Assembly: GCA_020722005.1 (NCBI GenBank)
Contig: DYLP01000002.1
Span: forward strand, 1 to 64,000
Reading direction: 5' to 3'
DNA length: 64,000 nt
From: Melioribacter roseus
GTDB lineage: Bacteria; Bacteroidota; Ignavibacteria; Ignavibacteriales; Melioribacteraceae
In this document: one piece after another, positions 1 to 64,000 of the stretch
How positions within the stretch are numbered: the stretch's first letter is position 1
Layout of the letters: each line of letters opens with the position of its first letter
The notes under the pieces: generated by a model
Seen by the model: the letters and a program-made list of their open reading frames with translations, nothing else
Told to the model about the DNA's origin: nothing
Databases searched by the model: none
Made by a program: the position numbers and the translations under genes

Positions 1-36
1 GATATTATTTCTATGTTTGTCAAAACAAACTTTTCT

Positions 37-180
37 CTAATGACAAATCTGGGTTAATTGGACGCCAAAGGGTATCCCTACAATTGTTATGCAGAGCAAT
101 AAACCAGCTATTAAATACTCAAAAAATAGAACAATTCCACCTCCAATAACAATCCACAAAAGATTTCCGAGCAATCGCAT
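37..180 (-). CDS. Short YccF-family (DUF307) membrane protein, possibly truncated
   Basis: A 47-codon frame starting MRLLGNLLWIVIGGG and continuing through LIAGLLLCITIVGIPFGVQL matches the hallmark of one YccF domain: a glycine-rich first helix, then an LLxCITIxGIPFGxQ block. The family is inner-membrane and of unclear function. Usual members carry two such repeats and are about 120-150 residues long. Here the frame stops at TAG just after the GIPFG block and the following WPFG-type segment is missing, so this may be a decayed or frameshifted copy. It lies downstream of tmRNA on the same strand. No convincing Shine-Dalgarno sequence was seen. Confidence 0.5.
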   Translation of the reverse strand: MRLLGNLLWIVIGGGIVLFFEYLIAGLLLCITIVGIPFGVQLTQICH

Positions 181-252
181 CGATTTTATGTCCCGATTTA
201 TTGGATTGTTAGACGTAGAGAGAGGAATTTTGTTTTGAAGTGAAATAAAAAT

Positions 253-611
253 TGGTGGAGGTGCGGGGAGTCGAACCCCGGTCCGAAGCTACGTTTCAGT
301 GAACGTCTACACACATAGTCTGTTTAAGTTTTGTCTCGTTTCGATCGGATTAACAGACAAATCCTCTCGAAACCAGTCCGTTAAAAATTCGCCTTGCCTG
401 CACGGACACTCGACTTGGCTATCGCACCTGAGCGACGTTCTTTCAAATCCCGGTGCGAGAGAACTTGAAGAACGGCTACCATATTTTAATTAGGCAGCTA
501 AAGCGTAATTATATTCGCCATTTACTTTTTTTACCGTCGTTTTACGTGTCTACGGTAACACGGTGTGCAGTTCAAAGAACCTATAGCTCCGTCGAAGCCA
601 ATATCACCCCC
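253..611 (-). ncRNA. ssrA: tmRNA (transfer-messenger RNA)
   Basis: On the minus strand the RNA begins GGGGGUGAUAUUGGCUUCGA, the classic tmRNA 5' end. It ends with a T-arm containing GGUUCGACUCCCCGCACC and an encoded terminal CCA. The first seven bases (GGGGGUG) pair with CACCUCC next to ACCA to form the acceptor stem, which fixes both ends at about 359 nt. An internal tag reading frame ends in YALAA followed by stop. With SmpB it rescues stalled ribosomes and tags the unfinished protein for proteolysis. The 5' end lies only 5 bases after the stop codon of the upstream adenosyltransferase gene, so its promoter or processing site must lie inside or before that gene. Confidence 0.95.
490..525 (-). 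other. tmRNA proteolysis-tag reading frame
   Basis: Within the tmRNA, after an A-rich stretch, the codons GTA AAT GGC GAA TAT AAT TAC GCT TTA GCT GCC TAA encode VNGEYNYALAA and stop. The YALAA end is the usual ClpXP-type degron. The resume codon is probably GTA by alignment with other tags (ANDENYALAA in E. coli), although AAT cannot be excluded. The tRNA-borne alanine would precede it. Confidence 0.85.
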
Positions 612-616
612 ATAAA

Positions 617-1156
617 TTATTTTTTCCAGATAATTTCTGGGGTGCCATTAATTTGATTACAATATCGAGCTAATACAAATAACAAATCAGAAAGGCGATT
701 CAAATATACTAAAACATTCTTCTCAATTTCAACTGTTTTCATTAAAGCCGCTACTTCCCTTTCTGCTCTTCTACAAACTGTCCTGGCATAATGCAATAAA
801 GCTGCAGATTTACTGCCTCCGGGTAAAATGAAATTTTTCAATACTGGCAGTCGCTCATCAAACCTGTCAATTAATCTTTCGAGGCGCTCCGACCTTGTCA
901 TTTCGAACCTATCAATTTTAACATTTGAATCAACGGGAGTTGCCAGGTCTGAACCCATTTCAAACAATTCAACCTGTATACTGCGTAAAACTTCGACAAG
1001 TTCCGGGTTCTCAATTTCTGTTATTGCCAGTCCTAATATAGAATTCAACTCGTCCACTGTTCCGTAGGCATTCAGTCGCTGGTCATCTTTAAATACTTTT
1101 TTACCCCCAAGTAAGTATGTTGTACCATTATCGCCAATTTTAGTATAAATCTTCAT
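617..1156 (-). CDS. pduO: PduO-type cob(I)alamin adenosyltransferase
   Basis: This cytosolic enzyme transfers the adenosyl group of ATP to cob(I)alamin, making coenzyme B12. The 179-residue protein has the ATP-binding N-terminus YTKIGDNGTT (residues 4-13), the conserved YGTVDELNS (31-39), and the late GG.K.A.LHYART.CRRAER segment (about 113-133) that carries the ATP-contacting Arg and Glu residues. Length and motif order are normal for the PduO/MMAB family; it is not the CobA or EutT type. The start is the ATG 3 bases after the ygfZ-like stop, so the two are probably co-transcribed. No B12-dependent enzyme is encoded in this window. Confidence 0.93.
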   Translation of the reverse strand: MKIYTKIGDNGTTYLLGGKKVFKDDQRLNAYGTVDELNSILGLAITEIENPELVEVLRSIQVELFEMGSDLATPVDSNVKIDRFEMTRSERLERLIDRFDERLPVLKNFILPGGSKSAALLHYARTVCRRAEREVAALMKTVEIEKNVLVYLNRLSDLLFVLARYCNQINGTPEIIWKK

Positions 1157-1159
1157 CTG

Positions 1160-2155
1160 TCAATCAATGTTCCTCAGTTCAATTTCAATTTCTTCCCCTT
1201 CATGATTAATATAAAGAGGAGTGTCGTTTAAATATTTTTTCTTAATTACAGCGAGCCCATAAAATTTACCTCCTACATTTATGCCGCTTGTTACAATTCC
1301 AGCTAATTCGCCAGCATTGTAAACTTCATATGATTTTTCGGCAATTTCCGTTCCAATTTTTATACCGACCAGTTTTTTTTGAACCTTATCATAAGTATCG
1401 AGTCGGGCTATGACTTCTTGACCAATATAACACCCTTTTGTAAAACTAATTTCACCAGTTAGTCCCACTTCATGCGGATTAAAATCCATTGTTACTTCAT
1501 TCCTGCCAACTATACCATGTAAAATGCAATAATATTTAAATGCATCTTCACTGACAAAGCCGAAGTCGAATGCACTTTTATTTGCATGGAGATATTCACA
1601 AAATTGTTTGTACTGATTTGACTTTATTACAATCTTATATAAAGTATTTCCTTTTTCAACATTTCTAAACAATACTGTATCGAATCCAGATGTCTGTGTA
1701 ATAATTAAATTGTTGTCATCAATTGAAAGAAATTCTTGTCCAAATATAAGTGATAAATAGGAAGTGCTTTGCTCGCCGGTAACCGTAATTATTTTATAGT
1801 CCGAAGTAACGTCGTTGGTTTTAATGTCTTCAGTAATAATATACTTGTTTATCCAGCTCAACAGCTTTTTGTCCGGATCAGGCTGTCCAATCAGCCAGAA
1901 AAAATCTGTAAGATAAAGTATTACAGTCCGATCAATGATCCTTCCTTTATCATTCAAAAAAAGCGTATTAATTTTTTTGCCAGGTATTAAGTCCTTAAGG
2001 TTGTTAGTGGAAATTCTATGTATAAAATCGAGAGTGTCTTTCCCTTCCACCTTAATAATATTTTCCTCAAGGCTTACGGCTGCAGCGCCATAGCATAGTA
2101 ATTTATATTCCTCGTTGATATTTTTTGTTAAATTATTATTCGTCCCAATAAACAT
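1160..2155 (-). CDS. ygfZ: YgfZ/CAF17-like folate-binding protein
   Basis: The 331-residue protein belongs to the GcvT-like YgfZ family, which uses tetrahydrofolate to help maintain or assemble some iron-sulfur enzymes. The diagnostic motif KGCYIGQEVIAR with its conserved Cys lies at about residues 240-252. The N-terminus has the family pattern VEGKDTLDFIHRISTNNL, where a nucleic-acid- or folate-binding fold begins. It is cytosolic, with no signal peptide or membrane segment. It is followed after 3 bases by the adenosyltransferase. The first 20 residues are poorly conserved-looking, so the true start could be slightly downstream. Confidence 0.88.
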   Translation of the reverse strand: MFIGTNNNLTKNINEEYKLLCYGAAAVSLEENIIKVEGKDTLDFIHRISTNNLKDLIPGKKINTLFLNDKGRIIDRTVILYLTDFFWLIGQPDPDKKLLSWINKYIITEDIKTNDVTSDYKIITVTGEQSTSYLSLIFGQEFLSIDDNNLIITQTSGFDTVLFRNVEKGNTLYKIVIKSNQYKQFCEYLHANKSAFDFGFVSEDAFKYYCILHGIVGRNEVTMDFNPHEVGLTGEISFTKGCYIGQEVIARLDTYDKVQKKLVGIKIGTEIAEKSYEVYNAGELAGIVTSGINVGGKFYGLAVIKKKYLNDTPLYINHEGEEIEIELRNID

Positions 2156-2183
2156 ACACGACCGTTTCTTTTTAATAAATTAG

Positions 2184-3014
2184 TCAATATTTACGGAACC
2201 AGCGCGGATTTACCTTAGTAACGTAAAGTTGTTTATTTTCGTTCCAGTAGAACGGTATCGAATCCAGAACACGAATTTTGAGCGAGTCTTCGATAAATCG
2301 GTATTCATAATAATCGGGATATTTATCATTATTAATGTTTGCGAGTGTTCTTTTATGAACAATACCCACGTAGGTTTCGAGCAGGTGTGGAGGCTTACGC
2401 CAGCCATCTATCAGGAAAAAATTATATTTCCTGTGTCCCGAAATAATTCCGTCCTCATAAAAGAGCTCGACATATTTAATATTCTTAGGTTTCCAGGTTT
2501 TGATAGACATTTTGCTGAAGCCACCGTGTATTGGTACTTCAGCTTCCCATATTTTTTCGAAATTGTTGTCGTTGCATTCGAATAAGGTCAAATAAAAGAA
2601 CGCCGTACCTAGTTTAGTACTATCGAGGTTGATAAAACTCGATTCGTATCCCTGTACGTTTTTCCTTTCGACAAATCTTTCGGATTCTTTGGAACGTACG
2701 ATCAGAGTCAAAATAAAATTTCCGCCGTCCTTAAAATAAATGACTGCCGGTTTTGGTATTCCGTATATTGTTGCTGGCTCATTTTGAAGTATATATGTGC
2801 CGGGCGGATAATTTTCCATAACGTATTCACCAAGCGCTATAGTATCGCACGGAAATCTGTTTTCGGCTCTTTCTTTTTCTACTTCGAGATTATATTCTCT
2901 TATTTCTTTTTCTTTACTGGATGAGGTTGCAGCATCTCCACCTTCTTTTTGCTCGGAAGTGCACGCAGAAATTAATGATAGCGAGAGAATCAAAAATTTA
3001 ACTAATTTTATCAC
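2184..3014 (-). CDS. Hypothetical lipoprotein
   Basis: A 276-residue protein with a type II signal peptide: a hydrophobic run FLILSLSLISAC ending in a good lipobox (ISAC), then a Ser/Glu/Lys-rich linker. The mature part is predicted beta-rich and hydrophilic, with Trp and Tyr scattered through it. I recognise no catalytic motif or family. The start codon is GTG and overlaps the TGA stop of the upstream M20 peptidase (GTGA), which suggests translational coupling. It should be anchored in the inner or outer membrane facing the periplasm. Function unknown. Confidence 0.7.
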   Translation of the reverse strand: MIKLVKFLILSLSLISACTSEQKEGGDAATSSSKEKEIREYNLEVEKERAENRFPCDTIALGEYVMENYPPGTYILQNEPATIYGIPKPAVIYFKDGGNFILTLIVRSKESERFVERKNVQGYESSFINLDSTKLGTAFFYLTLFECNDNNFEKIWEAEVPIHGGFSKMSIKTWKPKNIKYVELFYEDGIISGHRKYNFFLIDGWRKPPHLLETYVGIVHKRTLANINNDKYPDYYEYRFIEDSLKIRVLDSIPFYWNENKQLYVTKVNPRWFRKY

Positions 3015-4423
3015 CCTTTTAATTCCGAAAAATCTTTCAAAAAGTAAGCTGAAGCAATCATCCCATTTTTCAAATTATCGAGGACTAAGTGTTCATTCGG
3101 TGAATGGATGTTGTCTGTATCGAGTCCCAATCCCATTAAAATTGCAGGGGCTTTTAAATGATTCATGAACTCGACTACAATTGGAATCGAACCACCTTCA
3201 CGAGTAAAGACGGCTTTTTTACCGAAAGCCTTCGAAACTGCCTTAGCCGCTATTTGAACTGTCGGGTCTTCGAGCGGCACTACAACAGGATAGCCGTAAT
3301 GAATCATCTTTACGTTTACTTTAACTCCTTCGTGTGCCAGGCTTTTGATATAGCCGGTGAAATCTGCCGCTATTTTTTTAGGATTCTGATTCGCTACAAG
3401 TCGCATGCTGATCTTTGCAGACGCTCTCGATGGAATAATTGTTTTTGCCCCTTCGCCCGTAAATCCGCCGACAATTCCGTTACAATCGAGAGTTGGTCGA
3501 ACCCATAAACGTTCCAGAGTTGTGAACCCTTTTTCGCCATAGAGAGTTTTAACTCCCAATTCCCTTGCAAACTTTGCATCGGAAAATTTCAGGCGTTTGA
3601 AATTTTCTTTTTCAGCTTCACTTAATTTCATTACATCTTTATAAAAATTCGGGACTGTAACTCGTCCGTTTTTATCGTGCAATTTTGAAATTATTTTTGC
3701 CAGTTCGTTTATTGGATTGACAACAGCTCCGCCGAAACTTCCGGAGTGAAGGTCGGCTTTAGGTCCTGTCAATTCAACTTCCATATAAAGAAGTCCTCGC
3801 AAACCGTATGTGATAGTTGGTACTCCCGGAGCGTACATACTTGTATCGGAAATTAATATGGCATCGCATGATAGAAGTTCTTTATGTTTCATAATAAATT
3901 TCGATAAACTGCCACTGCCGATTTCCTCTTCGCCTTCGATTAAAAATTTTACATTAACGGGCGGTGCGCCATAGTTTTTAAAAAAAGCTTCTACACTTTT
4001 TATATGAGCAAATTGTTGACCTTTATTATCGTTTGCTCCCCTCCCCCATAATTTTCCATTTTCAATCTTCGGTTCGAACGGCGGAAAAGACCATTTTTCA
4101 ACTGGATCGACCGGCTGCACGTCGTAATGACCATAGATAAGAACGGTTGGTTTATCCGGAGCACCGACCCATTGACCATAGACGATTGGATGCTTTTCCG
4201 TACTGAATACCTCGACGTTTGTCAAACCGATATTTCTCAGTTTGTTTGCCAGAAATTCAGCACATTTCACCATATCTTTACTATGTTCTGATGATGTGCT
4301 GATGCTCGGAATACGCAGGTATTCTTTTAGTTCTTCCAAAGAATTTTCAAAATTCGTATTCAGATAATTGATTACATTGTCCACGACTCCTCCGGTAGTT
4401 TCTTTTAGGTACTCAAAGCCCAT
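3011..4423 (-). CDS. M20-family metallopeptidase (dipeptidase-like)
   Basis: The 470-residue protein has the di-zinc M20 layout of the carnosinase/CPG2/ArgE/DapE group. YGHYDVQPVDP (about 97-107) gives the first His ligand and the adjacent catalytic-type Asp. WGRGANDNKGQ supplies the bridging Asp, EGEEEIGSG the general-base Glu and its Glu ligand, and DTSMYAPG and the late LDTDNIHSPNEH further ligands. A lid/dimerisation domain (GLRGLLYMEVEL, HSGSFGG) sits in the middle. Members hydrolyse dipeptides or acylated amino acids, and the exact substrate cannot be read. There is no signal peptide, so it is cytosolic. The gene is divergent from the Lpt permease gene and coupled to the lipoprotein gene. 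Confidence 0.9.
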   Translation of the reverse strand: MGFEYLKETTGGVVDNVINYLNTNFENSLEELKEYLRIPSISTSSEHSKDMVKCAEFLANKLRNIGLTNVEVFSTEKHPIVYGQWVGAPDKPTVLIYGHYDVQPVDPVEKWSFPPFEPKIENGKLWGRGANDNKGQQFAHIKSVEAFFKNYGAPPVNVKFLIEGEEEIGSGSLSKFIMKHKELLSCDAILISDTSMYAPGVPTITYGLRGLLYMEVELTGPKADLHSGSFGGAVVNPINELAKIISKLHDKNGRVTVPNFYKDVMKLSEAEKENFKRLKFSDAKFARELGVKTLYGEKGFTTLERLWVRPTLDCNGIVGGFTGEGAKTIIPSRASAKISMRLVANQNPKKIAADFTGYIKSLAHEGVKVNVKMIHYGYPVVVPLEDPTVQIAAKAVSKAFGKKAVFTREGGSIPIVVEFMNHLKAPAILMGLGLDTDNIHSPNEHLVLDNLKNGMIASAYFLKDFSELKG

Positions 4424-4438
4424 TATCTTTTGAATTCA

Positions 4439-4467
4439 AATTTAACTTACATAACTGCAGGATTCAA
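4439..4467 (-). promoter_or_regulatory. Candidate sigma70-like promoter for the M20 peptidase gene
   Basis: On the minus strand TTGAAT and TAAATT (each 4 of 6 to consensus) are separated by 17 bases in the divergent intergenic region. The predicted start site would leave a leader of only about 9 bases before the ATG at 4423, and no clear Shine-Dalgarno sequence is present, so the assignment is weak. Confidence 0.3.
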
Positions 4468-4542
4468 GTAAATTAGTAGATAAAAAATTTTTATTCTGCC
4501 TTTATTTATTGGTAAATTTGAATGTCTATAAATTTATAACAA

Positions 4543-5913
4543 ATGATATTAACAAAATACATATTAAAAAACCATCTGGCTCCTTTTCTGTTTTCGGTAT
4601 TTTCACTCATCGGCATCTTTTTATTGCAGTTCCTTATGAAATTTGCTGATCGATTAGTTGGTAAAGGATTGGGGCTCTGGATTATTATAAAATTGATAGT
4701 TTACAACCTTGCCTGGATGATTGTACTTGTTATACCGATGTCTGTTCTGGTTGCAACTTTAATGGCATTCGGAGGAATGGCACAAAATAACGAAGTTGCC
4801 GTCTTGAAAGCCACCGGCATGAGTCTCTACAGAATGATACTGCCGCCACTTGGCGCTTCGGTTTTATTGGCTCTATTTCTAATCTATTTCAATAACAATA
4901 TCTATCCTGATGCAAATCATGCTGCCAGAATTTTAATGGAGGATATATCACGTCAAAAACCGACACTATCTTTGGTACCTGGAGTGTTTTCACAGGACGT
5001 CCCCAACTATTCAATTCTTGCACGTCAAATCGACCAGGGAAACAACATATTGAAAGACATTACAATTTACGACTATTCGACTCCACCATCTATTAATTTG
5101 GTTACTGCGAAAAAAGGTATCATTTATCTTTCGCCAAATCAGAAAAAATTGATAATGGATTTAGAGCTGGGTGAAATACACGAATTTAATAATAGCAACT
5201 GGAATGAATATAGACGACTCCGTTTTAACAAACATAAAATTGCTATGCCTGCTGAACAATTTACATTTGAGCAATCGACACCAGGCGGTCCACGCGGCGA
5301 CCGTGAACTTGGCGCACCGCAAATGTTGTTAATTGTCGATAGCCTCCAAAAAACAAGGGGAAAATTCCTGTCCGAACTAAACAATACACTTTCTAAAATT
5401 ACTGTTAATGAAACTCTTAGGGTCACCGAAAAGGAAAACGAAAAGATATATGACAGAGTTAAACGAAAATTAATCAATCATAAAAATATATTGAGTAACA
5501 TTCTAATTCGACTTGAATACAATAAAAAGGAGATTAATCGCTATTGGGTTGAAATTCATAAAAAGTATGCCTTACCTTTCGCCTGCATAGTATTTATACT
5601 AATCGGGGCACCGCTCGGTACAATGACACGAAAAGGTGGCTTCGGAATGGCTGCAGGAATCAGTCTTGTATTTTTTCTAATTTACTGGACATTTTTAATA
5701 GGCGGAGAAAAACTTTCCGACCGTGGCTTACTCTCACCCTTCTGGGGCATCTGGAGCGCAAATATTTTGTTGGGAATTTTAGGAATTGTACTTACAATTA
5801 AAAGCGCAAGAGAACGTATTGAACTGAAATTCGACTTCATTAGTAAAGTAATACCTAAATCCTGGAAATTTAATACGGATGAAAATGAAAATTCTCGACC
5901 GCTATCTGATTAA
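4543..5913 (+). CDS. lptF: LptF/LptG-family LPS export permease (first copy)
   Basis: This is an inner-membrane subunit of the Lpt ABC exporter, which moves lipopolysaccharide from the inner membrane to the periplasmic bridge. There are three N-terminal membrane segments (about 15-35, 55-80, 100-120), with the conserved KATGMSLYRMI coupling region that touches the LptB ATPase. A periplasmic beta-jellyroll-like part follows (about 130-240), then three C-terminal segments (about 345-435) starting APLGTMTRKGGFG. At 456 residues it is about 90 longer than usual; the excess is a charged, probably coiled-coil insert at about 265-340 before the fourth helix. Calling this copy LptF and the next LptG follows gene order only. 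Confidence 0.88.
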   Translation: MILTKYILKNHLAPFLFSVFSLIGIFLLQFLMKFADRLVGKGLGLWIIIKLIVYNLAWMIVLVIPMSVLVATLMAFGGMAQNNEVAVLKATGMSLYRMILPPLGASVLLALFLIYFNNNIYPDANHAARILMEDISRQKPTLSLVPGVFSQDVPNYSILARQIDQGNNILKDITIYDYSTPPSINLVTAKKGIIYLSPNQKKLIMDLELGEIHEFNNSNWNEYRRLRFNKHKIAMPAEQFTFEQSTPGGPRGDRELGAPQMLLIVDSLQKTRGKFLSELNNTLSKITVNETLRVTEKENEKIYDRVKRKLINHKNILSNILIRLEYNKKEINRYWVEIHKKYALPFACIVFILIGAPLGTMTRKGGFGMAAGISLVFFLIYWTFLIGGEKLSDRGLLSPFWGIWSANILLGILGIVLTIKSARERIELKFDFISKVIPKSWKFNTDENENSRPLSD

Positions 5914-6967
5914 ACAATTTTTACAATCCGTATTATTTGGATTGATCACTTTCACGGTGATTTTCGTAATCATCGATATGATGGAAAAACTCGGCGATTT
6001 TATCGACCAGAATGTCGATGCAAGTATGATAATGGAATACTACATCGTTTTCATGCCTGAAATAATAAGACTAATGACACCAGTTGCAGTTCTACTGGCA
6101 AGTTTATTTACTGCAGGTAAAATGTCGAACCAAAACGAATTGACTGCAATTAAAGCAGCCGGCATCAGCATCTACCGTTTTATGACCCCGTTTATTATTA
6201 CCTCATTTTTTATATCGATTCTATTGATATATTTCGGAGGCTACATTGTCCCGATGGCAAACAAACACAAAGTTTATATTGAACAAACTTATCTTAAAAA
6301 AGGAATAGTCTATTTTGGAAGCAATATATACTTTCAGGATACTAAGAACAGAATAGTGACGATTAATCTTTATGATATTGCAAACGACCAGGCTAATCAG
6401 GTTAGCATTCAGGAATTCTCATCCAACGACAACACTAAAATCTTAAGAAGATACGATGCATTCAGAATGAAATACGACAGCCTTAAAAATCAATGGATAT
6501 TGTATAATGGAGTCGAACGGGATTTCGGCGACACAACGGAAAGTATGTCACGATTTGCAGTAAAAGAATTTCCTGGACTGAATTTTAAGCCTGAGGATGT
6601 AATTAAAAAACAGCGTAAACCGGAAGAAATGTCGCTCGTAGAGTTAAAAAATTTTGGAGACGAACAAAAGCGTACGGGCAACAATCCAACTGCAATTGAA
6701 ATTGAATATCAATCGAGAATTTCGTTTTCATTTTCGTGCATTGTCGTCGTACTGTTTGGTTTACCAATTTCGGCAAATAAAAGAAGAGGAGGTCTGGCGC
6801 TCCAGTTCGGGATTAATTTGTTGATTACATTTATTTATCTTGTTTTCATGAAAGTAAGTCAGGCATTTGGTAAGAACGGAATGTTGGATCCGTTTTTAAC
6901 GGCATGGTTTGCAAATTTCGTATTTTTGATTGCCGCAATATTTAATTTGAGATACGTTTCGAAGTAA
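5879..6967 (+). CDS. lptG: LptF/LptG-family LPS export permease (second copy)
   Basis: The 362-residue partner of the preceding permease has standard length for LptG. Its layout is membrane segments near residues 12-32, 50-75 and 95-120; the coupling loop AIKAAGISIYRFM; a periplasmic domain; then C-terminal segments beginning GLPISANKRRGGLA. The two permeases normally form a heterodimer around LptB. The frame overlaps the first gene by 35 bases; a second ATG six bases downstream is equally possible. The stop lies 4 bases from the convergent cyclase gene. The LptB, LptC, LptA and LptD genes are not in the window. Confidence 0.9.
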   Translation: MKMKILDRYLIKQFLQSVLFGLITFTVIFVIIDMMEKLGDFIDQNVDASMIMEYYIVFMPEIIRLMTPVAVLLASLFTAGKMSNQNELTAIKAAGISIYRFMTPFIITSFFISILLIYFGGYIVPMANKHKVYIEQTYLKKGIVYFGSNIYFQDTKNRIVTINLYDIANDQANQVSIQEFSSNDNTKILRRYDAFRMKYDSLKNQWILYNGVERDFGDTTESMSRFAVKEFPGLNFKPEDVIKKQRKPEEMSLVELKNFGDEQKRTGNNPTAIEIEYQSRISFSFSCIVVVLFGLPISANKRRGGLALQFGINLLITFIYLVFMKVSQAFGKNGMLDPFLTAWFANFVFLIAAIFNLRYVSK

Positions 6968-6971
6968 TCCA

Positions 6972-9182
6972 TTATTTAGTGGTCAGCTCAAAAATTCCAT
7001 CCCAATCTGCAGGTGGTGGATTGGTAATATAAAATTCGCAACGTTCTGCATAAACTCGTGATGGATAATCTTTCAGTTCATCAAACGTTCGTCTGAAGTA
7101 ATCACAAGCAGCTTCAAAATTGCGCATTTTATATAAGCTTAGACCCTGGAAATAAAAATCGAGTTTTTCCAGTGCTTCCTTTGCAGCAACGTCATCTTTT
7201 GTACTGATCAGTTCATAAATTTTAGTTGGTACCATTTTACCTTTTACTCTGATTAGGTCGAGTTCCCTTGCAAGGAAATGTTCTTTAATCAATTCATAAG
7301 TCGAGGCGCTTATCATAATATTAGTGCCGTAGGCTTTATTGGCGCTTTCAAGTCTCGACGCCAGATTGACGTTATCGCCCAGCACAGTGTAATCGAACCT
7401 CTTCACGCCTCCAATATTGCCCACAATTGCTTCGCCTGTATTGATGCCAATTCTAATATAAATTGGTGTTTCTCCAGCAGCCATCCAATTCTCTCTGAGT
7501 TCAACGAGACGTTTTTGCATTTTTAAAGCGGCATGACAAGCCAGCAGAGCATGCTCTTTTATTTCAATCGGGGCTCCCCAGAAAGCCATGATTGCATCAC
7601 CTAAATACTTGTCGACAGTACCCTTATGTTCAATGATAATTTCACTCATTTCATTAAGGAATTCATTAATGTATCCAACCAGCTCTTCGGGCTTCCTTTT
7701 TTCGGAGAACGACGTAAAATTGGCAATATCACTAAACATTATCGTAATTTCTTTCCTTTCACCACCAAGTCTCAATTTCGATGGATTCTTTAACAACTCC
7801 GTTACAATCTCCTTGCTTACATACTGGCTGAACATATTTTTTATAACAAGATTTTGCTTACGCTCGCTAATAAAATTATACGCTGTCGACGTAAAATAAG
7901 ACAATACCACCGCAAGCGAGTAATTTACTACCGGCACAACAAGATGATAATCGATAAACAAAATAACGGCGCCCCTGTAGATTAAGTATATGCAACAGAC
8001 AATCGCTGTAATATTTAATACTTCTATGACAATACTATTTTTCAGTTTGATATTTCTTACAGCATTGGTAAGAATAAAAGTAAGAAAAGAAAGAATTGTG
8101 GTAAGAATGAAAATTATAGAAGATGACTGTTTGTATAAAAAATCTTTCCATAAAATATTTTGAATTACATTTGCATGGAATTCGATACCATAGAGGATGT
8201 TACTTCCTGTCTTGCCTTCCGAAAATGCAACCGGCAGCAGGTCCCTATCTTCTGGCATGGTCGAGCCAATAATTACGATTTTATCTTTGAATATTCCTGA
8301 ATGAAGCAATCCGATATCCGGGTCGTCCCATGTATTAATTTCCATGCCGAGCAACTGTTCATCTGATGTTTCATAATCCTTATCATCAAGCACATCAATT
8401 AAATTAACTCTTTTGAAAGTTGCATCACCTCCGTAAAAATTGATAAGCATACTTTCATTGTCCCATTTAGGAATTCTGACATCGTTCAGAATAAAATAAT
8501 CGGCATTATCTTTAACCAGATAATTGTTTTTCAGACTTTTGAACTTGTTGATAATAGCAAAGCTGAAACTGGGAAAAGACTTTCCAATTACGGCAGAACG
8601 AACGTAAGGAAAGTACCTGCGATAAATACCATCGTTATCGGACGGCACCTGTACAATTCCGCTCGAACTATCAACACTAAAGAATATATTGTCTAAGTTG
8701 TAATTTGTACTGGAGATAAAACTTTTTCCCGCCTGCAATTTGCTTTCGTTCGATATGTCGATTTTTCCGGCTAGCACAACTTTTCCTGAACGCCTGATCG
8801 ATAAAGACATTAGCGAGTCGTTCTTCGACGAATATGAATCCGCATTAGAAAAATTGATATCGATACCGATTGCTTTTACGCCTGCTTGAGAGAGATTATC
8901 GATGACATGCGAAAAAATGGATCGTGGCCAGGGCCATCTCCTTTGACTTTCCGGTACCTGGTCGTAAGTATTTTGATTTATTTCAAGAAGAATTACATCC
9001 GAACTATCTTTGATATCGAGAGCACCTCTTTCTTGGAATCGTTTATCGATAAGGCGCAGTTCAAGATCCTTCAAAGGTGAAATTTGAAATGGCGACACAT
9101 TCGTAATCAAAAAGGATAAAATTGCAGAAAGAAATACAATTATAATCCCGCTTAATAAATCTTTCTCTTTTTTTATTTCCAT
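6972..9182 (-). CDS. CHASE2-domain class III adenylate/guanylate cyclase
   Basis: A membrane receptor cyclase of 736 residues. It has one N-terminal membrane helix (about 10-30) and a large extracytoplasmic CHASE2 sensor (about 35-345, with VKAIGIDINFS and IVIIGSTMPED). Three closely spaced helices follow (about 350-440), then a cytosolic class III catalytic domain (about 475-650). Both metal Asp residues are present (MFSDIANFT and YLGDAIMAF), as are the base-recognising Lys (VDKYLGD), DYTVLGD, and the transition-state Asn and Arg (NLASRLE). The Lys with DYT looks more like an adenylate than a guanylate cyclase. A short TPR-like tail follows (about 670-725). It is the last gene of a four-gene unit and directly abuts the outer-membrane protein gene. 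Confidence 0.92.
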   Translation of the reverse strand: MEIKKEKDLLSGIIIVFLSAILSFLITNVSPFQISPLKDLELRLIDKRFQERGALDIKDSSDVILLEINQNTYDQVPESQRRWPWPRSIFSHVIDNLSQAGVKAIGIDINFSNADSYSSKNDSLMSLSIRRSGKVVLAGKIDISNESKLQAGKSFISSTNYNLDNIFFSVDSSSGIVQVPSDNDGIYRRYFPYVRSAVIGKSFPSFSFAIINKFKSLKNNYLVKDNADYFILNDVRIPKWDNESMLINFYGGDATFKRVNLIDVLDDKDYETSDEQLLGMEINTWDDPDIGLLHSGIFKDKIVIIGSTMPEDRDLLPVAFSEGKTGSNILYGIEFHANVIQNILWKDFLYKQSSSIIFILTTILSFLTFILTNAVRNIKLKNSIVIEVLNITAIVCCIYLIYRGAVILFIDYHLVVPVVNYSLAVVLSYFTSTAYNFISERKQNLVIKNMFSQYVSKEIVTELLKNPSKLRLGGERKEITIMFSDIANFTSFSEKRKPEELVGYINEFLNEMSEIIIEHKGTVDKYLGDAIMAFWGAPIEIKEHALLACHAALKMQKRLVELRENWMAAGETPIYIRIGINTGEAIVGNIGGVKRFDYTVLGDNVNLASRLESANKAYGTNIMISASTYELIKEHFLARELDLIRVKGKMVPTKIYELISTKDDVAAKEALEKLDFYFQGLSLYKMRNFEAACDYFRRTFDELKDYPSRVYAERCEFYITNPPPADWDGIFELTTK

Positions 9183-11555
9183 TTAGAAATTCAATCTTGC
9201 ATATAATCCAGCAATTGAATTAGTATATTTCCCCGGATAATGGAAAAATCGCGCCTGTAAGCCAAGGAAAAGATTAGCAATCAAATTATAATCTGCCAGA
9301 AGTTCCACATAATGTCTTTTATAATCCCCGAAACTTGGATTGTAAGAAAATGTAATTTGCAATCGATCTTCTATCATTTTATAATTTACACGCCCGAGTA
9401 ACGAAACGTAATCGTAAGAAGTACTTTGCAGTTCTGTCGAGTTAAATAGTACTTGTATCATTGAAGTTAAATTACGGTTCCAGAAACTGTTGACCGAAAG
9501 AGAAATTGAATTATAAGTAAGATCATTATTAAACAACGTTTCATCTTCCCTCTTTTGATTTACAAGAGTAAAAGAAACCGAGTTGCGAACATACCAATTA
9601 AAATTATACGACACACCAAGTGAAATTCTGTTCGTCCTGTCTTTAATCATATAATTGTTGTAGAGAGTATCGTAAATATCGATGCCGTTATTTTTTTTGT
9701 AGACGCTATACGATAAAGTAATTTTCGGAAAATTAATCCTTGGGAAATACGATATCGAAGATGAAATATTATCAAAATTTGTGGTGGCAATTTTTGTATT
9801 CTGTAGATTGTCCTCCAGTTTTTCGAGCCCAAAGGAAATAAACAATTGATTATCCAGGAGACGGAGACGGTCGCTTATATTAAATCCTTTTATATCTGTC
9901 CTTAAATAATTCTGTCCAAACGATTGGAAATCGTTGCCACGATAAATATAGGCGGCTTTCAAAGTATTGTAAAAATAATTTATGTTTAAGTTGGTTTCAG
10001 CCGCAAACGAAGCTAATTCTTGAGGGTTAAGAGGACCCAGGTATTCGTTAACCGTTATAAAATTTCCGAGTAAATCGCGTATAGTTCTTATTTGATCGGG
10101 ATCGATATCGATTGATTTCCCTTCTCCAAATACCGAATCAATTCTGGCATCGTCAATTTCTCCTGCCGAAATATCATTATTATTCATACTGAATGCTGCC
10201 TGGGAATTGAAGACTATATTTTTGTTATCGAGATCAAACGTCAGATCTGTGCCAAAGACTGCATTTTCTTTTGGCCTTGCTCCAAACTCAATCGAACCCG
10301 GATCGTCTTTGCCGTGCAAATAAGAAAAACCCAGTTGAAAATTCTCGCCACTGCCAAATGATGGTCTGAGTGAAAATATTTCTCTTTTGTAAGTTCCCAG
10401 TTCCACTTTGCCATATGGATTGCCATACTTGAGTTCGTCTATCAGAATTATATTAGAGCCTAAAGGAGCATTTTCCTTTTGATATGTTTCAATTAGTTTA
10501 CCTTCAATGCCACGCGAAATTTCACCAAACGAGCTTTGTATATTGAAAAAACCCAATTTAATTTCGCCGCTCATTCCACGCACTCTCTTGCCGTTTAATA
10601 TTAGCGATGGAAATCTGGGATACGTGTCGCCCAAATGAAATTCAAAGACATCGCCCGCAGCTATTTTAAGCAGATAACGATTGTAAGGTTGTAGATAACT
10701 TTTTTCTTCCGAAGTTACATAAAGCTGTCCGTCTATACTCAAGAAACTGTATGACGCATTTAAAGTTGCGTTAATATTGGAATACTGTGTGCTCGATTCG
10801 CTCACGTTTTCAGTTCTCGTTTCGGCTCGTATATTTCCTCTGAATTTAAATTGATTTTCCAGTTGCTCCATTCTCGCTGTTGAAACTACCTGAACTGAGC
10901 GAGATAATGTATGATAAATGTTACCATCTTTGTTGTATACTTCAACTTTCAGAACATAATTACCTGGTTCTATTTTTATATTTGACGAGCTCAAAATAAT
11001 AAGCTCCCCGGCAATAAGTGATTTAGAACTGACGTCCTCATTATTTAATAATATCCTGGTCCTCTTTATATCAACTGTCTCAGGAGCTTTTATGAAAGAT
11101 AAACTTAGCAGAAAATTATCTGGAGTTAATTTTTCTGCAGGCGCGGGACTTAGAATTAAAATCTCTTTGTCTTTTTCAGATGGCGCTTGAACTGCTATTT
11201 GAATGGGAGGGGTGCCATTAAGTACTCCCTCCGGATAAGTCTCAGTAGAACCGTCTTTCAGATATATAACAATATAATATTCGATGTATGGGCTTTGTAC
11301 AGATTCGCCGACAATATTGGCAGATGCAGTATTACCCTTCATCTCCATCTCTTTAATGCTATATTCATCTTTACCGAACTGTCTGAAAGCAATTTCCATA
11401 GAGGAAATATTTTCAATTGATGTAAGAGTAGCAGTAATATTTAAAGGTGAATTTTCGATAGCTTTACTGACCTGCACATCTAAGATATAATTACTGACCT
11501 GAGCATAAATCAAGCTCGCCAATAAACACAAAGCAATGATATATTTTTTACACAT
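9183..11555 (-). CDS. Outer-membrane beta-barrel protein with Ig-like N-terminal region
   Basis: The 790-residue protein has a signal peptide (MCKKYIIALCLLASLIYA). About 230 residues of Ig/cadherin-like beta strands follow (for example TPDNFLLSLSF and IEPGNYVLKVEVYNKDG), then a long series of alternating amphipathic strands typical of an outer-membrane barrel, ending in a terminal Phe (ARLNF). The start was set at the internal ATG because AAGG sits 7-8 bases upstream and it is followed at once by the signal peptide; the longer frame would intrude 53 bases into the FecR gene. I recognise no named family. Its position between a FecR protein and a cyclase suggests a surface part of a sensing system, but that is inference. 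Confidence 0.75.
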   Translation of the reverse strand: MCKKYIIALCLLASLIYAQVSNYILDVQVSKAIENSPLNITATLTSIENISSMEIAFRQFGKDEYSIKEMEMKGNTASANIVGESVQSPYIEYYIVIYLKDGSTETYPEGVLNGTPPIQIAVQAPSEKDKEILILSPAPAEKLTPDNFLLSLSFIKAPETVDIKRTRILLNNEDVSSKSLIAGELIILSSSNIKIEPGNYVLKVEVYNKDGNIYHTLSRSVQVVSTARMEQLENQFKFRGNIRAETRTENVSESSTQYSNINATLNASYSFLSIDGQLYVTSEEKSYLQPYNRYLLKIAAGDVFEFHLGDTYPRFPSLILNGKRVRGMSGEIKLGFFNIQSSFGEISRGIEGKLIETYQKENAPLGSNIILIDELKYGNPYGKVELGTYKREIFSLRPSFGSGENFQLGFSYLHGKDDPGSIEFGARPKENAVFGTDLTFDLDNKNIVFNSQAAFSMNNNDISAGEIDDARIDSVFGEGKSIDIDPDQIRTIRDLLGNFITVNEYLGPLNPQELASFAAETNLNINYFYNTLKAAYIYRGNDFQSFGQNYLRTDIKGFNISDRLRLLDNQLFISFGLEKLEDNLQNTKIATTNFDNISSSISYFPRINFPKITLSYSVYKKNNGIDIYDTLYNNYMIKDRTNRISLGVSYNFNWYVRNSVSFTLVNQKREDETLFNNDLTYNSISLSVNSFWNRNLTSMIQVLFNSTELQSTSYDYVSLLGRVNYKMIEDRLQITFSYNPSFGDYKRHYVELLADYNLIANLFLGLQARFFHYPGKYTNSIAGLYARLNF

Positions 11556-11577
11556 AAATATACCTTGTAATAAATTT

Positions 11578-12297
11578 TTATTCTTCCGGAGCATAATACT
11601 CAATCTCAATTGTACCTTCTTCAGTTTCAATATAAATTTTCTTTAACGTTGCTTGTTTGGACATATTGATTTTATTCAGGTCTTCTTGATTTTGATTGCG
11701 GAATTGGAAATTGCCATCCGATGTAATAACAACCGTATTCCCTTCATTCAATTGTCCGGTACCACCCTGAGGACCTCGAAAAGACAGGTCTGCCATTCCA
11801 GATTCTAAAGACATGGTAAAAGTGCTGTCCTCGTCGAATTCGAGGAATCCATTCGTGCCTCGTATAGATGCAACGACCGTAGGAGTAGTAAAACGAAATT
11901 CTTCTCCCTCGGCTTGCTTATTTACGTCGAAGCCGATCATCCCTCTTTGAATAAAAGCATCCTTGTTTAATTTACGCCCTTCCGATGTTCCGTAAATATG
12001 GAGTATTGAATTTTCTCGCACTCGTAGGATTCCCGAACCGTCTTTGAATAGAACAACAGCCAGGGACTTCGTACCTGTTCTCAGTTCGTTTCCGTCTGAA
12101 AGGGGCAAACCAATTTTTGCTTCCTGCCAATCAGATTCTTTTTCGGTCAAGCGAAATGTTACGTTATTAAATACTTTTTTAATTAGAGCAATAATTTCCT
12201 TTGTGTCGTCGGCAGGCTTCCGAAGATTGTCTACTTCTCCACTCTTAAATCCAAGGAGAAGCGGAACAATTAATAAAATAAAAACTTTCCTCTTCAT
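11578..12297 (-). CDS. FecR-domain periplasmic protein
   Basis: A 239-residue protein with an N-terminal signal sequence (about 1-18) and a FecR domain (about 40-180). The hallmark pieces are VGLPLSDGNELRTGTKSLAVVLFKDGS-type strands, RVRENSILHI, and the TPTVVASIRGTNGF block. Classical FecR proteins relay outer-membrane receptor signals to sigma regulators, but many stand-alone periplasmic FecR proteins have no sigma partner and none is encoded nearby. The start was moved to the ATG at 12297, because AGGTGA (overlapping the upstream TGA stop) is well spaced for it; a GTG lies three codons earlier. Coupling to the Fn3-like gene is likely. Confidence 0.85.
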   Translation of the reverse strand: MKRKVFILLIVPLLLGFKSGEVDNLRKPADDTKEIIALIKKVFNNVTFRLTEKESDWQEAKIGLPLSDGNELRTGTKSLAVVLFKDGSGILRVRENSILHIYGTSEGRKLNKDAFIQRGMIGFDVNKQAEGEEFRFTTPTVVASIRGTNGFLEFDEDSTFTMSLESGMADLSFRGPQGGTGQLNEGNTVVITSDGNFQFRNQNQEDLNKINMSKQATLKKIYIETEEGTIEIEYYAPEE

Positions 12298-12302
12298 TGC
12301 AT

Positions 12303-13355
12303 TCACCTGTTATTAAACTCTACTGAAATTATAGATCGTTCATTTTGATCAAGATAATCGAGAATAGCATTCAAATCGCTGAAGTCAAGTTGAGTTCCCT
12401 CGCTGTCGAAAATCTTAACCTTTTCGGGACTAATCTCGCCGTTGAGAAGTTTATTTACTAATTCCGGGCTTATCTTGTTCTGAAGAAAATTTGCCAATCG
12501 CAAGATTACTGGATTGACCACACGCATACTTTCAGTTTCGCCGCCAGCTGTAGAAGAAGTTCTAAAAACTCTCGGTTTACTTCTCAAAAATAAAACTTCA
12601 CCAGCTCCTTCAATCTTTGCAGCTACCGAAACGACCACATTAGTATCCGGAAGAACTTCCCTTCCCAGGTAATTAGTAAGATTTATTTGTGTAGTATTTG
12701 CGTCGACTTCAAGATTATCCACCAGTGGATTACCCGAATTAAGAGCGTCTTCGGCGGAAGATTCATCATTCTTATAATTAGCCTTAACTATGTAACTACT
12801 TGCGCCGATTGATTTGTCCCATGTTATTATTATGTTTCCAACATCGACTTCCTCGGATTCGAGAGGCGAGGTGATTTCAGGTGCAGTGGTATTAAGAAAT
12901 GTAAAAGTTCTTTCCTCTTCATCCTGAGCACCTGAATTTATGTCCTGTACTTTCAAAACTACCCTGAAAATACCTCTTGGTTTTCCAATATTGACAATAT
13001 CGGAAATAATATTAGAATTCAGTTCGGATTCTTTATAAATTAAATCGCCATTATCCAGTTCGTCGTTATAAAAACTTCTGGATAAAAAAGGATTTGTTTT
13101 GAAGTATACAACCCGTACAAAGCTGGAATTCTCGTCTTTTTTCCATTCAACAAATCCTTCAACAATTACTTCAACATTTTCGGGGAAGATTGATACTCTC
13201 ATAATACGAGGTTGATTAGCGATATTTTTATCTTGCATGAATGCCGCGAGGTCTATCGTGCTGAGGTCTTGAAAAATATCCAGTTGAATTGAAATCCCTT
13301 GCTGTGCATTTAAACTTGTAAGTAGCAGAAAAACCAAAAGGGTGATTCTTTTCAT
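12303..13355 (-). CDS. Secreted Fn3-like protein of unknown function
   Basis: A 350-residue protein with a clean signal peptide (MKRITLLVFLLLTSLNAQ). The first half is a predicted beta domain with no recognised relatives. The middle (about 160-270) resembles a fibronectin type III/Ig fold: APEITSPLESEEVDVGN followed by ITWDKSIGASSYIVKANY. The C-terminus (about 285-350) is helical. It is probably periplasmic or attached to the outer-membrane partner. GGAG lies 7 bases before the ATG. It is the first gene of the FecR/outer-membrane/cyclase unit, so it may be a ligand-contacting or scaffold part of that unit; this is inference. Confidence 0.7.
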   Translation of the reverse strand: MKRITLLVFLLLTSLNAQQGISIQLDIFQDLSTIDLAAFMQDKNIANQPRIMRVSIFPENVEVIVEGFVEWKKDENSSFVRVVYFKTNPFLSRSFYNDELDNGDLIYKESELNSNIISDIVNIGKPRGIFRVVLKVQDINSGAQDEEERTFTFLNTTAPEITSPLESEEVDVGNIIITWDKSIGASSYIVKANYKNDESSAEDALNSGNPLVDNLEVDANTTQINLTNYLGREVLPDTNVVVSVAAKIEGAGEVLFLRSKPRVFRTSSTAGGETESMRVVNPVILRLANFLQNKISPELVNKLLNGEISPEKVKIFDSEGTQLDFSDLNAILDYLDQNERSIISVEFNNR

Positions 13356-13461
13356 TGCAGCTCCGATTTATTTTATCAGCCCTAATTGAAGACGATAGAA
13401 ATTTAACTAAATATTATGATTTCCTCAATCAGAATTTCAGAGCTGTGACCCCGGCGCTGCT

Positions 13462-13785
13462 TTAATTTATTTTGTTTTCCTTATCGGGATTTATAAAACC
13501 GTATTGAGGCGAAGAGTGAGCGTCGATTCGTATTTCACCAAAGCGTGCTTCAAATTTTTCGATATTGTCTTTGAGAGCACGCATCAGCATTTTTGCATGC
13601 TGTGGTGTTGTAATAATTCTGGCAAGAACTTTTGCTTTCGGTACACCTGGCACCACTCTGGTAAAGTCGATAACAAATTCGGCGGGAGAATGTGTTATTA
13701 TTGCAAGGTTCGAATAGATGCCTTCGGCTTCTTTTTCACCCAATTCAATGTTTATTTGTTGAGCTTTTATTTCGTTCTGTTCCAT
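13462..13785 (-). CDS. DUF3467-family protein
   Basis: A 107-residue acidic, soluble protein whose pattern matches DUF3467: YSNLAIITHSPAEFVIDFTRVVPGVPKAKVLARI in overlapping pieces, then TTPQHAKMLMRALKDNIEKFE. The family is common in bacteria and has no assigned function. There is no signal peptide or membrane segment, so it is cytosolic. It lies downstream of the TPR gene, separated from it by a strong terminator-like hairpin, and upstream of the Fn3-like gene. Confidence 0.8.
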   Translation of the reverse strand: MEQNEIKAQQINIELGEKEAEGIYSNLAIITHSPAEFVIDFTRVVPGVPKAKVLARIITTPQHAKMLMRALKDNIEKFEARFGEIRIDAHSSPQYGFINPDKENKIN

Positions 13786-13824
13786 TGCCGCTCCTGTTTT
13801 ATAGGGAAGTTTATATTGCGAGGG

Positions 13825-13853
13825 AAAAACCGGGGGAGAACCAATTCCCCCGG
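13825..13853 (-). terminator. Rho-independent terminator after the TPR gene
   Basis: Read on the minus strand, CCGGGGGA pairs perfectly with TCCCCCGG around an 8-base loop and is followed by five T residues. It lies 10 bases after the TPR stop codon and before the DUF3467 gene, so it would separate the two or allow partial read-through. Confidence 0.85.
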
Positions 13854-13863
13854 CTTTAAAGAA

Positions 13864-15036
13864 TTATTTTCTCAATTGATCCGCTTTATTGAATGCCTCT
13901 ACCGATTTTTCTTCGTTACCAAGATTAGCGTGAACTTTGCCCAATAGTTCCCATATAGCTGCTTCATTGGGATTTACTTCCAGATATTTTTCAAGATAAG
14001 GGATAGCAGCCTGGAATTTTTCTTTATACTTGGTTTCGTCTATTTTCACGTTTTCATTTTGCTCCATTTCCTCGCGTATCTGTGCACCCCAACGAATATA
14101 TGTAACAGCCAGGTTGTAAATGGCATTTGTGTACTGAGGGTCGAGTTCTATCGCCTTTTTGAAATGTTTTTCTGCGCCTTCAAAATCATTGGCATTCAAA
14201 AGCAGTACTCCTAAGTTGTACTGATAGAATTTATTTTCGGGATCTTTTTCAACGCCTTTTTTGAAGGCTTCGAGTGCTACGTCGAGCTTATTTGCCGAAA
14301 TATAGGCATTCGATAGTCTCAATAAAACTTCGTTGTCATCCGGGAACAAATCTCTTCCTTTTTCGAGTACAGAAATAGCCTTGTCAAAATATTCGTATGC
14401 TTTAACGCTATCCTGTTCATTTTTTGATTCGCGATAAGTATCGATTAATGTATTACCTTTTTCCGTATAGATTTGTCCTAGCATCGAAAAAGCTTCTGCA
14501 GAATTTCTAAGTGAAGTTAATTTTTCAAGTGGTTCAATTGCATCGTCAATTTTATTCATATTCAAATAAGTATACACAAGATTAATGTAGCCTACCGACG
14601 AATCTGGTTGACACAATATCGAGTTTTTAAATTGTCCTGCAGCCTGTTCGTAAAAGATTTGCACTGTATCCTTAGAGGCGGTATTGCTAGCTTTATTGAA
14701 TAAATTTACGCCTTTGTTGAAGCTCGTAGCCCAGTAATATTTTTTAGAATCTTCAATCTGACTCTTAAACTTATCACTGATGGATAAAGATTTATCGAAA
14801 GCATTTAACATTTCGGAAATGTTACCTTCTTCACCGTAAATATATCCAAGAAGATACCATCCTTCGTCACTATTTGGATTTTTGGCAATATCTTTCTGAA
14901 GTGCTTCTTTAGCCTTTTCATATTGTTTTTGATTAATATAAAGCTTTGCACCTGTTAATTCTGCCGAAGCACACTGAAATGCCGTGATCCCCAAAGCCAT
15001 ACCCAAAATACTTAAAAATATAAGCGCTTTTTTCAT
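13864..15036 (-). CDS. Secreted tetratricopeptide-repeat protein
   Basis: A 390-residue protein with a signal sequence (about 1-25). The Cys near the end of the hydrophobic segment (FQCASA) lacks a proper lipobox, so cleavage by signal peptidase I after ASA is more likely than lipidation. The rest is made of TPR units: NSDEGWYLLGYIYGEEGN near 55, then several at about 150-200, 235-330 (FYQYNLGVLLLNANDFEGAE, YTNAIYNLAVTYIRWG) and 345-390. TPR arrays scaffold protein complexes; the partner is unknown. It has its own promoter candidate upstream and a strong terminator downstream. Confidence 0.85.
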   Translation of the reverse strand: MKKALIFLSILGMALGITAFQCASAELTGAKLYINQKQYEKAKEALQKDIAKNPNSDEGWYLLGYIYGEEGNISEMLNAFDKSLSISDKFKSQIEDSKKYYWATSFNKGVNLFNKASNTASKDTVQIFYEQAAGQFKNSILCQPDSSVGYINLVYTYLNMNKIDDAIEPLEKLTSLRNSAEAFSMLGQIYTEKGNTLIDTYRESKNEQDSVKAYEYFDKAISVLEKGRDLFPDDNEVLLRLSNAYISANKLDVALEAFKKGVEKDPENKFYQYNLGVLLLNANDFEGAEKHFKKAIELDPQYTNAIYNLAVTYIRWGAQIREEMEQNENVKIDETKYKEKFQAAIPYLEKYLEVNPNEAAIWELLGKVHANLGNEEKSVEAFNKADQLRK

Positions 15037-15072
15037 TGATACTCCTGAATTTTATCTAAAATAATACATCGA

Positions 15073-15102
15073 AAAATAACCAATTTAGGATTCCTAAGTC
15101 AA
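15073..15102 (-). promoter_or_regulatory. Promoter of the TPR gene with palindromic spacer
   Basis: On the minus strand TTGACT (5 of 6) and TATTTT (4 of 6) are 18 bases apart. The spacer holds the perfect palindrome TTAGGA-A-TCCTAA (15085-15097), which would put a dimeric regulator directly between the -35 and -10 boxes. The predicted leader is about 30 bases and includes AGGAG before the ATG. Confidence 0.45.
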
Positions 15103-15173
15103 GATTTTTTTCAATCCTCCATTTTAAGGATACCACAATTAAGCTATCCGTTACCGTTTCACTAAATGTCAAA

Positions 15174-15202
15174 TTGATTTTAGAGTGTTAAAAGGATATT
15201 TT
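15174..15202 (+). promoter_or_regulatory. Candidate promoter for the add-hutU-serA genes
   Basis: TTGATT and TATTTT are separated by 17 bases (each 4 of 6 to consensus), ending about 20 bases before the adenosine deaminase ATG. AGAGGAAATA gives the ribosome site. This leaves a leader of roughly 13 bases, short but workable. Confidence 0.35.
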
Positions 15203-15222
15203 TAAAAATAAAAGAGGAAATA

Positions 15223-16311
15223 ATGAAAACAGAAGAAATTATCAGAAACGTGCCCAAAGTAATGCTTCACGACCATCTCGACGGTGGTTTGAGACCTCAA
15301 ACAATAATCGAACTGGCAAAACAAATTGGATATAAAAAATTACCTACAACCGACGCCGGTGAACTGGCTGAATGGTTTCACAGAGGCGCAAATAAAGGCA
15401 ACCTCGTCGAATACCTTCAGGGTTTTGAGCATACGTGTGCAGTTATGCAGACAAAGGAAGCTCTCAAAAGGGTAGCTTATGAAATGATGGAAGATATGAA
15501 AAACGACGGTATTTACTACGTCGAAACACGATTTGCACCCGTCTTCCATACGCAAAAAGGTCTTTATTACGAGGACATTCTCGATGCTGTTCTTGAAGGT
15601 CTGGAAGAAGGCAAAAGGGATTTCGGAGTTGGTTATGGATTGATTTTATGTGGAATGAGGAATATGAAGAATACACTCGAGATAGCCGAGCTGGCTGTAA
15701 ATTATAGAAATCAAGGCGTGGTAGGATTTGACCTTGCCGGCGAAGAAGGCGGATATCCTCCCAAAAAACATCTCGACGCATTTCAGTACATTAAACAAAA
15801 AAATTTCAATATCACAATTCACGCAGGTGAAGCTTTTGGAAAAGAATCGATATGGCAGGCAATTCAAATTTGTGGGGCTCACAGGATTGGACACGCAACA
15901 CGACTCGTCGAAGATATTGTGTTCGATAAGGACGGCAACGTGGTTCAATTGGGTGAACTCGCTCAATATATACTCGACACAAGACTACCTCTGGAAATCT
16001 GCCTTTTGAGCAACGTCCACACCGGCGCAGTCGACAAACTCGAAAATCATCCTTTTATCAAACTGTTCCGTGAAAAATTCAGAGTCTTCTTAAATACGGA
16101 TGACCGCCTGATGAGCAACACTACTCTTACCAAAGAATATACAATTGCAAGCGAGCTGTTTGGTCTTAATCTGGACGATATCGAAAAACTCAACATAAAT
16201 GCGATGAAATCATCCTTTATTCCATACAAGGAACGATTATATTATATTTACAATGTCATTAAACCAGGTTTTCAAAAAATGAGAGAAAAACTACTATCAT
16301 TAAAGGTATAA
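15223..16311 (+). CDS. add: Adenosine deaminase
   Basis: This zinc enzyme hydrolyses adenosine or deoxyadenosine to (deoxy)inosine and ammonia in purine salvage. The 362-residue TIM-barrel protein has the metal-binding HDHLDGGLRP (about 17-26), FDLAGEEGGYP in the middle, THAGEA-type ITIHAGEAFGKES (about 200) with the zinc His and catalytic Glu, RIGHATRL with the catalytic His, LSNVHTGAV, and LNTDDR with the zinc/catalytic Asp pair. All key residues are present. The HDHLDGG form resembles actinobacterial and ancient bacterial Add. It is first in a rightward run ending with SerA; the next ATG follows after 2 bases. Confidence 0.93.
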   Translation: MKTEEIIRNVPKVMLHDHLDGGLRPQTIIELAKQIGYKKLPTTDAGELAEWFHRGANKGNLVEYLQGFEHTCAVMQTKEALKRVAYEMMEDMKNDGIYYVETRFAPVFHTQKGLYYEDILDAVLEGLEEGKRDFGVGYGLILCGMRNMKNTLEIAELAVNYRNQGVVGFDLAGEEGGYPPKKHLDAFQYIKQKNFNITIHAGEAFGKESIWQAIQICGAHRIGHATRLVEDIVFDKDGNVVQLGELAQYILDTRLPLEICLLSNVHTGAVDKLENHPFIKLFREKFRVFLNTDDRLMSNTTLTKEYTIASELFGLNLDDIEKLNINAMKSSFIPYKERLYYIYNVIKPGFQKMREKLLSLKV

Positions 16312-16313
16312 TT

Positions 16314-16652
16314 ATGGCTAAACCACTATTTAAAAATTACTCTTATGAATTCGATAAGAACGAAAAAAAATTATTAACAACTTTTTGTAAAACAATTGTG
16401 AAACAAATGTCGACAGACGAGAGGTTTTACACCGAAATTAAAACATTTAACTCATTGCTTCAAAAATTAGAAAGTGACGTCACTCCCATCAAACTGACAA
16501 AAGAAGAAAAGACAAAACTAGTATTCCGACTTAAAGAAAATGAAAAGCATTTAGAAAAGCAGATTAAAAACGCGGGTTTCATTAAAAGATTGTTTTTCAA
16601 ACCTCTCTACAAACAATATAAAAACATAATAGAGACACATTTTAATGACTAA
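16314..16652 (+). CDS. Small hypothetical protein
   Basis: A 112-residue basic, Lys-rich protein ([19 protein letters not shown] near the start, [16 protein letters not shown] near the end) that should be mostly helical and soluble. I recognise no family. The ATG is 2 bases after add, and the 3' end overlaps hutU by 8 bases, so the three genes should be translated together. It could be a regulatory or assembly partner of a neighbouring enzyme, but nothing in the sequence shows this. Confidence 0.7.
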
Positions 16653-18300
16653 ACAAATAGTTAAAGCACCGACAGGCACAAAATTAACCTGCAAAGGTTG
16701 GATTCAGGAAGCAGCCCTGCGCATGCTTATGAACAACCTGGATCCTGAAGTTGCAGAACGACCCGCAGACCTGATAGTCTACGGAGGCTCTGGTAAAGCT
16801 GCCCGTAACTGGGAAAGCTTTGATGCCATTGTAAGGTCTCTGAAAGAATTAAACAACGACGAAACATTGTTAATTCAATCGGGCAAACCTGTTGCTATTT
16901 TTAAAACTCATGAAAATGCACCGCGTATTATTATATCGAATTCAATGCTTGTTCCTGATTGGGCAACCTGGGATGAATTCCGGCGACTTGAAAGTCTGGG
17001 ACTTACAATGTACGGTCAAATGACAGCAGGTAGCTGGATTTACATTGGCACTCAGGGAATACTACAAGGTACATATGAAACTTTTGCAGCTTGCGCCGAT
17101 AAGTATTTTAACGGTTCATTATCCGGTAAATTTTTGTTGACTGCAGGACTTGGTGGAATGGGCGGAGCTCAGCCTTTAGCCGCTACTATGAACGGTGCTG
17201 CATTTCTGGGAATCGAAGTTGATCCTTCCAGAATTAAAAAACGCCTCGATACAGGCTATATCGATATAATGACTTACGACTTAAACGAAGCACTTAAACT
17301 TGTTCTCGATGCCAAAGAAAAAAAAGAAGCACTTTCGGTTGGACTGGTTGGTAATGCCGGCGAAATACTGCCACAAATTCTAAAAAGAAATATCATTCCA
17401 GATATTGTGACAGACCAAACATCTGCACACGACACTCTCAATGGCTACGTCCCGATGGGGATGAGTCTTGAAGAAGCTTTGAGTCTTAGAAAACAAAATC
17501 CAGAAAAATATATTTCACTGGCAAAGCAAACAATTGTAGTACATGTAAAAGCCCTGCTCGAATTTCAAAAGAGAGGCGCAGTTGCGTTTGATTACGGTAA
17601 CAATATTCGTGGCGAAGCAAAAGAAAATGGCGTGGAGAATGCATTCGATATTCCGGGATTCGTACCAGAATACATAAGGCCTCTATTCTGCGATGGGAAA
17701 GGACCCTTCAGATGGGTAGCGCTAAGTGGCGATCCCGAAGATATTTTTGTTACCGATAATGCTGTCATTGAAGCACTACCGGACAATAAAAAACTTGTAC
17801 GATGGATTGAAATGGCGGGCAAAAAAGTTCACTTTCAAGGATTGCCTGCACGTATCTGCTGGCTCGGTTACGGTGTAAGAGCTAAAATAGGGAAAATATT
17901 CAATCAGCTCGTAGCCAGTAAAAAAGTAAAAGCTCCAATTGTCATCGGAAGAGACCATCTAGATTGTGGTTCGGTAGCTTCTCCGAATCGGGAAACCGAA
18001 GGCATGAAAGACGGAAGCGATGCAATTGCAGATTGGCCAATTCTTAATGCTTTGTTAAACGCCATCGGAGGCGCCAGCTGGGTATCAGTTCATCACGGTG
18101 GTGGCGTCGGGATTGGCAAATCGATTCATGCCGGGATGGTTATCGTAGCCGATGGCACACCGTCAGCTGAAGAAAGACTCGAACGCGTATTAACCTACGA
18201 TCCCGGTATGGGTATCGTCCGCCATGCTGACGCAGGATATGAAAGAGCCATTGACAACGCTTTGAAATTCAATATAAATATACCAATGATCAATAAATAA
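16645..18300 (+). CDS. hutU: Urocanate hydratase (urocanase)
   Basis: The second enzyme of histidine breakdown, converting urocanate to 4-imidazolone-5-propionate with tightly bound NAD+ acting as an electrophile. At 551 residues it has normal family length. It contains [11 protein letters not shown] near 47, [13 protein letters not shown] (NAD-binding, about 168-180), [14 protein letters not shown] (about 258), FDYGNNIRG, and the strongly conserved [18 protein letters not shown] (about 437-454) including the active-site Cys. The glycine-rich [15 protein letters not shown] follows. No HutH, HutI or HutG gene is nearby, so the rest of the pathway must be elsewhere or absent. Confidence 0.96.
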
Positions 18301-18330
18301 CAATTATTAACAAATACAGGATAAATTAAA

Positions 18331-19518
18331 ATGAAAGTATTAATAGCCGACAAATTTCCTGAACAGTATATTAAAAAACTGGAAGAAGCCGGTATTGAAG
18401 TTATCTATAATCCTAATCTAGGTGAAAAAGATTTGCCAGAAGCTGCTCAAGAAGTTGATTGTTTAGTTGTACGTTCAACCATCGTCAGCGCCGAGACAAT
18501 AGAGAAATCGAAGAATTTAAATTTAATTGTACGTGCAGGTGCCGGAGTAAATAATATTAATATACCGGCTGCAAACAAAAAAGGTATATATGTCGCTAAT
18601 TGCCCGGGTAAAAATGCAATCGCCGTGGCTGAGCTTGCCATCGGATTAATGATTGCTTGCGACAGACATATACCAAATAATGTTATTGATTTCAGGAATG
18701 GTAAGTGGAACAAGGCTGAATACTCCAAAGCGAAAGGACTTCACGGCAGAACTCTTGCTATCGTAGGATACGGACATATTGGGAAAGAAGTTGCTAAACG
18801 CGCTCAGGCGCTTGGTATGAATATCTATGCAAAGGATATTTCGAGAATTGAAGGTTACGGTGTTAAAGACTTTTCCGAATTCGACAAAGTTCTGCCGATT
18901 GCAGATGTAGTATCAGTTCACCTTCCTTCAACTCCAGAAACCAAAGGACTTTTTAACGAAAAGATGTTTAATATGATGAAAGATGGGGCAATATTTATTA
19001 ATACTTCCCGTGCCGATGTCGTAGACGAAGAAGCATTAATCAAGGCAGTAAAAGAAAAAAACTTGCGCGTTGGACTGGACGTTTTCAAAGACGAACCGGA
19101 AGACAAAAAAGGAAATGTTTCTTCAAGACTTCAGGGACTCGAAAATGTTTATGTTACTCATCATATCGGTGCATCAACAGAACAGGCACAAAACGCAGTT
19201 GCAGAAGAAACTGTTAATATCATCCTTGATTATATTAGAAGTGGAGTAATTGCTCACTGGGTCAACAAAGCAAAAGCTCCCGATACACACTATCAACTCG
19301 TCGTTAAACATTATGATAAACCTGGCGTGCTTGCTTCGGTACTCGGTATAATTAAAGACGGCGATATCAACATAGAGGAAATTGAAAATATTATCTTCGA
19401 TGGTGGACTGGTTGCTTGCTGTACCATGAAACTTAAAGCTCCCCTAAGTAATGATATGCTCGAGAAAATTAGACAAAATCCAAATGTAATTACTTACTCG
19501 CACGTAATGCTCGATTAA
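18331..19518 (+). CDS. serA: D-3-phosphoglycerate dehydrogenase
   Basis: First enzyme of serine synthesis: oxidises 3-phosphoglycerate to 3-phosphohydroxypyruvate using NAD+. The 395-residue protein has an N-terminal substrate domain with VRAGAGVNNI. Its NAD domain has the Rossmann motif GYGHIGKEVAKRA (about 146-158) and D-isomer dehydrogenase signatures (INTSRADVVDEEAL; the catalytic His in HHIGAST). A C-terminal ACT domain (about 320-395, YDKPGVLASVLGII) usually gives serine feedback. It lacks the large intervening domain of long-form SerA. GGATAAATTAAA precedes the ATG 30 bases after hutU, and a strong terminator follows. Other 2-hydroxyacid specificity cannot be fully excluded. Confidence 0.88.
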   Translation: MKVLIADKFPEQYIKKLEEAGIEVIYNPNLGEKDLPEAAQEVDCLVVRSTIVSAETIEKSKNLNLIVRAGAGVNNINIPAANKKGIYVANCPGKNAIAVAELAIGLMIACDRHIPNNVIDFRNGKWNKAEYSKAKGLHGRTLAIVGYGHIGKEVAKRAQALGMNIYAKDISRIEGYGVKDFSEFDKVLPIADVVSVHLPSTPETKGLFNEKMFNMMKDGAIFINTSRADVVDEEALIKAVKEKNLRVGLDVFKDEPEDKKGNVSSRLQGLENVYVTHHIGASTEQAQNAVAEETVNIILDYIRSGVIAHWVNKAKAPDTHYQLVVKHYDKPGVLASVLGIIKDGDINIEEIENIIFDGGLVACCTMKLKAPLSNDMLEKIRQNPNVITYSHVMLD

Positions 19519-19521
19519 TAC

Positions 19522-19553
19522 AAAAAAGCTGCCTTCACAGGGGCAGCTTTTTA
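19522..19553. terminator. Bidirectional terminator between serA and the MqnA-like gene
   Basis: AGCTGCC pairs with GGCAGCT around an 8-base loop, flanked by A6 on the left and T5 on the right, so it can stop transcription from both serA (+) and the convergent leftward gene (-). Confidence 0.9.
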
Positions 19554-19567
19554 TTATTCAGAACCAA

Positions 19568-20326
19568 TCAAATAAATTTTATGTCAATCATATCGTCGAT
19601 TATTCCGTGATAATATACAAGTTTAATTAGTTCCTGAATAGCTTCTGTTTCGTTGGGCGTTAGTTCATAATAAATCGAGTTAAAATTGTCAGTTAGAAAA
19701 TTTCTTGTATCTTCGCTCAAGCCTAATTCACTTAAAATGTTGTCTATATTGTCTTCAATCAATGTGTCGATTTTCTTAAATGAATTATTGAACGATTCGA
19801 GATTGTATCTGTTTTCTGAAACCAGCAGATAATTAACATACGGCAGATTCAACAGATCGGAAATTTCATCTGCCAGACTAAGTCCTTTTTTGAATTTATA
19901 GTCAATAAAATTTTCATCCCCGGCAATTAGGTAATCAAGTTGAGGAGTTAATTTTGGAGAAGTTTCAAGAATTATTTCAGGGTCAACTGAATAACGTTCT
20001 TCAAAGAGAATCTTCGAAATTAGCGCTTCGTTGACGGAAACGTCCCCTCGAAGATAAATTTTATCGATTGTTCTTTCACCCTTTACAAAATAGAGATAGG
20101 CTGCCGACAATAGACCATCAAAAGAGATTCCAATTTTCGAAGAAACGAAAATTTCTTTATTGTTGATTAATTCCAGTGATGGGATGAGACCAATACTCTC
20201 TTTATCGTTCAACAAATTTCTTACTACTAAGGACGAAGGAGAAGGTATAATACTATAATTCTGCTTTACTGTAGGTTCATTGGTGAAAATCTGAATAAAG
20301 ATATTATCTGGTACATACAAATTCAT
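19568..20326 (-). CDS. MqnA-like (chorismate dehydratase family) protein, divergent
   Basis: The 252-residue protein follows the periplasmic-binding-like fold pattern of MqnA/MqnD menaquinone enzymes: IGLIPSLELINN near 50, SSKIGISFDG..SAAYLYFVKG (about 67-90), DYLIAGDENFIDYK (about 145), and LADEISDLLNLPYVNYLLV (about 160-178). The usual MqnA N-terminal YLNA.P block, part of the active site, is not recognisable, so catalytic activity is doubtful. It may be a paralogue with another ligand. The protein is acidic and has no signal peptide. The gene begins about 10 bases after the rplS terminator and has no evident Shine-Dalgarno sequence. Confidence 0.55.
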   Translation of the reverse strand: MNLYVPDNIFIQIFTNEPTVKQNYSIIPSPSSLVVRNLLNDKESIGLIPSLELINNKEIFVSSKIGISFDGLLSAAYLYFVKGERTIDKIYLRGDVSVNEALISKILFEERYSVDPEIILETSPKLTPQLDYLIAGDENFIDYKFKKGLSLADEISDLLNLPYVNYLLVSENRYNLESFNNSFKKIDTLIEDNIDNILSELGLSEDTRNFLTDNFNSIYYELTPNETEAIQELIKLVYYHGIIDDMIDIKFI

Positions 20327-20335
20327 GGCATATAT

Positions 20336-20365
20336 AAAAAAAGCCGCATCTTAGAGCGGCTTTTT
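20336..20365 (-). terminator. Terminator after rplS
   Basis: Minus-strand GCCGC and GCGGC pair around an 8-base loop, extended by flanking A-T pairs and a run of seven T residues. It starts two bases after the rplS stop codon and ends about 10 bases before the next leftward ATG. Confidence 0.88.
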
Positions 20366-20366
20366 A

Positions 20367-20714
20367 TTATTTATCATTTTTGTTTTTAATTTTTGCGGCT
20401 TTACCCGATAGATTTCGCAGGTAATAGAGCTTGGCACGCCTTACTCTACCCTGACGAATAACTTCAATTTTGGCAATTTTAGGTGAATTGAAGGCGAAAA
20501 TTCTTTCGACTCCCACACCGCTTGAAATTTTACGAACTGTAAAAGTTTTTGCTAGACCTGAACCACGAATGTTAATGACGTCGCCTTCGAAAGGTTGGAT
20601 TCTTTCTTTATCACCTTCAATAACTCTTACGTGAACTTTAATATGATCGCCACTTCTGAATTCGGGGATATCGGTGCGCATCTGTTCAGCTGTCAGTTCT
20701 TTTATCTTATCCAT
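20367..20714 (-). CDS. rplS: Ribosomal protein L19 (bL19)
   Basis: A 115-residue basic protein of the large subunit at the subunit interface. Family features are clear: [22 protein letters not shown] (in overlapping pieces), [27 protein letters not shown] and the late RRAKLYYLR. It is last in the ffh-rpsP-khpA-rimM-trmD-rplS run, directly after trmD (2-base gap), and is followed by a terminator. Confidence 0.97.
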
Positions 20715-20716
20715 TG

Positions 20717-21403
20717 TTACTCCAAATTATTTATTTTTTTCCATTTTTCTGTTAAAATTTTCGATTGCTCTTCTTTCCACATTTTAATTTTTTTTTCGTT
20801 ACCTGATCGTAACACTTCCGGGACCTCCATTCCTTTATAGACCGCTGGACGAGTATAATAGGGCGCTTCAATAATGTCACCGTCCATGAGAGAATCGTTC
20901 AATGCCGATTCGCTGTCGTTGAGTACTCCCGGAATTAATCGAACGACTGAATCAATTATTATTAGAGCTGCAATTTCTCCGCCGGTCAGAATATAATTAC
21001 CTACCGAAATTTCGTCGGTAGCAAATTTTTGTCGTACGCGGTCGTCGATTCCTTTGTAGTGACCAGCAATTATCATAATATTTTTTGCCAGCGAAAATTG
21101 ATTGGCAAGTTTCTGGTTGTAAAACATACCACCGGGAGTCGGGAATATAACATGGTCGTATTTACGCTGGTCTTTTAATTTTTCAATACATTCAAAGAAC
21201 GGTTCCGGTTTAAGAAGCATTCCGGGTCCACCACCAAAGGGTTTATCGTCTATCTGCTTATGCTTGTCGTAAGCATAATCCCGTAAATTATGAACGTAGA
21301 GCTCAACTTTTTTTCTTTCCTGCGCTCGCCTTAGTATACTCGTATTTAAAGGGCTCGTAAAAAAATCGGGCACAGCCGATATAACGTCAATCCTCATTGT
21401 CAT
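20717..21403 (-). CDS. trmD: tRNA (guanine-N1-)-methyltransferase
   Basis: SAM-dependent methylation of G37 in tRNAs reading CNN-type codons, which prevents +1 frameshifting. The 228-residue SPOUT enzyme shows [15 protein letters not shown] (about 53-67), the cofactor knot segment [13 protein letters not shown] (about 110-122), [12 protein letters not shown] (about 130-142) with the conserved Gly-rich turn, and [13 protein letters not shown] (about 174-186). Length is normal. It overlaps rimM by 17 bases; an in-frame ATG two codons later is an equally good start. Confidence 0.97.
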
Positions 21404-21920
21404 AGAGCAAATCGCTGTCGTCTGTTAAGTCGAGTCTTTTTTTTAAGGCATCAAAACTTTTAATATAATTTTTGATTGCCGGAAGAAGGATTTCTTTTCC
21501 GTTATTGTCTTTAATAACGTAGACGTCATTAGATTTAAGAACCCAAACGTCTTCAATGGTACCGATAAAAAGACCCGCGCGGTAGACTTTACTACCAATC
21601 AAATCGTGGATGAAGTAAGAAAACTCGTCAAGTTCGACTTTGTTTTCTTCATCCACATATAATCTTTTTCCAATAAACAAAGCCGCATCCTCTGCCGTGT
21701 CGAAACCTTTTATTTTCAGCAAGACACGGTCATCCTCAACCACACTGTCTTCGACTTCAAAACGTTTAACATTACCAAAAAACTCCGTATAAACATAATC
21801 GAGGTCGAAGAATCTCTCAATAAAATCGGAATAGGAATCTACCACAAAAAATCCTTGCTCACCTGCAACGGATTTTACAACAGCAATTAAGATTAAGTCA
21901 TTTACCGAAGGATTTAGCAT
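21387..21920 (-). CDS. rimM: 16S rRNA processing protein RimM
   Basis: A 177-residue assembly factor for the 30S subunit head that binds uS19. It has two beta domains: an N-terminal RimM domain (about 8-95, with GFDTAEDAALFIGKRLYVD) and a C-terminal PRC-barrel (about 100-170, with IGTIEDVWVLKSNDVYVI and EILLPAIKNYIKSFD). The N-terminus is diverged: the usual GxxGV.GEV segment reads VAGEQGFFVV. It overlaps trmD and follows khpA by 14 bases. Confidence 0.93.
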   Translation of the reverse strand: MLNPSVNDLILIAVVKSVAGEQGFFVVDSYSDFIERFFDLDYVYTEFFGNVKRFEVEDSVVEDDRVLLKIKGFDTAEDAALFIGKRLYVDEENKVELDEFSYFIHDLIGSKVYRAGLFIGTIEDVWVLKSNDVYVIKDNNGKEILLPAIKNYIKSFDALKKRLDLTDDSDLLYDNED

Positions 21921-21934
21921 CCTGCAGCAAACGA

Positions 21935-22168
21935 TTAATCTAAGATTTTTAATATTGCACGTTTACCTTCTTTAGCAGCAATAGCTGTTAGCAATGTACG
22001 CATTGCTTGAGCAGTTTTTCCCTGTTTTCCGATTACCTTACCGACGTCGTCAGCACCGACTTTAAGAGTAAGTTCAATGGTTTTTTCGTCGGGAGTGGAT
22101 TCTTCCAGATGTACAGTATCGGGATTATCCACAAGGTGTTTTGCGATAAATTCAATAAATTCCTTCAT
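21935..22168 (-). CDS. khpA: KH-domain RNA-binding protein
   Basis: A 77-residue single KH domain protein. The RNA-binding loop is VIGKQGKTAQAMRTLL (about 44-59), a GxxG-type element, preceded by LKVGADDVGK. KhpA works with KhpB in RNA chaperone or cell-elongation roles in Gram-positives, and its place between rpsP and rimM is typical across bacteria. It is cytosolic. Confidence 0.95.
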   Translation of the reverse strand: MKEFIEFIAKHLVDNPDTVHLEESTPDEKTIELTLKVGADDVGKVIGKQGKTAQAMRTLLTAIAAKEGKRAILKILD

Positions 22169-22236
22169 GAGAGTACCTATAATATTGTAAATAACGGGTA
22201 CCTAATTTAGAGTACCTGTTTCCAAAATTATCGGAT

Positions 22237-22680
22237 TCAGGCTTCTTCGGAAGCAGTACCCTGTGCTTCCTGTGAATCTTTAGACTTTACTTCATCCGAC
22301 TGTTTTTCTTCTTTTTTAGTTTTGTCTGCTTTCTTGCTAAGTTTAGCTTCCAGATTAGCTTGTTTCATTTTTTTCCATTCTTCGAGTTTTACCTCTATTT
22401 CCTCCTCAGACAAGCCTTTTTTTTGTAGTTGTCTTTTCAAGAAAATACCCTGAGCAGAAAGTAGATTTCGTACCGTTGTAGTTGGTTGAGCACCTACATT
22501 TAGCCAGTGGAGAGCGCGTTCTTCTTTTATTACAACTGCAGCCGGTTCTGATTTGGGATTATACGTTCCAATTGCTTCAATAAATTTACCGTCTCTTGGT
22601 GACCTCGAATCGGCAGCTACAACTTTATAGATTGGCTGCTTCTTTTTTCCCATTCGTTTCAGTCTTAATTTAACCGCCAA
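22237..22680 (-). CDS. rpsP: Ribosomal protein S16 (bS16) with long C-terminal tail
   Basis: The first 80 or so residues are canonical S16 ([38 protein letters not shown]). About 65 further residues form a highly charged Lys/Glu/Ser tail, giving 147 residues against 80-90 in many bacteria; long tails are common in the Bacteroidetes/Chlorobi side. The start is TTG (LAVKL, read as Met), supported by a strong AAAGGAGG about 10 bases upstream. It is the first small-subunit gene after ffh (22-base gap). Confidence 0.95.
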
Positions 22681-22702
22681 TTTATTTATTCCTCCTTTAT
22701 GT

Positions 22703-24037
22703 TTAATTTAATCCAAATTTTTTCAAATTCAACATCCCCCTTCCACCACCTTGTTTATTGATCATCTTGATCATTTTCTGCATTTCATTAAATTGCTTAA
22801 TAAGCCGATTGACATCCTGAATCGTATTGCCACTACCCCGTGCAATTCTTTTACGACGACTACCATTAAGAATTTTGGGATTTCTACGTTCTTCTTTTGT
22901 CATCGATTGAATAATCGCTTCCACTTTTATCAATTGTTTATCGTCAATGTCGACATTTTTAATTGCCGAACCGACGCCGGGTATCATTGAAATAATCGAT
23001 TTTAAAGAACCCATTTTTTTTAGCATCTTAATTTGTTTCAAAAAATCGTCGAAGTCAAACTTATTTGACAATATTTTTTTTTGTAGTTCTTCGGCTTCCT
23101 TTTCGTCGACCTGTTTTTGAGCTTTTTCGACGAGAGAAATAATATCGCCTTTCCCGAGAATTCTGGAAGCCAGCCTATCGGGATAAAAGACTTCGATCGA
23201 ATCGAGTTTTTCGCCAGTACTTACAAATTTAACCGGACGATCGACAACTGAGCGAATTGAAAGGACACAACCGCCTCGCGAATCGCCGTCCAGCTTTGTA
23301 ATTACAATACCGTCAAAATCAACTTTTTCATGGAAAGCTTTTGCAGAATTAACAGCATCCTGGCCGGTCATCGAATCGACAACGAACAAAGTTTCGGTCG
23401 GATTAACTTTTGCTTTGATTGCAGCGGCTTCTTGCATCATTTCTTCGTCGATATGCAGCCTACCTGCAGTGTCGATAATCACGGTATTGAGTTTATTCTG
23501 TCTGGCATATTCAATAGCCTCTTCGGCAATTTTTACCGGCTCCATACAGCTGTCAATTGAAAAGACTGGAACATCGATCTGTTTACCAAGTATTTTCAAT
23601 TGATTAACAGCCGCAGGCCGATAAACGTCGGCAGCAACTAAAAGAACATCTCGCTTTTTGCTTTTTAATAAACCTGCCAATTTGGCGCTGAAAGTAGTTT
23701 TACCACAACCCTGAAGTCCAATGAGCATAATGGTTGTAATACCGGAGGAATTTAATTTAATATCCGCCCCGTTGCTGCCAAGTAGCCTGGTTAATTCGTC
23801 ATAAATAATTTTTGTAATAAGCTGACCTGGAGTAATGGAAGTAATAACTTCTTTTCCAAGTGCTTTAACCTTGACATCTTCAATAAATTGCTTTGCAACT
23901 TTATAATTTACATCAGCATCCAAAAGAACACGACGAATTTCCCGTAGAGTTTCGGAAATATTTTCTTCGCTTAACCTTCCCTGTCCCGTTACTTTCTTGA
24001 GTATCCGTTCAAATTTTTCTGTCAGTTCTTCGAACAT
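22703..24037 (-). CDS. ffh: Signal recognition particle protein Ffh (SRP54)
   Basis: GTPase of the signal recognition particle, binding 4.5S RNA and signal peptides to target membrane proteins to FtsY. The 444-residue protein has a helical N domain, then the G domain with the P-loop [15 protein letters not shown] (about 107-121), [24 protein letters not shown], and [14 protein letters not shown]. The C-terminal M domain (about 300-444) is Met-rich and contains the RNA-binding [12 protein letters not shown]. Length and order are normal. The 4.5S RNA gene was not found in this window. Confidence 0.97.
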
Positions 24038-24116
24038 AGTTAATCAACTCTCGTTAAGATAATAAAAAGGCGATGAATATCAAACTATTTCAGTTCCGGC
24101 TTCTATTCTAACGGGT

Positions 24117-24998
24117 TTATCCTTCTTTAAGTGCATTGGCCCCGGATACAATTTCAATTATCTCTCGCGTAATAGTTGCCTGTCTTTCCTTATTATACGT
24201 TATCTGCAAGTTTCTAATCAATTCTTTGGCATTTTCAGTAGCCATATCCATTGCTGTCATTCTGGCGCCCAATTCTGCAGCATACGATTCGAGCAGCACT
24301 TTCCACATTTGGGAATTGAGATGCTTGGGAAGCAATGAATTGATTATGCCAGTTTTATCCGGTTCGTATATATATTCAGCAACGTTCACTTCTTGATTTT
24401 CTTCAACAAATGGTACTATGGGTAATAATTGTTCTACAACTGTTTTTTGTTGAATTATCGACCTGAACTCGTTGTAAATAACAACAACTCTATCAATTTG
24501 CCCGTTAATAAATTTATGCGTCAATTCTTTGACCAAGCCGGAAGCAAATTCAAATTTTAAGCGAGAAAAAATTCCGGGGTGTGCACCAGCCACTTTGTAA
24601 TTCCGTGAATTAAAGTAATCGAGCCCTTTTTTGCCAACGCAATAAAGTTCTAATTTGTCATCGTCATAATATCTTTTGTAATCGTTATGAATTAATTCTT
24701 CAGCTGTACGGATAACGTTCATGTTAAAACTGCCGCAAAGCCCTCTATCGGAAGTAACAATAACAAAGGCAACGCTTTCTACTTTGCGTTCAGTTAAAAA
24801 CGTGTGGCTGAAATTCTTTTCGATATTTAAGAGGTGCGACAACACTTCGGAAATTTTACGCGAATAAGGACGAGCATTAATAATATTTTCCTGTGCCCGG
24901 CGTAATCGTGCCGCTGCTACCATTTTCATAGCTTTGGTTATTTGCTGCGTGCTCTTTACTCCAACAATTCTTCTTTTTATGTCCCTAAGTGTTGCCAT
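24117..24998 (-). CDS. atpG: ATP synthase gamma subunit
   Basis: Central rotor shaft of F1. At 293 residues it has the N-terminal helix IKRRIVGVKSTQQITKAMKMVAAARLRRA (seen in pieces, about 6-35), the middle domain with VTSDRGLCGSFN (about 79-90), and the C-terminal helix ARMTAMDMATENAKELI.NL (about 248-268). It is the last gene of the ATP synthase run, 9 bases after atpA. The beta and epsilon genes do not follow. Confidence 0.96.
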   Translation of the reverse strand: MATLRDIKRRIVGVKSTQQITKAMKMVAAARLRRAQENIINARPYSRKISEVLSHLLNIEKNFSHTFLTERKVESVAFVIVTSDRGLCGSFNMNVIRTAEELIHNDYKRYYDDDKLELYCVGKKGLDYFNSRNYKVAGAHPGIFSRLKFEFASGLVKELTHKFINGQIDRVVVIYNEFRSIIQQKTVVEQLLPIVPFVEENQEVNVAEYIYEPDKTGIINSLLPKHLNSQMWKVLLESYAAELGARMTAMDMATENAKELIRNLQITYNKERQATITREIIEIVSGANALKEG

Positions 24999-25007
24999 TA
25001 TTTATAA

Positions 25008-26555
25008 TCAGGATTTATTGAATTTTTGTAAAAATTCTTCGGCTGCTTTTTTAAGCAGTTCAATAGTGTCTTCTTTAAGTTCTTTTGTAGAACGGATGTT
25101 TTCATAAATTTGTGGATATTTCAACTCCACATATTCATGAAATTCTTTTTCATATCTTTTTACGTCTTTTACTTCTATTGTTTCAAGGTAATCGTTCGTT
25201 CCGATAAAAACACTGACAATTTGTTTTTCGACGGGTATCGGTGTATACTGAGCTTGTTTAAGTAATTCAACGAGGCGTGCACCTTTAGCCAGCGTTTTTT
25301 GAGTAGCCTTATCGAGGTCTGAACCGAATTTTGCAAATGCTTCCAGTTCACGATACTGCGCTAAATCGAGCTTGAGTGTACCTGCAACTTTTTTCATAGC
25401 TTTGATTTGCGCATTGCCACCCACACGGGAAACCGATATACCCACGTTTATTGCTGGACGTACACCAGCATTAAACAAATTTGGTTCGAGATAAATCTGA
25501 CCGTCTGTAATCGAAATTACGTTTGTAGGAATGTACGCCGAAACGTCTCCCTGCTGTGTTTCGATAACAGGTAATGCCGTCAAGCTTCCGCCGCCAAGGT
25601 CTTCACTGAGTTTGGAAGCGCGTTCGAGCAGGCGTGAGTGAAGATAAAAAACGTCGCCAGGATATGCTTCACGTCCCGGAGGTCTTCTCAAAAGAAGCGA
25701 AAGTTCTCTGTATGCTGCTGCTTGCTTCGATAAGTCGTCATAAATTACAAGTGCATGACGACCAGAATCTCTAAAATATTCTCCCAGTGCAGTTCCTGCA
25801 TACGGTGCAATATATTGCAAGGGAGCAGGAGCTGAAGCCGGAGCGGAAACTACAGTTGTATATTCCATGGCTCCGTTTTCTTCGAGTTTAGCCACTACCT
25901 GTGCAACTGTGGAATTTTTCTGCCCGATTGCAACGTAAATACAATAAACGGGTTTTATACCGTATTTCTTTGCTTCTTCGGTATGAGTATATTTTTGATT
26001 AATAATTGTATCGATAGCAATGGCAGTTTTACCAGTCTGACGATCACCGATAATTAACTCTCTCTGTCCACGTCCAATTGGAATCATCGAGTCGATAGCC
26101 GTTATACCAGTTTGAAGCGGTTCTTTAACCGGTTGACGGTAAATTACGCCGAGTGCTTTCCTTTCAATTGGTGCATATTTTTCGAATTGAATGGCGCCTT
26201 TGCCGTCGAGTGGCTGACCTAGCGGGTCAACTACTCTGCCCAGAAGTTTATCACCAACGGGAAACGAAGCAACACGTTTGGTTCTTTTAACAGTATCGCC
26301 TTCTTTAATTAAGCTCGATTCGCCGAAGAGAACACAACCAACGCTGTCCTCTTCGAGGTTTAGCACCATTCCAATAACATTATTTGGAAATTCCACCAAT
26401 TCACTTGCCATTACTTTCGACAATCCATAAATACGTGCAATACCGTCACCCACCTGCAATACTGTTCCGACGTCATAAACTTCAACTTCGTTGTCGTAGC
26501 CGGCAAGTTGTTTTCTTAAAATTGCCGATATTTCGTCAGGTCTGATTTCTACCAT
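25008..26555 (-). CDS. atpA: ATP synthase alpha subunit
   Basis: Regulatory nucleotide-binding subunit of F1. The 515-residue protein has an N-terminal beta barrel, the Walker [15 protein letters not shown] (about 170-183), the conserved [10 protein letters not shown], the Walker B region [12 protein letters not shown] (about 265), and the alpha/beta signature [14 protein letters not shown] (about 364-377) with the arginine finger. Length is standard. It sits between atpH (9-base gap) and atpG. Confidence 0.98.
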
Positions 26556-26564
26556 TTTTCTTTC

Positions 26565-27137
26565 CTAATTGTTCGATAAACTAATATCTTCAGATAATTT
26601 ATTTCTTAGGCGTCCCAGTTGACTCTTTACAGAAGCATCAATAATCGTATCTCCGTATTGAGCCTGAAAACCACCCAATATTTTTTCATCCACATTGTAA
26701 GTAGGAATAATTTGTTTTCTGGTAACTTTCTCAAGATTTTTTTTCAATTCATCCTTTAATTCTTCAGGAATATCCACCGCAGTAGTTACCCGTGTTCTGA
26801 GAATACCTTTTCTTTCATCATAAAGAGAAAGGAATTCGCGCATAATTTCTTTGAGAATATCCTGTCTGTTTTTTTCGAGAATAAAATCGATAAAATCGAC
26901 AACAACTTTAGAAATTTTGTTTTCGAAAATCGAATGTAGAATTGCTTTCTTATCGGAATGTTTGACTACCGGATTTTTCAGAATAGCTCTAAGCTCTCTG
27001 GAAGCTTCCAGCGTATTAAAAACAACATCGACATTCGAAGCTACTTCGTCGAGCAAAGCCTCGTCGCCTTTTGCTTTTTCGATCAATAATCCGAAAAGCG
27101 AATTAGCATAACGATATGCAACTCTGTATACACTCAT
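26565..27137 (-). CDS. atpH: ATP synthase delta subunit
   Basis: Peripheral-stalk protein linking F1 to the b subunits. The 190-residue protein follows the OSCP/delta pattern: RYANSLFGLLIEKAK at the N-terminus, an helical N domain, then ILKNPVV, and the C-terminal signature KILGGFQAQYGDTIIDASVKSQLGRL (in pieces, about 150-178). One base separates it from atpF. Confidence 0.95.
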   Translation of the reverse strand: MSVYRVAYRYANSLFGLLIEKAKGDEALLDEVASNVDVVFNTLEASRELRAILKNPVVKHSDKKAILHSIFENKISKVVVDFIDFILEKNRQDILKEIMREFLSLYDERKGILRTRVTTAVDIPEELKDELKKNLEKVTRKQIIPTYNVDEKILGGFQAQYGDTIIDASVKSQLGRLRNKLSEDISLSNN

Positions 27138-27138
27138 A

Positions 27139-27684
27139 TCAATTCTTAGAAAGGTCTTCCAGATACTTGGTAATAATTTTCATTTGTTTTTCTTTATCGA
27201 GATTTTCTCTCAAAATTTTTTCTGCTGCCGAAACTGCTATATCTGCCACCTGGTCTTTTAATTTGGAAAATGCTTCGGCATTTTTACGTTCGATTTCCTG
27301 TGTAGCTTCCTCGATCATTCTCCTGGATTGTTGTTTGCTGTCTTCGAGAATTTGTTCACGTAACTTATCGGCATACTGCCGACCCTGTTCAATAATTTTT
27401 TGAGCTTCAGCTTCGGATTTTTTGAGGTTTTCTTTATTTTGCTCGAAGAGCTCTTCAGCTTCAACTCTTGCCTTTTCAGCTTTTTCAAGAGATTCTCGTA
27501 TTAAATTTTCCCTTTCATTTAAGGAATTAAGAATCGGTTTCCAGGCTATCTTCTTCAAAATTACCAGCAGCAAAGCTACAGTAACGAGCGTCCAGATTAT
27601 TAGTCCGGGATTAACGTCAAGGGGACTACCCGGAGCCTCGCCTGTGCTGAATAGAAGCAAAGCAAATATTTTCCCAAGTATCAT
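27139..27684 (-). CDS. atpF: ATP synthase b subunit
   Basis: A 181-residue subunit of the peripheral stalk. There is a short N-terminal segment, one membrane helix ([20 protein letters not shown], about 27-46), then a long, charged coiled coil rich in Glu, Lys, Ala and Gln to the C-terminus. [22 protein letters not shown] is the typical start of the stalk. It lies between atpE (32-base gap) and atpH. Only one b-type gene is present. Confidence 0.95.
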
Positions 27685-27716
27685 TATAATGAGTCCTTAA
27701 ATAAAAGAGTCAAAAA

Positions 27717-27935
27717 TTATTTCAATGCCAGAAGAATACAAATAACCAGAGCAAAGAGCGAAATACCTTCGATTAATGCTGCAGCAATAATCATAGAAGT
27801 TCTGATATCACCTGCAGCTTCTGGTTGACGACCGCTGGCTTCCATGGCTGAACTGGCTAATTTACCGATGCCAAAGGCGCCGCCAATAACTGTCAATGCT
27901 GCTCCGAAGCCGGCTGCTAAATATGCGAAATCCAT
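27717..27935 (-). CDS. atpE: ATP synthase c subunit
   Basis: A 72-residue proteolipid forming the rotor ring. Helix 1 has a glycine-rich face (GGAFGIGKL, residues 18-26), the polar loop is SGRQPEA (34-40), and helix 2 carries the ion-binding Glu56 in AALIEGISL. The residue after Glu56 is Gly rather than Ser/Thr, and no helix-1 Gln is positioned as in sodium-type rings, so proton coupling is likely. AAAGGAGG precedes the ATG. Confidence 0.96.
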   Translation of the reverse strand: MDFAYLAAGFGAALTVIGGAFGIGKLASSAMEASGRQPEAAGDIRTSMIIAAALIEGISLFALVICILLALK

Positions 27936-27965
27936 TTAATTCCTCCTTTAATAATCTGTTATTAA

Positions 27966-28805
27966 TTAATGTTCTTGATGATATGCCATCCCGATAAACA
28001 GGGAAGATAGCATTGTAAAAATGTATGCCTGTATTAATGCAACCAAAATTTCCAGCAAATAGATAAAAAGAGCAAATGAAACCGATACAGGCACAACGAT
28101 ATATGTTTTAAGAATAAATATCAAACCCAGCAGAGCCAATATAACAATATGCCCGGCTGTCATATTTGCAAAAAGACGAATTGCCAGTGCAAATGGCTTT
28201 GTAAAGAGTCCCAATATTTCAACTACAAACATAATAGGTATTAACCAGAACGGTATACCGTGCGGGATAAGTCCTTTGAAATATCCAAAAAATCCGTTTT
28301 TAATCATACCGCCAATCTGAATGACAAGAAAAGACATTGTCGCCAAAGTAGCCGTAACAGCAATATTACTCGTTGCTGTGGCGGCATAGGGTACAAGTCC
28401 CAGAAAATTACACGTGAGAATAAAGAAAAAGACTGTTAAAAGATATGGCAAAAATCTCTCGTAGCCGTTGCCGATCGTAGGACGAGCAATTTCGTCACGG
28501 ACAAAAACGACCAGGACTTCCATCATATTAGAAATTCCGTGCGGCACTTTCGATTTGCGGTATGCTTTCGAAACCTTCCAAAAGATCAAAATCAGCAACA
28601 ATGCGGCTAACCACATAAATACAACATGTTTGGTAATCGACAGGTCAATTCCAAAAAGATGAATTTCCGGTAGATGAATAACACCAAAGGGCTCAAAATC
28701 GAGTTCTCTCGAATCGAGTATATGATGCATTATCCAACCGGAATCATTTCCTCCAGATTCCGCCGCTTTTAAAGAGTCTGTTACTGCAGAGGTATTATAC
28801 CACAT
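27966..28805 (-). CDS. atpB: ATP synthase a subunit
   Basis: A 279-residue membrane subunit providing the proton half-channels. There are about six helices; the essential stator Arg is in PFALAIRLFANMTAGH (about 206-221). SNMMEVLVVFVRDEIARPTIG near 92-112 is typical of the long-N-terminus Bacteroidetes/Chlorobi form, which also has the HHILDSRELDFEPFG lead-in. The late helix has LLEILVALIQAYIFTML with the conserved Glu and Gln. It follows the AtpI-like gene by 6 bases. Confidence 0.97.
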   Translation of the reverse strand: MWYNTSAVTDSLKAAESGGNDSGWIMHHILDSRELDFEPFGVIHLPEIHLFGIDLSITKHVVFMWLAALLLILIFWKVSKAYRKSKVPHGISNMMEVLVVFVRDEIARPTIGNGYERFLPYLLTVFFFILTCNFLGLVPYAATATSNIAVTATLATMSFLVIQIGGMIKNGFFGYFKGLIPHGIPFWLIPIMFVVEILGLFTKPFALAIRLFANMTAGHIVILALLGLIFILKTYIVVPVSVSFALFIYLLEILVALIQAYIFTMLSSLFIGMAYHQEH

Positions 28806-28811
28806 ATTGAA

Positions 28812-29195
28812 TCATTTGCCTTTTGTTGCATCCGCTTTTGCCTTTAGGGCTTTTATTTCTACTACCAAAAACAAAATATACCATATAAAGAATGCAAATA
28901 TAAACCCATATTTATCAATTTTCAAGAATTTTAAAGAAAGAAAAATTAGAAGCAAAACCAGAATCATCCTTAAACCCATACCTCCCAGGTTATAAAGGAG
29001 AAAAATTTTATTCCCTTTTTCTGTTGATTTTTTATATAAGATTGAAAAGACAATAAAATTTATAAAAACTATGCCGCTGGGCACCATTATAGAGATAAAC
29101 AGACCTGAATTTATGATATTTGTCATGAATATTACGAGAACTATTAAATTCAAAATCAGATATAGCATTAATATATTTTTAGTCGAACTAATCAT
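28812..29195 (-). CDS. Small membrane protein in the AtpI position
   Basis: A 127-residue protein with four predicted membrane helices (about 8-28, 32-52, 70-90, 97-115), with a basic C-terminus. Its place between an AtpZ-type gene and atpB, plus size and topology, match the AtpI/ATP synthase I group, which helps c-ring assembly or ion supply. I see no diagnostic motif, so the family call rests on context. It overlaps the preceding gene by 8 bases. Confidence 0.65.
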   Translation of the reverse strand: MISSTKNILMLYLILNLIVLVIFMTNIINSGLFISIMVPSGIVFINFIVFSILYKKSTEKGNKIFLLYNLGGMGLRMILVLLLIFLSLKFLKIDKYGFIFAFFIWYILFLVVEIKALKAKADATKGK

Positions 29196-29433
29196 TTTTT
29201 TTCTTATTTAAATTCATAACAGCTTTAATAAAATTGTAAATACCTGCAAATCCTCCGAAAAACGAAAAAATTATCGTTAACCAGGGATGTAAATCAAATT
29301 TATTGTCGAGCCATCTGCCCAGAAAGAACATTAATATTATCGTAGCAGCAAGTTGTGTACCCAAACCGAGATATGGACCGACATTTTTGTAAGTTTCAGT
29401 AAGTTTAGACCCTGTGTTATTTATCTTCTTCAT
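29188..29433 (-). CDS. atpZ: AtpZ/AtpI-type F0F1 ATPase-associated protein
   Basis: An 81-residue protein with two membrane helices (about 18-38 and 48-68). The sequence GLGTQLAATIILMFFLGRWLDNKF followed by HPWLTIIFSFFGGFAGIYN (here in pieces) is the AtpZ pattern. The family is thought to help ATP synthase assembly or divalent-cation supply. The start was moved to the internal ATG at 29433, because the longer frame is in the bactofilin gene; even so, the two genes overlap by 17 bases. Confidence 0.85.
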   Translation of the reverse strand: MKKINNTGSKLTETYKNVGPYLGLGTQLAATIILMFFLGRWLDNKFDLHPWLTIIFSFFGGFAGIYNFIKAVMNLNKKKND

Positions 29434-29785
29434 TAGATATCTTCGATGCATCCATACTGCTATTGCCGTCGAAAACTGCACCTTCTTCTACAATTAAAAT
29501 TCTAGATATAATATCACCTTTGACAACCGCTTTCGATTCGAGGCGCAATTTTTCGGCAGCAATAATTTTACCTTCTACTTTGCCGTTTGTAATTACATTA
29601 CGTGCTTTAATTTCTCCAATAACTTGAGCCTGCTCACCCATTGTCAAATTTCCGTTGACAGAAAGGTTCCCCTTTACTATTCCATCAATTCTTACGTTTC
29701 CTTCGCTGTTAATATTACCTTCAATTTTTACACCATTACTAATTATGCTTACTTCTTCTTCATTAATTTCTTTTTTCAATGCCAT
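29417..29785 (-). CDS. Bactofilin
   Basis: A 122-residue cytoskeletal protein that self-assembles into filaments without nucleotide. The core (about 12-110) is a right-handed beta helix made of short repeats, seen as GNINSEGNVRIDGIVKGNL, VNGNLTMGEQAQVIGEI and NGKVEGKIIAAEKLRLES. The tail is acidic. It follows an M23 peptidase gene by 9 bases; bactofilins often pair with such peptidases to place cell-wall remodelling. The stop overlaps atpZ. Confidence 0.92.
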   Translation of the reverse strand: MALKKEINEEEVSIISNGVKIEGNINSEGNVRIDGIVKGNLSVNGNLTMGEQAQVIGEIKARNVITNGKVEGKIIAAEKLRLESKAVVKGDIISRILIVEEGAVFDGNSSMDASKISNEEDK

Positions 29786-29794
29786 ATTAAACTC

Positions 29795-30640
29795 CTATTT
29801 AATTAGAATATATTGCTCGGGGTCGACGGGTTTGCCTTTAAACCACAATTCAAAGTGGAGGTGTGGTCCAGTGGTTTCCGTACCCGAATTGCCACTCAGA
29901 GCGATTAGTTCGCCAGCCAGAACATAATCCGGTGGCTTCTTCAAGAGCTCAGCACAATGTTTGTATATCGAAATATAATTGTCATCATGTTGAATAATGA
30001 TTGTATATCCGTAGTCAATTGTATAGTCGGCAAAGAGAACCAGTCCACCGGCAGCAGCATAAATCGGAGTACCTTCTTTAACTCCCAGATCGAGTCCCAT
30101 ATGTCCCTCGGCAGGATTAAATTTTTTTGTGATAATACCTCTGACAGGCGTAAAAAAAAAGATTGGTTTGCCAGTTTCCTTGTTTTGTTTAGATAATTTA
30201 TAATACAATAACGAAATCGCTTTCAGAATATTCCCACCAGGCTCAATTCGCTTTTTAATATTCTTTTGAAGTGAGTCGTAAAGGGCTCGTGTAGAATCGG
30301 AAGAATTTGAGTTTGCCAGCCTTACTGCATATTTTAATTTTTCATTGGTGGAAGCAATTTTCTCGAGTTGTGAAGTCAATAAGTTTACTTTCCCCTGCAG
30401 TTCGTTTATTTTTTCACGTTGAAGTTTCAGCTCTTGATTGTCTAGTACAAACATAAAATTCTTGATTGGCGTGACTGAAAGTATGAAAATTAGAATGAAC
30501 CATTCAACTACAGTATAAATAAAGACATAGGCGCTTGCACGGAGTAGACTCAACTTATAAGTTTTTGTACCTGAGTCGGGAATATTTGGGGTAAGGAGGA
30601 AAAATATTTTTTTGATTTTTTTTAAGTCAAGCCAGTTCAT
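29795..30640 (-). CDS. M23-family membrane-anchored peptidoglycan peptidase
   Basis: A 281-residue protein with one membrane helix (about 33-55), a periplasmic coiled coil (about 65-105), and a C-terminal LytM/M23 domain (about 165-275). The zinc ligands are His and Asp in EGHMGLDLGV and the second His of GPHLHFEL; the first His there is catalytic. All are present, so it should be an active endopeptidase rather than a degenerate EnvC/NlpD-like regulator. The start is the ATG at 30640; a TTG lies one codon earlier. Pairing with bactofilin suggests a localised wall-shaping role. Confidence 0.9.
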   Translation of the reverse strand: MNWLDLKKIKKIFFLLTPNIPDSGTKTYKLSLLRASAYVFIYTVVEWFILIFILSVTPIKNFMFVLDNQELKLQREKINELQGKVNLLTSQLEKIASTNEKLKYAVRLANSNSSDSTRALYDSLQKNIKKRIEPGGNILKAISLLYYKLSKQNKETGKPIFFFTPVRGIITKKFNPAEGHMGLDLGVKEGTPIYAAAGGLVLFADYTIDYGYTIIIQHDDNYISIYKHCAELLKKPPDYVLAGELIALSGNSGTETTGPHLHFELWFKGKPVDPEQYILIK

Positions 30641-30677
30641 CAATAAATTCCGTGATAGACAGCATTAAAATAATAAT

Positions 30678-31715
30678 TTAGTTTGATTTTTGCTTTCGAA
30701 TTAGCAGGCGTTCCAATTCATGAATAATAATGTCCGGCTCGAGCAGATATCCGCAATCGAATGATTTAATAGGACATGACTTATGTCCATGAATACCGCA
30801 CGGTTTGCATTCGAGCCCGTCGTAAGAAACAACCGAGCTGAAACGTGAGTATGGATAAAAACCGAAATCTGGAACTGTAGAACAATAAACATCAATAACA
30901 GGCGTATCCGTTGCCATAGCCATATGCACAGGAGCGCTGTCGTTTGAAATTAGCGCATTGCTATTCATCAACAAAGCCACGCTTTCAATTACCGTCAATT
31001 TTCCCGCCAAAGAAATTAATTCTGTCTTACCGTAGTTTTTACTCAAATTTTCGCACAGAGATATATCATCCGGACCACCAACTAAAATTACGAAATAATC
31101 CCTTTCAATTAACTTTTTTATTACTTCGTCATAGCGTGGATATCTTTTGGTAGGCCATACAGAACCTGGGGCTATGCATATAACTTTCTTTTCCGAAGAT
31201 GGCAAAAGAGATTTAACTTTTATAAATACTTTTTCTTCTATTATAAATTCTGGAAATATTTTCCATGAATTCTCTTCATCCTGCCCGGTAAGTCTCAGAT
31301 TTCTTTGCACCTCGTGACTGAAATTATTGTACTCTGCGCGATAATTATAAACCCAACTCATTGCAGCTTTATCAAATCCTGCTCTGAACTCTATTCCGGA
31401 CATTAATGAAATGAGAGAAGAACGGAAAGAACGGTGGGGAGAATAAAGTCGTGTATATTTTTTGCTTCGTATTTCTTTAATAATACTGGACAAAGCTCTC
31501 AGCGACTTATTCTTTCTTTTATCGTATAAAATAAGATCGTTCACATAAGGCGAGTTTTCAAATATTTCTTTTGATTGAGGAATCGTAAGAACGTCAATAA
31601 GGCTTTCGGGAAAAGAATCTTTTAATTTCTGAATCAGCGGGAGCGTAAGGATTGCGTCGCCCAGAAAAGCAGTTTGTACAACCAGTATTTTCTCACGCTT
31701 GTTCAATATTTCCAT
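30678..31715 (-). CDS. GT9 heptosyltransferase family glycosyltransferase
   Basis: A 345-residue GT-B enzyme of the LPS heptosyltransferase (WaaC/WaaF) family. The N-terminus VVQTAFLGDAILTLPLI, the central IAPGSVWPTKRYP and the donor-side SNDSAPVHMAMATDTPVI are the family marks. A late Cys cluster (CKPCGIHGHKSCPIKSFDC) is typical of the WaaF-like subgroup. It adds a heptose-type sugar to LPS inner core, or to another glycan, at the cytosolic face of the inner membrane. It overlaps the acyltransferase gene by 13 bases. Confidence 0.88.
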   Translation of the reverse strand: MEILNKREKILVVQTAFLGDAILTLPLIQKLKDSFPESLIDVLTIPQSKEIFENSPYVNDLILYDKRKNKSLRALSSIIKEIRSKKYTRLYSPHRSFRSSLISLMSGIEFRAGFDKAAMSWVYNYRAEYNNFSHEVQRNLRLTGQDEENSWKIFPEFIIEEKVFIKVKSLLPSSEKKVICIAPGSVWPTKRYPRYDEVIKKLIERDYFVILVGGPDDISLCENLSKNYGKTELISLAGKLTVIESVALLMNSNALISNDSAPVHMAMATDTPVIDVYCSTVPDFGFYPYSRFSSVVSYDGLECKPCGIHGHKSCPIKSFDCGYLLEPDIIIHELERLLIRKQKSN

Positions 31716-32578
31716 ATTTTATGCATCCAGAAATACTGGGAAGGATATTTCCTCACATAGCTTTCAAGAAAAGAAATATATTCTTGTGTTATAGCTATTA
31801 ATTTTTCTTCGTAAGTGCCCGGTAGCTCATCGTAATTTATTGTATTGACGTAGATTTTATATTTGAAATCAGGCTGACGAACAGCCACCAAAAGCAGAAT
31901 ATCGCAACCCGTTTTGAGTGCGAAAGCTGCGGCGCCTGTATTCAACGCCGTCGGCACACCGAAGAAATTGAAACGTGGTGCATTAGCAGGTCCTCTCTGG
32001 TCGCCGGCTATGCCTACAACTTCACCATTTTTAAGTGCACTGAATATTTGTTTAACAGATACACCTAAGGGAATAACCCTTACATTTCCGCGCCTACGTG
32101 TACGCTCCAACCATTTTGTTATGTATATATTTCTCTGAGGTTTAACCAGAATATTATAGACAGCTGGAATATTAACAGCTAATGCCGACATTATAACTTC
32201 CCAATTGCCGAAGTGGCCGGAAAGTAATATTGTCCCTTTTTCACTGTTAATTATCTCTTCAATAAGCGCCTTATTTTCAAAAATAATTTCTTTCTTGATT
32301 TCTGAATCTTCAAGAGAAGGCAAAATCATCAATTCGGAAAATGTAATCGACATATTAACATAATTTTGCCTGGCAATTTTATGAATTTCTCTTTTAGATT
32401 TTTCCGGGAAAGCTTTTCTTAAATTATTTAGTACGGTAGACTTTCGAATTGGAATTAAATAATAGAATAAAAAGCCAATGATACGTGCTAATTTTCTGGT
32501 ACGCTTAAGACCGATTTTATTAAAAAGCGTTACCAGACTTCTGAAGAGGAAATATTCGATTTTGTTTTTGTCGGGCAT
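31703..32578 (-). CDS. LpxL/HtrB-family lipid A acyltransferase
   Basis: A 291-residue inner-membrane acyltransferase. It has a hydrophobic N-terminal region (LARIIGFLFYYLIPI), the catalytic H-x4-E motif in LSGHFGNWEV (about 121-130), GDQRGP with following FFGVPTALNTGAAAFALKTG, and the YFWMHKIWKY end. The family moves a fatty acyl chain from acyl-ACP onto Kdo-lipid A, so late lipid A acylation is the likely job; transfer to another lipid cannot be ruled out. The neighbours (GT9, GWxTD protein) support an outer-membrane role. Confidence 0.9.
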   Translation of the reverse strand: MPDKNKIEYFLFRSLVTLFNKIGLKRTRKLARIIGFLFYYLIPIRKSTVLNNLRKAFPEKSKREIHKIARQNYVNMSITFSELMILPSLEDSEIKKEIIFENKALIEEIINSEKGTILLSGHFGNWEVIMSALAVNIPAVYNILVKPQRNIYITKWLERTRRRGNVRVIPLGVSVKQIFSALKNGEVVGIAGDQRGPANAPRFNFFGVPTALNTGAAAFALKTGCDILLLVAVRQPDFKYKIYVNTINYDELPGTYEEKLIAITQEYISFLESYVRKYPSQYFWMHKIWKY

Positions 32579-32580
32579 TC

Positions 32581-33939
32581 TTATTGAGTGGTTTTTAATC
32601 TGTATTGCCAGTTGTCGTCTCGCACTTCGCCTCGTTTGTCGGAATGGAGAAGTTCGTAATTTCCAAAGCCCGTCACATCCCCGAATATAAAAGTAACGCC
32701 TCCTTCAATTTGATTATAGAACCAGACTTCGTAAGGTTTCATATTCGATTGATTAGGATATCTGTCGCGCTGGTCGGGTTCGCCGTAGACCAAATAAACC
32801 CGTCCGCGGTCGGTTAAATATCCAGGTCGTGAATAGTAGCTGAAATTTTGATTTACATATTCGACCCGGCGCATGTAATCTTCCTTAAATTCATTTATAG
32901 GAGTCGAGGGGTCGGAGTCCCTTCTCTGCCAGAACGTATAAAGAAATTCACGTTTGCCGTTGAGAGAATCAAGCTTTTTATACTGACTAATTTCATTACC
33001 TGAAGCAATATATTTTATCTGGTCGAACATTTTATCGCAGTCTTCAGAAGTCATTATGGCAAACTCGCTTCCGGCAAAACCTCTATTAATTCTGTAATTA
33101 GTAGCCGTATCAACGAAATCGGGATTATAATAATAAAATCTTTTTGAAGATATATATCCTTCATTAGTGCTGTTATTTACCAAACTCAATTTAAGTGAAT
33201 AAGAATCTGTAGGTAATTTTGATAAATTAAAGAATCCGATATCTACTGTAGGCTTGTCGTTTTGAGCGATTTTCCTAGATTGCCCACCAACTTTATTGCC
33301 AATGCCGTTAAAAAGTTCTTTGTAAAGAGTAAAATCGGCGTTCGTATCTTCGAGTTTCAAGTTGTATAATTCTACATAATAAAAAAGTACTGGCATATTG
33401 TTACTGAAAATCATGGAGGGATTTGGAATTACTTCAAGTGTATTTTTATAGAAAATTGAATTTGGATTAGCACCTTCTCTTTTAATATTAGTAGCAATCT
33501 GTATATCACTCAAAGCATATTTACCTTCTTTGATTGGGATTGCTTCAATTACTTCATTTATTTCTTTCGATAGCGAAGGATTATTCGAGTCGTAAGCTTT
33601 GATATACAGAGAATACTTCCCTTCTGGAATGACCAAACCAACTACTCCGGTATACGACTTCAAATTGTTAGTAGTGTCAATAGTATTAGCGATTTTCCAA
33701 TCTTTCTTAAAAAACAAAGTATCGGCAGTTAAATTCTTAATTTCGATATGAACAATTGCTTCGATTTTCAAGTCATTAGAAACGGTCATTTTGGAGGGCA
33801 TTAAATCGTAGTAGAATTCTATATAAACCGAAGATGTGTCGTATTTGAATCGTGCGTAATCAAATTCGAAAGCAAGTTCGTCCTGAGCAATAATTTTTAT
33901 AGTAGAGAAGATAAAAAGAATAAAAAACAATTTTTTCAT
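32581..33939 (-). CDS. GWxTD-domain secreted protein
   Basis: A 452-residue protein with signal peptide MKKLFFILFIFSTIKIIA. The last 130 or so residues follow the GWxTD family: YMRRVEYVNQNFSYY, then GYLTDRGRVYLVYGEPDQRDRYP and YEVWFY, ending FGNYELLHS. The naming Trp is Tyr here (GYLTD). The rest is beta-rich. The family occurs mainly in Bacteroidetes/Acidobacteria-like groups and has no firm function. The start was moved to the ATG at 33939, with GGTGGAG about 10 bases upstream; the longer frame has no ribosome site. Confidence 0.85.
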   Translation of the reverse strand: MKKLFFILFIFSTIKIIAQDELAFEFDYARFKYDTSSVYIEFYYDLMPSKMTVSNDLKIEAIVHIEIKNLTADTLFFKKDWKIANTIDTTNNLKSYTGVVGLVIPEGKYSLYIKAYDSNNPSLSKEINEVIEAIPIKEGKYALSDIQIATNIKREGANPNSIFYKNTLEVIPNPSMIFSNNMPVLFYYVELYNLKLEDTNADFTLYKELFNGIGNKVGGQSRKIAQNDKPTVDIGFFNLSKLPTDSYSLKLSLVNNSTNEGYISSKRFYYYNPDFVDTATNYRINRGFAGSEFAIMTSEDCDKMFDQIKYIASGNEISQYKKLDSLNGKREFLYTFWQRRDSDPSTPINEFKEDYMRRVEYVNQNFSYYSRPGYLTDRGRVYLVYGEPDQRDRYPNQSNMKPYEVWFYNQIEGGVTFIFGDVTGFGNYELLHSDKRGEVRDDNWQYRLKTTQ

Positions 33940-34020
33940 TATAGAATAACTCCACCAATAATTTTGACGATACATATTTAACGAAATGAAAAAAGAGAAT
34001 CAAATATTAACGATAGATTT

Positions 34021-34056
34021 AAAAAGCAGGAAGCCCTCTCTTCGAGGGCTTCCTGC
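34021..34056 (-). terminator. Strong terminator after the PorV-like gene
   Basis: A perfect 13-base-pair inverted repeat (GCAGGAAGCCCTC with GAGGGCTTCCTGC) around a 5-base loop, followed on the minus strand by TTTTT. It lies 20 bases after the PorV-like stop and closes the receptor/secreted protein/PorV unit. Confidence 0.93.
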
Positions 34057-34075
34057 CTAAATATATACAATCAGA

Positions 34076-35104
34076 TCACAGTCCTAAAGTTACCGTAAAT
34101 ACATGATTGTCGTTGAAGAACTTCATCTGTCTGAAAGCGTAATCGAGTTTTAAGCCGAGACCGCCAAGGTTATAGTTGATACCAAAACCCGCAGTCAAGC
34201 CAAAAGTATTGCTGTCGCTGTCGAGCTCGGGCATAAACATATAACCGCCGCGAATGAAGAACAGATCGTTATAAGCGTATTCAGCACCAAATCTGTATTC
34301 ATCGCCATAGAAGTTGCTGTTCTGGAAAACGCCGTTTACGATCAGAGAATTTGTCTCGTTAAACTGATAATTGTAACCTAATGCTAATTCCAGAGTTGAA
34401 GGTAACTCGAATGACGCAGCATCGATTTTGTAATACTGAGTTGGTCTGGAAAGGTCGGTCGAAATAGCTTTAACGTTAAGACCGCTGCCATCGTAATCCA
34501 TTTGAGGACCAAGGTTCTTGAGCACTACTGCAAAGCTCAAGCCGTCGATATTTCCGAGGTTTTTGTAAGATATACCGAGGTTGAAAGCAATGCCGGTAGC
34601 AGAAACGAGGTCTATTTTTTCGGATACGATATTAGTGGTAAGACCGACCGAGATACGATCGCTCAGCATACGAGCATAAGTCATACCGACAGTAATGAAA
34701 GAAGGACTGAATGTTTGACCTGTACCGTCGGGATTTTGAACAGTAGTGACTGGAATATCGCCAACAGCAATTGATTTAATCGAGAATGCAAGAGCACCAA
34801 TTCCTTCGATATTAGTAGAAACTGCGCCGTACTCTACATTAATGTCGGCAAAATAGTTCATGTGTGAAAAGAGAGCATAAGTATTGTAATCACCTCTGGC
34901 TAAGTTTGCCGGATTCCAGTAGAGTGCTTCTACACCTGTTGCATCAACCAGAGTGGCTCCAGCCATCGACACACCGCGTGCACCGACAGGAACCAGAAGC
35001 TGAGTTGCTCCGGCAGTTCCATTACGACTACCACCGCCTGCAAAGAGGCTGCCTGCGGTGAATAGTGTCAATAGTACTAATGTTATTAAATTTATTTTTT
35101 TCAT
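34076..35104 (-). CDS. PorV/PorQ-family outer-membrane protein
   Basis: A 342-residue barrel related to PorV, the type IX secretion shuttle protein. The N-terminus has a signal peptide (about 1-22), then AGATQLLVPVGARGVSMAGATLV (in pieces), GVEALYWNPANLA and many amphipathic strands; the end is FNDNHVFTVTLGL. PorV proper carries T9SS cargo to the attachment complex; PorV-like paralogues are numerous in Ignavibacteria. The start was set to the ATG at 35104 with AAGGAG 8 bases upstream; a TTG lies two codons before. It is third in the unit, after a T9SS-type substrate and a receptor. Confidence 0.9.
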   Translation of the reverse strand: MKKINLITLVLLTLFTAGSLFAGGGSRNGTAGATQLLVPVGARGVSMAGATLVDATGVEALYWNPANLARGDYNTYALFSHMNYFADINVEYGAVSTNIEGIGALAFSIKSIAVGDIPVTTVQNPDGTGQTFSPSFITVGMTYARMLSDRISVGLTTNIVSEKIDLVSATGIAFNLGISYKNLGNIDGLSFAVVLKNLGPQMDYDGSGLNVKAISTDLSRPTQYYKIDAASFELPSTLELALGYNYQFNETNSLIVNGVFQNSNFYGDEYRFGAEYAYNDLFFIRGGYMFMPELDSDSNTFGLTAGFGINYNLGGLGLKLDYAFRQMKFFNDNHVFTVTLGL

Positions 35105-35124
35105 TTTCAATCTCCTTCAATTTT

Positions 35125-38100
35125 TTAGAATCGATCAAGAATTTGCTGTTCTTGAATTATAGCGACTTTGAGTATCTTCGTTTTTCCTAAATCCGGCATA
35201 TCGATATGTACTATGTACAATCCGCTTGCAACCGGAAGGTCACTTTCATTGTTGAGATCCCATCTGAAGAATTGATCAGGCGTATCTTTATGGAGTGTTC
35301 TAACCAGTTGACCAGCAAGATTAAAAATGCGAATTGTAGCTTTCTGTGGTAAGTGGTTGAAAGTTACAAAACGCTGGTATTTGTTGATTTCCTGCGGATT
35401 GACTCCATAGTACGGATTCGGGAACACATTTACATCTTCAACGTCTTTCTTTGCCAGTTCGGGATCGTTTACAACTGAAGGAGCCTTGAAAGTATATTTA
35501 TCTTCAGCAGAAATAGGTTTATTATAGTTAATTCTGATAACCGTTCCTGCTGGTGGCATTTGTCCGTCACCGTCGAATTCACAGACGATAAATCTACCAA
35601 TCGGATAAACAAAACCGCCATGGAAGTCGGCATTGTAATCACCGGCATTGGGGTCAGTATCGAATGCATAATTGTATGTTGCACCAGGACCACCAGACTG
35701 GACGCACGAGTTTTCAAATTGCTTATAACCAACGTCTCCAGGTGTTCTATCCTTTGGATCCATCCAGTAGACCCAGTCCGAAGCGGGATAACCGAAATAT
35801 GGATCTTCGCCAGTTGCCCATCCCCATTGGTCTGCTGTTGCAACATTGCTTAAAACAAATGGAATCATTCTAAAGTCATCCGATGGGTCATCAGGTGTTC
35901 CAATGCCAATATTCCAGAGCTCAAATGGAACCTTTGCTATCTTGTCATCTTCAAATGCATAAACAGCGTAGCCGCCATTTTCAGTAAATCTAAATTCGTA
36001 GTCATATGGTGAAGCATAGTTTACATATCGATATAAGGCATTGATGGTACCAGTATTTCCAGTGCTAACATAATATCTATCACCGCCTGAAGAATTAAGA
36101 CTATGCCATACTTTGTTGCCTTTATATGGTGCACCGGCAGCATCGTATTTTGAAGGATCAAGTGGAGCACCTGCATAAGCAACTTCAACCATACCGTCCC
36201 CTTCACCTGGACCTTTTATCATTGCAGGGGCGTCCTGTACTCCTACCTGAATTCCATCTACAATGATAAACTCGTTATCGTCGCCGAAATGGGTTTGATT
36301 TGCAAGAACTGTTTGCCCATTTTTCAGAACATTCCATGTTTTGTTGCCTTCTGCGTCAGTATTAAATGTAACTGTGTAGTCAGCACCTGTTAATTTTGTA
36401 GGATCTACTACAATCGGTGTTACTACACCGTCACTCAAACCTGCAGAGTGTGTTACATCGAGAACCTGTCCTGTTACGCCTTCATAACGGACACCAGGTT
36501 TTGGAGTCTGAGGTACTACTTCGATAACACTCATTGGATTTTCGAGGACTCTCGGAGCTGCTTCTGGATCAGGATTATAAGCATATGAAGTGACTGCAAA
36601 GTAATATTTACTGCCATTATTTAAAGGTAATCCACCTTTAAATACATCGTTTTTAATGCTAATATATCTCTTTATTCCTGCGTCGCTACCAAATTTAACA
36701 ACACGGTCGAGAACGATACCTGAAGTAGCATCAAATTCTTTATCGGTAATCTTAAGTACGCCGTCTACAATGTCATAAGTAGCAATTAAGCGAGCTTCGC
36801 TTGCCTGTGCTGTTTCGGTTGGTAATTGATATACACAGTATCCCTGGAATTCAAATCCACCTTTCGAGTAAGTTTCTGTAGCATTTACTTTTGCAGGGTC
36901 GCTGCCCCAAGATAATATAATTTCTTCATCCATTTCAGCCACATTTACTACTGGAGCTGGAGGTGGTGTAGGAACGTTAAAGAAGTTGTCGTAAGCTAAT
37001 TGTGCCTGCAGATCGTAGAATTTTAACAACTGAACAGCTCCTAATCTATCGACACCTTCAATTGCACCAGCAGCAATTTCTGCAACTACAACTTCCTGAG
37101 TATCGCCATAAGCCATTTCGAATGGACCCGATACAGAACCGATACGACGATCTCCTGGTGGATGGAGCATACCATCCAGCCAACCAGTTCCAGTTATAGG
37201 ATCACCGGCTAATGTAAATTTCGTTGGCTGTCCGGTTGTAGGGTCAATAAAAGGATCGCCAGTGGTTGATACTCTTCCTCTAAACAGATTATACCACTGT
37301 AATGTACCTGTTTCATAAAGACCCTGGTCGGGATCGCTATAGACGTTGTCGCCGTTAATGAAGAAATAGAAAGCAGTCATGGGCAAATTCTTTTTGCCCT
37401 GGATATATTTTCCTTTGAAGATAGCTGAATCTTCAGCTTCACCATTAACAATTGGTCCCTGGAAGAAGTCGAAACCAACTGCTGGTGGTGGAAGAGGATT
37501 ATAAACAGCATCTGTAGCATTAGCATTAAAAGCAAATCCTAAACTTAAAGTTGTATCGCACCCTGCAAAGTCATCGCCTGCATCACCTACGTCAGGGTCT
37601 GACCACATAGAAACATACATTTCGGTGAAAGGTTTTTGTTCAGGATTTTTATTGATAATAATATATTTACGGAAAAACATGTTACCGAGGGCACCAGTTG
37701 CTTTATAGCCCCAAATAGTAACCTGTTCTTCAATTCCCATTGGAAGAGAACCATACATAAAGTCAGTTTGAGCGGGATCTAAATCATTAGATACGAACCA
37801 GATTGTTTGGTCAGCTCCCGGAACTCCAGGTATATCTACAGCAGGATTATATTGCCCGTCGCCATTTACATCTTCGAAAGGAGCGCCCTGGCTTGCAGGC
37901 CATTCGTTCCAGTCTTTTTCATACTGTGCTCTGATAGCTTCGATTGTAGGTCCATCACCATCAGCCAGTTCAGCACTTAAATCGCCATCCTTATAATCTC
38001 TTCTTACACGATAAATTCTTACATCCGGGTCAGCTGGATTAGCAGGTGTACCGTCTGGCAATATTCTACCTGGCACAGTTCCCTGACGATAGACCGAGCC

Positions 38101-38403
38101 ACCAACACGGAATTGATCGTCTACTTTACCACCCCAAAGGAAGCCCGACTGGAATACCGCTGTTCTGTTACTTCCTTTTGGAAAAACCAATCCTGAATTA
38201 CCGTTTTGATTGATATCGGATTCGCCGTCGTTTTTAATCCAAGTAGAGATATTATTGATATTGAACTTTGTATAAACAGGTTCACCTAACGCTTTGTAAA
38301 GAGAATTGGCTTTCTTTTCGCCTCCTCCCCTGGCAAAGGTTAGCGCGGTAAACGCCAACAACATCAGCGTTAAGTTAATTAGATTAATTAATTTTTTATT
38401 CAT
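35125..38403 (-). CDS. Large secreted protein with T9SS-type C-terminal sorting domain
   Basis: A 1092-residue exported protein: a signal peptide (about 1-25); an aromatic and Asp-rich central part with calcium-loop-like DVNGDGQYNPAVDIPG near 170; an Fn3-like region at about 480-620; and a C-terminal 85-residue FlgD/T9SS domain (VFPNPYYGVNP, ATIRIFNLAGQLVRTL, LPVASGLYIVHI). The last 30 residues have the typical Lys-containing terminal strand, KTKILKVAII. It probably moves through T9SS and is retained at the surface. The function of the body is unknown. Its position between a receptor and a PorV-like protein suggests the three act together. Confidence 0.85.
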   Translation of the reverse strand: MNKKLINLINLTLMLLAFTALTFARGGGEKKANSLYKALGEPVYTKFNINNISTWIKNDGESDINQNGNSGLVFPKGSNRTAVFQSGFLWGGKVDDQFRVGGSVYRQGTVPGRILPDGTPANPADPDVRIYRVRRDYKDGDLSAELADGDGPTIEAIRAQYEKDWNEWPASQGAPFEDVNGDGQYNPAVDIPGVPGADQTIWFVSNDLDPAQTDFMYGSLPMGIEEQVTIWGYKATGALGNMFFRKYIIINKNPEQKPFTEMYVSMWSDPDVGDAGDDFAGCDTTLSLGFAFNANATDAVYNPLPPPAVGFDFFQGPIVNGEAEDSAIFKGKYIQGKKNLPMTAFYFFINGDNVYSDPDQGLYETGTLQWYNLFRGRVSTTGDPFIDPTTGQPTKFTLAGDPITGTGWLDGMLHPPGDRRIGSVSGPFEMAYGDTQEVVVAEIAAGAIEGVDRLGAVQLLKFYDLQAQLAYDNFFNVPTPPPAPVVNVAEMDEEIILSWGSDPAKVNATETYSKGGFEFQGYCVYQLPTETAQASEARLIATYDIVDGVLKITDKEFDATSGIVLDRVVKFGSDAGIKRYISIKNDVFKGGLPLNNGSKYYFAVTSYAYNPDPEAAPRVLENPMSVIEVVPQTPKPGVRYEGVTGQVLDVTHSAGLSDGVVTPIVVDPTKLTGADYTVTFNTDAEGNKTWNVLKNGQTVLANQTHFGDDNEFIIVDGIQVGVQDAPAMIKGPGEGDGMVEVAYAGAPLDPSKYDAAGAPYKGNKVWHSLNSSGGDRYYVSTGNTGTINALYRYVNYASPYDYEFRFTENGGYAVYAFEDDKIAKVPFELWNIGIGTPDDPSDDFRMIPFVLSNVATADQWGWATGEDPYFGYPASDWVYWMDPKDRTPGDVGYKQFENSCVQSGGPGATYNYAFDTDPNAGDYNADFHGGFVYPIGRFIVCEFDGDGQMPPAGTVIRINYNKPISAEDKYTFKAPSVVNDPELAKKDVEDVNVFPNPYYGVNPQEINKYQRFVTFNHLPQKATIRIFNLAGQLVRTLHKDTPDQFFRWDLNNESDLPVASGLYIVHIDMPDLGKTKILKVAIIQEQQILDRF

Positions 38404-38434
38404 GTTTTACTCCTCTTTTTTTCAAACTTTATGA

Positions 38435-41400
38435 TTAGTATTCCAATCTAACACCTAATCTAATCTGACGAGGTGGTCCGTACATTAAATTAGTAGCCGC
38501 ACCTGGCACTCCGCCATAACCTTCCTGATAATCAACATTAATAGCTTTGTATAAGTCAATATATTTCTCGCCATATGTTGCAATCAACTGTTGTGATAAT
38601 TCTGGATTATAAACCACACCGTCATCTTCGGGAGAACCTGTTCTCAGGAATACGTTGCGAATATTAAGATTATCAAAGAGATTAATTACGTATACATATA
38701 CGTTCAGCGAGAGTTTATCCATCAATTTGAAAGTCTTATCAATTCTCAAATCTACCTGAAATTCTCCCGGTGTATTTGAGCTATTCAAAGCTTCGAGAGG
38801 TTGACGGAAACGTGCGTCAGTTTCGGCATTCAAAGTACCAATACCACGTGTAAAAGGATGACCACTATTAAACATAGCAAGCACCGAAACTCCGAAATCG
38901 TGCAATAATGCTGGACCGTCGTTTGGACCAAAACGATAATCAACATTTATATTGCCTCTCAATGCTTGATTGTAGGAGAGAGGACTGATATATTTCGGGA
39001 CAAAGATTGTAACACCATCAAGAGGAGCGCCAACAATACCGCTATTAGCGTATGGATTCGAGCCCGTACCACGCGCATCCTGGAACGACAACGATGCATT
39101 CATTGCCAATCTTTCATATCTTCTCATATTAAGAGTAATTTCGACGCCTTTAGTTGTTGCATAATCTCCGTTGGTCAGCACATTGTAATTCTGGAATGCA
39201 GAATTTCTGTCAACTTTTTGATTTGTAAACTGGATCTGGTCTTTAATATCTTTATAGTAACCTGTTATATCGATTGACATGAAATCCGTCAACTGCTGCG
39301 TAAATCCTAATTCATACTGCGTGGTTCTTGTAGGTCTCAAATTGAATCCTGCAGGCACTGAAATAAAGAATCCGCCTTTTATCTCGAATCCAATTCTGTA
39401 TAATCCACGATATGCAGTATTCAATGCCGGTTGCTGAATAAATTTACCGAACTGAGCGTGGAATACAGTTTTATCGGTTACCGGGAAAGAGAAACCTAAC
39501 CGAGGACTTACCGCGCTGAAAGTTGGCACTTTTTCCCAGCCTGCTTCATATAATTCACCCGTCGTAGGATTAATACCCAAATCGGGTTTAGTAGGATCAA
39601 CAAGTTTGAGATTATCGATATCAATATAATCGAACCTTAAGCCAGCATTGATTACAAGGTCTTCGTATTCGATTCTATCCTGAATATAAGCAGCTGCAAA
39701 AACTGGTTTGTGTGGAGCATCAAAAAATCCATCGTCCACTTTGTTTCCAAATACATCATATCCGTAGTTATTAACGCCGCGTGTAATTAAGAGCTGACGT
39801 TTGTATGCATTTAACGAAGCTTCCGTTCCATCATAATTAGAAGAATTAATAAACTGATCGACTGATGCAGCAAGTCCCACCTGCGAAACCGTACCAAGCG
39901 TCCAGTTTCTTAAAGTATATGTTTGGTATTCACCACCTACTTTAAAAGAATGATTTTTACCGACTAAAAATGAAAGTGATGCATTAAGTGATATTCCCTG
40001 TCTGTCATTTTGTCCGTAACCAATCGGAACTGTACCGTCTCTAACGAAATCGAATCCATAGATATTTGCATAAGTTGGACTTACATATCTACCGATTACT
40101 CCATTGTCGATATCTTTGGGTGTTCTTGGAATTGTCCATCCGGCTTCTGCATTAGCAACGCTATCACCATAAATCCAGATATTCGAGCCAAGCCCTGGAG
40201 TGTATTGTTCATAATTGGAGAAGTAGTATCCTGCAGATACTTCATAATACATAGAAGGAGTCAGCACATGTGTAATTTTCAAATTGAGTGCACCATCACT
40301 CGATTCATATTTGCCACGTCTTGTTTGGAGCAAATCCTGTATTGCAGTGTAAGCAGATGTAGCACCATTCTGAGTTGTGTAAGTTCCAGACAATCTTATA
40401 ATGACTGGTTTTAAGTCGAAATTAAGTGTACCTGTATAAGTAATAAATTCTCTCTGTTGTCCTTTCAGAGGTCCAGCCGGATAATAGAAGTTAATAGTAT
40501 CATTGGAAACCGGGTCGCTTATTTCGCCCAGGTTCATACCGGGCCATGGTTGCGGCTGGCCATCTCTATCGTATCTGTAGTTTACATTAGTAAAGAATTT
40601 AACTCTCTCAGAAAAGAGAGGACCGCTTAATGTAGCGCTTTGTTCGTTGTAGCCCCACCAGTAAGCACCAAGGCGTTTTTCGCCGTCGAAAGCGTCGCTT
40701 TTGCTCTTAAATGTTACATTGTCTGTAATATATTCATAGCTGGCTTTCAATTGCGGTCCGCCGGTTTTGAACTGTTGGCGAATAATGCCGGCATTTGCTC
40801 CACCGAATTCTGCTGTATAACCACCAGCCTGAACCTGAATTTCTTCCAGAGCGTCCTGCGAAATAGTAACACCCCTTCTACCTGTAATTGGATTCTTGAT
40901 AGAAACACCTTCCAGATAATATCCGACTTCGTCGTTACGACCGCCACGGATATAAATATCCCCGTTTTGCAGCGTAACTCCTGCTGTCAGTGCAATAATG
41001 TTGTTTACTCCGCGTACAGGTAAAGCTTCTATATCTTCGCTGGAAGTAACACGAATAGCATTTGTGTTATCCTTTTGTATTAGCGGTTTTTGAGCCACAA
41101 TTTCAACAGTGCCAACTTGAATATCTTCGCTAGGTAGCTCGAAATTGAGTTCAGTAGTAAGATCGGCACTAACACGAACATTTGAAATTGTTATTGTTTG
41201 ATAACCCAGATATGAAGTTCTTACCTCATAGACACCGGGTTCAAGGTTAATTAGCAGATATTCACCGTTAGCATCCGTAGCTGCACCAATCGTGGTCCCC
41301 ATAACAATCACATTGGCACCAATCAACGGCTCTCCGGTTTGCATATCTACTACTTTTCCTTTAATCCTACCCCTTGTTCCCGCCATTAGTAGCGCAGGAA

Positions 41401-41443
41401 TAAGAGTAAGAAATAGCAAAAAGTATAAAATTCTTCGATGCAT
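38435..41443 (-). CDS. TonB-dependent receptor with CarboxypepD_reg-like domain
   Basis: A 1002-residue outer-membrane receptor. It has a signal peptide (about 1-22), a CarboxypepD_reg-like beta sandwich (about 25-110: GRIKGKVVDMQTGEPLIGANV, DANGEYLLINLEPGVYEV), a plug domain (about 115-230: IYIRGGRNDEVGYYLEGVSI), and a long barrel to the C-terminus, ending RLGVRLEY. The layout resembles SusC-like receptors but no SusD partner follows; instead there is a T9SS-type protein. Substrate not readable. TTAAGGAG lies before the ATG and overlaps the stop of a short leader frame, so translation may be coupled to it. Confidence 0.93.
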   Translation of the reverse strand: MHRRILYFLLFLTLIPALLMAGTRGRIKGKVVDMQTGEPLIGANVIVMGTTIGAATDANGEYLLINLEPGVYEVRTSYLGYQTITISNVRVSADLTTELNFELPSEDIQVGTVEIVAQKPLIQKDNTNAIRVTSSEDIEALPVRGVNNIIALTAGVTLQNGDIYIRGGRNDEVGYYLEGVSIKNPITGRRGVTISQDALEEIQVQAGGYTAEFGGANAGIIRQQFKTGGPQLKASYEYITDNVTFKSKSDAFDGEKRLGAYWWGYNEQSATLSGPLFSERVKFFTNVNYRYDRDGQPQPWPGMNLGEISDPVSNDTINFYYPAGPLKGQQREFITYTGTLNFDLKPVIIRLSGTYTTQNGATSAYTAIQDLLQTRRGKYESSDGALNLKITHVLTPSMYYEVSAGYYFSNYEQYTPGLGSNIWIYGDSVANAEAGWTIPRTPKDIDNGVIGRYVSPTYANIYGFDFVRDGTVPIGYGQNDRQGISLNASLSFLVGKNHSFKVGGEYQTYTLRNWTLGTVSQVGLAASVDQFINSSNYDGTEASLNAYKRQLLITRGVNNYGYDVFGNKVDDGFFDAPHKPVFAAAYIQDRIEYEDLVINAGLRFDYIDIDNLKLVDPTKPDLGINPTTGELYEAGWEKVPTFSAVSPRLGFSFPVTDKTVFHAQFGKFIQQPALNTAYRGLYRIGFEIKGGFFISVPAGFNLRPTRTTQYELGFTQQLTDFMSIDITGYYKDIKDQIQFTNQKVDRNSAFQNYNVLTNGDYATTKGVEITLNMRRYERLAMNASLSFQDARGTGSNPYANSGIVGAPLDGVTIFVPKYISPLSYNQALRGNINVDYRFGPNDGPALLHDFGVSVLAMFNSGHPFTRGIGTLNAETDARFRQPLEALNSSNTPGEFQVDLRIDKTFKLMDKLSLNVYVYVINLFDNLNIRNVFLRTGSPEDDGVVYNPELSQQLIATYGEKYIDLYKAINVDYQEGYGGVPGAATNLMYGPPRQIRLGVRLEY

Positions 41444-41446
41444 ACT

Positions 41447-41515
41447 CTACTCCTTAATTTGTTGGTTTATAAAAGAATGGATATCTGAAAGGTATACGGT
41501 AAACATCACTTGCAA
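41447..41515 (-). CDS. Leader open reading frame coupled to the TonB-dependent receptor
   Basis: A 22-codon frame with TTG start, six bases after a perfect AGGAGG, reading MQVMFTVYLSDIHS and ending INQQIKE with TAG; in-frame GTG and ATG codons at the third and fourth positions are alternative starts. Its stop codon is embedded in the receptor's own ribosome site (AAGGAGTAGAGTATG), so ribosomes ending here sit directly upstream of the receptor ATG. That spacing suggests translational coupling or a leader-peptide control. No homologue is recognised, and the frame could be fortuitous. Confidence 0.45.
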   Translation of the reverse strand: MQVMFTVYLSDIHSFINQQIKE

Positions 41516-41624
41516 TAGCTACCTCCTAATTTTGTGAGTAAAAGGAATTTATTTTTTTAAAGCCCTAGAAAAGAATTAATCACTTAATAGCTCCTTTTTG
41601 CTTTGCTTCATATTAAGCATTATT

Positions 41625-41654
41625 AATATAAAAGAATAACTTTATTTTTGTCAA
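41625..41654 (-). promoter_or_regulatory. Strong sigma70-like promoter of the receptor unit
   Basis: Minus-strand TTGACA (6 of 6) and TATATT (5 of 6) are 18 bases apart, or 17 to the overlapping TTATAT. The predicted start is near 41617, leaving about 175 bases before the receptor ATG and about 100 before the leader frame. It resembles a proteobacterial-type promoter rather than the Bacteroidetes TTTG/TAnnTTTG form. Confidence 0.7.
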
Positions 41655-41826
41655 GCTAAATATGAAGTATTTTCGAAAATTATCTTTCAACTTTACAAAT
41701 TTCACCTCATCTACCCTACAATTTAAAACTCATTTTTATTTTTCAATTTCAAAAAAACATGCAGATACTTTTTCTTTATTACTTTATAAGAAATTTTAAA
41801 AATGTTCTCTTAATAATTTAGTTTAG

Positions 41827-42150
41827 TTATCCCAAAAGTTTGCCCACTTTTTCTACAAAAACACTTTTAGGCACTGCTCCAATAATGGTGTCTACAACTT
41901 TGCCATTTTTAAGGAAGAGTACAGTAGGAATACTTCGAACGCCATATTTAATTGCCGTCTGTTGATTTTCGTCGACATCGAGTTTGCCTACTTTAATTTT
42001 TCCATCATATTCCTCGGCAAGCTCTACTATTATGGGTGCAATCATTCGGCAGGGACCACACCATGCAGCCCAGAAATCAACTATTACAGGTATATTTGAT
42101 TTCAAAGCCTCGGCTCCGAAATTTTCGTCCGTAAATGTAAATGGTTTCAT
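41827..42150 (-). CDS. trxA: Thioredoxin
   Basis: A 107-residue cytosolic disulfide reductase with the redox motif AAWCGPCRMIAPI (about 28-40), the buried Asp in VIVDFWAAWC, GKLDVDENQQTA, and the cis-Pro loop VRSIPTVLFLKNG. Length is standard. The ATG at 42150 was chosen because AAAGGAG is well spaced; a GTG lies two codons before. It lies downstream of the acyl-CoA dehydrogenase gene (11-base gap). Confidence 0.96.
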   Translation of the reverse strand: MKPFTFTDENFGAEALKSNIPVIVDFWAAWCGPCRMIAPIIVELAEEYDGKIKVGKLDVDENQQTAIKYGVRSIPTVLFLKNGKVVDTIIGAVPKSVFVEKVGKLLG

Positions 42151-42161
42151 GACCACTCCTT

Positions 42162-43304
42162 TTATAATTTACCATTTTTCTTGAGAACATAACGAGCTAT
42201 AATGCCCTTTTGGATTTCGTTTGTACCTTCGAAAATTCTGTTAATTCTTGAATCACGATAAAATCTTTCAATTGGCAATTCGCGCGAATACCCCATACCA
42301 CCATGAATCTGAACAGCATAATCGGCAATTTTATCGAGCGATTCTGAACAAAATAATTTTACGATAGCAGATTGATGAGAAATATCTTTCTTAAGGTCGT
42401 AATCGACTGCCGTACGATAGACCATCGATTCCATTGCGTAAATCAGAGATGCCATTTCCGAAAGCATAAATTGAATTGCCTGGAAATTTGCAATCGTGGT
42501 ATCGAATTGTTTACGCTGTTTTGCATAACGAGTCGATAGTTCAAGAAGTTCCTTCGAAGCTCCCAGACAAGCAGCGCCCAAGCCGAGTCTGCCAGCGTCC
42601 AGCGTTTTCATTGCAAGTATGAAACCTCTCCCTTCCTGTCCTACCATATTTTCTTTTGGAATTCTGACATTGTCGAATGTAATCGGATTGGTCGTGCTGC
42701 CTTTAATGCCCATTTTCTTTTCTGGAGGACCTGCGGAAAATCCCGGCCGGTCTGTTTCAACTATAAATGCCGTAATTCCCTTTTCCGTTCTTGCAAAGAC
42801 GGAGACTATATCGGCAATTCCTCCGTTGGTAATCCAGAGTTTTTCACCATTAATCACCCATTCATCGCCGTCGGGATGTGCGCGTGTTTTCAGATTAAAA
42901 GAATCGGAACCTGCTTGAGCTTCGGTTAAACAAAAAGCGGCTATCTTCTCTCCTTTTGCAAGCGGAACTAGATATTTTTGTTTTTGTTCTTCGTTTCCTC
43001 CGAGATAAATTACATTAGCACCAATCGATTGATGAGCACCAATAAAAGTTGCGGTCGACATGCAGCCTCGCGCAATTTCTTCCTGCATAATACAATATCC
43101 AACTTCGCCGAAACCGCCCCCTCCGTATTCTTCAGGGAACGATACACCGAGTAGACCTAATTCTCCCAATTTCTTGATGAGGTTTTCGGGAATTTTTTCT
43201 TCGGTATCGATTTTTGCAGCAATCGGTTTGATTTCGTTATCGACAAAATCCCTTACCATGCTGCGGAGCATATTCTGCTCTTCAGTAAAGGCGAATTCAT
43301 TCAT
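42162..43304 (-). CDS. Acyl-CoA dehydrogenase
   Basis: A 380-residue flavoenzyme oxidising an acyl-CoA to the trans-2-enoyl-CoA and passing electrons to ETF. It has FPEEYGGGGFGEVGYC (about 56-71), the FAD-side CLTEAQAGSDSFNLKT (about 124-139), WITNGG, the helical C-terminal domain with RKQFDTTIANFQAIQFMLSEMA (in pieces), and the catalytic Glu in RINRIFEGTNEIQKG (about 358-372). The Glu position and length suggest a short/medium/branched-chain enzyme. It follows the enoyl reductase gene by 15 bases. Confidence 0.94.
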   Translation of the reverse strand: MNEFAFTEEQNMLRSMVRDFVDNEIKPIAAKIDTEEKIPENLIKKLGELGLLGVSFPEEYGGGGFGEVGYCIMQEEIARGCMSTATFIGAHQSIGANVIYLGGNEEQKQKYLVPLAKGEKIAAFCLTEAQAGSDSFNLKTRAHPDGDEWVINGEKLWITNGGIADIVSVFARTEKGITAFIVETDRPGFSAGPPEKKMGIKGSTTNPITFDNVRIPKENMVGQEGRGFILAMKTLDAGRLGLGAACLGASKELLELSTRYAKQRKQFDTTIANFQAIQFMLSEMASLIYAMESMVYRTAVDYDLKKDISHQSAIVKLFCSESLDKIADYAVQIHGGMGYSRELPIERFYRDSRINRIFEGTNEIQKGIIARYVLKKNGKL

Positions 43305-43319
43305 TTTTACGTCCTGTAT

Positions 43320-44150
43320 CTATTTAGGAAGGCTCAATTTATCGCCGATATCGATATAATTTACTATGTATTCGCCACCATCGACGCCGATTACGTTGCC
43401 CGAAATCCAGTCGCACTTTTCATCACATAAAGCAACGATCGCCTTGGCTACATCTTCGGGCGTTGTGAGACGTTTTTGAGGATTTTTATTTTCAGCCAGA
43501 TAGAGCATTTTATCGAAGTTTGGAATCTTATTCCCTGCAGGAGTGTTGGTTACACCTGCCATTATTGCATTACATGCCACTTTCATACTGCCGAGTTCAA
43601 CCGTCAATTGTCTGATATGAGATTCAAGTGCAGCCTTTGCTGCCGAAACAGCCCCGTAATTCGGAATTACTGTATGTGACCCAGCGCTGGTCAATGCAAA
43701 GATGCGTCCCCGTTCGGCAAGCAAATTTCGGAATACCAAACCTTGCGTCCAGTAAACCAGAGAATGCGCCATAACATCGAGAGTCATGCTCATTTGAGCC
43801 GGGGTTATACACTCGGATGGATTCAAAGCGATATAAGGCTTCAGAGTGCCGAAAGCCAAAGAGTGAATCAACACGTGGACTTTATCGCTCTCCTTATCGG
43901 AAATAAAACGTTCTTTGATTTCGTCGAGTGTATCGTTAATTTTTATATGGTCTGCAGCGTTAATATTAAAAAATACTGCTTGTTGTCCTTCTTTTTCTAT
44001 TTTCTTAATAATTTTATGAACATTCGGCATTGTTACCTGGCGGTCTAGATGAATGCCGAATATGTTATAACCGGCTTTAGCCAGTTCAACTGCAGAAGCA
44101 CCGCCAAAGCCGCTCGAAGCGCCCAATATTAAAGCCCACTTCTTTTTCAT
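43320..44150 (-). CDS. Enoyl-ACP reductase-like short-chain dehydrogenase (FabL/FabI-like)
   Basis: A 276-residue SDR. The cofactor motif GASSGFGGASA (about 10-20) is the classical G-x3-G-x-G rather than FabI's form. IHSLAFGTLKP (about 95-105) resembles FabI/FabL, and the active-site pair is Tyr-x6-Lys in NYGAVSAAKAALE, as in enoyl reductases, not the Y-x3-K of most SDRs. The C-terminal GNVIGVDGGEYI is SDR-typical. Together this fits a FabL-type enoyl reductase that completes fatty acid elongation with NADPH or NADH. Neighbours are an acyl-CoA dehydrogenase and thioredoxin, not fab genes, so activity in another pathway is possible. Confidence 0.8.
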   Translation of the reverse strand: MKKKWALILGASSGFGGASAVELAKAGYNIFGIHLDRQVTMPNVHKIIKKIEKEGQQAVFFNINAADHIKINDTLDEIKERFISDKESDKVHVLIHSLAFGTLKPYIALNPSECITPAQMSMTLDVMAHSLVYWTQGLVFRNLLAERGRIFALTSAGSHTVIPNYGAVSAAKAALESHIRQLTVELGSMKVACNAIMAGVTNTPAGNKIPNFDKMLYLAENKNPQKRLTTPEDVAKAIVALCDEKCDWISGNVIGVDGGEYIVNYIDIGDKLSLPK

Positions 44151-44234
44151 TTACCTTCACCTAATTGTTAAATGTGCTGCAAACTTAAGAAAATGAAAAA
44201 ACAATTCAAATCTTTCGTAATAAATAAATTTTTA

Positions 44235-47200
44235 TTATGATGTTATATAAATAATGTTGTCGTTTCCCAAAAGTTTTTTCAGCTCTTCGACCAACTCGTC
44301 TTTTAATTCGACCTGGTAATCGATCGTATAATCGTTATGATTACCGTTGTCTTTTATTCTGATGATTACGGGGATGTTGCCATTGTATTTATCAAAAATG
44401 TTATGCAGTTTATCCACAGTTGCTTCGTCGTGCAGTTTTGAGTTCAAAATTATTCCGAGTCGTTTAGTTAATTTATTTTTTGCTTCAGCAAGGGCGTAAA
44501 CTTCCTCCACCTTAAGTTTAACTGTGTCTCCGCTGCTTTCGGCTTTCCCAATAATAATAACCGTCGATTCGGATTCGATTAAATTGCCGAATTCCTTAAA
44601 AGCTTTTGAGAACATAATACATTCGCAACTACCGTAATAGTCGTCTAACGTGAAGAAAGCCATGGGGTTGCCATTCTTGTCGGTTTTGATATTTACATTT
44701 GTAACTACTCCGCACGCTTTTACGATATCGTTCGTAATTGAATCGGGCTCGGCATCGAGATGGAAAGTTGCAAACGACCTGTACTCGATATCATATTTAT
44801 TAAGGGGATGGTCGCTCAGATAAAAACCGAGCACCTGTCGTTCTTTGGAGAGCCTTTCTTTACTGTCCCACGGTTCGACATCGGACAATTGAGGTTCTTC
44901 ATAAGTAAAATCTTCAGAGGCATCTGCAAATAAGCTGTTTGAATGCAACTCGCGCGCAGCTTTAATTTTAGCACCAATTTCGATAGCTTCTTCGATCGCT
45001 GCAAAATACTGTGAGCGAGTTCCTCCAAGAGAATCAAATGCTCCAGCCAGTACCAGTCCTTCTATTGCTCTTTTATTAACTATTCGCGTATCAACGTGTG
45101 AGCAAAAATCATAGATACTTGTAAAATCTCTGCCGAGACTTTCATGTGCTCTTTTAATTTCTTCAACCGCCTGGATACCTACGTTTTTAATTGCCGCCAT
45201 ACCAAAAATTATTTTCTTGTTCCTCACCTGAAAATTAACCGTAGGATGATTTATATCCGGTGACATTACTTCGACACCCAGTTTCCGGCAATCATCGAGT
45301 AATATTGTTATTTTATCTGTGCTGTCGAATTTATTTGAAAGGTTAGCTGCTAAAAATTCTTCGAGAAAATGAGCTTTCAAATAAGCCGTTTGGTAAGCCA
45401 CAACACTGTATGCAACCGCATGGCTTTTATTAAATCCGTAATTGGCAAATTTGTCGATAGCTTCAAAAATTTCTTCTGCAATTTTTTTATCGATATTATT
45501 ATTGACGGCACCTTTAATAAATTTATCGCGCTGTTCTTTCATTGCCTCGAGGTCTTTTTTACCCATTGCCCTGCGCAAAAGATCTGCCTCGGCAAGACTC
45601 ATGCCTGCAACTTTATTTGCTATCTGAATTACCTGTTCCTGATAGACAATTATTCCATAGGTTTCTTTAAGAATTGGTTCGAGCACGGGATGAAGATAAG
45701 TAATTTCTTTCCTGCCATGTTTTCTGTCGATAAAATCGTCGATATAATCCATCGGACCCGGACGATAAAGAGCATTCATTGCGGCTAAGTCTTTGATGCT
45801 ATTCGGTTTAAGTTTACGCAAGTACTCTCTCATCGGAGCCGATTCAAATTGAAAGACCGCCGTTGTTTGCCCTTTACCAAAAAGCTCAAAAGTTTTTTCG
45901 TCGTCTATCGGGATATTCTCGATGTCGATATCAATACCGCGGTTTTGTTTTACGAGGTCAATTGTATCTCTTATGATCGACAATGTATCGAGACCGAGGA
46001 AGTCCATTTTTAGAAGTCCAGACTCTTCGAGGTCTTTCATATTGAATTGAGTTACAGTGGCAGTTTCTCCCTGCTCGCCGTAGATTGCAAGCGGCACATA
46101 ATCGCTAACCTCGCCAGGCGTAATTACAACGCCGGCTGCATGTTTCGAGGCGTTACGATTCATTCCTTCAAGTATTCTTGCATGCTTGATCAATTCCTGC
46201 ATCATCGGGTCGGTAGTCTTGTTGAGCCATTGTAATTCGGGCACTTCTTTCAAAGCCTGGTCAATAGTGTAAACTTTACCGAATTTCGAGGGAATATATT
46301 TTGTGATATTGTCTACCTGAGGAATTGGAATCCTAAGAACACGCGCAACATCTCTGATGACCTGCTTGGAAGATAAACGGTTGAAGGTTATAATCTGCGC
46401 TACCGAATTTTCGCCGTATTTTTCTTTGACATAATTAATAACCTCACCTCGCTTATCGTCGGCAAAGTCGACATCGATATCAGGCATCGACCTCCTTTCT
46501 GGATTGAGAAATCGTTCGAACAAAAGATCATATTCCAACGGATTAACATTCGTTATACCAAGAACGTAAGCAACAAGACTGCCGGCTGCACTTCCTCTGC
46601 CCGGACCAACAGGAATCCCTCTTTTCCTGGAAGCGTTTATAAAATCCTGAACGATTAAAAAATAACCCGCATAACCCATTTTAATAATTACGTCGAGTTC
46701 ATATTTCATCCTATCTTCAATTTCTCTGGTAACCTTCTTAAATCGTCTATGCAGACCTTCATAAGCCAACTGAGTTAAATACTCCTCGAGCGTTTTAGCC
46801 TTTGAATCGTCAGGTATTGGAAAGACCGGATAATGATGGCCTTTGAATTCGAGTTTAAGATTTATCTTTTCTTCGATTTCGAGCGTATTCTCGATTGCAC
46901 CTTTATATTTGCCCAAAACTTTTTTCATCTCGTCGACGGATTTGAAATAAATTTGGTCGGTGCCATATCTTAATTCTTCATAATTCGAATTGCCCGATTT
47001 ATCGCCGAGCAGTATAAGGATATTATGAGATATTGCGTGTTCTTTTTCAATGTAGTGAGTATCGTTAGTTGCAACCAACTTAATGCCGAGTTCATTTGCT
47101 AATTTTGGCATGCCTTCCAGAATTGGTTTTTCGATATCCATCCCGTGATTTTGAATTTCGAGATAAAAATCCTCGCCGAATAATTCCTTAAGTTTAATAG

Positions 47201-47696
47201 CAGTTTCTCTGGCTTTATCCCATTCGTTATTGATGAGTGGAGTCGAAATTGGACCTGCGGGACATGCCGAAGTACAAATCAAGCCATCTTTATATTTGCT
47301 TAAAATTTCCCAATCGATTCGTGGTTTATAATAAAATCCTTCTGTATGACCAATCGTGGAAATTTTCATAAGGTTTTTATAACCGACGTCATTTTTGGAG
47401 AGCAATATAAGATGGTTATAATGCTTCGAACGTTTTCTGCCGTCGACTGCATCAACCTTTTTGTCGAAACGACTTTTTTCAAAATCGACGTAAGCCTCCA
47501 TTCCAATAATTGGTTTGATTCCAGCTTTAATTGCTTTTTTATAAAACTGGAGTACACCGTACATCACGCCGTGGTCTGTCAAAGCTACGGCATGCATATT
47601 ATTTTTAACTGCCGCATTAATTAAATCCTCAACTGTGCAGGCTCCGTCCTGTAAGCTGTAATGAGAATGATTGTGAAGATGTATAAAATCCGACAT
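44235..47696 (-). CDS. dnaE: DNA polymerase III alpha subunit
   Basis: The replicative polymerase, 1153 residues from the chosen start. It has a PHP domain at the N-terminus (FIHLHNHSHYSLQDGA, LTDHGVMYG), the palm with RGSAAGSLVAYVLGI and the catalytic Asp pair in MPDIDVDFADDKRG (about 390-403), then FLGLDTLSIIRDT with the third Asp, the fingers and beta-clamp region, and an OB fold (about 970-1070). The start was moved to the ATG at 47696: AAGGAGAAG is well placed, and the longer frame enters dut. Several PHP metal residues are intact, so proofreading-type activity is possible. Confidence 0.97.
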   Translation of the reverse strand: MSDFIHLHNHSHYSLQDGACTVEDLINAAVKNNMHAVALTDHGVMYGVLQFYKKAIKAGIKPIIGMEAYVDFEKSRFDKKVDAVDGRKRSKHYNHLILLSKNDVGYKNLMKISTIGHTEGFYYKPRIDWEILSKYKDGLICTSACPAGPISTPLINNEWDKARETAIKLKELFGEDFYLEIQNHGMDIEKPILEGMPKLANELGIKLVATNDTHYIEKEHAISHNILILLGDKSGNSNYEELRYGTDQIYFKSVDEMKKVLGKYKGAIENTLEIEEKINLKLEFKGHHYPVFPIPDDSKAKTLEEYLTQLAYEGLHRRFKKVTREIEDRMKYELDVIIKMGYAGYFLIVQDFINASRKRGIPVGPGRGSAAGSLVAYVLGITNVNPLEYDLLFERFLNPERRSMPDIDVDFADDKRGEVINYVKEKYGENSVAQIITFNRLSSKQVIRDVARVLRIPIPQVDNITKYIPSKFGKVYTIDQALKEVPELQWLNKTTDPMMQELIKHARILEGMNRNASKHAAGVVITPGEVSDYVPLAIYGEQGETATVTQFNMKDLEESGLLKMDFLGLDTLSIIRDTIDLVKQNRGIDIDIENIPIDDEKTFELFGKGQTTAVFQFESAPMREYLRKLKPNSIKDLAAMNALYRPGPMDYIDDFIDRKHGRKEITYLHPVLEPILKETYGIIVYQEQVIQIANKVAGMSLAEADLLRRAMGKKDLEAMKEQRDKFIKGAVNNNIDKKIAEEIFEAIDKFANYGFNKSHAVAYSVVAYQTAYLKAHFLEEFLAANLSNKFDSTDKITILLDDCRKLGVEVMSPDINHPTVNFQVRNKKIIFGMAAIKNVGIQAVEEIKRAHESLGRDFTSIYDFCSHVDTRIVNKRAIEGLVLAGAFDSLGGTRSQYFAAIEEAIEIGAKIKAARELHSNSLFADASEDFTYEEPQLSDVEPWDSKERLSKERQVLGFYLSDHPLNKYDIEYRSFATFHLDAEPDSITNDIVKACGVVTNVNIKTDKNGNPMAFFTLDDYYGSCECIMFSKAFKEFGNLIESESTVIIIGKAESSGDTVKLKVEEVYALAEAKNKLTKRLGIILNSKLHDEATVDKLHNIFDKYNGNIPVIIRIKDNGNHNDYTIDYQVELKDELVEELKKLLGNDNIIYITS

Positions 47697-47709
47697 TAAA
47701 AACTTCTCC

Positions 47710-48165
47710 TTATTTGCTGCCCGTGTGACCGAAACCGCCTTCGCCGCGAGTGCTGGCATTGAGTTGATCAGTTTCAAGAATTTCGGCGCAATAAACCTTT
47801 GATATTACCATTTGTGCTATCCGATCACCTCGGTTTATAACAAAATCCGAATCACCAAAATTGAAAAGAATAACTTTAATTTCACCTCTGTAATCCGAGT
47901 CGATTGTGCCGGGTGAATTTAGAACCCCGATACCGTGTTTTGCTGCCAACCCGCTGCGCGGTCGTATCTGAACTTCATAACCTGAAGGAATTTCGATTCG
48001 TAAATTGGTCGGCACAAGTACCACTTTTCCCTTTTCAATTACGATTTTATCTTCTACGGCAGCTCTTAGATCGAGTCCACTGCTTCCCGAAGTTGCATAA
48101 GCGGGCAATTCTATATCATTAAATTTTTTGTCTATTCTTTGAATTTTAATTTGAATTTTTTCCAC
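47710..48165 (-). CDS. dut: Deoxyuridine 5'-triphosphate nucleotidohydrolase (dUTPase)
   Basis: Homotrimeric dUTPase that hydrolyses dUTP to dUMP and keeps uracil out of DNA. It has all five motifs: GSSGLDLRA (1), [12 protein letters not shown] (2), [13 protein letters not shown] (3), [10 protein letters not shown] (4) and the C-terminal [10 protein letters not shown] (5). The longest frame starts at a TTG (48222) and would be 170 residues; I chose the GTG at 48165 because the resulting 151 residues fits the family and the preceding 19 residues are unlike it. Ribosome sites are weak for both. dnaE follows after 13 bases. Confidence 0.94.
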
Positions 48166-48257
48166 TACAGTTCCGCAATTAATTGAGTAGTTTATGCTAA
48201 ACCCGAGAGAGATTAACGACAAAGGTACAAAAATTAAAAGAAATATTTAGGGGGAAT

Positions 48258-49721
48258 TTATTCTCTTTTAACAAGTCGTTTAGTCAAAGAGGACAATTCA
48301 TTTATATCGATAATTTTTGTTATAAACAAAATAGTCATAAACGCAAATAGAATAAGAATTTTCATTTGGAAGTTAAGAATACCCTGATAATAGAATATGT
48401 AATAAGCAACAGAGATTGCAAGAATCAACAACAGTAATTTTGAAATTTTTCCGTATTCGTACTTTATGCGGTATACTTTTTGGGAAAAATAAAAGAGAGT
48501 AAGAGCCATTGTAATATAACTAAAGAGAGTAGCCAGAGCTGCCCCCATAATTCCTAAAAAAGGTATCAACAGAAAATTCGAGGCAATATTGACAGCCGCA
48601 CCGCTTCCAGTCACTATCGGAAAATATTTTGTTTTTTCTTCGATGTAGAGTCCTGCCTGAAAATTGACATACATCCCATTAAAAATATATGCCAGCAAAA
48701 TTATCGGAACGATTACCAGTCCACTCCAGTATTTATAGCCGATGAGACTTACACCATCCCAGAAACGAATTGTGGCAATATCATCAATAAATAACGACAA
48801 AATAATCCACAGCAGGGATGAAGCAATTAAAAATAGAGTCAATACTTTGGAAAATATTTCCTTAGCATTTTTTTCTTTCGAGTTGACCAATAAAAAAGGC
48901 TGCCAGGCAAACTGGAACATTTGCACAATCAGCATCATAAAGATTCCGAGTTTATAATTAGCTTGATAGATACCAAGCGTTTTCTCGTCTGTCAATGCCA
49001 GTACAATCGGCCGATCAACCACCTGAACCAGCGTGGCAGCCATACTTGCTGGCAGATATGGTATGGCAAATTTCAACATTAACTTCAGATACCTTGAATC
49101 GACCCGAAGTTCAAAATTTCTGTAGATATCGGGCGTTAATACAATAAAAGAAAAAGCTGAGGCCGCCAGATTTGCCATGAATATTGCTTCAATATCCATC
49201 TTTAATTTGAGGACAAGGACGAGATTCAGCAATATGTTTAACGAAATGTTGCCAAGTTTAATAAAAGTGAATTTGAGTGACTTGCGCTGTAGACGTAAAT
49301 TTGCAAACGGCACTATAGCCAGTGTATCGAAAAGTATAATCAATATCAGATAATTATAGAGATGTTCATAAGTATGAGGAATTTCCATCAGCCTTATCAT
49401 GCCGTCCTTCCCTAAATAAAGAAGCGCAGAGAGAATTAGCGTAGTAAAAGTGAGAAATAAATAAGCGGTGGAATATGTAATTTCTTTGTCTTTTTCATCC
49501 GCTGCAGAATTATATTTCATAAATGCAGCGTCCATTCCGTAAATGAACACCACGTTCAAAAATGCAATGTACGCATATATGTTCGAATAGATTCCAACAT
49601 CCTGCGGTTCGAAAACATTCGTGTAAAACGGTACGAGAAGAAAATTCAGAAATCTCCCTATAATCGTACTTATGCCGTAGATGACTGTATCTTTTGTTAA
49701 TTCTTTTATTTTATCGAACAT
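48258..49721 (-). CDS. Wzx-like polysaccharide flippase (MOP superfamily)
   Basis: A 487-residue membrane protein with 12-14 helices and the N-terminal ASxYGIS-type start (DTVIYGISTIIGRFLNFLLVPFYTN) and FQFAWQPFLL, marks of the polysaccharide transporter family. Members flip lipid-linked sugars across the inner membrane. It lies apart from the main polysaccharide locus, with dut downstream and a thioesterase upstream. A second flippase is encoded at 60.2-61.6 kb, so this one may serve a different glycan. Confidence 0.85.
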   Translation of the reverse strand: MFDKIKELTKDTVIYGISTIIGRFLNFLLVPFYTNVFEPQDVGIYSNIYAYIAFLNVVFIYGMDAAFMKYNSAADEKDKEITYSTAYLFLTFTTLILSALLYLGKDGMIRLMEIPHTYEHLYNYLILIILFDTLAIVPFANLRLQRKSLKFTFIKLGNISLNILLNLVLVLKLKMDIEAIFMANLAASAFSFIVLTPDIYRNFELRVDSRYLKLMLKFAIPYLPASMAATLVQVVDRPIVLALTDEKTLGIYQANYKLGIFMMLIVQMFQFAWQPFLLVNSKEKNAKEIFSKVLTLFLIASSLLWIILSLFIDDIATIRFWDGVSLIGYKYWSGLVIVPIILLAYIFNGMYVNFQAGLYIEEKTKYFPIVTGSGAAVNIASNFLLIPFLGIMGAALATLFSYITMALTLFYFSQKVYRIKYEYGKISKLLLLILAISVAYYIFYYQGILNFQMKILILFAFMTILFITKIIDINELSSLTKRLVKRE

Positions 49722-49796
49722 AACTATTTGAAAATAATCGTTAAAAAATTACGAAAAATTATTCATATTAACTTCGTTTGGAATGGGGATAGTTTG

Positions 49797-49856
49797 TAGT
49801 TCTTAGTTCTTTGTTCGTGGTTCTTTGTTCTTGGTTTTTGGGTTCTTTGTCTTGGG
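49797..49856. repeat. Degenerate tandem GTTCTTTGTTC-type repeat
   Basis: About four imperfect copies of a 12-14 base unit (GTTCTTTGTTC, GGTTCTTTGTTC, GGGTTCTTTGTC and a diverged first copy) lie in the 243-base gap between the flippase and thioesterase genes. The run is strongly strand-biased in base composition (T and G only, with few C). The remainder of the gap is AT-rich and holds no recognised gene. Confidence 0.7.
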
Positions 49857-49964
49857 ATTGTGGAGGAGTTAAAGTAATTTGACTTTTTTAGTTTGATCAG
49901 AGTGTGTGAAATTTACGCTTGTTTTTTCTACGCATAAAATCGAAAAGCACTATTTGTGTAGCCA

Positions 49965-50372
49965 TTAGAAATATTTTTTTAATGCGTCTACGTAAATTTT
50001 GGGAGGGCGTACTGCCTTTTTTGTATCGGTTTTAATGAAGACATGAATTGTGTAACCTTTTGCAATGAGCGTTCCATCATCTTTACGTTTAATTTCATAT
50101 TCAATATGCACACGAGGTGAATTAAGTTCATTTAGCGATGCTGTTATTTGAAGTATATCATCATACAAAGCAGGCAAAATGTACTGAATTTTTGCTTCGA
50201 TAAGTGGTAGTTGATAACCGTTTTTTTCCACTTCCGAATACGCCAGTCCTGTTGAACGGAGAAGTTCAGTTCTACCTACTTCAAAATATTCTAGGTACTT
50301 GCCGTTATAGACAAATTGCATTTTGTCGGTGTCGGCATATCTTACTCTGATTTCAGTTGTAAAAGAGATCAT
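49965..50372 (-). CDS. Acyl-CoA thioesterase, YbgC/4HBT hotdog family
   Basis: A 135-residue single hotdog-fold protein with the family's active-site region RVRYADTDKMQFVYNGKYLEYFEVGR (in pieces, about 8-30). It has the Asp in YADTD that acts in 4-hydroxybenzoyl-CoA-type thioesterases; KIQYILPALYDD and RKDDGTLIAKG follow. It hydrolyses an acyl-CoA; chain length not readable. Start ATG at 50372; a TTG lies two codons upstream. It follows accA by 26 bases. Confidence 0.9.
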   Translation of the reverse strand: MISFTTEIRVRYADTDKMQFVYNGKYLEYFEVGRTELLRSTGLAYSEVEKNGYQLPLIEAKIQYILPALYDDILQITASLNELNSPRVHIEYEIKRKDDGTLIAKGYTIHVFIKTDTKKAVRPPKIYVDALKKYF

Positions 50373-50398
50373 CTGCAATAGCTGTAGTTAATCAAGAA

Positions 50399-51349
50399 TT
50401 ATTCTTTATAAACTCCCATTTTGCCGAACTTTTCCAGTCTGTACTGAATTAATTTATCTGTTTTAATTTTTAACAGGTTATTTAATTCTTCAATCAGAAT
50501 TGATTTAAGAATATCAGCCATTTTTTGAGGATCTTTATGAGCGCCTCCGAGAGGTTCTGGAATTATCCTGTCGATAATTCCCTGTTCAAGAAGATCATCA
50601 GCAGTTAATTTAAGCGCTTCAGCTGCCTGTTCCTTAAAATCCCAGCTGCGCCACAAAATACTGGAACATGATTCCGGACTGATAACCGAGTACCATGTAT
50701 TTTGCAGCATTAAAATCCTGTCGCCTACACCGATACCGAGAGCGCCTCCGCTGGCGCCTTCTCCGATAATAACTACAATGATAGGCACTTTAAGACGGCT
50801 CATTTCGAGCAAATTTCTTGCAATCGCTTCTGCCTGCCCTCTCTGTTCGGCTTCTAATCCGGGATACGCACCAGGTGTATCGAGCATAGTAATAACCGGC
50901 TTGTTAAATTTTTCGGCAAGCTTCATCAGTCGAAGTGCTTTGCGGTATCCTTCGGGGTTTGGCATACCAAAATTACGGTAGAGATTCGATTTTGTGTCTC
51001 GCCCTTTTTGATGACCTATTATCATGACTTTCAACTCGTCGAGTTTTGCAAAACCGCCGACAATTGCTTTGTCGTCTTTGAAAAGCCGGTCGCCATGCAA
51101 TTCCACAAAATCTTTAGTCATCATATAAATGTAATCGAGAGTCGAAGGTCTTTCAGGGTGGCGTGCCAGTTGAACTTTCTGCCAGCGTGTCAGGTTTTGA
51201 TAAATATTTTTTTTCAGTTCTTCAACCTTTTCTTCTAATTTTTTTATTTCACCCGATATATCGAGTTGCCCTTCATATTTTTTCATTTCTTCGATTTTAT
51301 TTTCCAATTCCACAATTGGCTTTTCGAAATCGAGTGTATTCTTTGCCAT
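50399..51349 (-). CDS. accA: Acetyl-CoA carboxylase carboxyltransferase alpha subunit
   Basis: The 316-residue alpha half of the carboxyltransferase that moves carboxyl from biotin to acetyl-CoA to give malonyl-CoA. Typical parts are [50 protein letters not shown], the oxyanion region [20 protein letters not shown] (about 157-176), and [17 protein letters not shown] (about 197-213). The AccD gene is not in the window. Confidence 0.97.
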
Positions 51350-51351
51350 TA

Positions 51352-53352
51352 TTACTCCGTCCTTAATATCATTTTGGAAAATGTCCTGCCCAGTATTTCC
51401 AGGTCGAGCCAGATATTCTGATTTTTAGCATAAAACACGTCAATGCTCTTTAATTCAACTTCGTCATCGAGATTAATACTTTCAACATACCAGAACCCCG
51501 TCAATCCGAGCTTGCCGACATAGAGGTCGCCGTAATACGATTTATTTTTAGGACCAACGAAACTTTTCCTTCCTCTGAGCACCAGAGGAATTTGCAAAAC
51601 AAATTTACTAAAATCTCCCCTTGAGCTTTTCCCCTTCCGGAATTTTTCGGTTAAATATATAAAAGGATATATTAATAGCAAAATGAAGATTAAACTCAAA
51701 ATTTTATCGAATATCAGTTTGGTAATGCGATGTCCAAAAGAAGAAATGTTATAATTTATTTTTAATAGTGGCAAATCATCGAGCATCGTTACAGAAGATT
51801 TACCCACAAGATAATCGAGTTCTTTGCCGGAAACCATAAAATCGACATTTAATCCCTGGGATTCCGAGACTGCAAAAAATATCTGGTCATAATTAATTTC
51901 GTCCGATGAAAAGATTACCTTTTCTATTTTAAGTTCGGAAATTATTTTCCGTAAATTATCGAGCGACCCAATCACTTTATAACCACCTATTTCTTCACCA
52001 ATTTTTTTTCTATCTGTTGAAATTAATCCCTTAACTTGATATAAAGAAATGATATTCGATTTTAATTTGGAAGCGAGTTCTGCGGCTTTGGTGGGCGAAG
52101 CAACTATAAGAGTTTTTGCTTTGCGCGATTCACTTACCAGTCCCAATCCTGTAGAGACTTTAAAAATAATACGCCACAGGGAAAACGTAATAAAAGAGAA
52201 TCCGTAAGTTATCAGTACCACTGCACGACTGAATGCGAATTGCTTGAAGAAATAGGTAAATGCGGAAAGTATAATCAATCCGTAAAAAAGGGCAATTAAA
52301 CTTCTTAGAACCGAAAGCGCATTTTTTTTGTAAGCACCTACTGCAGATGAAATAAATATTTGCAACAATGCCGGGATAAAATAGAACCACGGTTTGGCAT
52401 AATCGGGAAATCCGAGCCAGTGCTCGTCGGCATAAATTTTTTCCGCAAGATAGACAGCACCGCTCATTAAAATAAAATCAAACAGGATGCTTACCAGAAC
52501 AAGTTTATATACATTGGCAAAGGCAATCAATTTGCGGAAGAAAATGGCTAACCTCAATATTCCCTGTACGATAATCGAGGAAGATAAATGTTTCTTGACG
52601 AAGAGATGCATTGCATCATAAAAATATTTAGTTTCGTCGATGTTGCTCCTTTTTGTGCTTTCGCCTTTGTAATGGAATATTTCAGTAGAGTGAACGTAAT
52701 AAACTTTATAGCCTGCCTGTTGAGTTCGGTAGCAGAGGTCAAGGTCTTCTCCGTACATAAAGAACTGAGGGTCGAATCCGCCTATTTTTTCATATACTTC
52801 ACGGCGCATCATCATAAAAGCGCCACTCACAGCATCAACTTCGTATGTTTGATTTTCGTCCAGATAAGTGAGGTTATATCTTGCGAACAATTTACTTTTG
52901 GGTAAGAGGCTGCTAAGTCCCATCACTTTTGTAAAAGACGTCCAGGGACCCGGGAAGCTGCGTCGGCAAGCAAGCTGCAGCGTACCATCCGGATTCAATA
53001 CTTTACATCCGGCAATTCCGGCATCAGGATGATTTTCGAAAAAGTTAATCATTTCCCTGAATGTATCCTCTTTGACGATAGTGTCCGGATTCAGTAAAAG
53101 AATAAATTTGCCGCGAGCTTTATCCAGAGCAATATTGTTCGCAGCACCGAAGCCAATGTTCTTTTCGTTGGCAATTAAAACGACATCCGGAAATTTGGTT
53201 CTAATGGCTTCGAGACTTCCATCTTCAGAAGCATTATCGACCACAATCACTTCAATATTAAGATTATTCGAAGCTTTCCTGATCGATTCCAACAGGTTGA
53301 GAAGAAATTCCTTAACGTTATAATTTACTATGATTATCGAAAGATCAATCAT
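51352..53352 (-). CDS. GT2 glycosyltransferase fused to a degenerate polyprenyl sugar-phosphotransferase
   Basis: A 666-residue two-part protein. Residues 1-270 are a GT2 rhamnosyltransferase-type domain: [51 protein letters not shown] and [17 protein letters not shown]. The rest has four membrane helices (about 275-385), a CoA-binding-like Rossmann domain ([17 protein letters not shown], about 410-520), and another helix followed by the end of a WcaJ/PglC-like domain: RKSFVGPK, then LTGFW and [12 protein letters not shown]. The catalytic core of that family (FKIIKFRTM, the Asp-Glu pair, DELPQ) is missing. The transferase half is therefore probably inactive while the GT2 half looks intact. 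It is preceded by the mannosyltransferase-like gene. Confidence 0.8.
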
Positions 53353-53353
53353 T

Positions 53354-54070
53354 TTACTTGTTCAGTCCGAATAAACTTTGAAAGCGTAGTTTCCAGACCA
53401 TAAATACGGCTTCGCGTACAATCTTGCGGGACATTTTGGAAGTACCCTGGATTCTTTCGACAAAAGTAATCGGAATTTCCGTAATCTTAAAATTTCTTTT
53501 CCATGCGTGAAAATTCATTTCAATCTGGAATGAATAACCGTTCGATTTAATTTTATCAAGGTTAATCGATTCGAGAACCTCGCGTCGAAAACATTTGAAT
53601 CCTCCCGTTGCGTCTTTTACCGCCATAGAAGTTATAACTCTTGTATATATATTTGCAAAATAACTCAATAATAACCTACTGATGGGCCAGTTGATAACTC
53701 TAACACCGTTTATATAACGGCTACCAATGACGAGGTCGTAATCTTTAATCTTTTCGAGAAAATTCCCTATTTCATTTGGGTCGTGTGAAAAATCTGCGTC
53801 CATTTGGATAACCGCATCATATCCGTTACGAAGCATAAATTTGAAGCCTTCGACGTATGCAGTTCCCAACCCCGATTTTTTTTCTCTTTTAATCAGAAAA
53901 ACCCTGCTATCCTTTTCAGAAAATTCTTTAACAAAATCCGCAGTTCCGTCGGGCGAATTATCGTCGACAACCAAAATATTTAATTCGGGATATTTTTCGA
54001 GAATATAAGGAATGAGCTTCCGGATATTATCGAGTTCATTATAAGTCGGTATTATAACAAGAGCTTTCAT
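53354..54070 (-). CDS. Polyprenol monophosphomannose synthase-like GT2
   Basis: A 238-residue soluble or peripherally bound GT2 enzyme resembling dolichol/polyprenol-phosphate mannose synthase. It has the N-terminal nucleotide part VIIPTYNELDNIRKLIPYI (in pieces), LVVDDNSPDGTADFV, the DAD motif in QMDADFSHDP (about 97-106), VIGSRYINGV, and ATGGFKCFRREVL. The product would be a polyprenyl-phosphate hexose donor. Start: the ATG at 54070; the longer frame overlaps the upstream transferase gene. It ends one base before the fusion gene's ATG. Confidence 0.88.
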   Translation of the reverse strand: MKALVIIPTYNELDNIRKLIPYILEKYPELNILVVDDNSPDGTADFVKEFSEKDSRVFLIKREKKSGLGTAYVEGFKFMLRNGYDAVIQMDADFSHDPNEIGNFLEKIKDYDLVIGSRYINGVRVINWPISRLLLSYFANIYTRVITSMAVKDATGGFKCFRREVLESINLDKIKSNGYSFQIEMNFHAWKRNFKITEIPITFVERIQGTSKMSRKIVREAVFMVWKLRFQSLFGLNK

Positions 54071-54086
54071 TATTAATTTTCTATTG

Positions 54087-55490
54087 TTATTCGTAATGAC
54101 CTTTCCCAAACAAAACGACAAAGACGGTTCGCAGTATTATCTTAAAATCGAGTCGTAAACTCATATTTTCAATATAGAACAGATCATAGCGCAATTTGAT
54201 CTTAACGTCTTCAATTGACTCGTCGTATTTATGTTTTACCTGCGCCCAGCCAGTCAGACCTGGACGTACTTTAAGTCTTCTCTTATACAAGGGAATCTCT
54301 CTGGAAAGTTTCTCAACAAAAAAAGGTCTTTCCGGTCGCGGACCCACAAAACTCATATCGCCTTTCAAAACATTAATAGCCTGTGGTATTTCGTCCAATC
54401 GAATTTTACGCAGAAATTTACCCACTCTGGTAATGCGAGGGTCACCTTTTGAAGACCAGACCGGACCGGTATGTTTTTCTGCATCTTTAATCATAGTTCG
54501 GAATTTAATAATCTTAAAAATCTTTCCGTTCATACCAACACGTTCTTGTTTATAGAAGACAGGACCTTCGCTATCGAGTTTAATTGCAATTGCCGCTAAA
54601 ACTGTAACTGGCGAAGTAACTATGAGCAATAAAAGAGAAAATAGTATATCCATTACTCGTTTAATTTTCTTTTCCCATTCGGGCATTAATTCCGGCATTA
54701 CGTCGATTAGCGGAGAGCCATAAAGTTGAAGTATTCTGGCTTGCCCGCTTATTATATCGTAGAGATCTGCCACCATTTTAATTTCCACATTTGTACTATC
54801 GCATTTGTCAATCACTTTTATTATCAATTCTTCGTCGTGTTTGTCCAGAGCAATAATAACATTACGGATTTCATTTTGTTCTATAATATTTTCAAGCTCG
54901 TCGATTGTGCCTTTGACGGAGATATTGTCGTGAGATTTACCTACATTTCCTTTATGAGTAGCGATAAAAGCAACGATATCCAGACCGAATTCAGGATGGC
55001 GTTTAATCGAATACAGAATTTCTTTTGCCTTATCGTTAAAACCGATAATGAGTGCATTCCTGCGGCCGATGCCATTTATCAGCAACCGGCGTTGGAGACT
55101 TCGCACAAATAATCTTCCCGAACCAACGAAGAATAAGAAAATCCCCCAGTAAAGGAGTATGAACAAACGAAATGAAGTTCTGCCATTCGTGGAATAATCG
55201 TCCATAACAATCAAAAAAAACAGGATAAAGATTCCCACAAAGGAAGCTTTAAAAAGAGTGGAAATTTCGTCGAAACGCGAAAGTGCAAACCACGTTCTGT
55301 ACATTCCGACAAGAATAAAGATAAACAGCCAATAGATATAAACCGCAATCATGGGCAAGAAGAAGTCCGGCTGCGAAATCAGTTCGAACCAGCCGGTATT
55401 AACCCGCAGATAAAAGAAAAGGAACCAGGTCAGATTAATCGTAATAAAATCCGTAATGAGAAGAAGAATTTTTTCTGTTTTTTTATTCAA
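54087..55490 (-). CDS. Exopolysaccharide polyprenyl glycosylphosphotransferase
   Basis: A 467-residue initiating enzyme that loads sugar-1-phosphate onto undecaprenyl phosphate. It has four N-terminal helices (about 8-115), a Rossmann-like middle (GRRNALIIGFNDKAKEIL), one more helix, then a complete bacterial sugar-transferase domain: YKQERVGMNGKIFKIIKFRTM (in pieces), DPRITRVGKFLRKIRLDEIPQ, GDMSFVGPRPER and PGLTGWAQV. The start codon is TTG (55490), 6 bases after GGAG. It is the intact counterpart of the degenerate domain two genes downstream. Confidence 0.93.
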   Translation of the reverse strand: MNKKTEKILLLITDFITINLTWFLFFYLRVNTGWFELISQPDFFLPMIAVYIYWLFIFILVGMYRTWFALSRFDEISTLFKASFVGIFILFFLIVMDDYSTNGRTSFRLFILLYWGIFLFFVGSGRLFVRSLQRRLLINGIGRRNALIIGFNDKAKEILYSIKRHPEFGLDIVAFIATHKGNVGKSHDNISVKGTIDELENIIEQNEIRNVIIALDKHDEELIIKVIDKCDSTNVEIKMVADLYDIISGQARILQLYGSPLIDVMPELMPEWEKKIKRVMDILFSLLLLIVTSPVTVLAAIAIKLDSEGPVFYKQERVGMNGKIFKIIKFRTMIKDAEKHTGPVWSSKGDPRITRVGKFLRKIRLDEIPQAINVLKGDMSFVGPRPERPFFVEKLSREIPLYKRRLKVRPGLTGWAQVKHKYDESIEDVKIKLRYDLFYIENMSLRLDFKIILRTVFVVLFGKGHYE

Positions 55491-55508
55491 ACTTTTCTCC
55501 GAAAGTAA

Positions 55509-56696
55509 CTACAACTTACTCAATACTGTTTGCGCAATTTGTTCACCAATGGACAGCGACGCAGTTGCAGCCGGCGAAGGTGCATTGCATACATGCACAA
55601 CTCTCTTGTCTTCCAGAACATAAAAATCGTCGAGCAGTCCGCCGTTTCGACTGCACGCCTGAGCTCTTACGCCTGCACCGCCCGGGATTAAATCGTCGTC
55701 GGTGATTGCTGGCATTAATTTCTTTAATTCCTTTACAAACGCTCTTTTGCTATAAGAGCGATAAAACTCACCCAGTCCTACTTTCCAATACTTAAATGCA
55801 ATTTTATAAAATCCGTGCCACGAAAAAATATCAAAACTATCTTTAAGATTAAAATCGAATTTCGAATAACCTTCTCTTTTGAAACTGAGCACCGCATTTG
55901 GGCCGGCTTCCAGCTCGCCATTAATCATACGCGTGAAATGAACTCCCAGAAACGGGAATGACGGATTCGGTACCGGATAAATAAGCCCATTGACGGCAGA
56001 TTGATTTTTTACTTTATAATATTCTCCACGAAAAGGAATGATACGTACATCCAATCGTGGATGCGTCATTTTTGCAACCCTGTCCGAATGCAACCCTGCG
56101 CATGAGGCTACCACCTTAGAAATATAAGTTGCTTTATCGGTAATCACCTCACAATAATCAGTATTAATTTTAATATCCTTAACGCCATTACCCAGTTCGA
56201 TATTGCCGTCGAGTTCGAGTATTCTGTCGAGATAAGCCGCCGCCACTTTCTTAAAATCGATAATTCCCGTTTGAGGCACATAAATTGCTCTGATGCCGGT
56301 TATATTGGGTTCTATCTTTTTAATCTCATCGCCTTCGATAATTTTCAGTCCGGTTAATCCATTTTCGATACCTCTGTTATAAATATTATCGAGTAATGGA
56401 ATTTGTTCAGATGTAACGGCGACAATAATTTTGCCGGTTAGTTTATATTCGATATTATGTTTGTCGCAAAAATCGAGCAGTAAGTGGTATCCACGTCTGC
56501 AATTCAGAGCTTTGAGACTGCCGGGTTTATAATAGATTCCGGAATGAATTACTCCGCTATTATTACCCGTTTGATGGGCTGCAATACGGGTTTCCTTTTC
56601 GATCAGAAGGATTTTCAAATTCGGATTGAATTCCAGAATTTTTAATCCTGTAGCCAGACCTACAATACCGGAGCCTATGATTATAATATCGTACAT
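55509..56696 (-). CDS. lhgO: L-2-hydroxyglutarate oxidase-like FAD enzyme
   Basis: A 395-residue DAO-family flavoprotein. It has the FAD-binding IIIIGSGIVGLATGLKIL (about 4-21), EKETRIAAHQTGNNSGVIHSGIYY (in pieces, about 37-60) typical of LhgO, and the late AGVRAQACSRNGGLLDDFYV and NAPSPAATASLSIGE. It oxidises L-2-hydroxyglutarate to 2-oxoglutarate, feeding quinone or oxygen. Its place within a polysaccharide locus is odd; LhgO-like genes do appear in such loci, and the substrate could be a different 2-hydroxyacid. Confidence 0.88.
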   Translation of the reverse strand: MYDIIIIGSGIVGLATGLKILEFNPNLKILLIEKETRIAAHQTGNNSGVIHSGIYYKPGSLKALNCRRGYHLLLDFCDKHNIEYKLTGKIIVAVTSEQIPLLDNIYNRGIENGLTGLKIIEGDEIKKIEPNITGIRAIYVPQTGIIDFKKVAAAYLDRILELDGNIELGNGVKDIKINTDYCEVITDKATYISKVVASCAGLHSDRVAKMTHPRLDVRIIPFRGEYYKVKNQSAVNGLIYPVPNPSFPFLGVHFTRMINGELEAGPNAVLSFKREGYSKFDFNLKDSFDIFSWHGFYKIAFKYWKVGLGEFYRSYSKRAFVKELKKLMPAITDDDLIPGGAGVRAQACSRNGGLLDDFYVLEDKRVVHVCNAPSPAATASLSIGEQIAQTVLSKL

Positions 56697-56700
56697 AAAT

Positions 56701-57834
56701 TTATTGATTTAAGATCCGTTTATAAATTTTCATATATTTTTCTGTCATAATATCCAATCCGAATTTTGACTTCAACGATAAATTATATCTGGCGATCTCT
56801 TCTTTATTTTCCTTTATATATAATAATTTCTCCATAAATTCATTCAAATTATTCAACTTATAGAGCTGTCTTACATCATTATTTATAATTTCGGAGTTGC
56901 CGCCCACATCTGTAGTAAGTATCGGCAATCCTGCGAAAAGAGCTTCCAATAAACTTATAGAGAGTCCTTCGTATCTCGAAGGAAGAACAAAAAGGTCGAA
57001 AGCTTTTATGTATTTGTATGATTCTTTAATAGCTCCCACAAGAAAGAAATCTTTTTCAAGACCCATATTTTGAATTTTCTTTTTGTATTCTTGACGAAAA
57101 AGTCCGTCTCCGATTATGATAATTTTTAACGTTGGTATATTTTTTTTAATTTCAGAAAAGTTCTCAATTAAAAAATCATAATTCTTTGGATATGAGAGTC
57201 TTCCCGTAGAGCCGATAATGAAACACTCCTCAAAATTATACTTGCAGAGTTCACCGAAGAATTCAATTGCTTGCTCTCTAGGTAAATACTCCAGCTCCTC
57301 TTCTGCAAGACCATTATAAATTACTTCGCCCGAACTAACTATTTTATGACGAATCGCTTCCTTAAAATTAATTTCGCTTACGAATATAGATGCATCCAAT
57401 AAGCCCGATAATGCTTTGAAATAATATTTTGTAAAAAACTTAAATAATCGATGAGATTGATAATTTTTATCCAGCAAAGAGAGTCCATGAAAAGTAAAAA
57501 CTATTTTAGGTTTGTACTTCAAAAAAAAAGTTGATATTGTAGAGAGCAAAGTATTGGTACTATTGAGGTGGATTATCTGAAATTTGTACTTTTTTAAGAG
57601 TCGATAAATATCATAAACAAAATAGAGAGCATTAAAAAGGTTGACATCACGTTTTAGAGATTTTAGATAATAATATTGGATATTATGCTTTTCTAATTCG
57701 TCGAAAAGATATCCCCCTTCGCCAGCGGCAACTGTAACATCTACTCCTTTTTTTTTTAATTCTTTTGCGAGATTTAAAACAAATACCTGAGCCCCGCCAA
57801 TTTCGGATTTTGTAATTACAAGAAGAACTTTCAT
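56701..57834 (-). CDS. GT4-family glycosyltransferase
   Basis: A 377-residue GT-B enzyme for polysaccharide assembly. The N-terminus has KSEIGGAQVFVLNLAKEL, the central linker FIIGSTGRLSYPKNYDFLIENF, and the donor-site E-x7-E region PSRYEGLSISLLEALFAGLPILTTDVGG (in pieces, about 280-307). Acceptor and donor cannot be read. It overlaps the previous GT4 gene by 4 bases (ATGA), so the two are translationally coupled. Confidence 0.9.
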   Translation of the reverse strand: MKVLLVITKSEIGGAQVFVLNLAKELKKKGVDVTVAAGEGGYLFDELEKHNIQYYYLKSLKRDVNLFNALYFVYDIYRLLKKYKFQIIHLNSTNTLLSTISTFFLKYKPKIVFTFHGLSLLDKNYQSHRLFKFFTKYYFKALSGLLDASIFVSEINFKEAIRHKIVSSGEVIYNGLAEEELEYLPREQAIEFFGELCKYNFEECFIIGSTGRLSYPKNYDFLIENFSEIKKNIPTLKIIIIGDGLFRQEYKKKIQNMGLEKDFFLVGAIKESYKYIKAFDLFVLPSRYEGLSISLLEALFAGLPILTTDVGGNSEIINNDVRQLYKLNNLNEFMEKLLYIKENKEEIARYNLSLKSKFGLDIMTEKYMKIYKRILNQ

Positions 57835-58940
57835 GATTTCATATCATTTATTATGGTATAAAATTTATGTGTTACTTTATTGATATTAAATTTTTCCGCC
57901 TGTTCTAAAGCTCTTTTTTTCATAATTAAATATTTCTCGTTATCATTGATAAACAAAATTATTTTATCGACAAAAGCGTCAACATCGTATGGGTCGAATG
58001 TAAAGCCTCCTTCTCCGACCACCTCTGGCAAAGAGGAAGTATCCGAAGTTAAAACCGGTAGTCCGCATTTCATTGCTTCGAGGGGAGGTATCCCAAAGCC
58101 TTCGTAAAATGAAGGAAAAAGAAATAAGAATGCTTTGTTATACAGAAAGTTCAGTTCTTCATCATTAACATGATTTACAATAATTATTTTATCTTTTCTC
58201 TTTTCCAATTCACCTTTTATGTCGTTATAACCGTAATTTGGTTTTCCAACAATTACCAACGGTAACTTATAACCTTTATTCCACAAATTATCGATAATAT
58301 TTATCAAGCCAATAATATTCTTTCTTTTCTCAATTGCACCGACGTACAGTAAATATTTCTCTGGCAACTCAATTTTAATTTTTTGTTCAATTTTAAAATT
58401 AGATATCGGATAAAAACATTCATTTGCAGTATTGTAAGTTACCTCAATTTTATTTTCGGGAATATTAAAAAGCCGAATAATATCTCTTTTTGAATGTTCC
58501 GAAACTGTTAAAACCTTATCCGCTACTTTAAGACTGCGAGGAAGTACAGTACTCAGATAAGTTCTATAACTAAAAGAATAATACTCTTTAAAAATAAATG
58601 GGATAACATCATGAATTACTGTAACATATTTAATGTTATCAATTCTTTTATAAGGTAAAATAATGTTTGGAGAAATAAAAAAGTTAATATTATATTTTTT
58701 TAGCAACTTTGGTATAATGATATTCATCCAGAATGGAGAAAATAATTTATATGGAAGACTGGAAGTGTACTTAATTATTTTGTAAAAGTTATTGTCTACA
58801 TTATTCAAGTCTTTGGTAGTAAATAAATAATATTCGTTACTTTTATCAATCTGAGGAAGTTTTATTAATATATTCTGCAGGTAACGACCTGTACCGGTCA
58901 GTCCTCTGTTAAGTACCCTGCAATCAATAGCGATTTTCAT
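57831..58940 (-). CDS. GT4-family glycosyltransferase
   Basis: A 369-residue GT-B enzyme. The N-terminus DCRVLNRGLTGTGRYLQNIL (in pieces), VTVIHDVIPF, KVLTVSEHSKRDIIRLF and the donor motif PSFYEGFGIPPLEAMKCGLPVLTSDTSSLPEV (in pieces, about 280-310) match the GT4 mannosyltransferase-like group. The gene is strongly AT-rich compared with the housekeeping genes. It follows the polymerase gene by 5 bases. Confidence 0.9.
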   Translation of the reverse strand: MKIAIDCRVLNRGLTGTGRYLQNILIKLPQIDKSNEYYLFTTKDLNNVDNNFYKIIKYTSSLPYKLFSPFWMNIIIPKLLKKYNINFFISPNIILPYKRIDNIKYVTVIHDVIPFIFKEYYSFSYRTYLSTVLPRSLKVADKVLTVSEHSKRDIIRLFNIPENKIEVTYNTANECFYPISNFKIEQKIKIELPEKYLLYVGAIEKRKNIIGLINIIDNLWNKGYKLPLVIVGKPNYGYNDIKGELEKRKDKIIIVNHVNDEELNFLYNKAFLFLFPSFYEGFGIPPLEAMKCGLPVLTSDTSSLPEVVGEGGFTFDPYDVDAFVDKIILFINDNEKYLIMKKRALEQAEKFNINKVTHKFYTIINDMKS

Positions 58941-58945
58941 ATGAG

Positions 58946-60184
58946 TTATTTTATTATATATAAAGTTGTAGTGTATAATACTATTATATCAAATATATAA
59001 AACAGCCAGCTTAACATAGGATTAAAAAAAGAAAATAAAATAACCATAACAAAAATACCATACAATGTAACTGAATTTAAATTCGGATTTGTTCGCAACC
59101 GATAGTAAACGAATGAAGTTACAAATCCGAATAAATAAGGTAATATTAATATTCCAAACACATAAAAATCTCTAAAATTAACAAAGAACATACCATAGGT
59201 GTTATAATTATAATTTATCAAATAAGGATTGTCTATATAATTAATATATTCGTGCAACCAATGTTTTATACCACTTATAGCGAACAAAAAATCGAATGAC
59301 GATAATCCATATGTAAATTCTTTCAACTTCGTAGTTGCATATGCATAATTCTCCAAATTCATAGCTATGTACATATATGGTTCAGTGAAAATAGAATATT
59401 TCGCACTGTATTTCATTTGAGATACTTGATGAAAATATTGTAGTATCAAATTTCCAGCTCTTAGAGAAAGAATTAGATAAGATATGCCCGCTATAAATAT
59501 TATTATAACAAAGAAGGTTTTAAAATTGAATTTATTTGTTCCATAATATAGAAGCACAATGGATAGAATTATGGTTATAAACACTCCGAAACGTTGCAAC
59601 AAAAAAAGGAAAGTTATTAATGTTACCAGAAACAACAAAAATAATAGTGATTTCTTATAGTACTGTTTTTTAATCAAAATAATGTAAGCGATAACAAAAT
59701 ATAAAATTAATGGAGCTAAATGTATCAGCAAGCCAACACCAAAAAGACTCCAGCGAGTTCTTGCTTCATTAGGATATTTTGTAAAAAGAGGGACAAATCC
59801 GACATATAAATAAATCACAAGGTATGAGAAAACATATATAATGAACAATATTATAATTACACGCACAAGTTTAATTTCGTTTATGTTGCTACTAATGAAA
59901 TTAGCTCTTATAGTTTTTAACGACATCATATCTTTGTCAAAAAAAATTACATATACCGTAAATATGCCAGCCAGTACAGAGAGAACCGGGATTAAAAGAT
60001 AGACCCAACTAATTATAGGCCAATCAAATTGCAATCGGCTCAATTTAAGATGTGTAACTCCGATTGCCAACAGCCATACCATCAAGAATAACTTCCCTGG
60101 GGATAAAAGATCCGTTGTTTTCGATAAAGAAACCATCAAAATAAATACTAGTATAATCAATAACGAAAAACTTATTACATTCAT
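58946..60184 (-). CDS. Wzy-like O-antigen/oligosaccharide polymerase
   Basis: A 412-residue very hydrophobic protein with 10-12 predicted membrane helices and a larger loop between late helices (about 270-335), containing aromatic and Asn-rich sequence. Wzy polymerases lack strong motifs, so the call rests on topology, low sequence conservation, AT-rich composition and position between GT4, Wzx and Wzz genes. It would polymerise repeat units on the outer face of the inner membrane. Confidence 0.75.
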   Translation of the reverse strand: MNVISFSLLIILVFILMVSLSKTTDLLSPGKLFLMVWLLAIGVTHLKLSRLQFDWPIISWVYLLIPVLSVLAGIFTVYVIFFDKDMMSLKTIRANFISSNINEIKLVRVIIILFIIYVFSYLVIYLYVGFVPLFTKYPNEARTRWSLFGVGLLIHLAPLILYFVIAYIILIKKQYYKKSLLFLLFLVTLITFLFLLQRFGVFITIILSIVLLYYGTNKFNFKTFFVIIIFIAGISYLILSLRAGNLILQYFHQVSQMKYSAKYSIFTEPYMYIAMNLENYAYATTKLKEFTYGLSSFDFLFAISGIKHWLHEYINYIDNPYLINYNYNTYGMFFVNFRDFYVFGILILPYLFGFVTSFVYYRLRTNPNLNSVTLYGIFVMVILFSFFNPMLSWLFYIFDIIVLYTTTLYIIK

Positions 60185-60198
60185 ACTTCCATCGCAAA

Positions 60199-61647
60199 TT
60201 ATTTATAAACTGAAATAAGAGCTTTTTCCTCCTTAGTTAAAAAGATATAGTAACCAAATACTGTTAAATATATTAAGTAGATGAAAATGTGAGCTAATAT
60301 CGTCTTTATAAAAAATACAGCAAGCCCAAATAAAATAATTGAAAACAAAAAATAGACATTTTGTTTATTTAAATACCATTTCTTGCATATATCATAGCTA
60401 AAGAAAAAATATGTTATTAGAATCAGTGAATTAGTTATAAAGCCTGTCCATACAACACCCAACACGCCATATTTTTGTATGAATATTATATTTATCAGAA
60501 CACTAATTATTGTTACCAAAATAACTGTGTAAGCCCTTATATGTTGTTTGTTTGAAGTAGTAAGTAATAAACCCAAAGGTTCTACCATAAATCTTATTAC
60601 TATTACGAAAACGTAGTACTTTAGCACATCAGCAGAAACATGATATTGACTATTGGCATATACAATATCAATTATATTTTGTGAATTAAAATAAACTAAT
60701 AAAGCAGCGGGGAAAATAATGATCATTAATAATTTATTTAATAAGCTTGAGTATCTTTCCCATGTTAATTTATTTTCTTTATTCAGCCTTGACAATGCAG
60801 GCAATAAAGCATTATTAATAATTTCTGGGATAATCAGCAAAATAACCAATAATTTAAAGGCGGCTTGAAATATTCCAACAGATTTTTCGCCTATAATATA
60901 TGCCAACAATATTGTATCAATATTATAGTACAAATAATTGAATATATAATGCGTTCCAAATATACTTACTTTACTTCTGTATTTTTTAAGAACATCAAAA
61001 TCAAATATGATTCTAATTTTGCTAATAAATTTTAATGATTTTTGGATGGCCAATAACAGCACAATATATCTAAACGTCACCAAGGAGAGAGCAACATATT
61101 TAATATCAAATTTGAAAAAGTTTAGAAGAGCTATAACGATAATTACAAGAAGGTTATATATAAAAGTTATTTTTGTTTCTATTTCTAATTTTTCTAAAGC
61201 TCGAAAAAAAGCAAATAAGTAATTTATAAACGATGTAGCGATTAAGTAGAAATTTAAAATTAAAAGCAACTGAAAAGCTAAATCACTTAGATTTACAACA
61301 AGAGCATATATAAACAGCAATAAGGATGCTAACCCAATAAAAACAAGCTTAATAGTTATAAGCTCATTAAAAATAACATTAATACTTTTAATATTTTTTG
61401 GTAAATCAGTAGTTAATAGAATATCAAGACCAAAATCTGCAAGATAAAGAAAGATAGTAACCACAGTAAAAGCGTATGTAAATTGCCCAAATATTTCCGG
61501 TCCGTAATAGCGTGCAATTGTCCAAAAAAGAAAAAAATTGGCAATAACACGAAAGGTTGTCGTTAAGAAAGAAAAAAAGGAATTTTTCTTTATACTTCTT
61601 TCTTTATTTATGTCTAAATTCTGCTTAGTCACACTCTTATATATCAA
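60199..61647 (-). CDS. Wzx-like O-unit flippase
   Basis: A 482-residue membrane protein with 12-14 helices and the MOP-flippase N-terminal pattern FRVIANFFLFWTIARYYGPEIFGQFTYAF (in pieces, about 30-60). It moves undecaprenyl-linked repeat units to the periplasm. The start is TTG, overlapping the TGA of the preceding GT4 gene (TTGA), with no evident ribosome site, so coupling is likely; a GTG five codons on is an alternative. It is the second flippase of the window. Confidence 0.87.
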   Translation of the reverse strand: MIYKSVTKQNLDINKERSIKKNSFFSFLTTTFRVIANFFLFWTIARYYGPEIFGQFTYAFTVVTIFLYLADFGLDILLTTDLPKNIKSINVIFNELITIKLVFIGLASLLLFIYALVVNLSDLAFQLLLILNFYLIATSFINYLFAFFRALEKLEIETKITFIYNLLVIIVIALLNFFKFDIKYVALSLVTFRYIVLLLAIQKSLKFISKIRIIFDFDVLKKYRSKVSIFGTHYIFNYLYYNIDTILLAYIIGEKSVGIFQAAFKLLVILLIIPEIINNALLPALSRLNKENKLTWERYSSLLNKLLMIIIFPAALLVYFNSQNIIDIVYANSQYHVSADVLKYYVFVIVIRFMVEPLGLLLTTSNKQHIRAYTVILVTIISVLINIIFIQKYGVLGVVWTGFITNSLILITYFFFSYDICKKWYLNKQNVYFLFSIILFGLAVFFIKTILAHIFIYLIYLTVFGYYIFLTKEEKALISVYK

Positions 61648-62720
61648 AATAGAAGTTTATAAATTTTCAAATGCTCTTTCGCAATATTTTCATAATTGTA
61701 CAAAGACAAATCCCCATAATTTAAATTTCTACGTATCTCTTCGTTATTAGCATCAATTGTATGAAGTACACTTAAAAACGAGTCTTCAATCTTTAGTTTA
61801 AAAACTTTCATCTGATTATTGTGCCGTTGGTTTAATTCAATCGAAGTTGGAATATTCGATATAATTATTGGAACATTTTGACTCATAGCTTCTATAATCG
61901 GCATACCAAACCCTTCATAAATTGAAGGGAAAATAAATCCTCGACTGAATTTGTATAATGCCGGTATATCATAATCATCAACATAACCAAGACTTAGTAT
62001 TCCATTTTCTTTATTGATTAACTTTTCAAATTCGCTTGATCCCCACCATTTATAGCCTCCCAACACAAGGAGAGTAGTTCTATCGATTATTCTTTCTTTT
62101 TTGGCTTTAATAAATGCCTTAAGCAAGAATTCGGTATTTTTTCTTTTCGATAAACTTCCTAGAAAAAAGTAGTAACTATACGGCTCTAAATTGTACTTCT
62201 TCAGTTGTTGCACTGATGGTTTAGCAGTTAAAAATAGATCTCTAATACCATCGTAAGCAACATATAACTTTTCTTCCCATCTACTTCCGAACATATTTAA
62301 TAATTCGTTTCTCACAGAATTAGAAGGCGTAATTACTCCATCAGCTCTCTTTAACGCTTTTTTTATTGTATGTCTATTATAACTGATATATATAAAAGGA
62401 ACAGTATCTGGATAAAGAAATACACCTAAATCGTGAATAGTTACAACTTTTTTACACCTGGAATTAATAAAGGGGACATAGTAATTTTGGAAGTGTATTA
62501 TGTCAAATCTACGAAATGGATGTAGAGTGTTAATTAATGCATCAATAGCAAATTTTCTCGAGCCCTTCGGGAAATATTTCATTTTTGAATAATCTGTTAT
62601 GGAACAATCAGCTATACGAGACAGGTGTTTATATAATAGTAATGCATGATAACCTATACCGGTAGGATACCTGTAGGTCGACATTCCTTCGTCAATGAGT
62701 ATTCTCAGTTTATGCGACAT
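61644..62720 (-). CDS. GT4-family glycosyltransferase
   Basis: A 358-residue GT-B enzyme: RYPTGIGYHALLLYKHL at the N-terminus, VVTIHDLGVFLYPD (about 91-104), VITPSNSVRNELL, YYFFLGSLSKRKNTEFLLKAF (in pieces), and the donor motif PSIYEGFGMPIIEAMSQNVPIIISN (in pieces, about 264-288). The pattern is that of mannosyltransferase-like GT4 enzymes. It follows the Wzz-like gene by 22 bases and is coupled to the flippase. Confidence 0.9.
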   Translation of the reverse strand: MSHKLRILIDEGMSTYRYPTGIGYHALLLYKHLSRIADCSITDYSKMKYFPKGSRKFAIDALINTLHPFRRFDIIHFQNYYVPFINSRCKKVVTIHDLGVFLYPDTVPFIYISYNRHTIKKALKRADGVITPSNSVRNELLNMFGSRWEEKLYVAYDGIRDLFLTAKPSVQQLKKYNLEPYSYYFFLGSLSKRKNTEFLLKAFIKAKKERIIDRTTLLVLGGYKWWGSSEFEKLINKENGILSLGYVDDYDIPALYKFSRGFIFPSIYEGFGMPIIEAMSQNVPIIISNIPTSIELNQRHNNQMKVFKLKIEDSFLSVLHTIDANNEEIRRNLNYGDLSLYNYENIAKEHLKIYKLLF

Positions 62721-62742
62721 TCAAGTTGTTATACTGGGTTTA

Positions 62743-63975
62743 TTAATTTTGTTTCCTTTTAATCTTTAACCAGCTCGTTAATTCATCATACTTATGGGGA
62801 TTTATAGATTTAATCTTATACAATAACTCGAGGAAAAATATAATAAAGATGCCGAGGATTACTGAGACAACAAAACTTACTGCTGCATAAATACTGCCCT
62901 TCGGTTTTGCTTTCCTGTCTGCAGGTCCGGCTTTATCGAGCATAAGAACACTTGGAGTATTGCGTACTTCTTCCACTTTTGCCTGTTCATATAAAGGCTG
63001 AATAAACTCTAATATTTTATACTGGATTTCCAGATTTCTGTAAATTTTCAAATATTGATTTCCCATTTCAGGGGCTTCCTTGAATGGGATTAATAATTTT
63101 ACCTCTTTCTGAGAAGCATCCTTACCGGCGTTGAGCAAGTCAATCTTATTTTTAAGTTCATTTAATTCTATTTGAGTAGTATGAGTAAGAGGATGGTCTT
63201 TCCCATACATCTGTTTTACGACATTATATTCCATTTCTTTACGATACATATCAAGATAAATGTCAGACATCGATTTAACCGTAGCCTCAAGCTGTTCCGG
63301 TACGGCGATTACTCCGTATTTTTCCTGAAATTTTTGCATTTCTGTTTCCAGGTTTTTAATATCTTCCAGGTTTTGCAAATATCTTTTTTCAATAAATTCC
63401 CTATTTGCTTTGGCGCTTGTAACGCTTAACTGCGTATTGATTTCATTTAGTTTATCTACCATATAATTCGCTATATCGGCGGCTTTTTGCGGATCCTTGT
63501 CATACACTGTAATTGTCAGATTACCTTCTTCCTGAATTTCCAGGTCGAGATTTGATTGCCATTTTTTTACAACCTTTTCGTAGTAATCGTCTTCCATATT
63601 ATATTCTTCGCGTAGTTTAAATCTTTTGATAATATCGTCAGTCAAAGTAGCGCTTCTAAGAATTGCAATGTACCGATCGGTTTCAGTGCTCCCTCCAGTC
63701 AAAGCAGCTAATCCTTTGCTGGCGGAAAATCCTTTTGCCAAACTCGATAATCCTGACAAAGTAGATAACAGGTCGTTTCTTTCAGCAGCCAATACAGATG
63801 CGGTCGACTTGTACCATTTGGGCGATAGCAATGCATAAGCTGTTGCACTTACAGTTATCATAAAAACAAACCAGAATAAAAATTTCCTGTACTTGACCAG
63901 TACCGTTAAAAATTCTATAAACGTTGTACCCACTAATTCTGTTTGCTGTTCGGATGATCGACTTATTTGATTCAT
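62743..63975 (-). CDS. Wzz-like polysaccharide chain-length determinant
   Basis: A 410-residue inner-membrane protein of the polysaccharide co-polymerase group. It has an N-terminal helix (FLFWFVFMITVSATAYALL, about 33-51), a periplasmic domain rich in coiled coil (about 150-310), the proline-rich DKAGPADRKAKPKGS, and a second helix (AAVSFVVSVILGIFIIFFLELL, about 365-385). There is no Walker-type kinase domain, so it regulates chain length or export without its own tyrosine kinase. The gene entering from the right edge is not visible. Confidence 0.87.
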   Translation of the reverse strand: MNQISRSSEQQTELVGTTFIEFLTVLVKYRKFLFWFVFMITVSATAYALLSPKWYKSTASVLAAERNDLLSTLSGLSSLAKGFSASKGLAALTGGSTETDRYIAILRSATLTDDIIKRFKLREEYNMEDDYYEKVVKKWQSNLDLEIQEEGNLTITVYDKDPQKAADIANYMVDKLNEINTQLSVTSAKANREFIEKRYLQNLEDIKNLETEMQKFQEKYGVIAVPEQLEATVKSMSDIYLDMYRKEMEYNVVKQMYGKDHPLTHTTQIELNELKNKIDLLNAGKDASQKEVKLLIPFKEAPEMGNQYLKIYRNLEIQYKILEFIQPLYEQAKVEEVRNTPSVLMLDKAGPADRKAKPKGSIYAAVSFVVSVILGIFIIFFLELLYKIKSINPHKYDELTSWLKIKRKQN

Positions 63976-64000
63976 AATTTTTCCGTTATTTATTTTACCC

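Follow-up and report, generated by a model that had tools for sequence, protein, structure and literature searches.

The closest known system to the locus described here is NsrA-CyaK (with CyaD1/CyaD2) of Sinorhizobium meliloti. NsrA is a single 1200-aa polypeptide in which a FecR domain is followed by TPRs and then by a barrel part (PMC7529298), and CyaK consists of a CHASE2 domain and a cyclase. The gene nsrA lies directly upstream of cyaK and overlaps it by 1 base. Both proteins are needed for the cAMP response to an outside protein signal, and it was shown genetically that a signal at the outer membrane is turned into cAMP at the inner membrane (PMC7529298, PMC13001267); the route from NsrA to CyaK across the periplasm is not settled in these papers. 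In Campylobacterota a CHASE2 adenylate cyclase is clustered with genes for a phosphodiesterase, a FecR outer-membrane protein and a TPR protein, which the authors inferred to form one pathway; the available portion of that report mentions neither an Fn3-like gene nor a separate FecR gene (PMC9239204). In the BiofilmReg operon of Burkholderia and a related operon of P. aeruginosa, FecR stands next to CHASE2 and the output is a histidine kinase; the signal sensed by CHASE2 domains is stated there to be unknown (PMC5192318).

The window (the whole analysed stretch of 64,000 nucleotides from Melioribacter roseus) contains a cassette of four genes, which the earlier note had described as co-directional and almost gapless. 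The open reading frames bear this out:

12303-13355, minus strand: Fn3-like gene, 350 aa, first gene of the cassette (open reading frame list)
11578-12306, minus strand: FecR gene, 242 aa from a GTG start (open reading frame list, Pfam FecR)
9183-11555, minus strand: barrel gene, 790 aa from an ATG (open reading frame list, AlphaFold2)
6972-9182, minus strand: CHASE2-cyclase gene, 736 aa (open reading frame list, Pfam)

The order on the minus strand is thus Fn3-like, FecR, barrel and CHASE2-cyclase. With its GTG start the FecR gene overlaps the Fn3-like gene by 4 bases, and with an internal ATG instead a gap of ~5 bases results; the spacing between FecR and barrel is 22 bases, and that between barrel and cyclase is 0 bases. 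Just upstream of the cassette (13462-15036, minus strand) lie two genes, one for a DUF3467 protein and one for a TPR protein with a lipoprotein-like signal sequence. Many loci of the family to which the window belongs keep this pair upstream of the cassette, and loci elsewhere do not; the TPR protein may supplement the cassette with a periplasmic TPR part, reminiscent of the one in NsrA. At 253-611 (minus strand) the window also carries a tmRNA gene with the tag peptide GEYNYALAA.

The last gene product is matched by the Pfam families CHASE2 (E 2.6e-45) and Guanylate_cyc (E 1.9e-32). A transmembrane span at residues 9-27 precedes the predicted periplasmic CHASE2 domain, which extends to ~353 and is followed by three spans at 354-423, and this topology (one span before and three after, by Pfam and hydropathy) fits the receptor pattern. 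A class III cyclase domain (477-650) and a TPR-like tail come after these. The earlier claim that all catalytic residues are present holds: D485, K525, D529, T599, N606 and R610 are invariant in 19 of 19 cyclase orthologues and make up a complete set of two metal-binding aspartates, the lysine and threonine for adenine, and the asparagine-arginine transition-state pair. In class III cyclases, lysine and threonine at the purine-selecting positions go with ATP as substrate and cAMP as product. Since Lys525 and Thr599 occupy these positions, the sequence points to an adenylate cyclase converting ATP to cAMP. The protein is the sole Guanylate_cyc match in the window's genome (99% complete) and aligns with CyaK over almost the whole length (E 1.6e-69); in a tblastn search of plasmids, the CHASE2 part alone was too divergent.

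The second gene product is a predicted Sec-exported protein with a single FecR domain (Pfam E 9.3e-9, residues 74-170), preceded only by a signal peptide and a short linker. It is the sole FecR match in the same genome, and hhalign aligns it with the FecR part of NsrA (E 1e-8). Pfam found no TPR in it, and its profile gave no meaningful relative among the PDB sequences. Of the NCBIfam models, it scores with those for Lsa33 (E 9.6e-11) and LipL45 (E 1e-8), two surface proteins of Leptospira, in both cases far below the model cut-off, which suggests that these proteins share the FecR domain.

For the barrel protein, the AlphaFold2 model contains a signal peptide, an Ig-like front (~24-223) and a barrel part (237-790) with ~26-28 strands. 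The model was built on an alignment of 19 sequences and has a pLDDT of 86.3 and a moderate pTM of 0.63; the predicted fold agrees with the Ig-like front proposed earlier. As the earlier note had supposed, neither the barrel nor the Fn3-like protein has a Pfam or NCBIfam match. The barrel protein contains no TPR. A PDB search with the barrel profile yielded no meaningful relative, only weak matches to a region of a peptidylarginine deiminase.

The AlphaFold2 model of the Fn3-like protein (pLDDT 78.5) predicts two tandem Fn3-type sandwiches followed by C-terminal helices, which form a small conserved domain, and the Foldseek matches of this model are tandem Fn3 structures (E 3e-6). The protein is predicted to be Sec-exported, with an N-terminal signal peptide and no other hydrophobic span by hydropathy; the signal sequence of the window's own protein lies below the hydropathy cut-off and those of most relatives lie above it. 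This family is the fastest evolving of the cassette: its median identity is 30%, that of the cyclase 47%, and its profile no longer detects distant members. In one further locus (L087, 12579-13673) a second member of the family follows the barrel at the contig end; in that genome the cyclase is on a different contig from the barrel.

Close orthologues of the cyclase were found in 18 other genomes from two families, and in 18 of 18 the Fn3-like, FecR, barrel and cyclase genes have the same order and strand. The flanking genes differ around the intact cassette at L034, L039 and L041-L045, so that the conserved thing is the cassette and not the region. When named genomes were scanned with the barrel profile, 77 loci were obtained; 54 have a complete cassette, and most of the others stop at a contig end. 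By title nearly all of them are Ignavibacteria-like (Melioribacter, Stygiobacter, Ignavibacteriales and others), some being named only as Bacteroidetes or Chlorobiota bacterium. Both searches confirm the conserved adjacency that the earlier note had named as a check.

Within the class, 63 of 149 genomes have the barrel and every one of these 63 has the cyclase; a barrel without the cyclase was not encountered among the 149. Only two genomes of this set have a cyclase and lack the barrel, and theirs is a different, weaker-scoring cyclase type. FecR is present in 62 of the 63 barrel genomes; in the exception, 453 bases separate the barrel start from a contig end. By coordinates, barrel and cyclase are adjacent in 60 of the 63; in the other 3 the cyclase is relocated yet intact, beside unrelated genes. 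As these genomes share ancestry, per-genome counts make the cases look more independent than they are; counted by genus, the barrel is present in 40 of 88. The cassette is a real, widespread and sharply conserved unit, the pieces of which are separate and yet almost always inherited together.

The cassette resembles NsrA-CyaK in that a FecR domain and a barrel are encoded just before a class III cyclase with CHASE2, and both the FecR region and the cyclase are homologous. Unlike in S. meliloti, FecR and barrel are separate genes, with the barrel gene standing between those for FecR and cyclase; the barrel carries an Ig-like front and aligns too poorly with the NsrA barrel for homology to be detected (hhalign E 0.54), the unit lacks periplasmic TPRs, and it has an additional Fn3-like protein. 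As the barrels are not detectably homologous, this part of the analogy is one of position and predicted shape only. Assessed as a member of the NsrA family itself, the cassette was rejected, having neither a single-polypeptide receptor nor a homologous barrel. It would rather be a split variant of the same kind of trans-envelope cAMP receptor: the homologies to NsrA and CyaK together with the recurring pairing of FecR with CHASE2 suggest that it works like NsrA-CyaK. With the Campylobacterota clusters it has in common the CHASE2 cyclase beside a FecR-domain outer-membrane protein, as far as the available portion of that report describes them (PMC9239204), and with the BiofilmReg operon a FecR-domain periplasmic protein adjoining a CHASE2 receptor (PMC5192318); in the latter, unlike in the cassette, FecR is joined to LysM, the output is a histidine kinase and a barrel gene is absent.

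The earlier note was right that FecR-CHASE2-cyclase neighbourhoods occur in other bacteria, as seen in Sinorhizobium (PMC7529298, PMC13001267) and in the described part of the Campylobacterota clusters (PMC9239204). Its statement that no characterised mechanism was known has to be corrected, NsrA-CyaK being a genetically backed precedent (PMC7529298, PMC13001267). This experimentally studied relative makes it plausible, by analogy, that an outer-membrane signal reaches the CHASE2 cyclase, as the note had proposed. The novelty of the FecR/outer-membrane/CHASE2-cyclase grouping is weakened, because such clusters are published for both groups. A literature search found nothing tying the cassette to Ignavibacteria; most subscription papers lay outside this search and the negative is therefore weak evidence of novelty.

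On balance we consider it probable that the four gene products together form a single cAMP-making receptor spanning the envelope, in which the FecR-TPR-barrel receptor of NsrA-CyaK would be split into separate proteins. The large outer-membrane barrel would receive or report a surface event, and its Ig-like periplasmic front, the soluble FecR protein and the Fn3-like protein would bridge the periplasm to CHASE2. Binding or release at CHASE2 may then alter how the class III catalytic domain dimerises, and with it the cAMP level. We infer that the four proteins bind one another, that the signal runs inwards, that FecR is the contact of CHASE2 and that the output passes through cAMP and CRP. If so, the cassette couples cAMP to sensing at the outer membrane in a large group of bacteria that has been little studied, and its separate proteins allow direct tests of the relay.

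Alternatively, the barrel, FecR and Fn3-like proteins could form a structural assembly, and the cyclase would sense the state of this assembly or the distance between membranes and not an outside ligand. Such a sensor of envelope integrity would agree with the conservation of the barrel, which is highest at residues ~281-440 and 501-600 and not in the front, with the FecR and Fn3-like domains, which are probably adhesive folds, and with the spread of the cassette in bacteria of very different habitats. However, NsrA-CyaK, the closest studied relative, answers an added protein signal (PMC7529298), and we regard the structural explanation as unlikely. Even less probable is that the barrel is an exporter or channel of the usher or MtrB kind with FecR and Fn3-like accessories, the cyclase controlling its expression or use and the signal running outwards. 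The best Foldseek matches of the barrel model are indeed the PapC/FimD usher and MtrB barrels, next to those of TonB receptors, and Pfam finds no TonB plug or STN domain on the protein, but the TM scores are low (0.3-0.4), so that these matches speak for a barrel shape and not for a particular family; moreover, genes for a chaperone, a pilin, a multihaem cytochrome or a secreted substrate are missing from the conserved cassette.

It is very improbable that the linkage reflects an old operon kept by vertical descent with no joint function. The distance matrices of the four protein families are correlated (r 0.64-0.82), as would be expected from vertical descent alone, but the flanks have been replaced around the intact cassette, the relocated cyclases are still retained, and the cassette genes are jointly absent from several lineages (G010, G051, G023, G025, G027 and G029) within otherwise carrying families. 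Chance adjacency of the four genes is rejected by the constant order (18 of 18), the complete loci (54 of 77) and the co-presence of barrel and cyclase (63 of 63).

Canonical FecA-FecR-FecI signalling, with the sigma factor encoded elsewhere and the cyclase an incidental neighbour, is hardly credible and was rejected: the cassette shares with it a periplasmic FecR domain and a large outer-membrane barrel, and an ECF-like sigma gene (by eye) is found elsewhere in the genome (L138, 2517-3086), but the barrel has no TonB plug or STN domain, the FecR protein has no cytoplasmic anti-sigma N-domain by Pfam and no transmembrane span beyond its signal peptide by hydropathy, no ECF sigma gene adjoins the cassette (by Pfam among the window's neighbours and by eye in the inspected homologous loci), and the linkage to the cyclase is near absolute. 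The earlier remark that the unit contains neither a sigma nor an anti-sigma gene is thus correct.

If the four proteins act as a cAMP-forming receptor, the product would most likely be read by a regulator encoded elsewhere. The window's genome has four cyclic-nucleotide-binding domains, of which only one belongs to a complete CRP-type regulator; it carries the canonical phosphate-binding cassette motif FGEMAILDGKTRSATV, and we take this protein as the probable reader of the cAMP. A search for CRP-like sites in the window showed no enrichment, the matches being below chance expectation. The second CHASE2 protein of the genome (L154, 992-3433, contig C52 of G000) is a fusion of CHASE2 with a sigma54 activator (Sigma54_activat E 5e-70), and CHASE2 reading frames of 813-830 aa, like this fusion, recur in many genomes of the class.

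In a phylum-wide search with CHASE2, complete cassettes were also found outside the class, in 6 genomes of one family (L185-L190, f37) and in 1 of another (L197, f26), with E-values of 1e-18 to 4e-51 for FecR, 1e-90 to 2e-113 for the barrel and 2e-176 to 4e-224 for the cyclase. The first gene at L185-L190 encodes a protein of ~400 aa, 245 columns of which align to the Fn3-like family (hhalign E 2.9e-4); as the hhalign probability is only 40%, membership in this family is likely and not proven.

We advance only tentatively the broader idea that FecR and CHASE2 form a general, sigma-independent periplasmic relay from outer-membrane barrels to several outputs (cAMP, histidine kinase), of which the cassette would be the most dissected natural form. 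On this view CHASE2 would usually be paired with FecR, which would be its missing input, and sensing by the barrel, relay by FecR, bridging by the Fn3-like protein and the cyclase reaction would each fall to a separate protein. FecR also adjoins a CHASE2 protein in Methylocystis, in a fused receptor arrangement as in NsrA, and in Shinella, where the arrangement is partly split. The CHASE2 cyclases at L192, L193 and L196 have no FecR neighbour, which means that CHASE2 does not always need FecR. Other CHASE2 cyclases of the phylum stand beside an SH3-type protein, or beside a TPR/beta-propeller protein together with a small protein that is possibly FecR-like, or have no such neighbour. The small protein beside the CHASE2 cyclase of Azospirillum B510 was considered as a FecR protein and not counted, the similarity being only weak.

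A second recurrent CHASE2-cyclase unit is present at L047 (11166-18642), L152 (1102-8580), L194 (3399-11133) and L195 (1664-9748). Besides the cyclase, it comprises a TPR/beta-propeller protein of ~1500-1670 aa and a small protein that has a TPR tail and is possibly FecR-like. The small proteins look FecR-like by eye, but Pfam finds TPR alone and the FecR profile scores are weak (3.5e-5 at L194), so that they are only possible FecR proteins. On a Shinella plasmid (L144, 2105-15257) a CHASE2 cyclase is found with a FecR protein having weak TbpB-like matches in its C-terminal part and with a TPR-barrel protein; NHLP bacteriocin export genes come next, together with a cyclic-nucleotide-binding gene.
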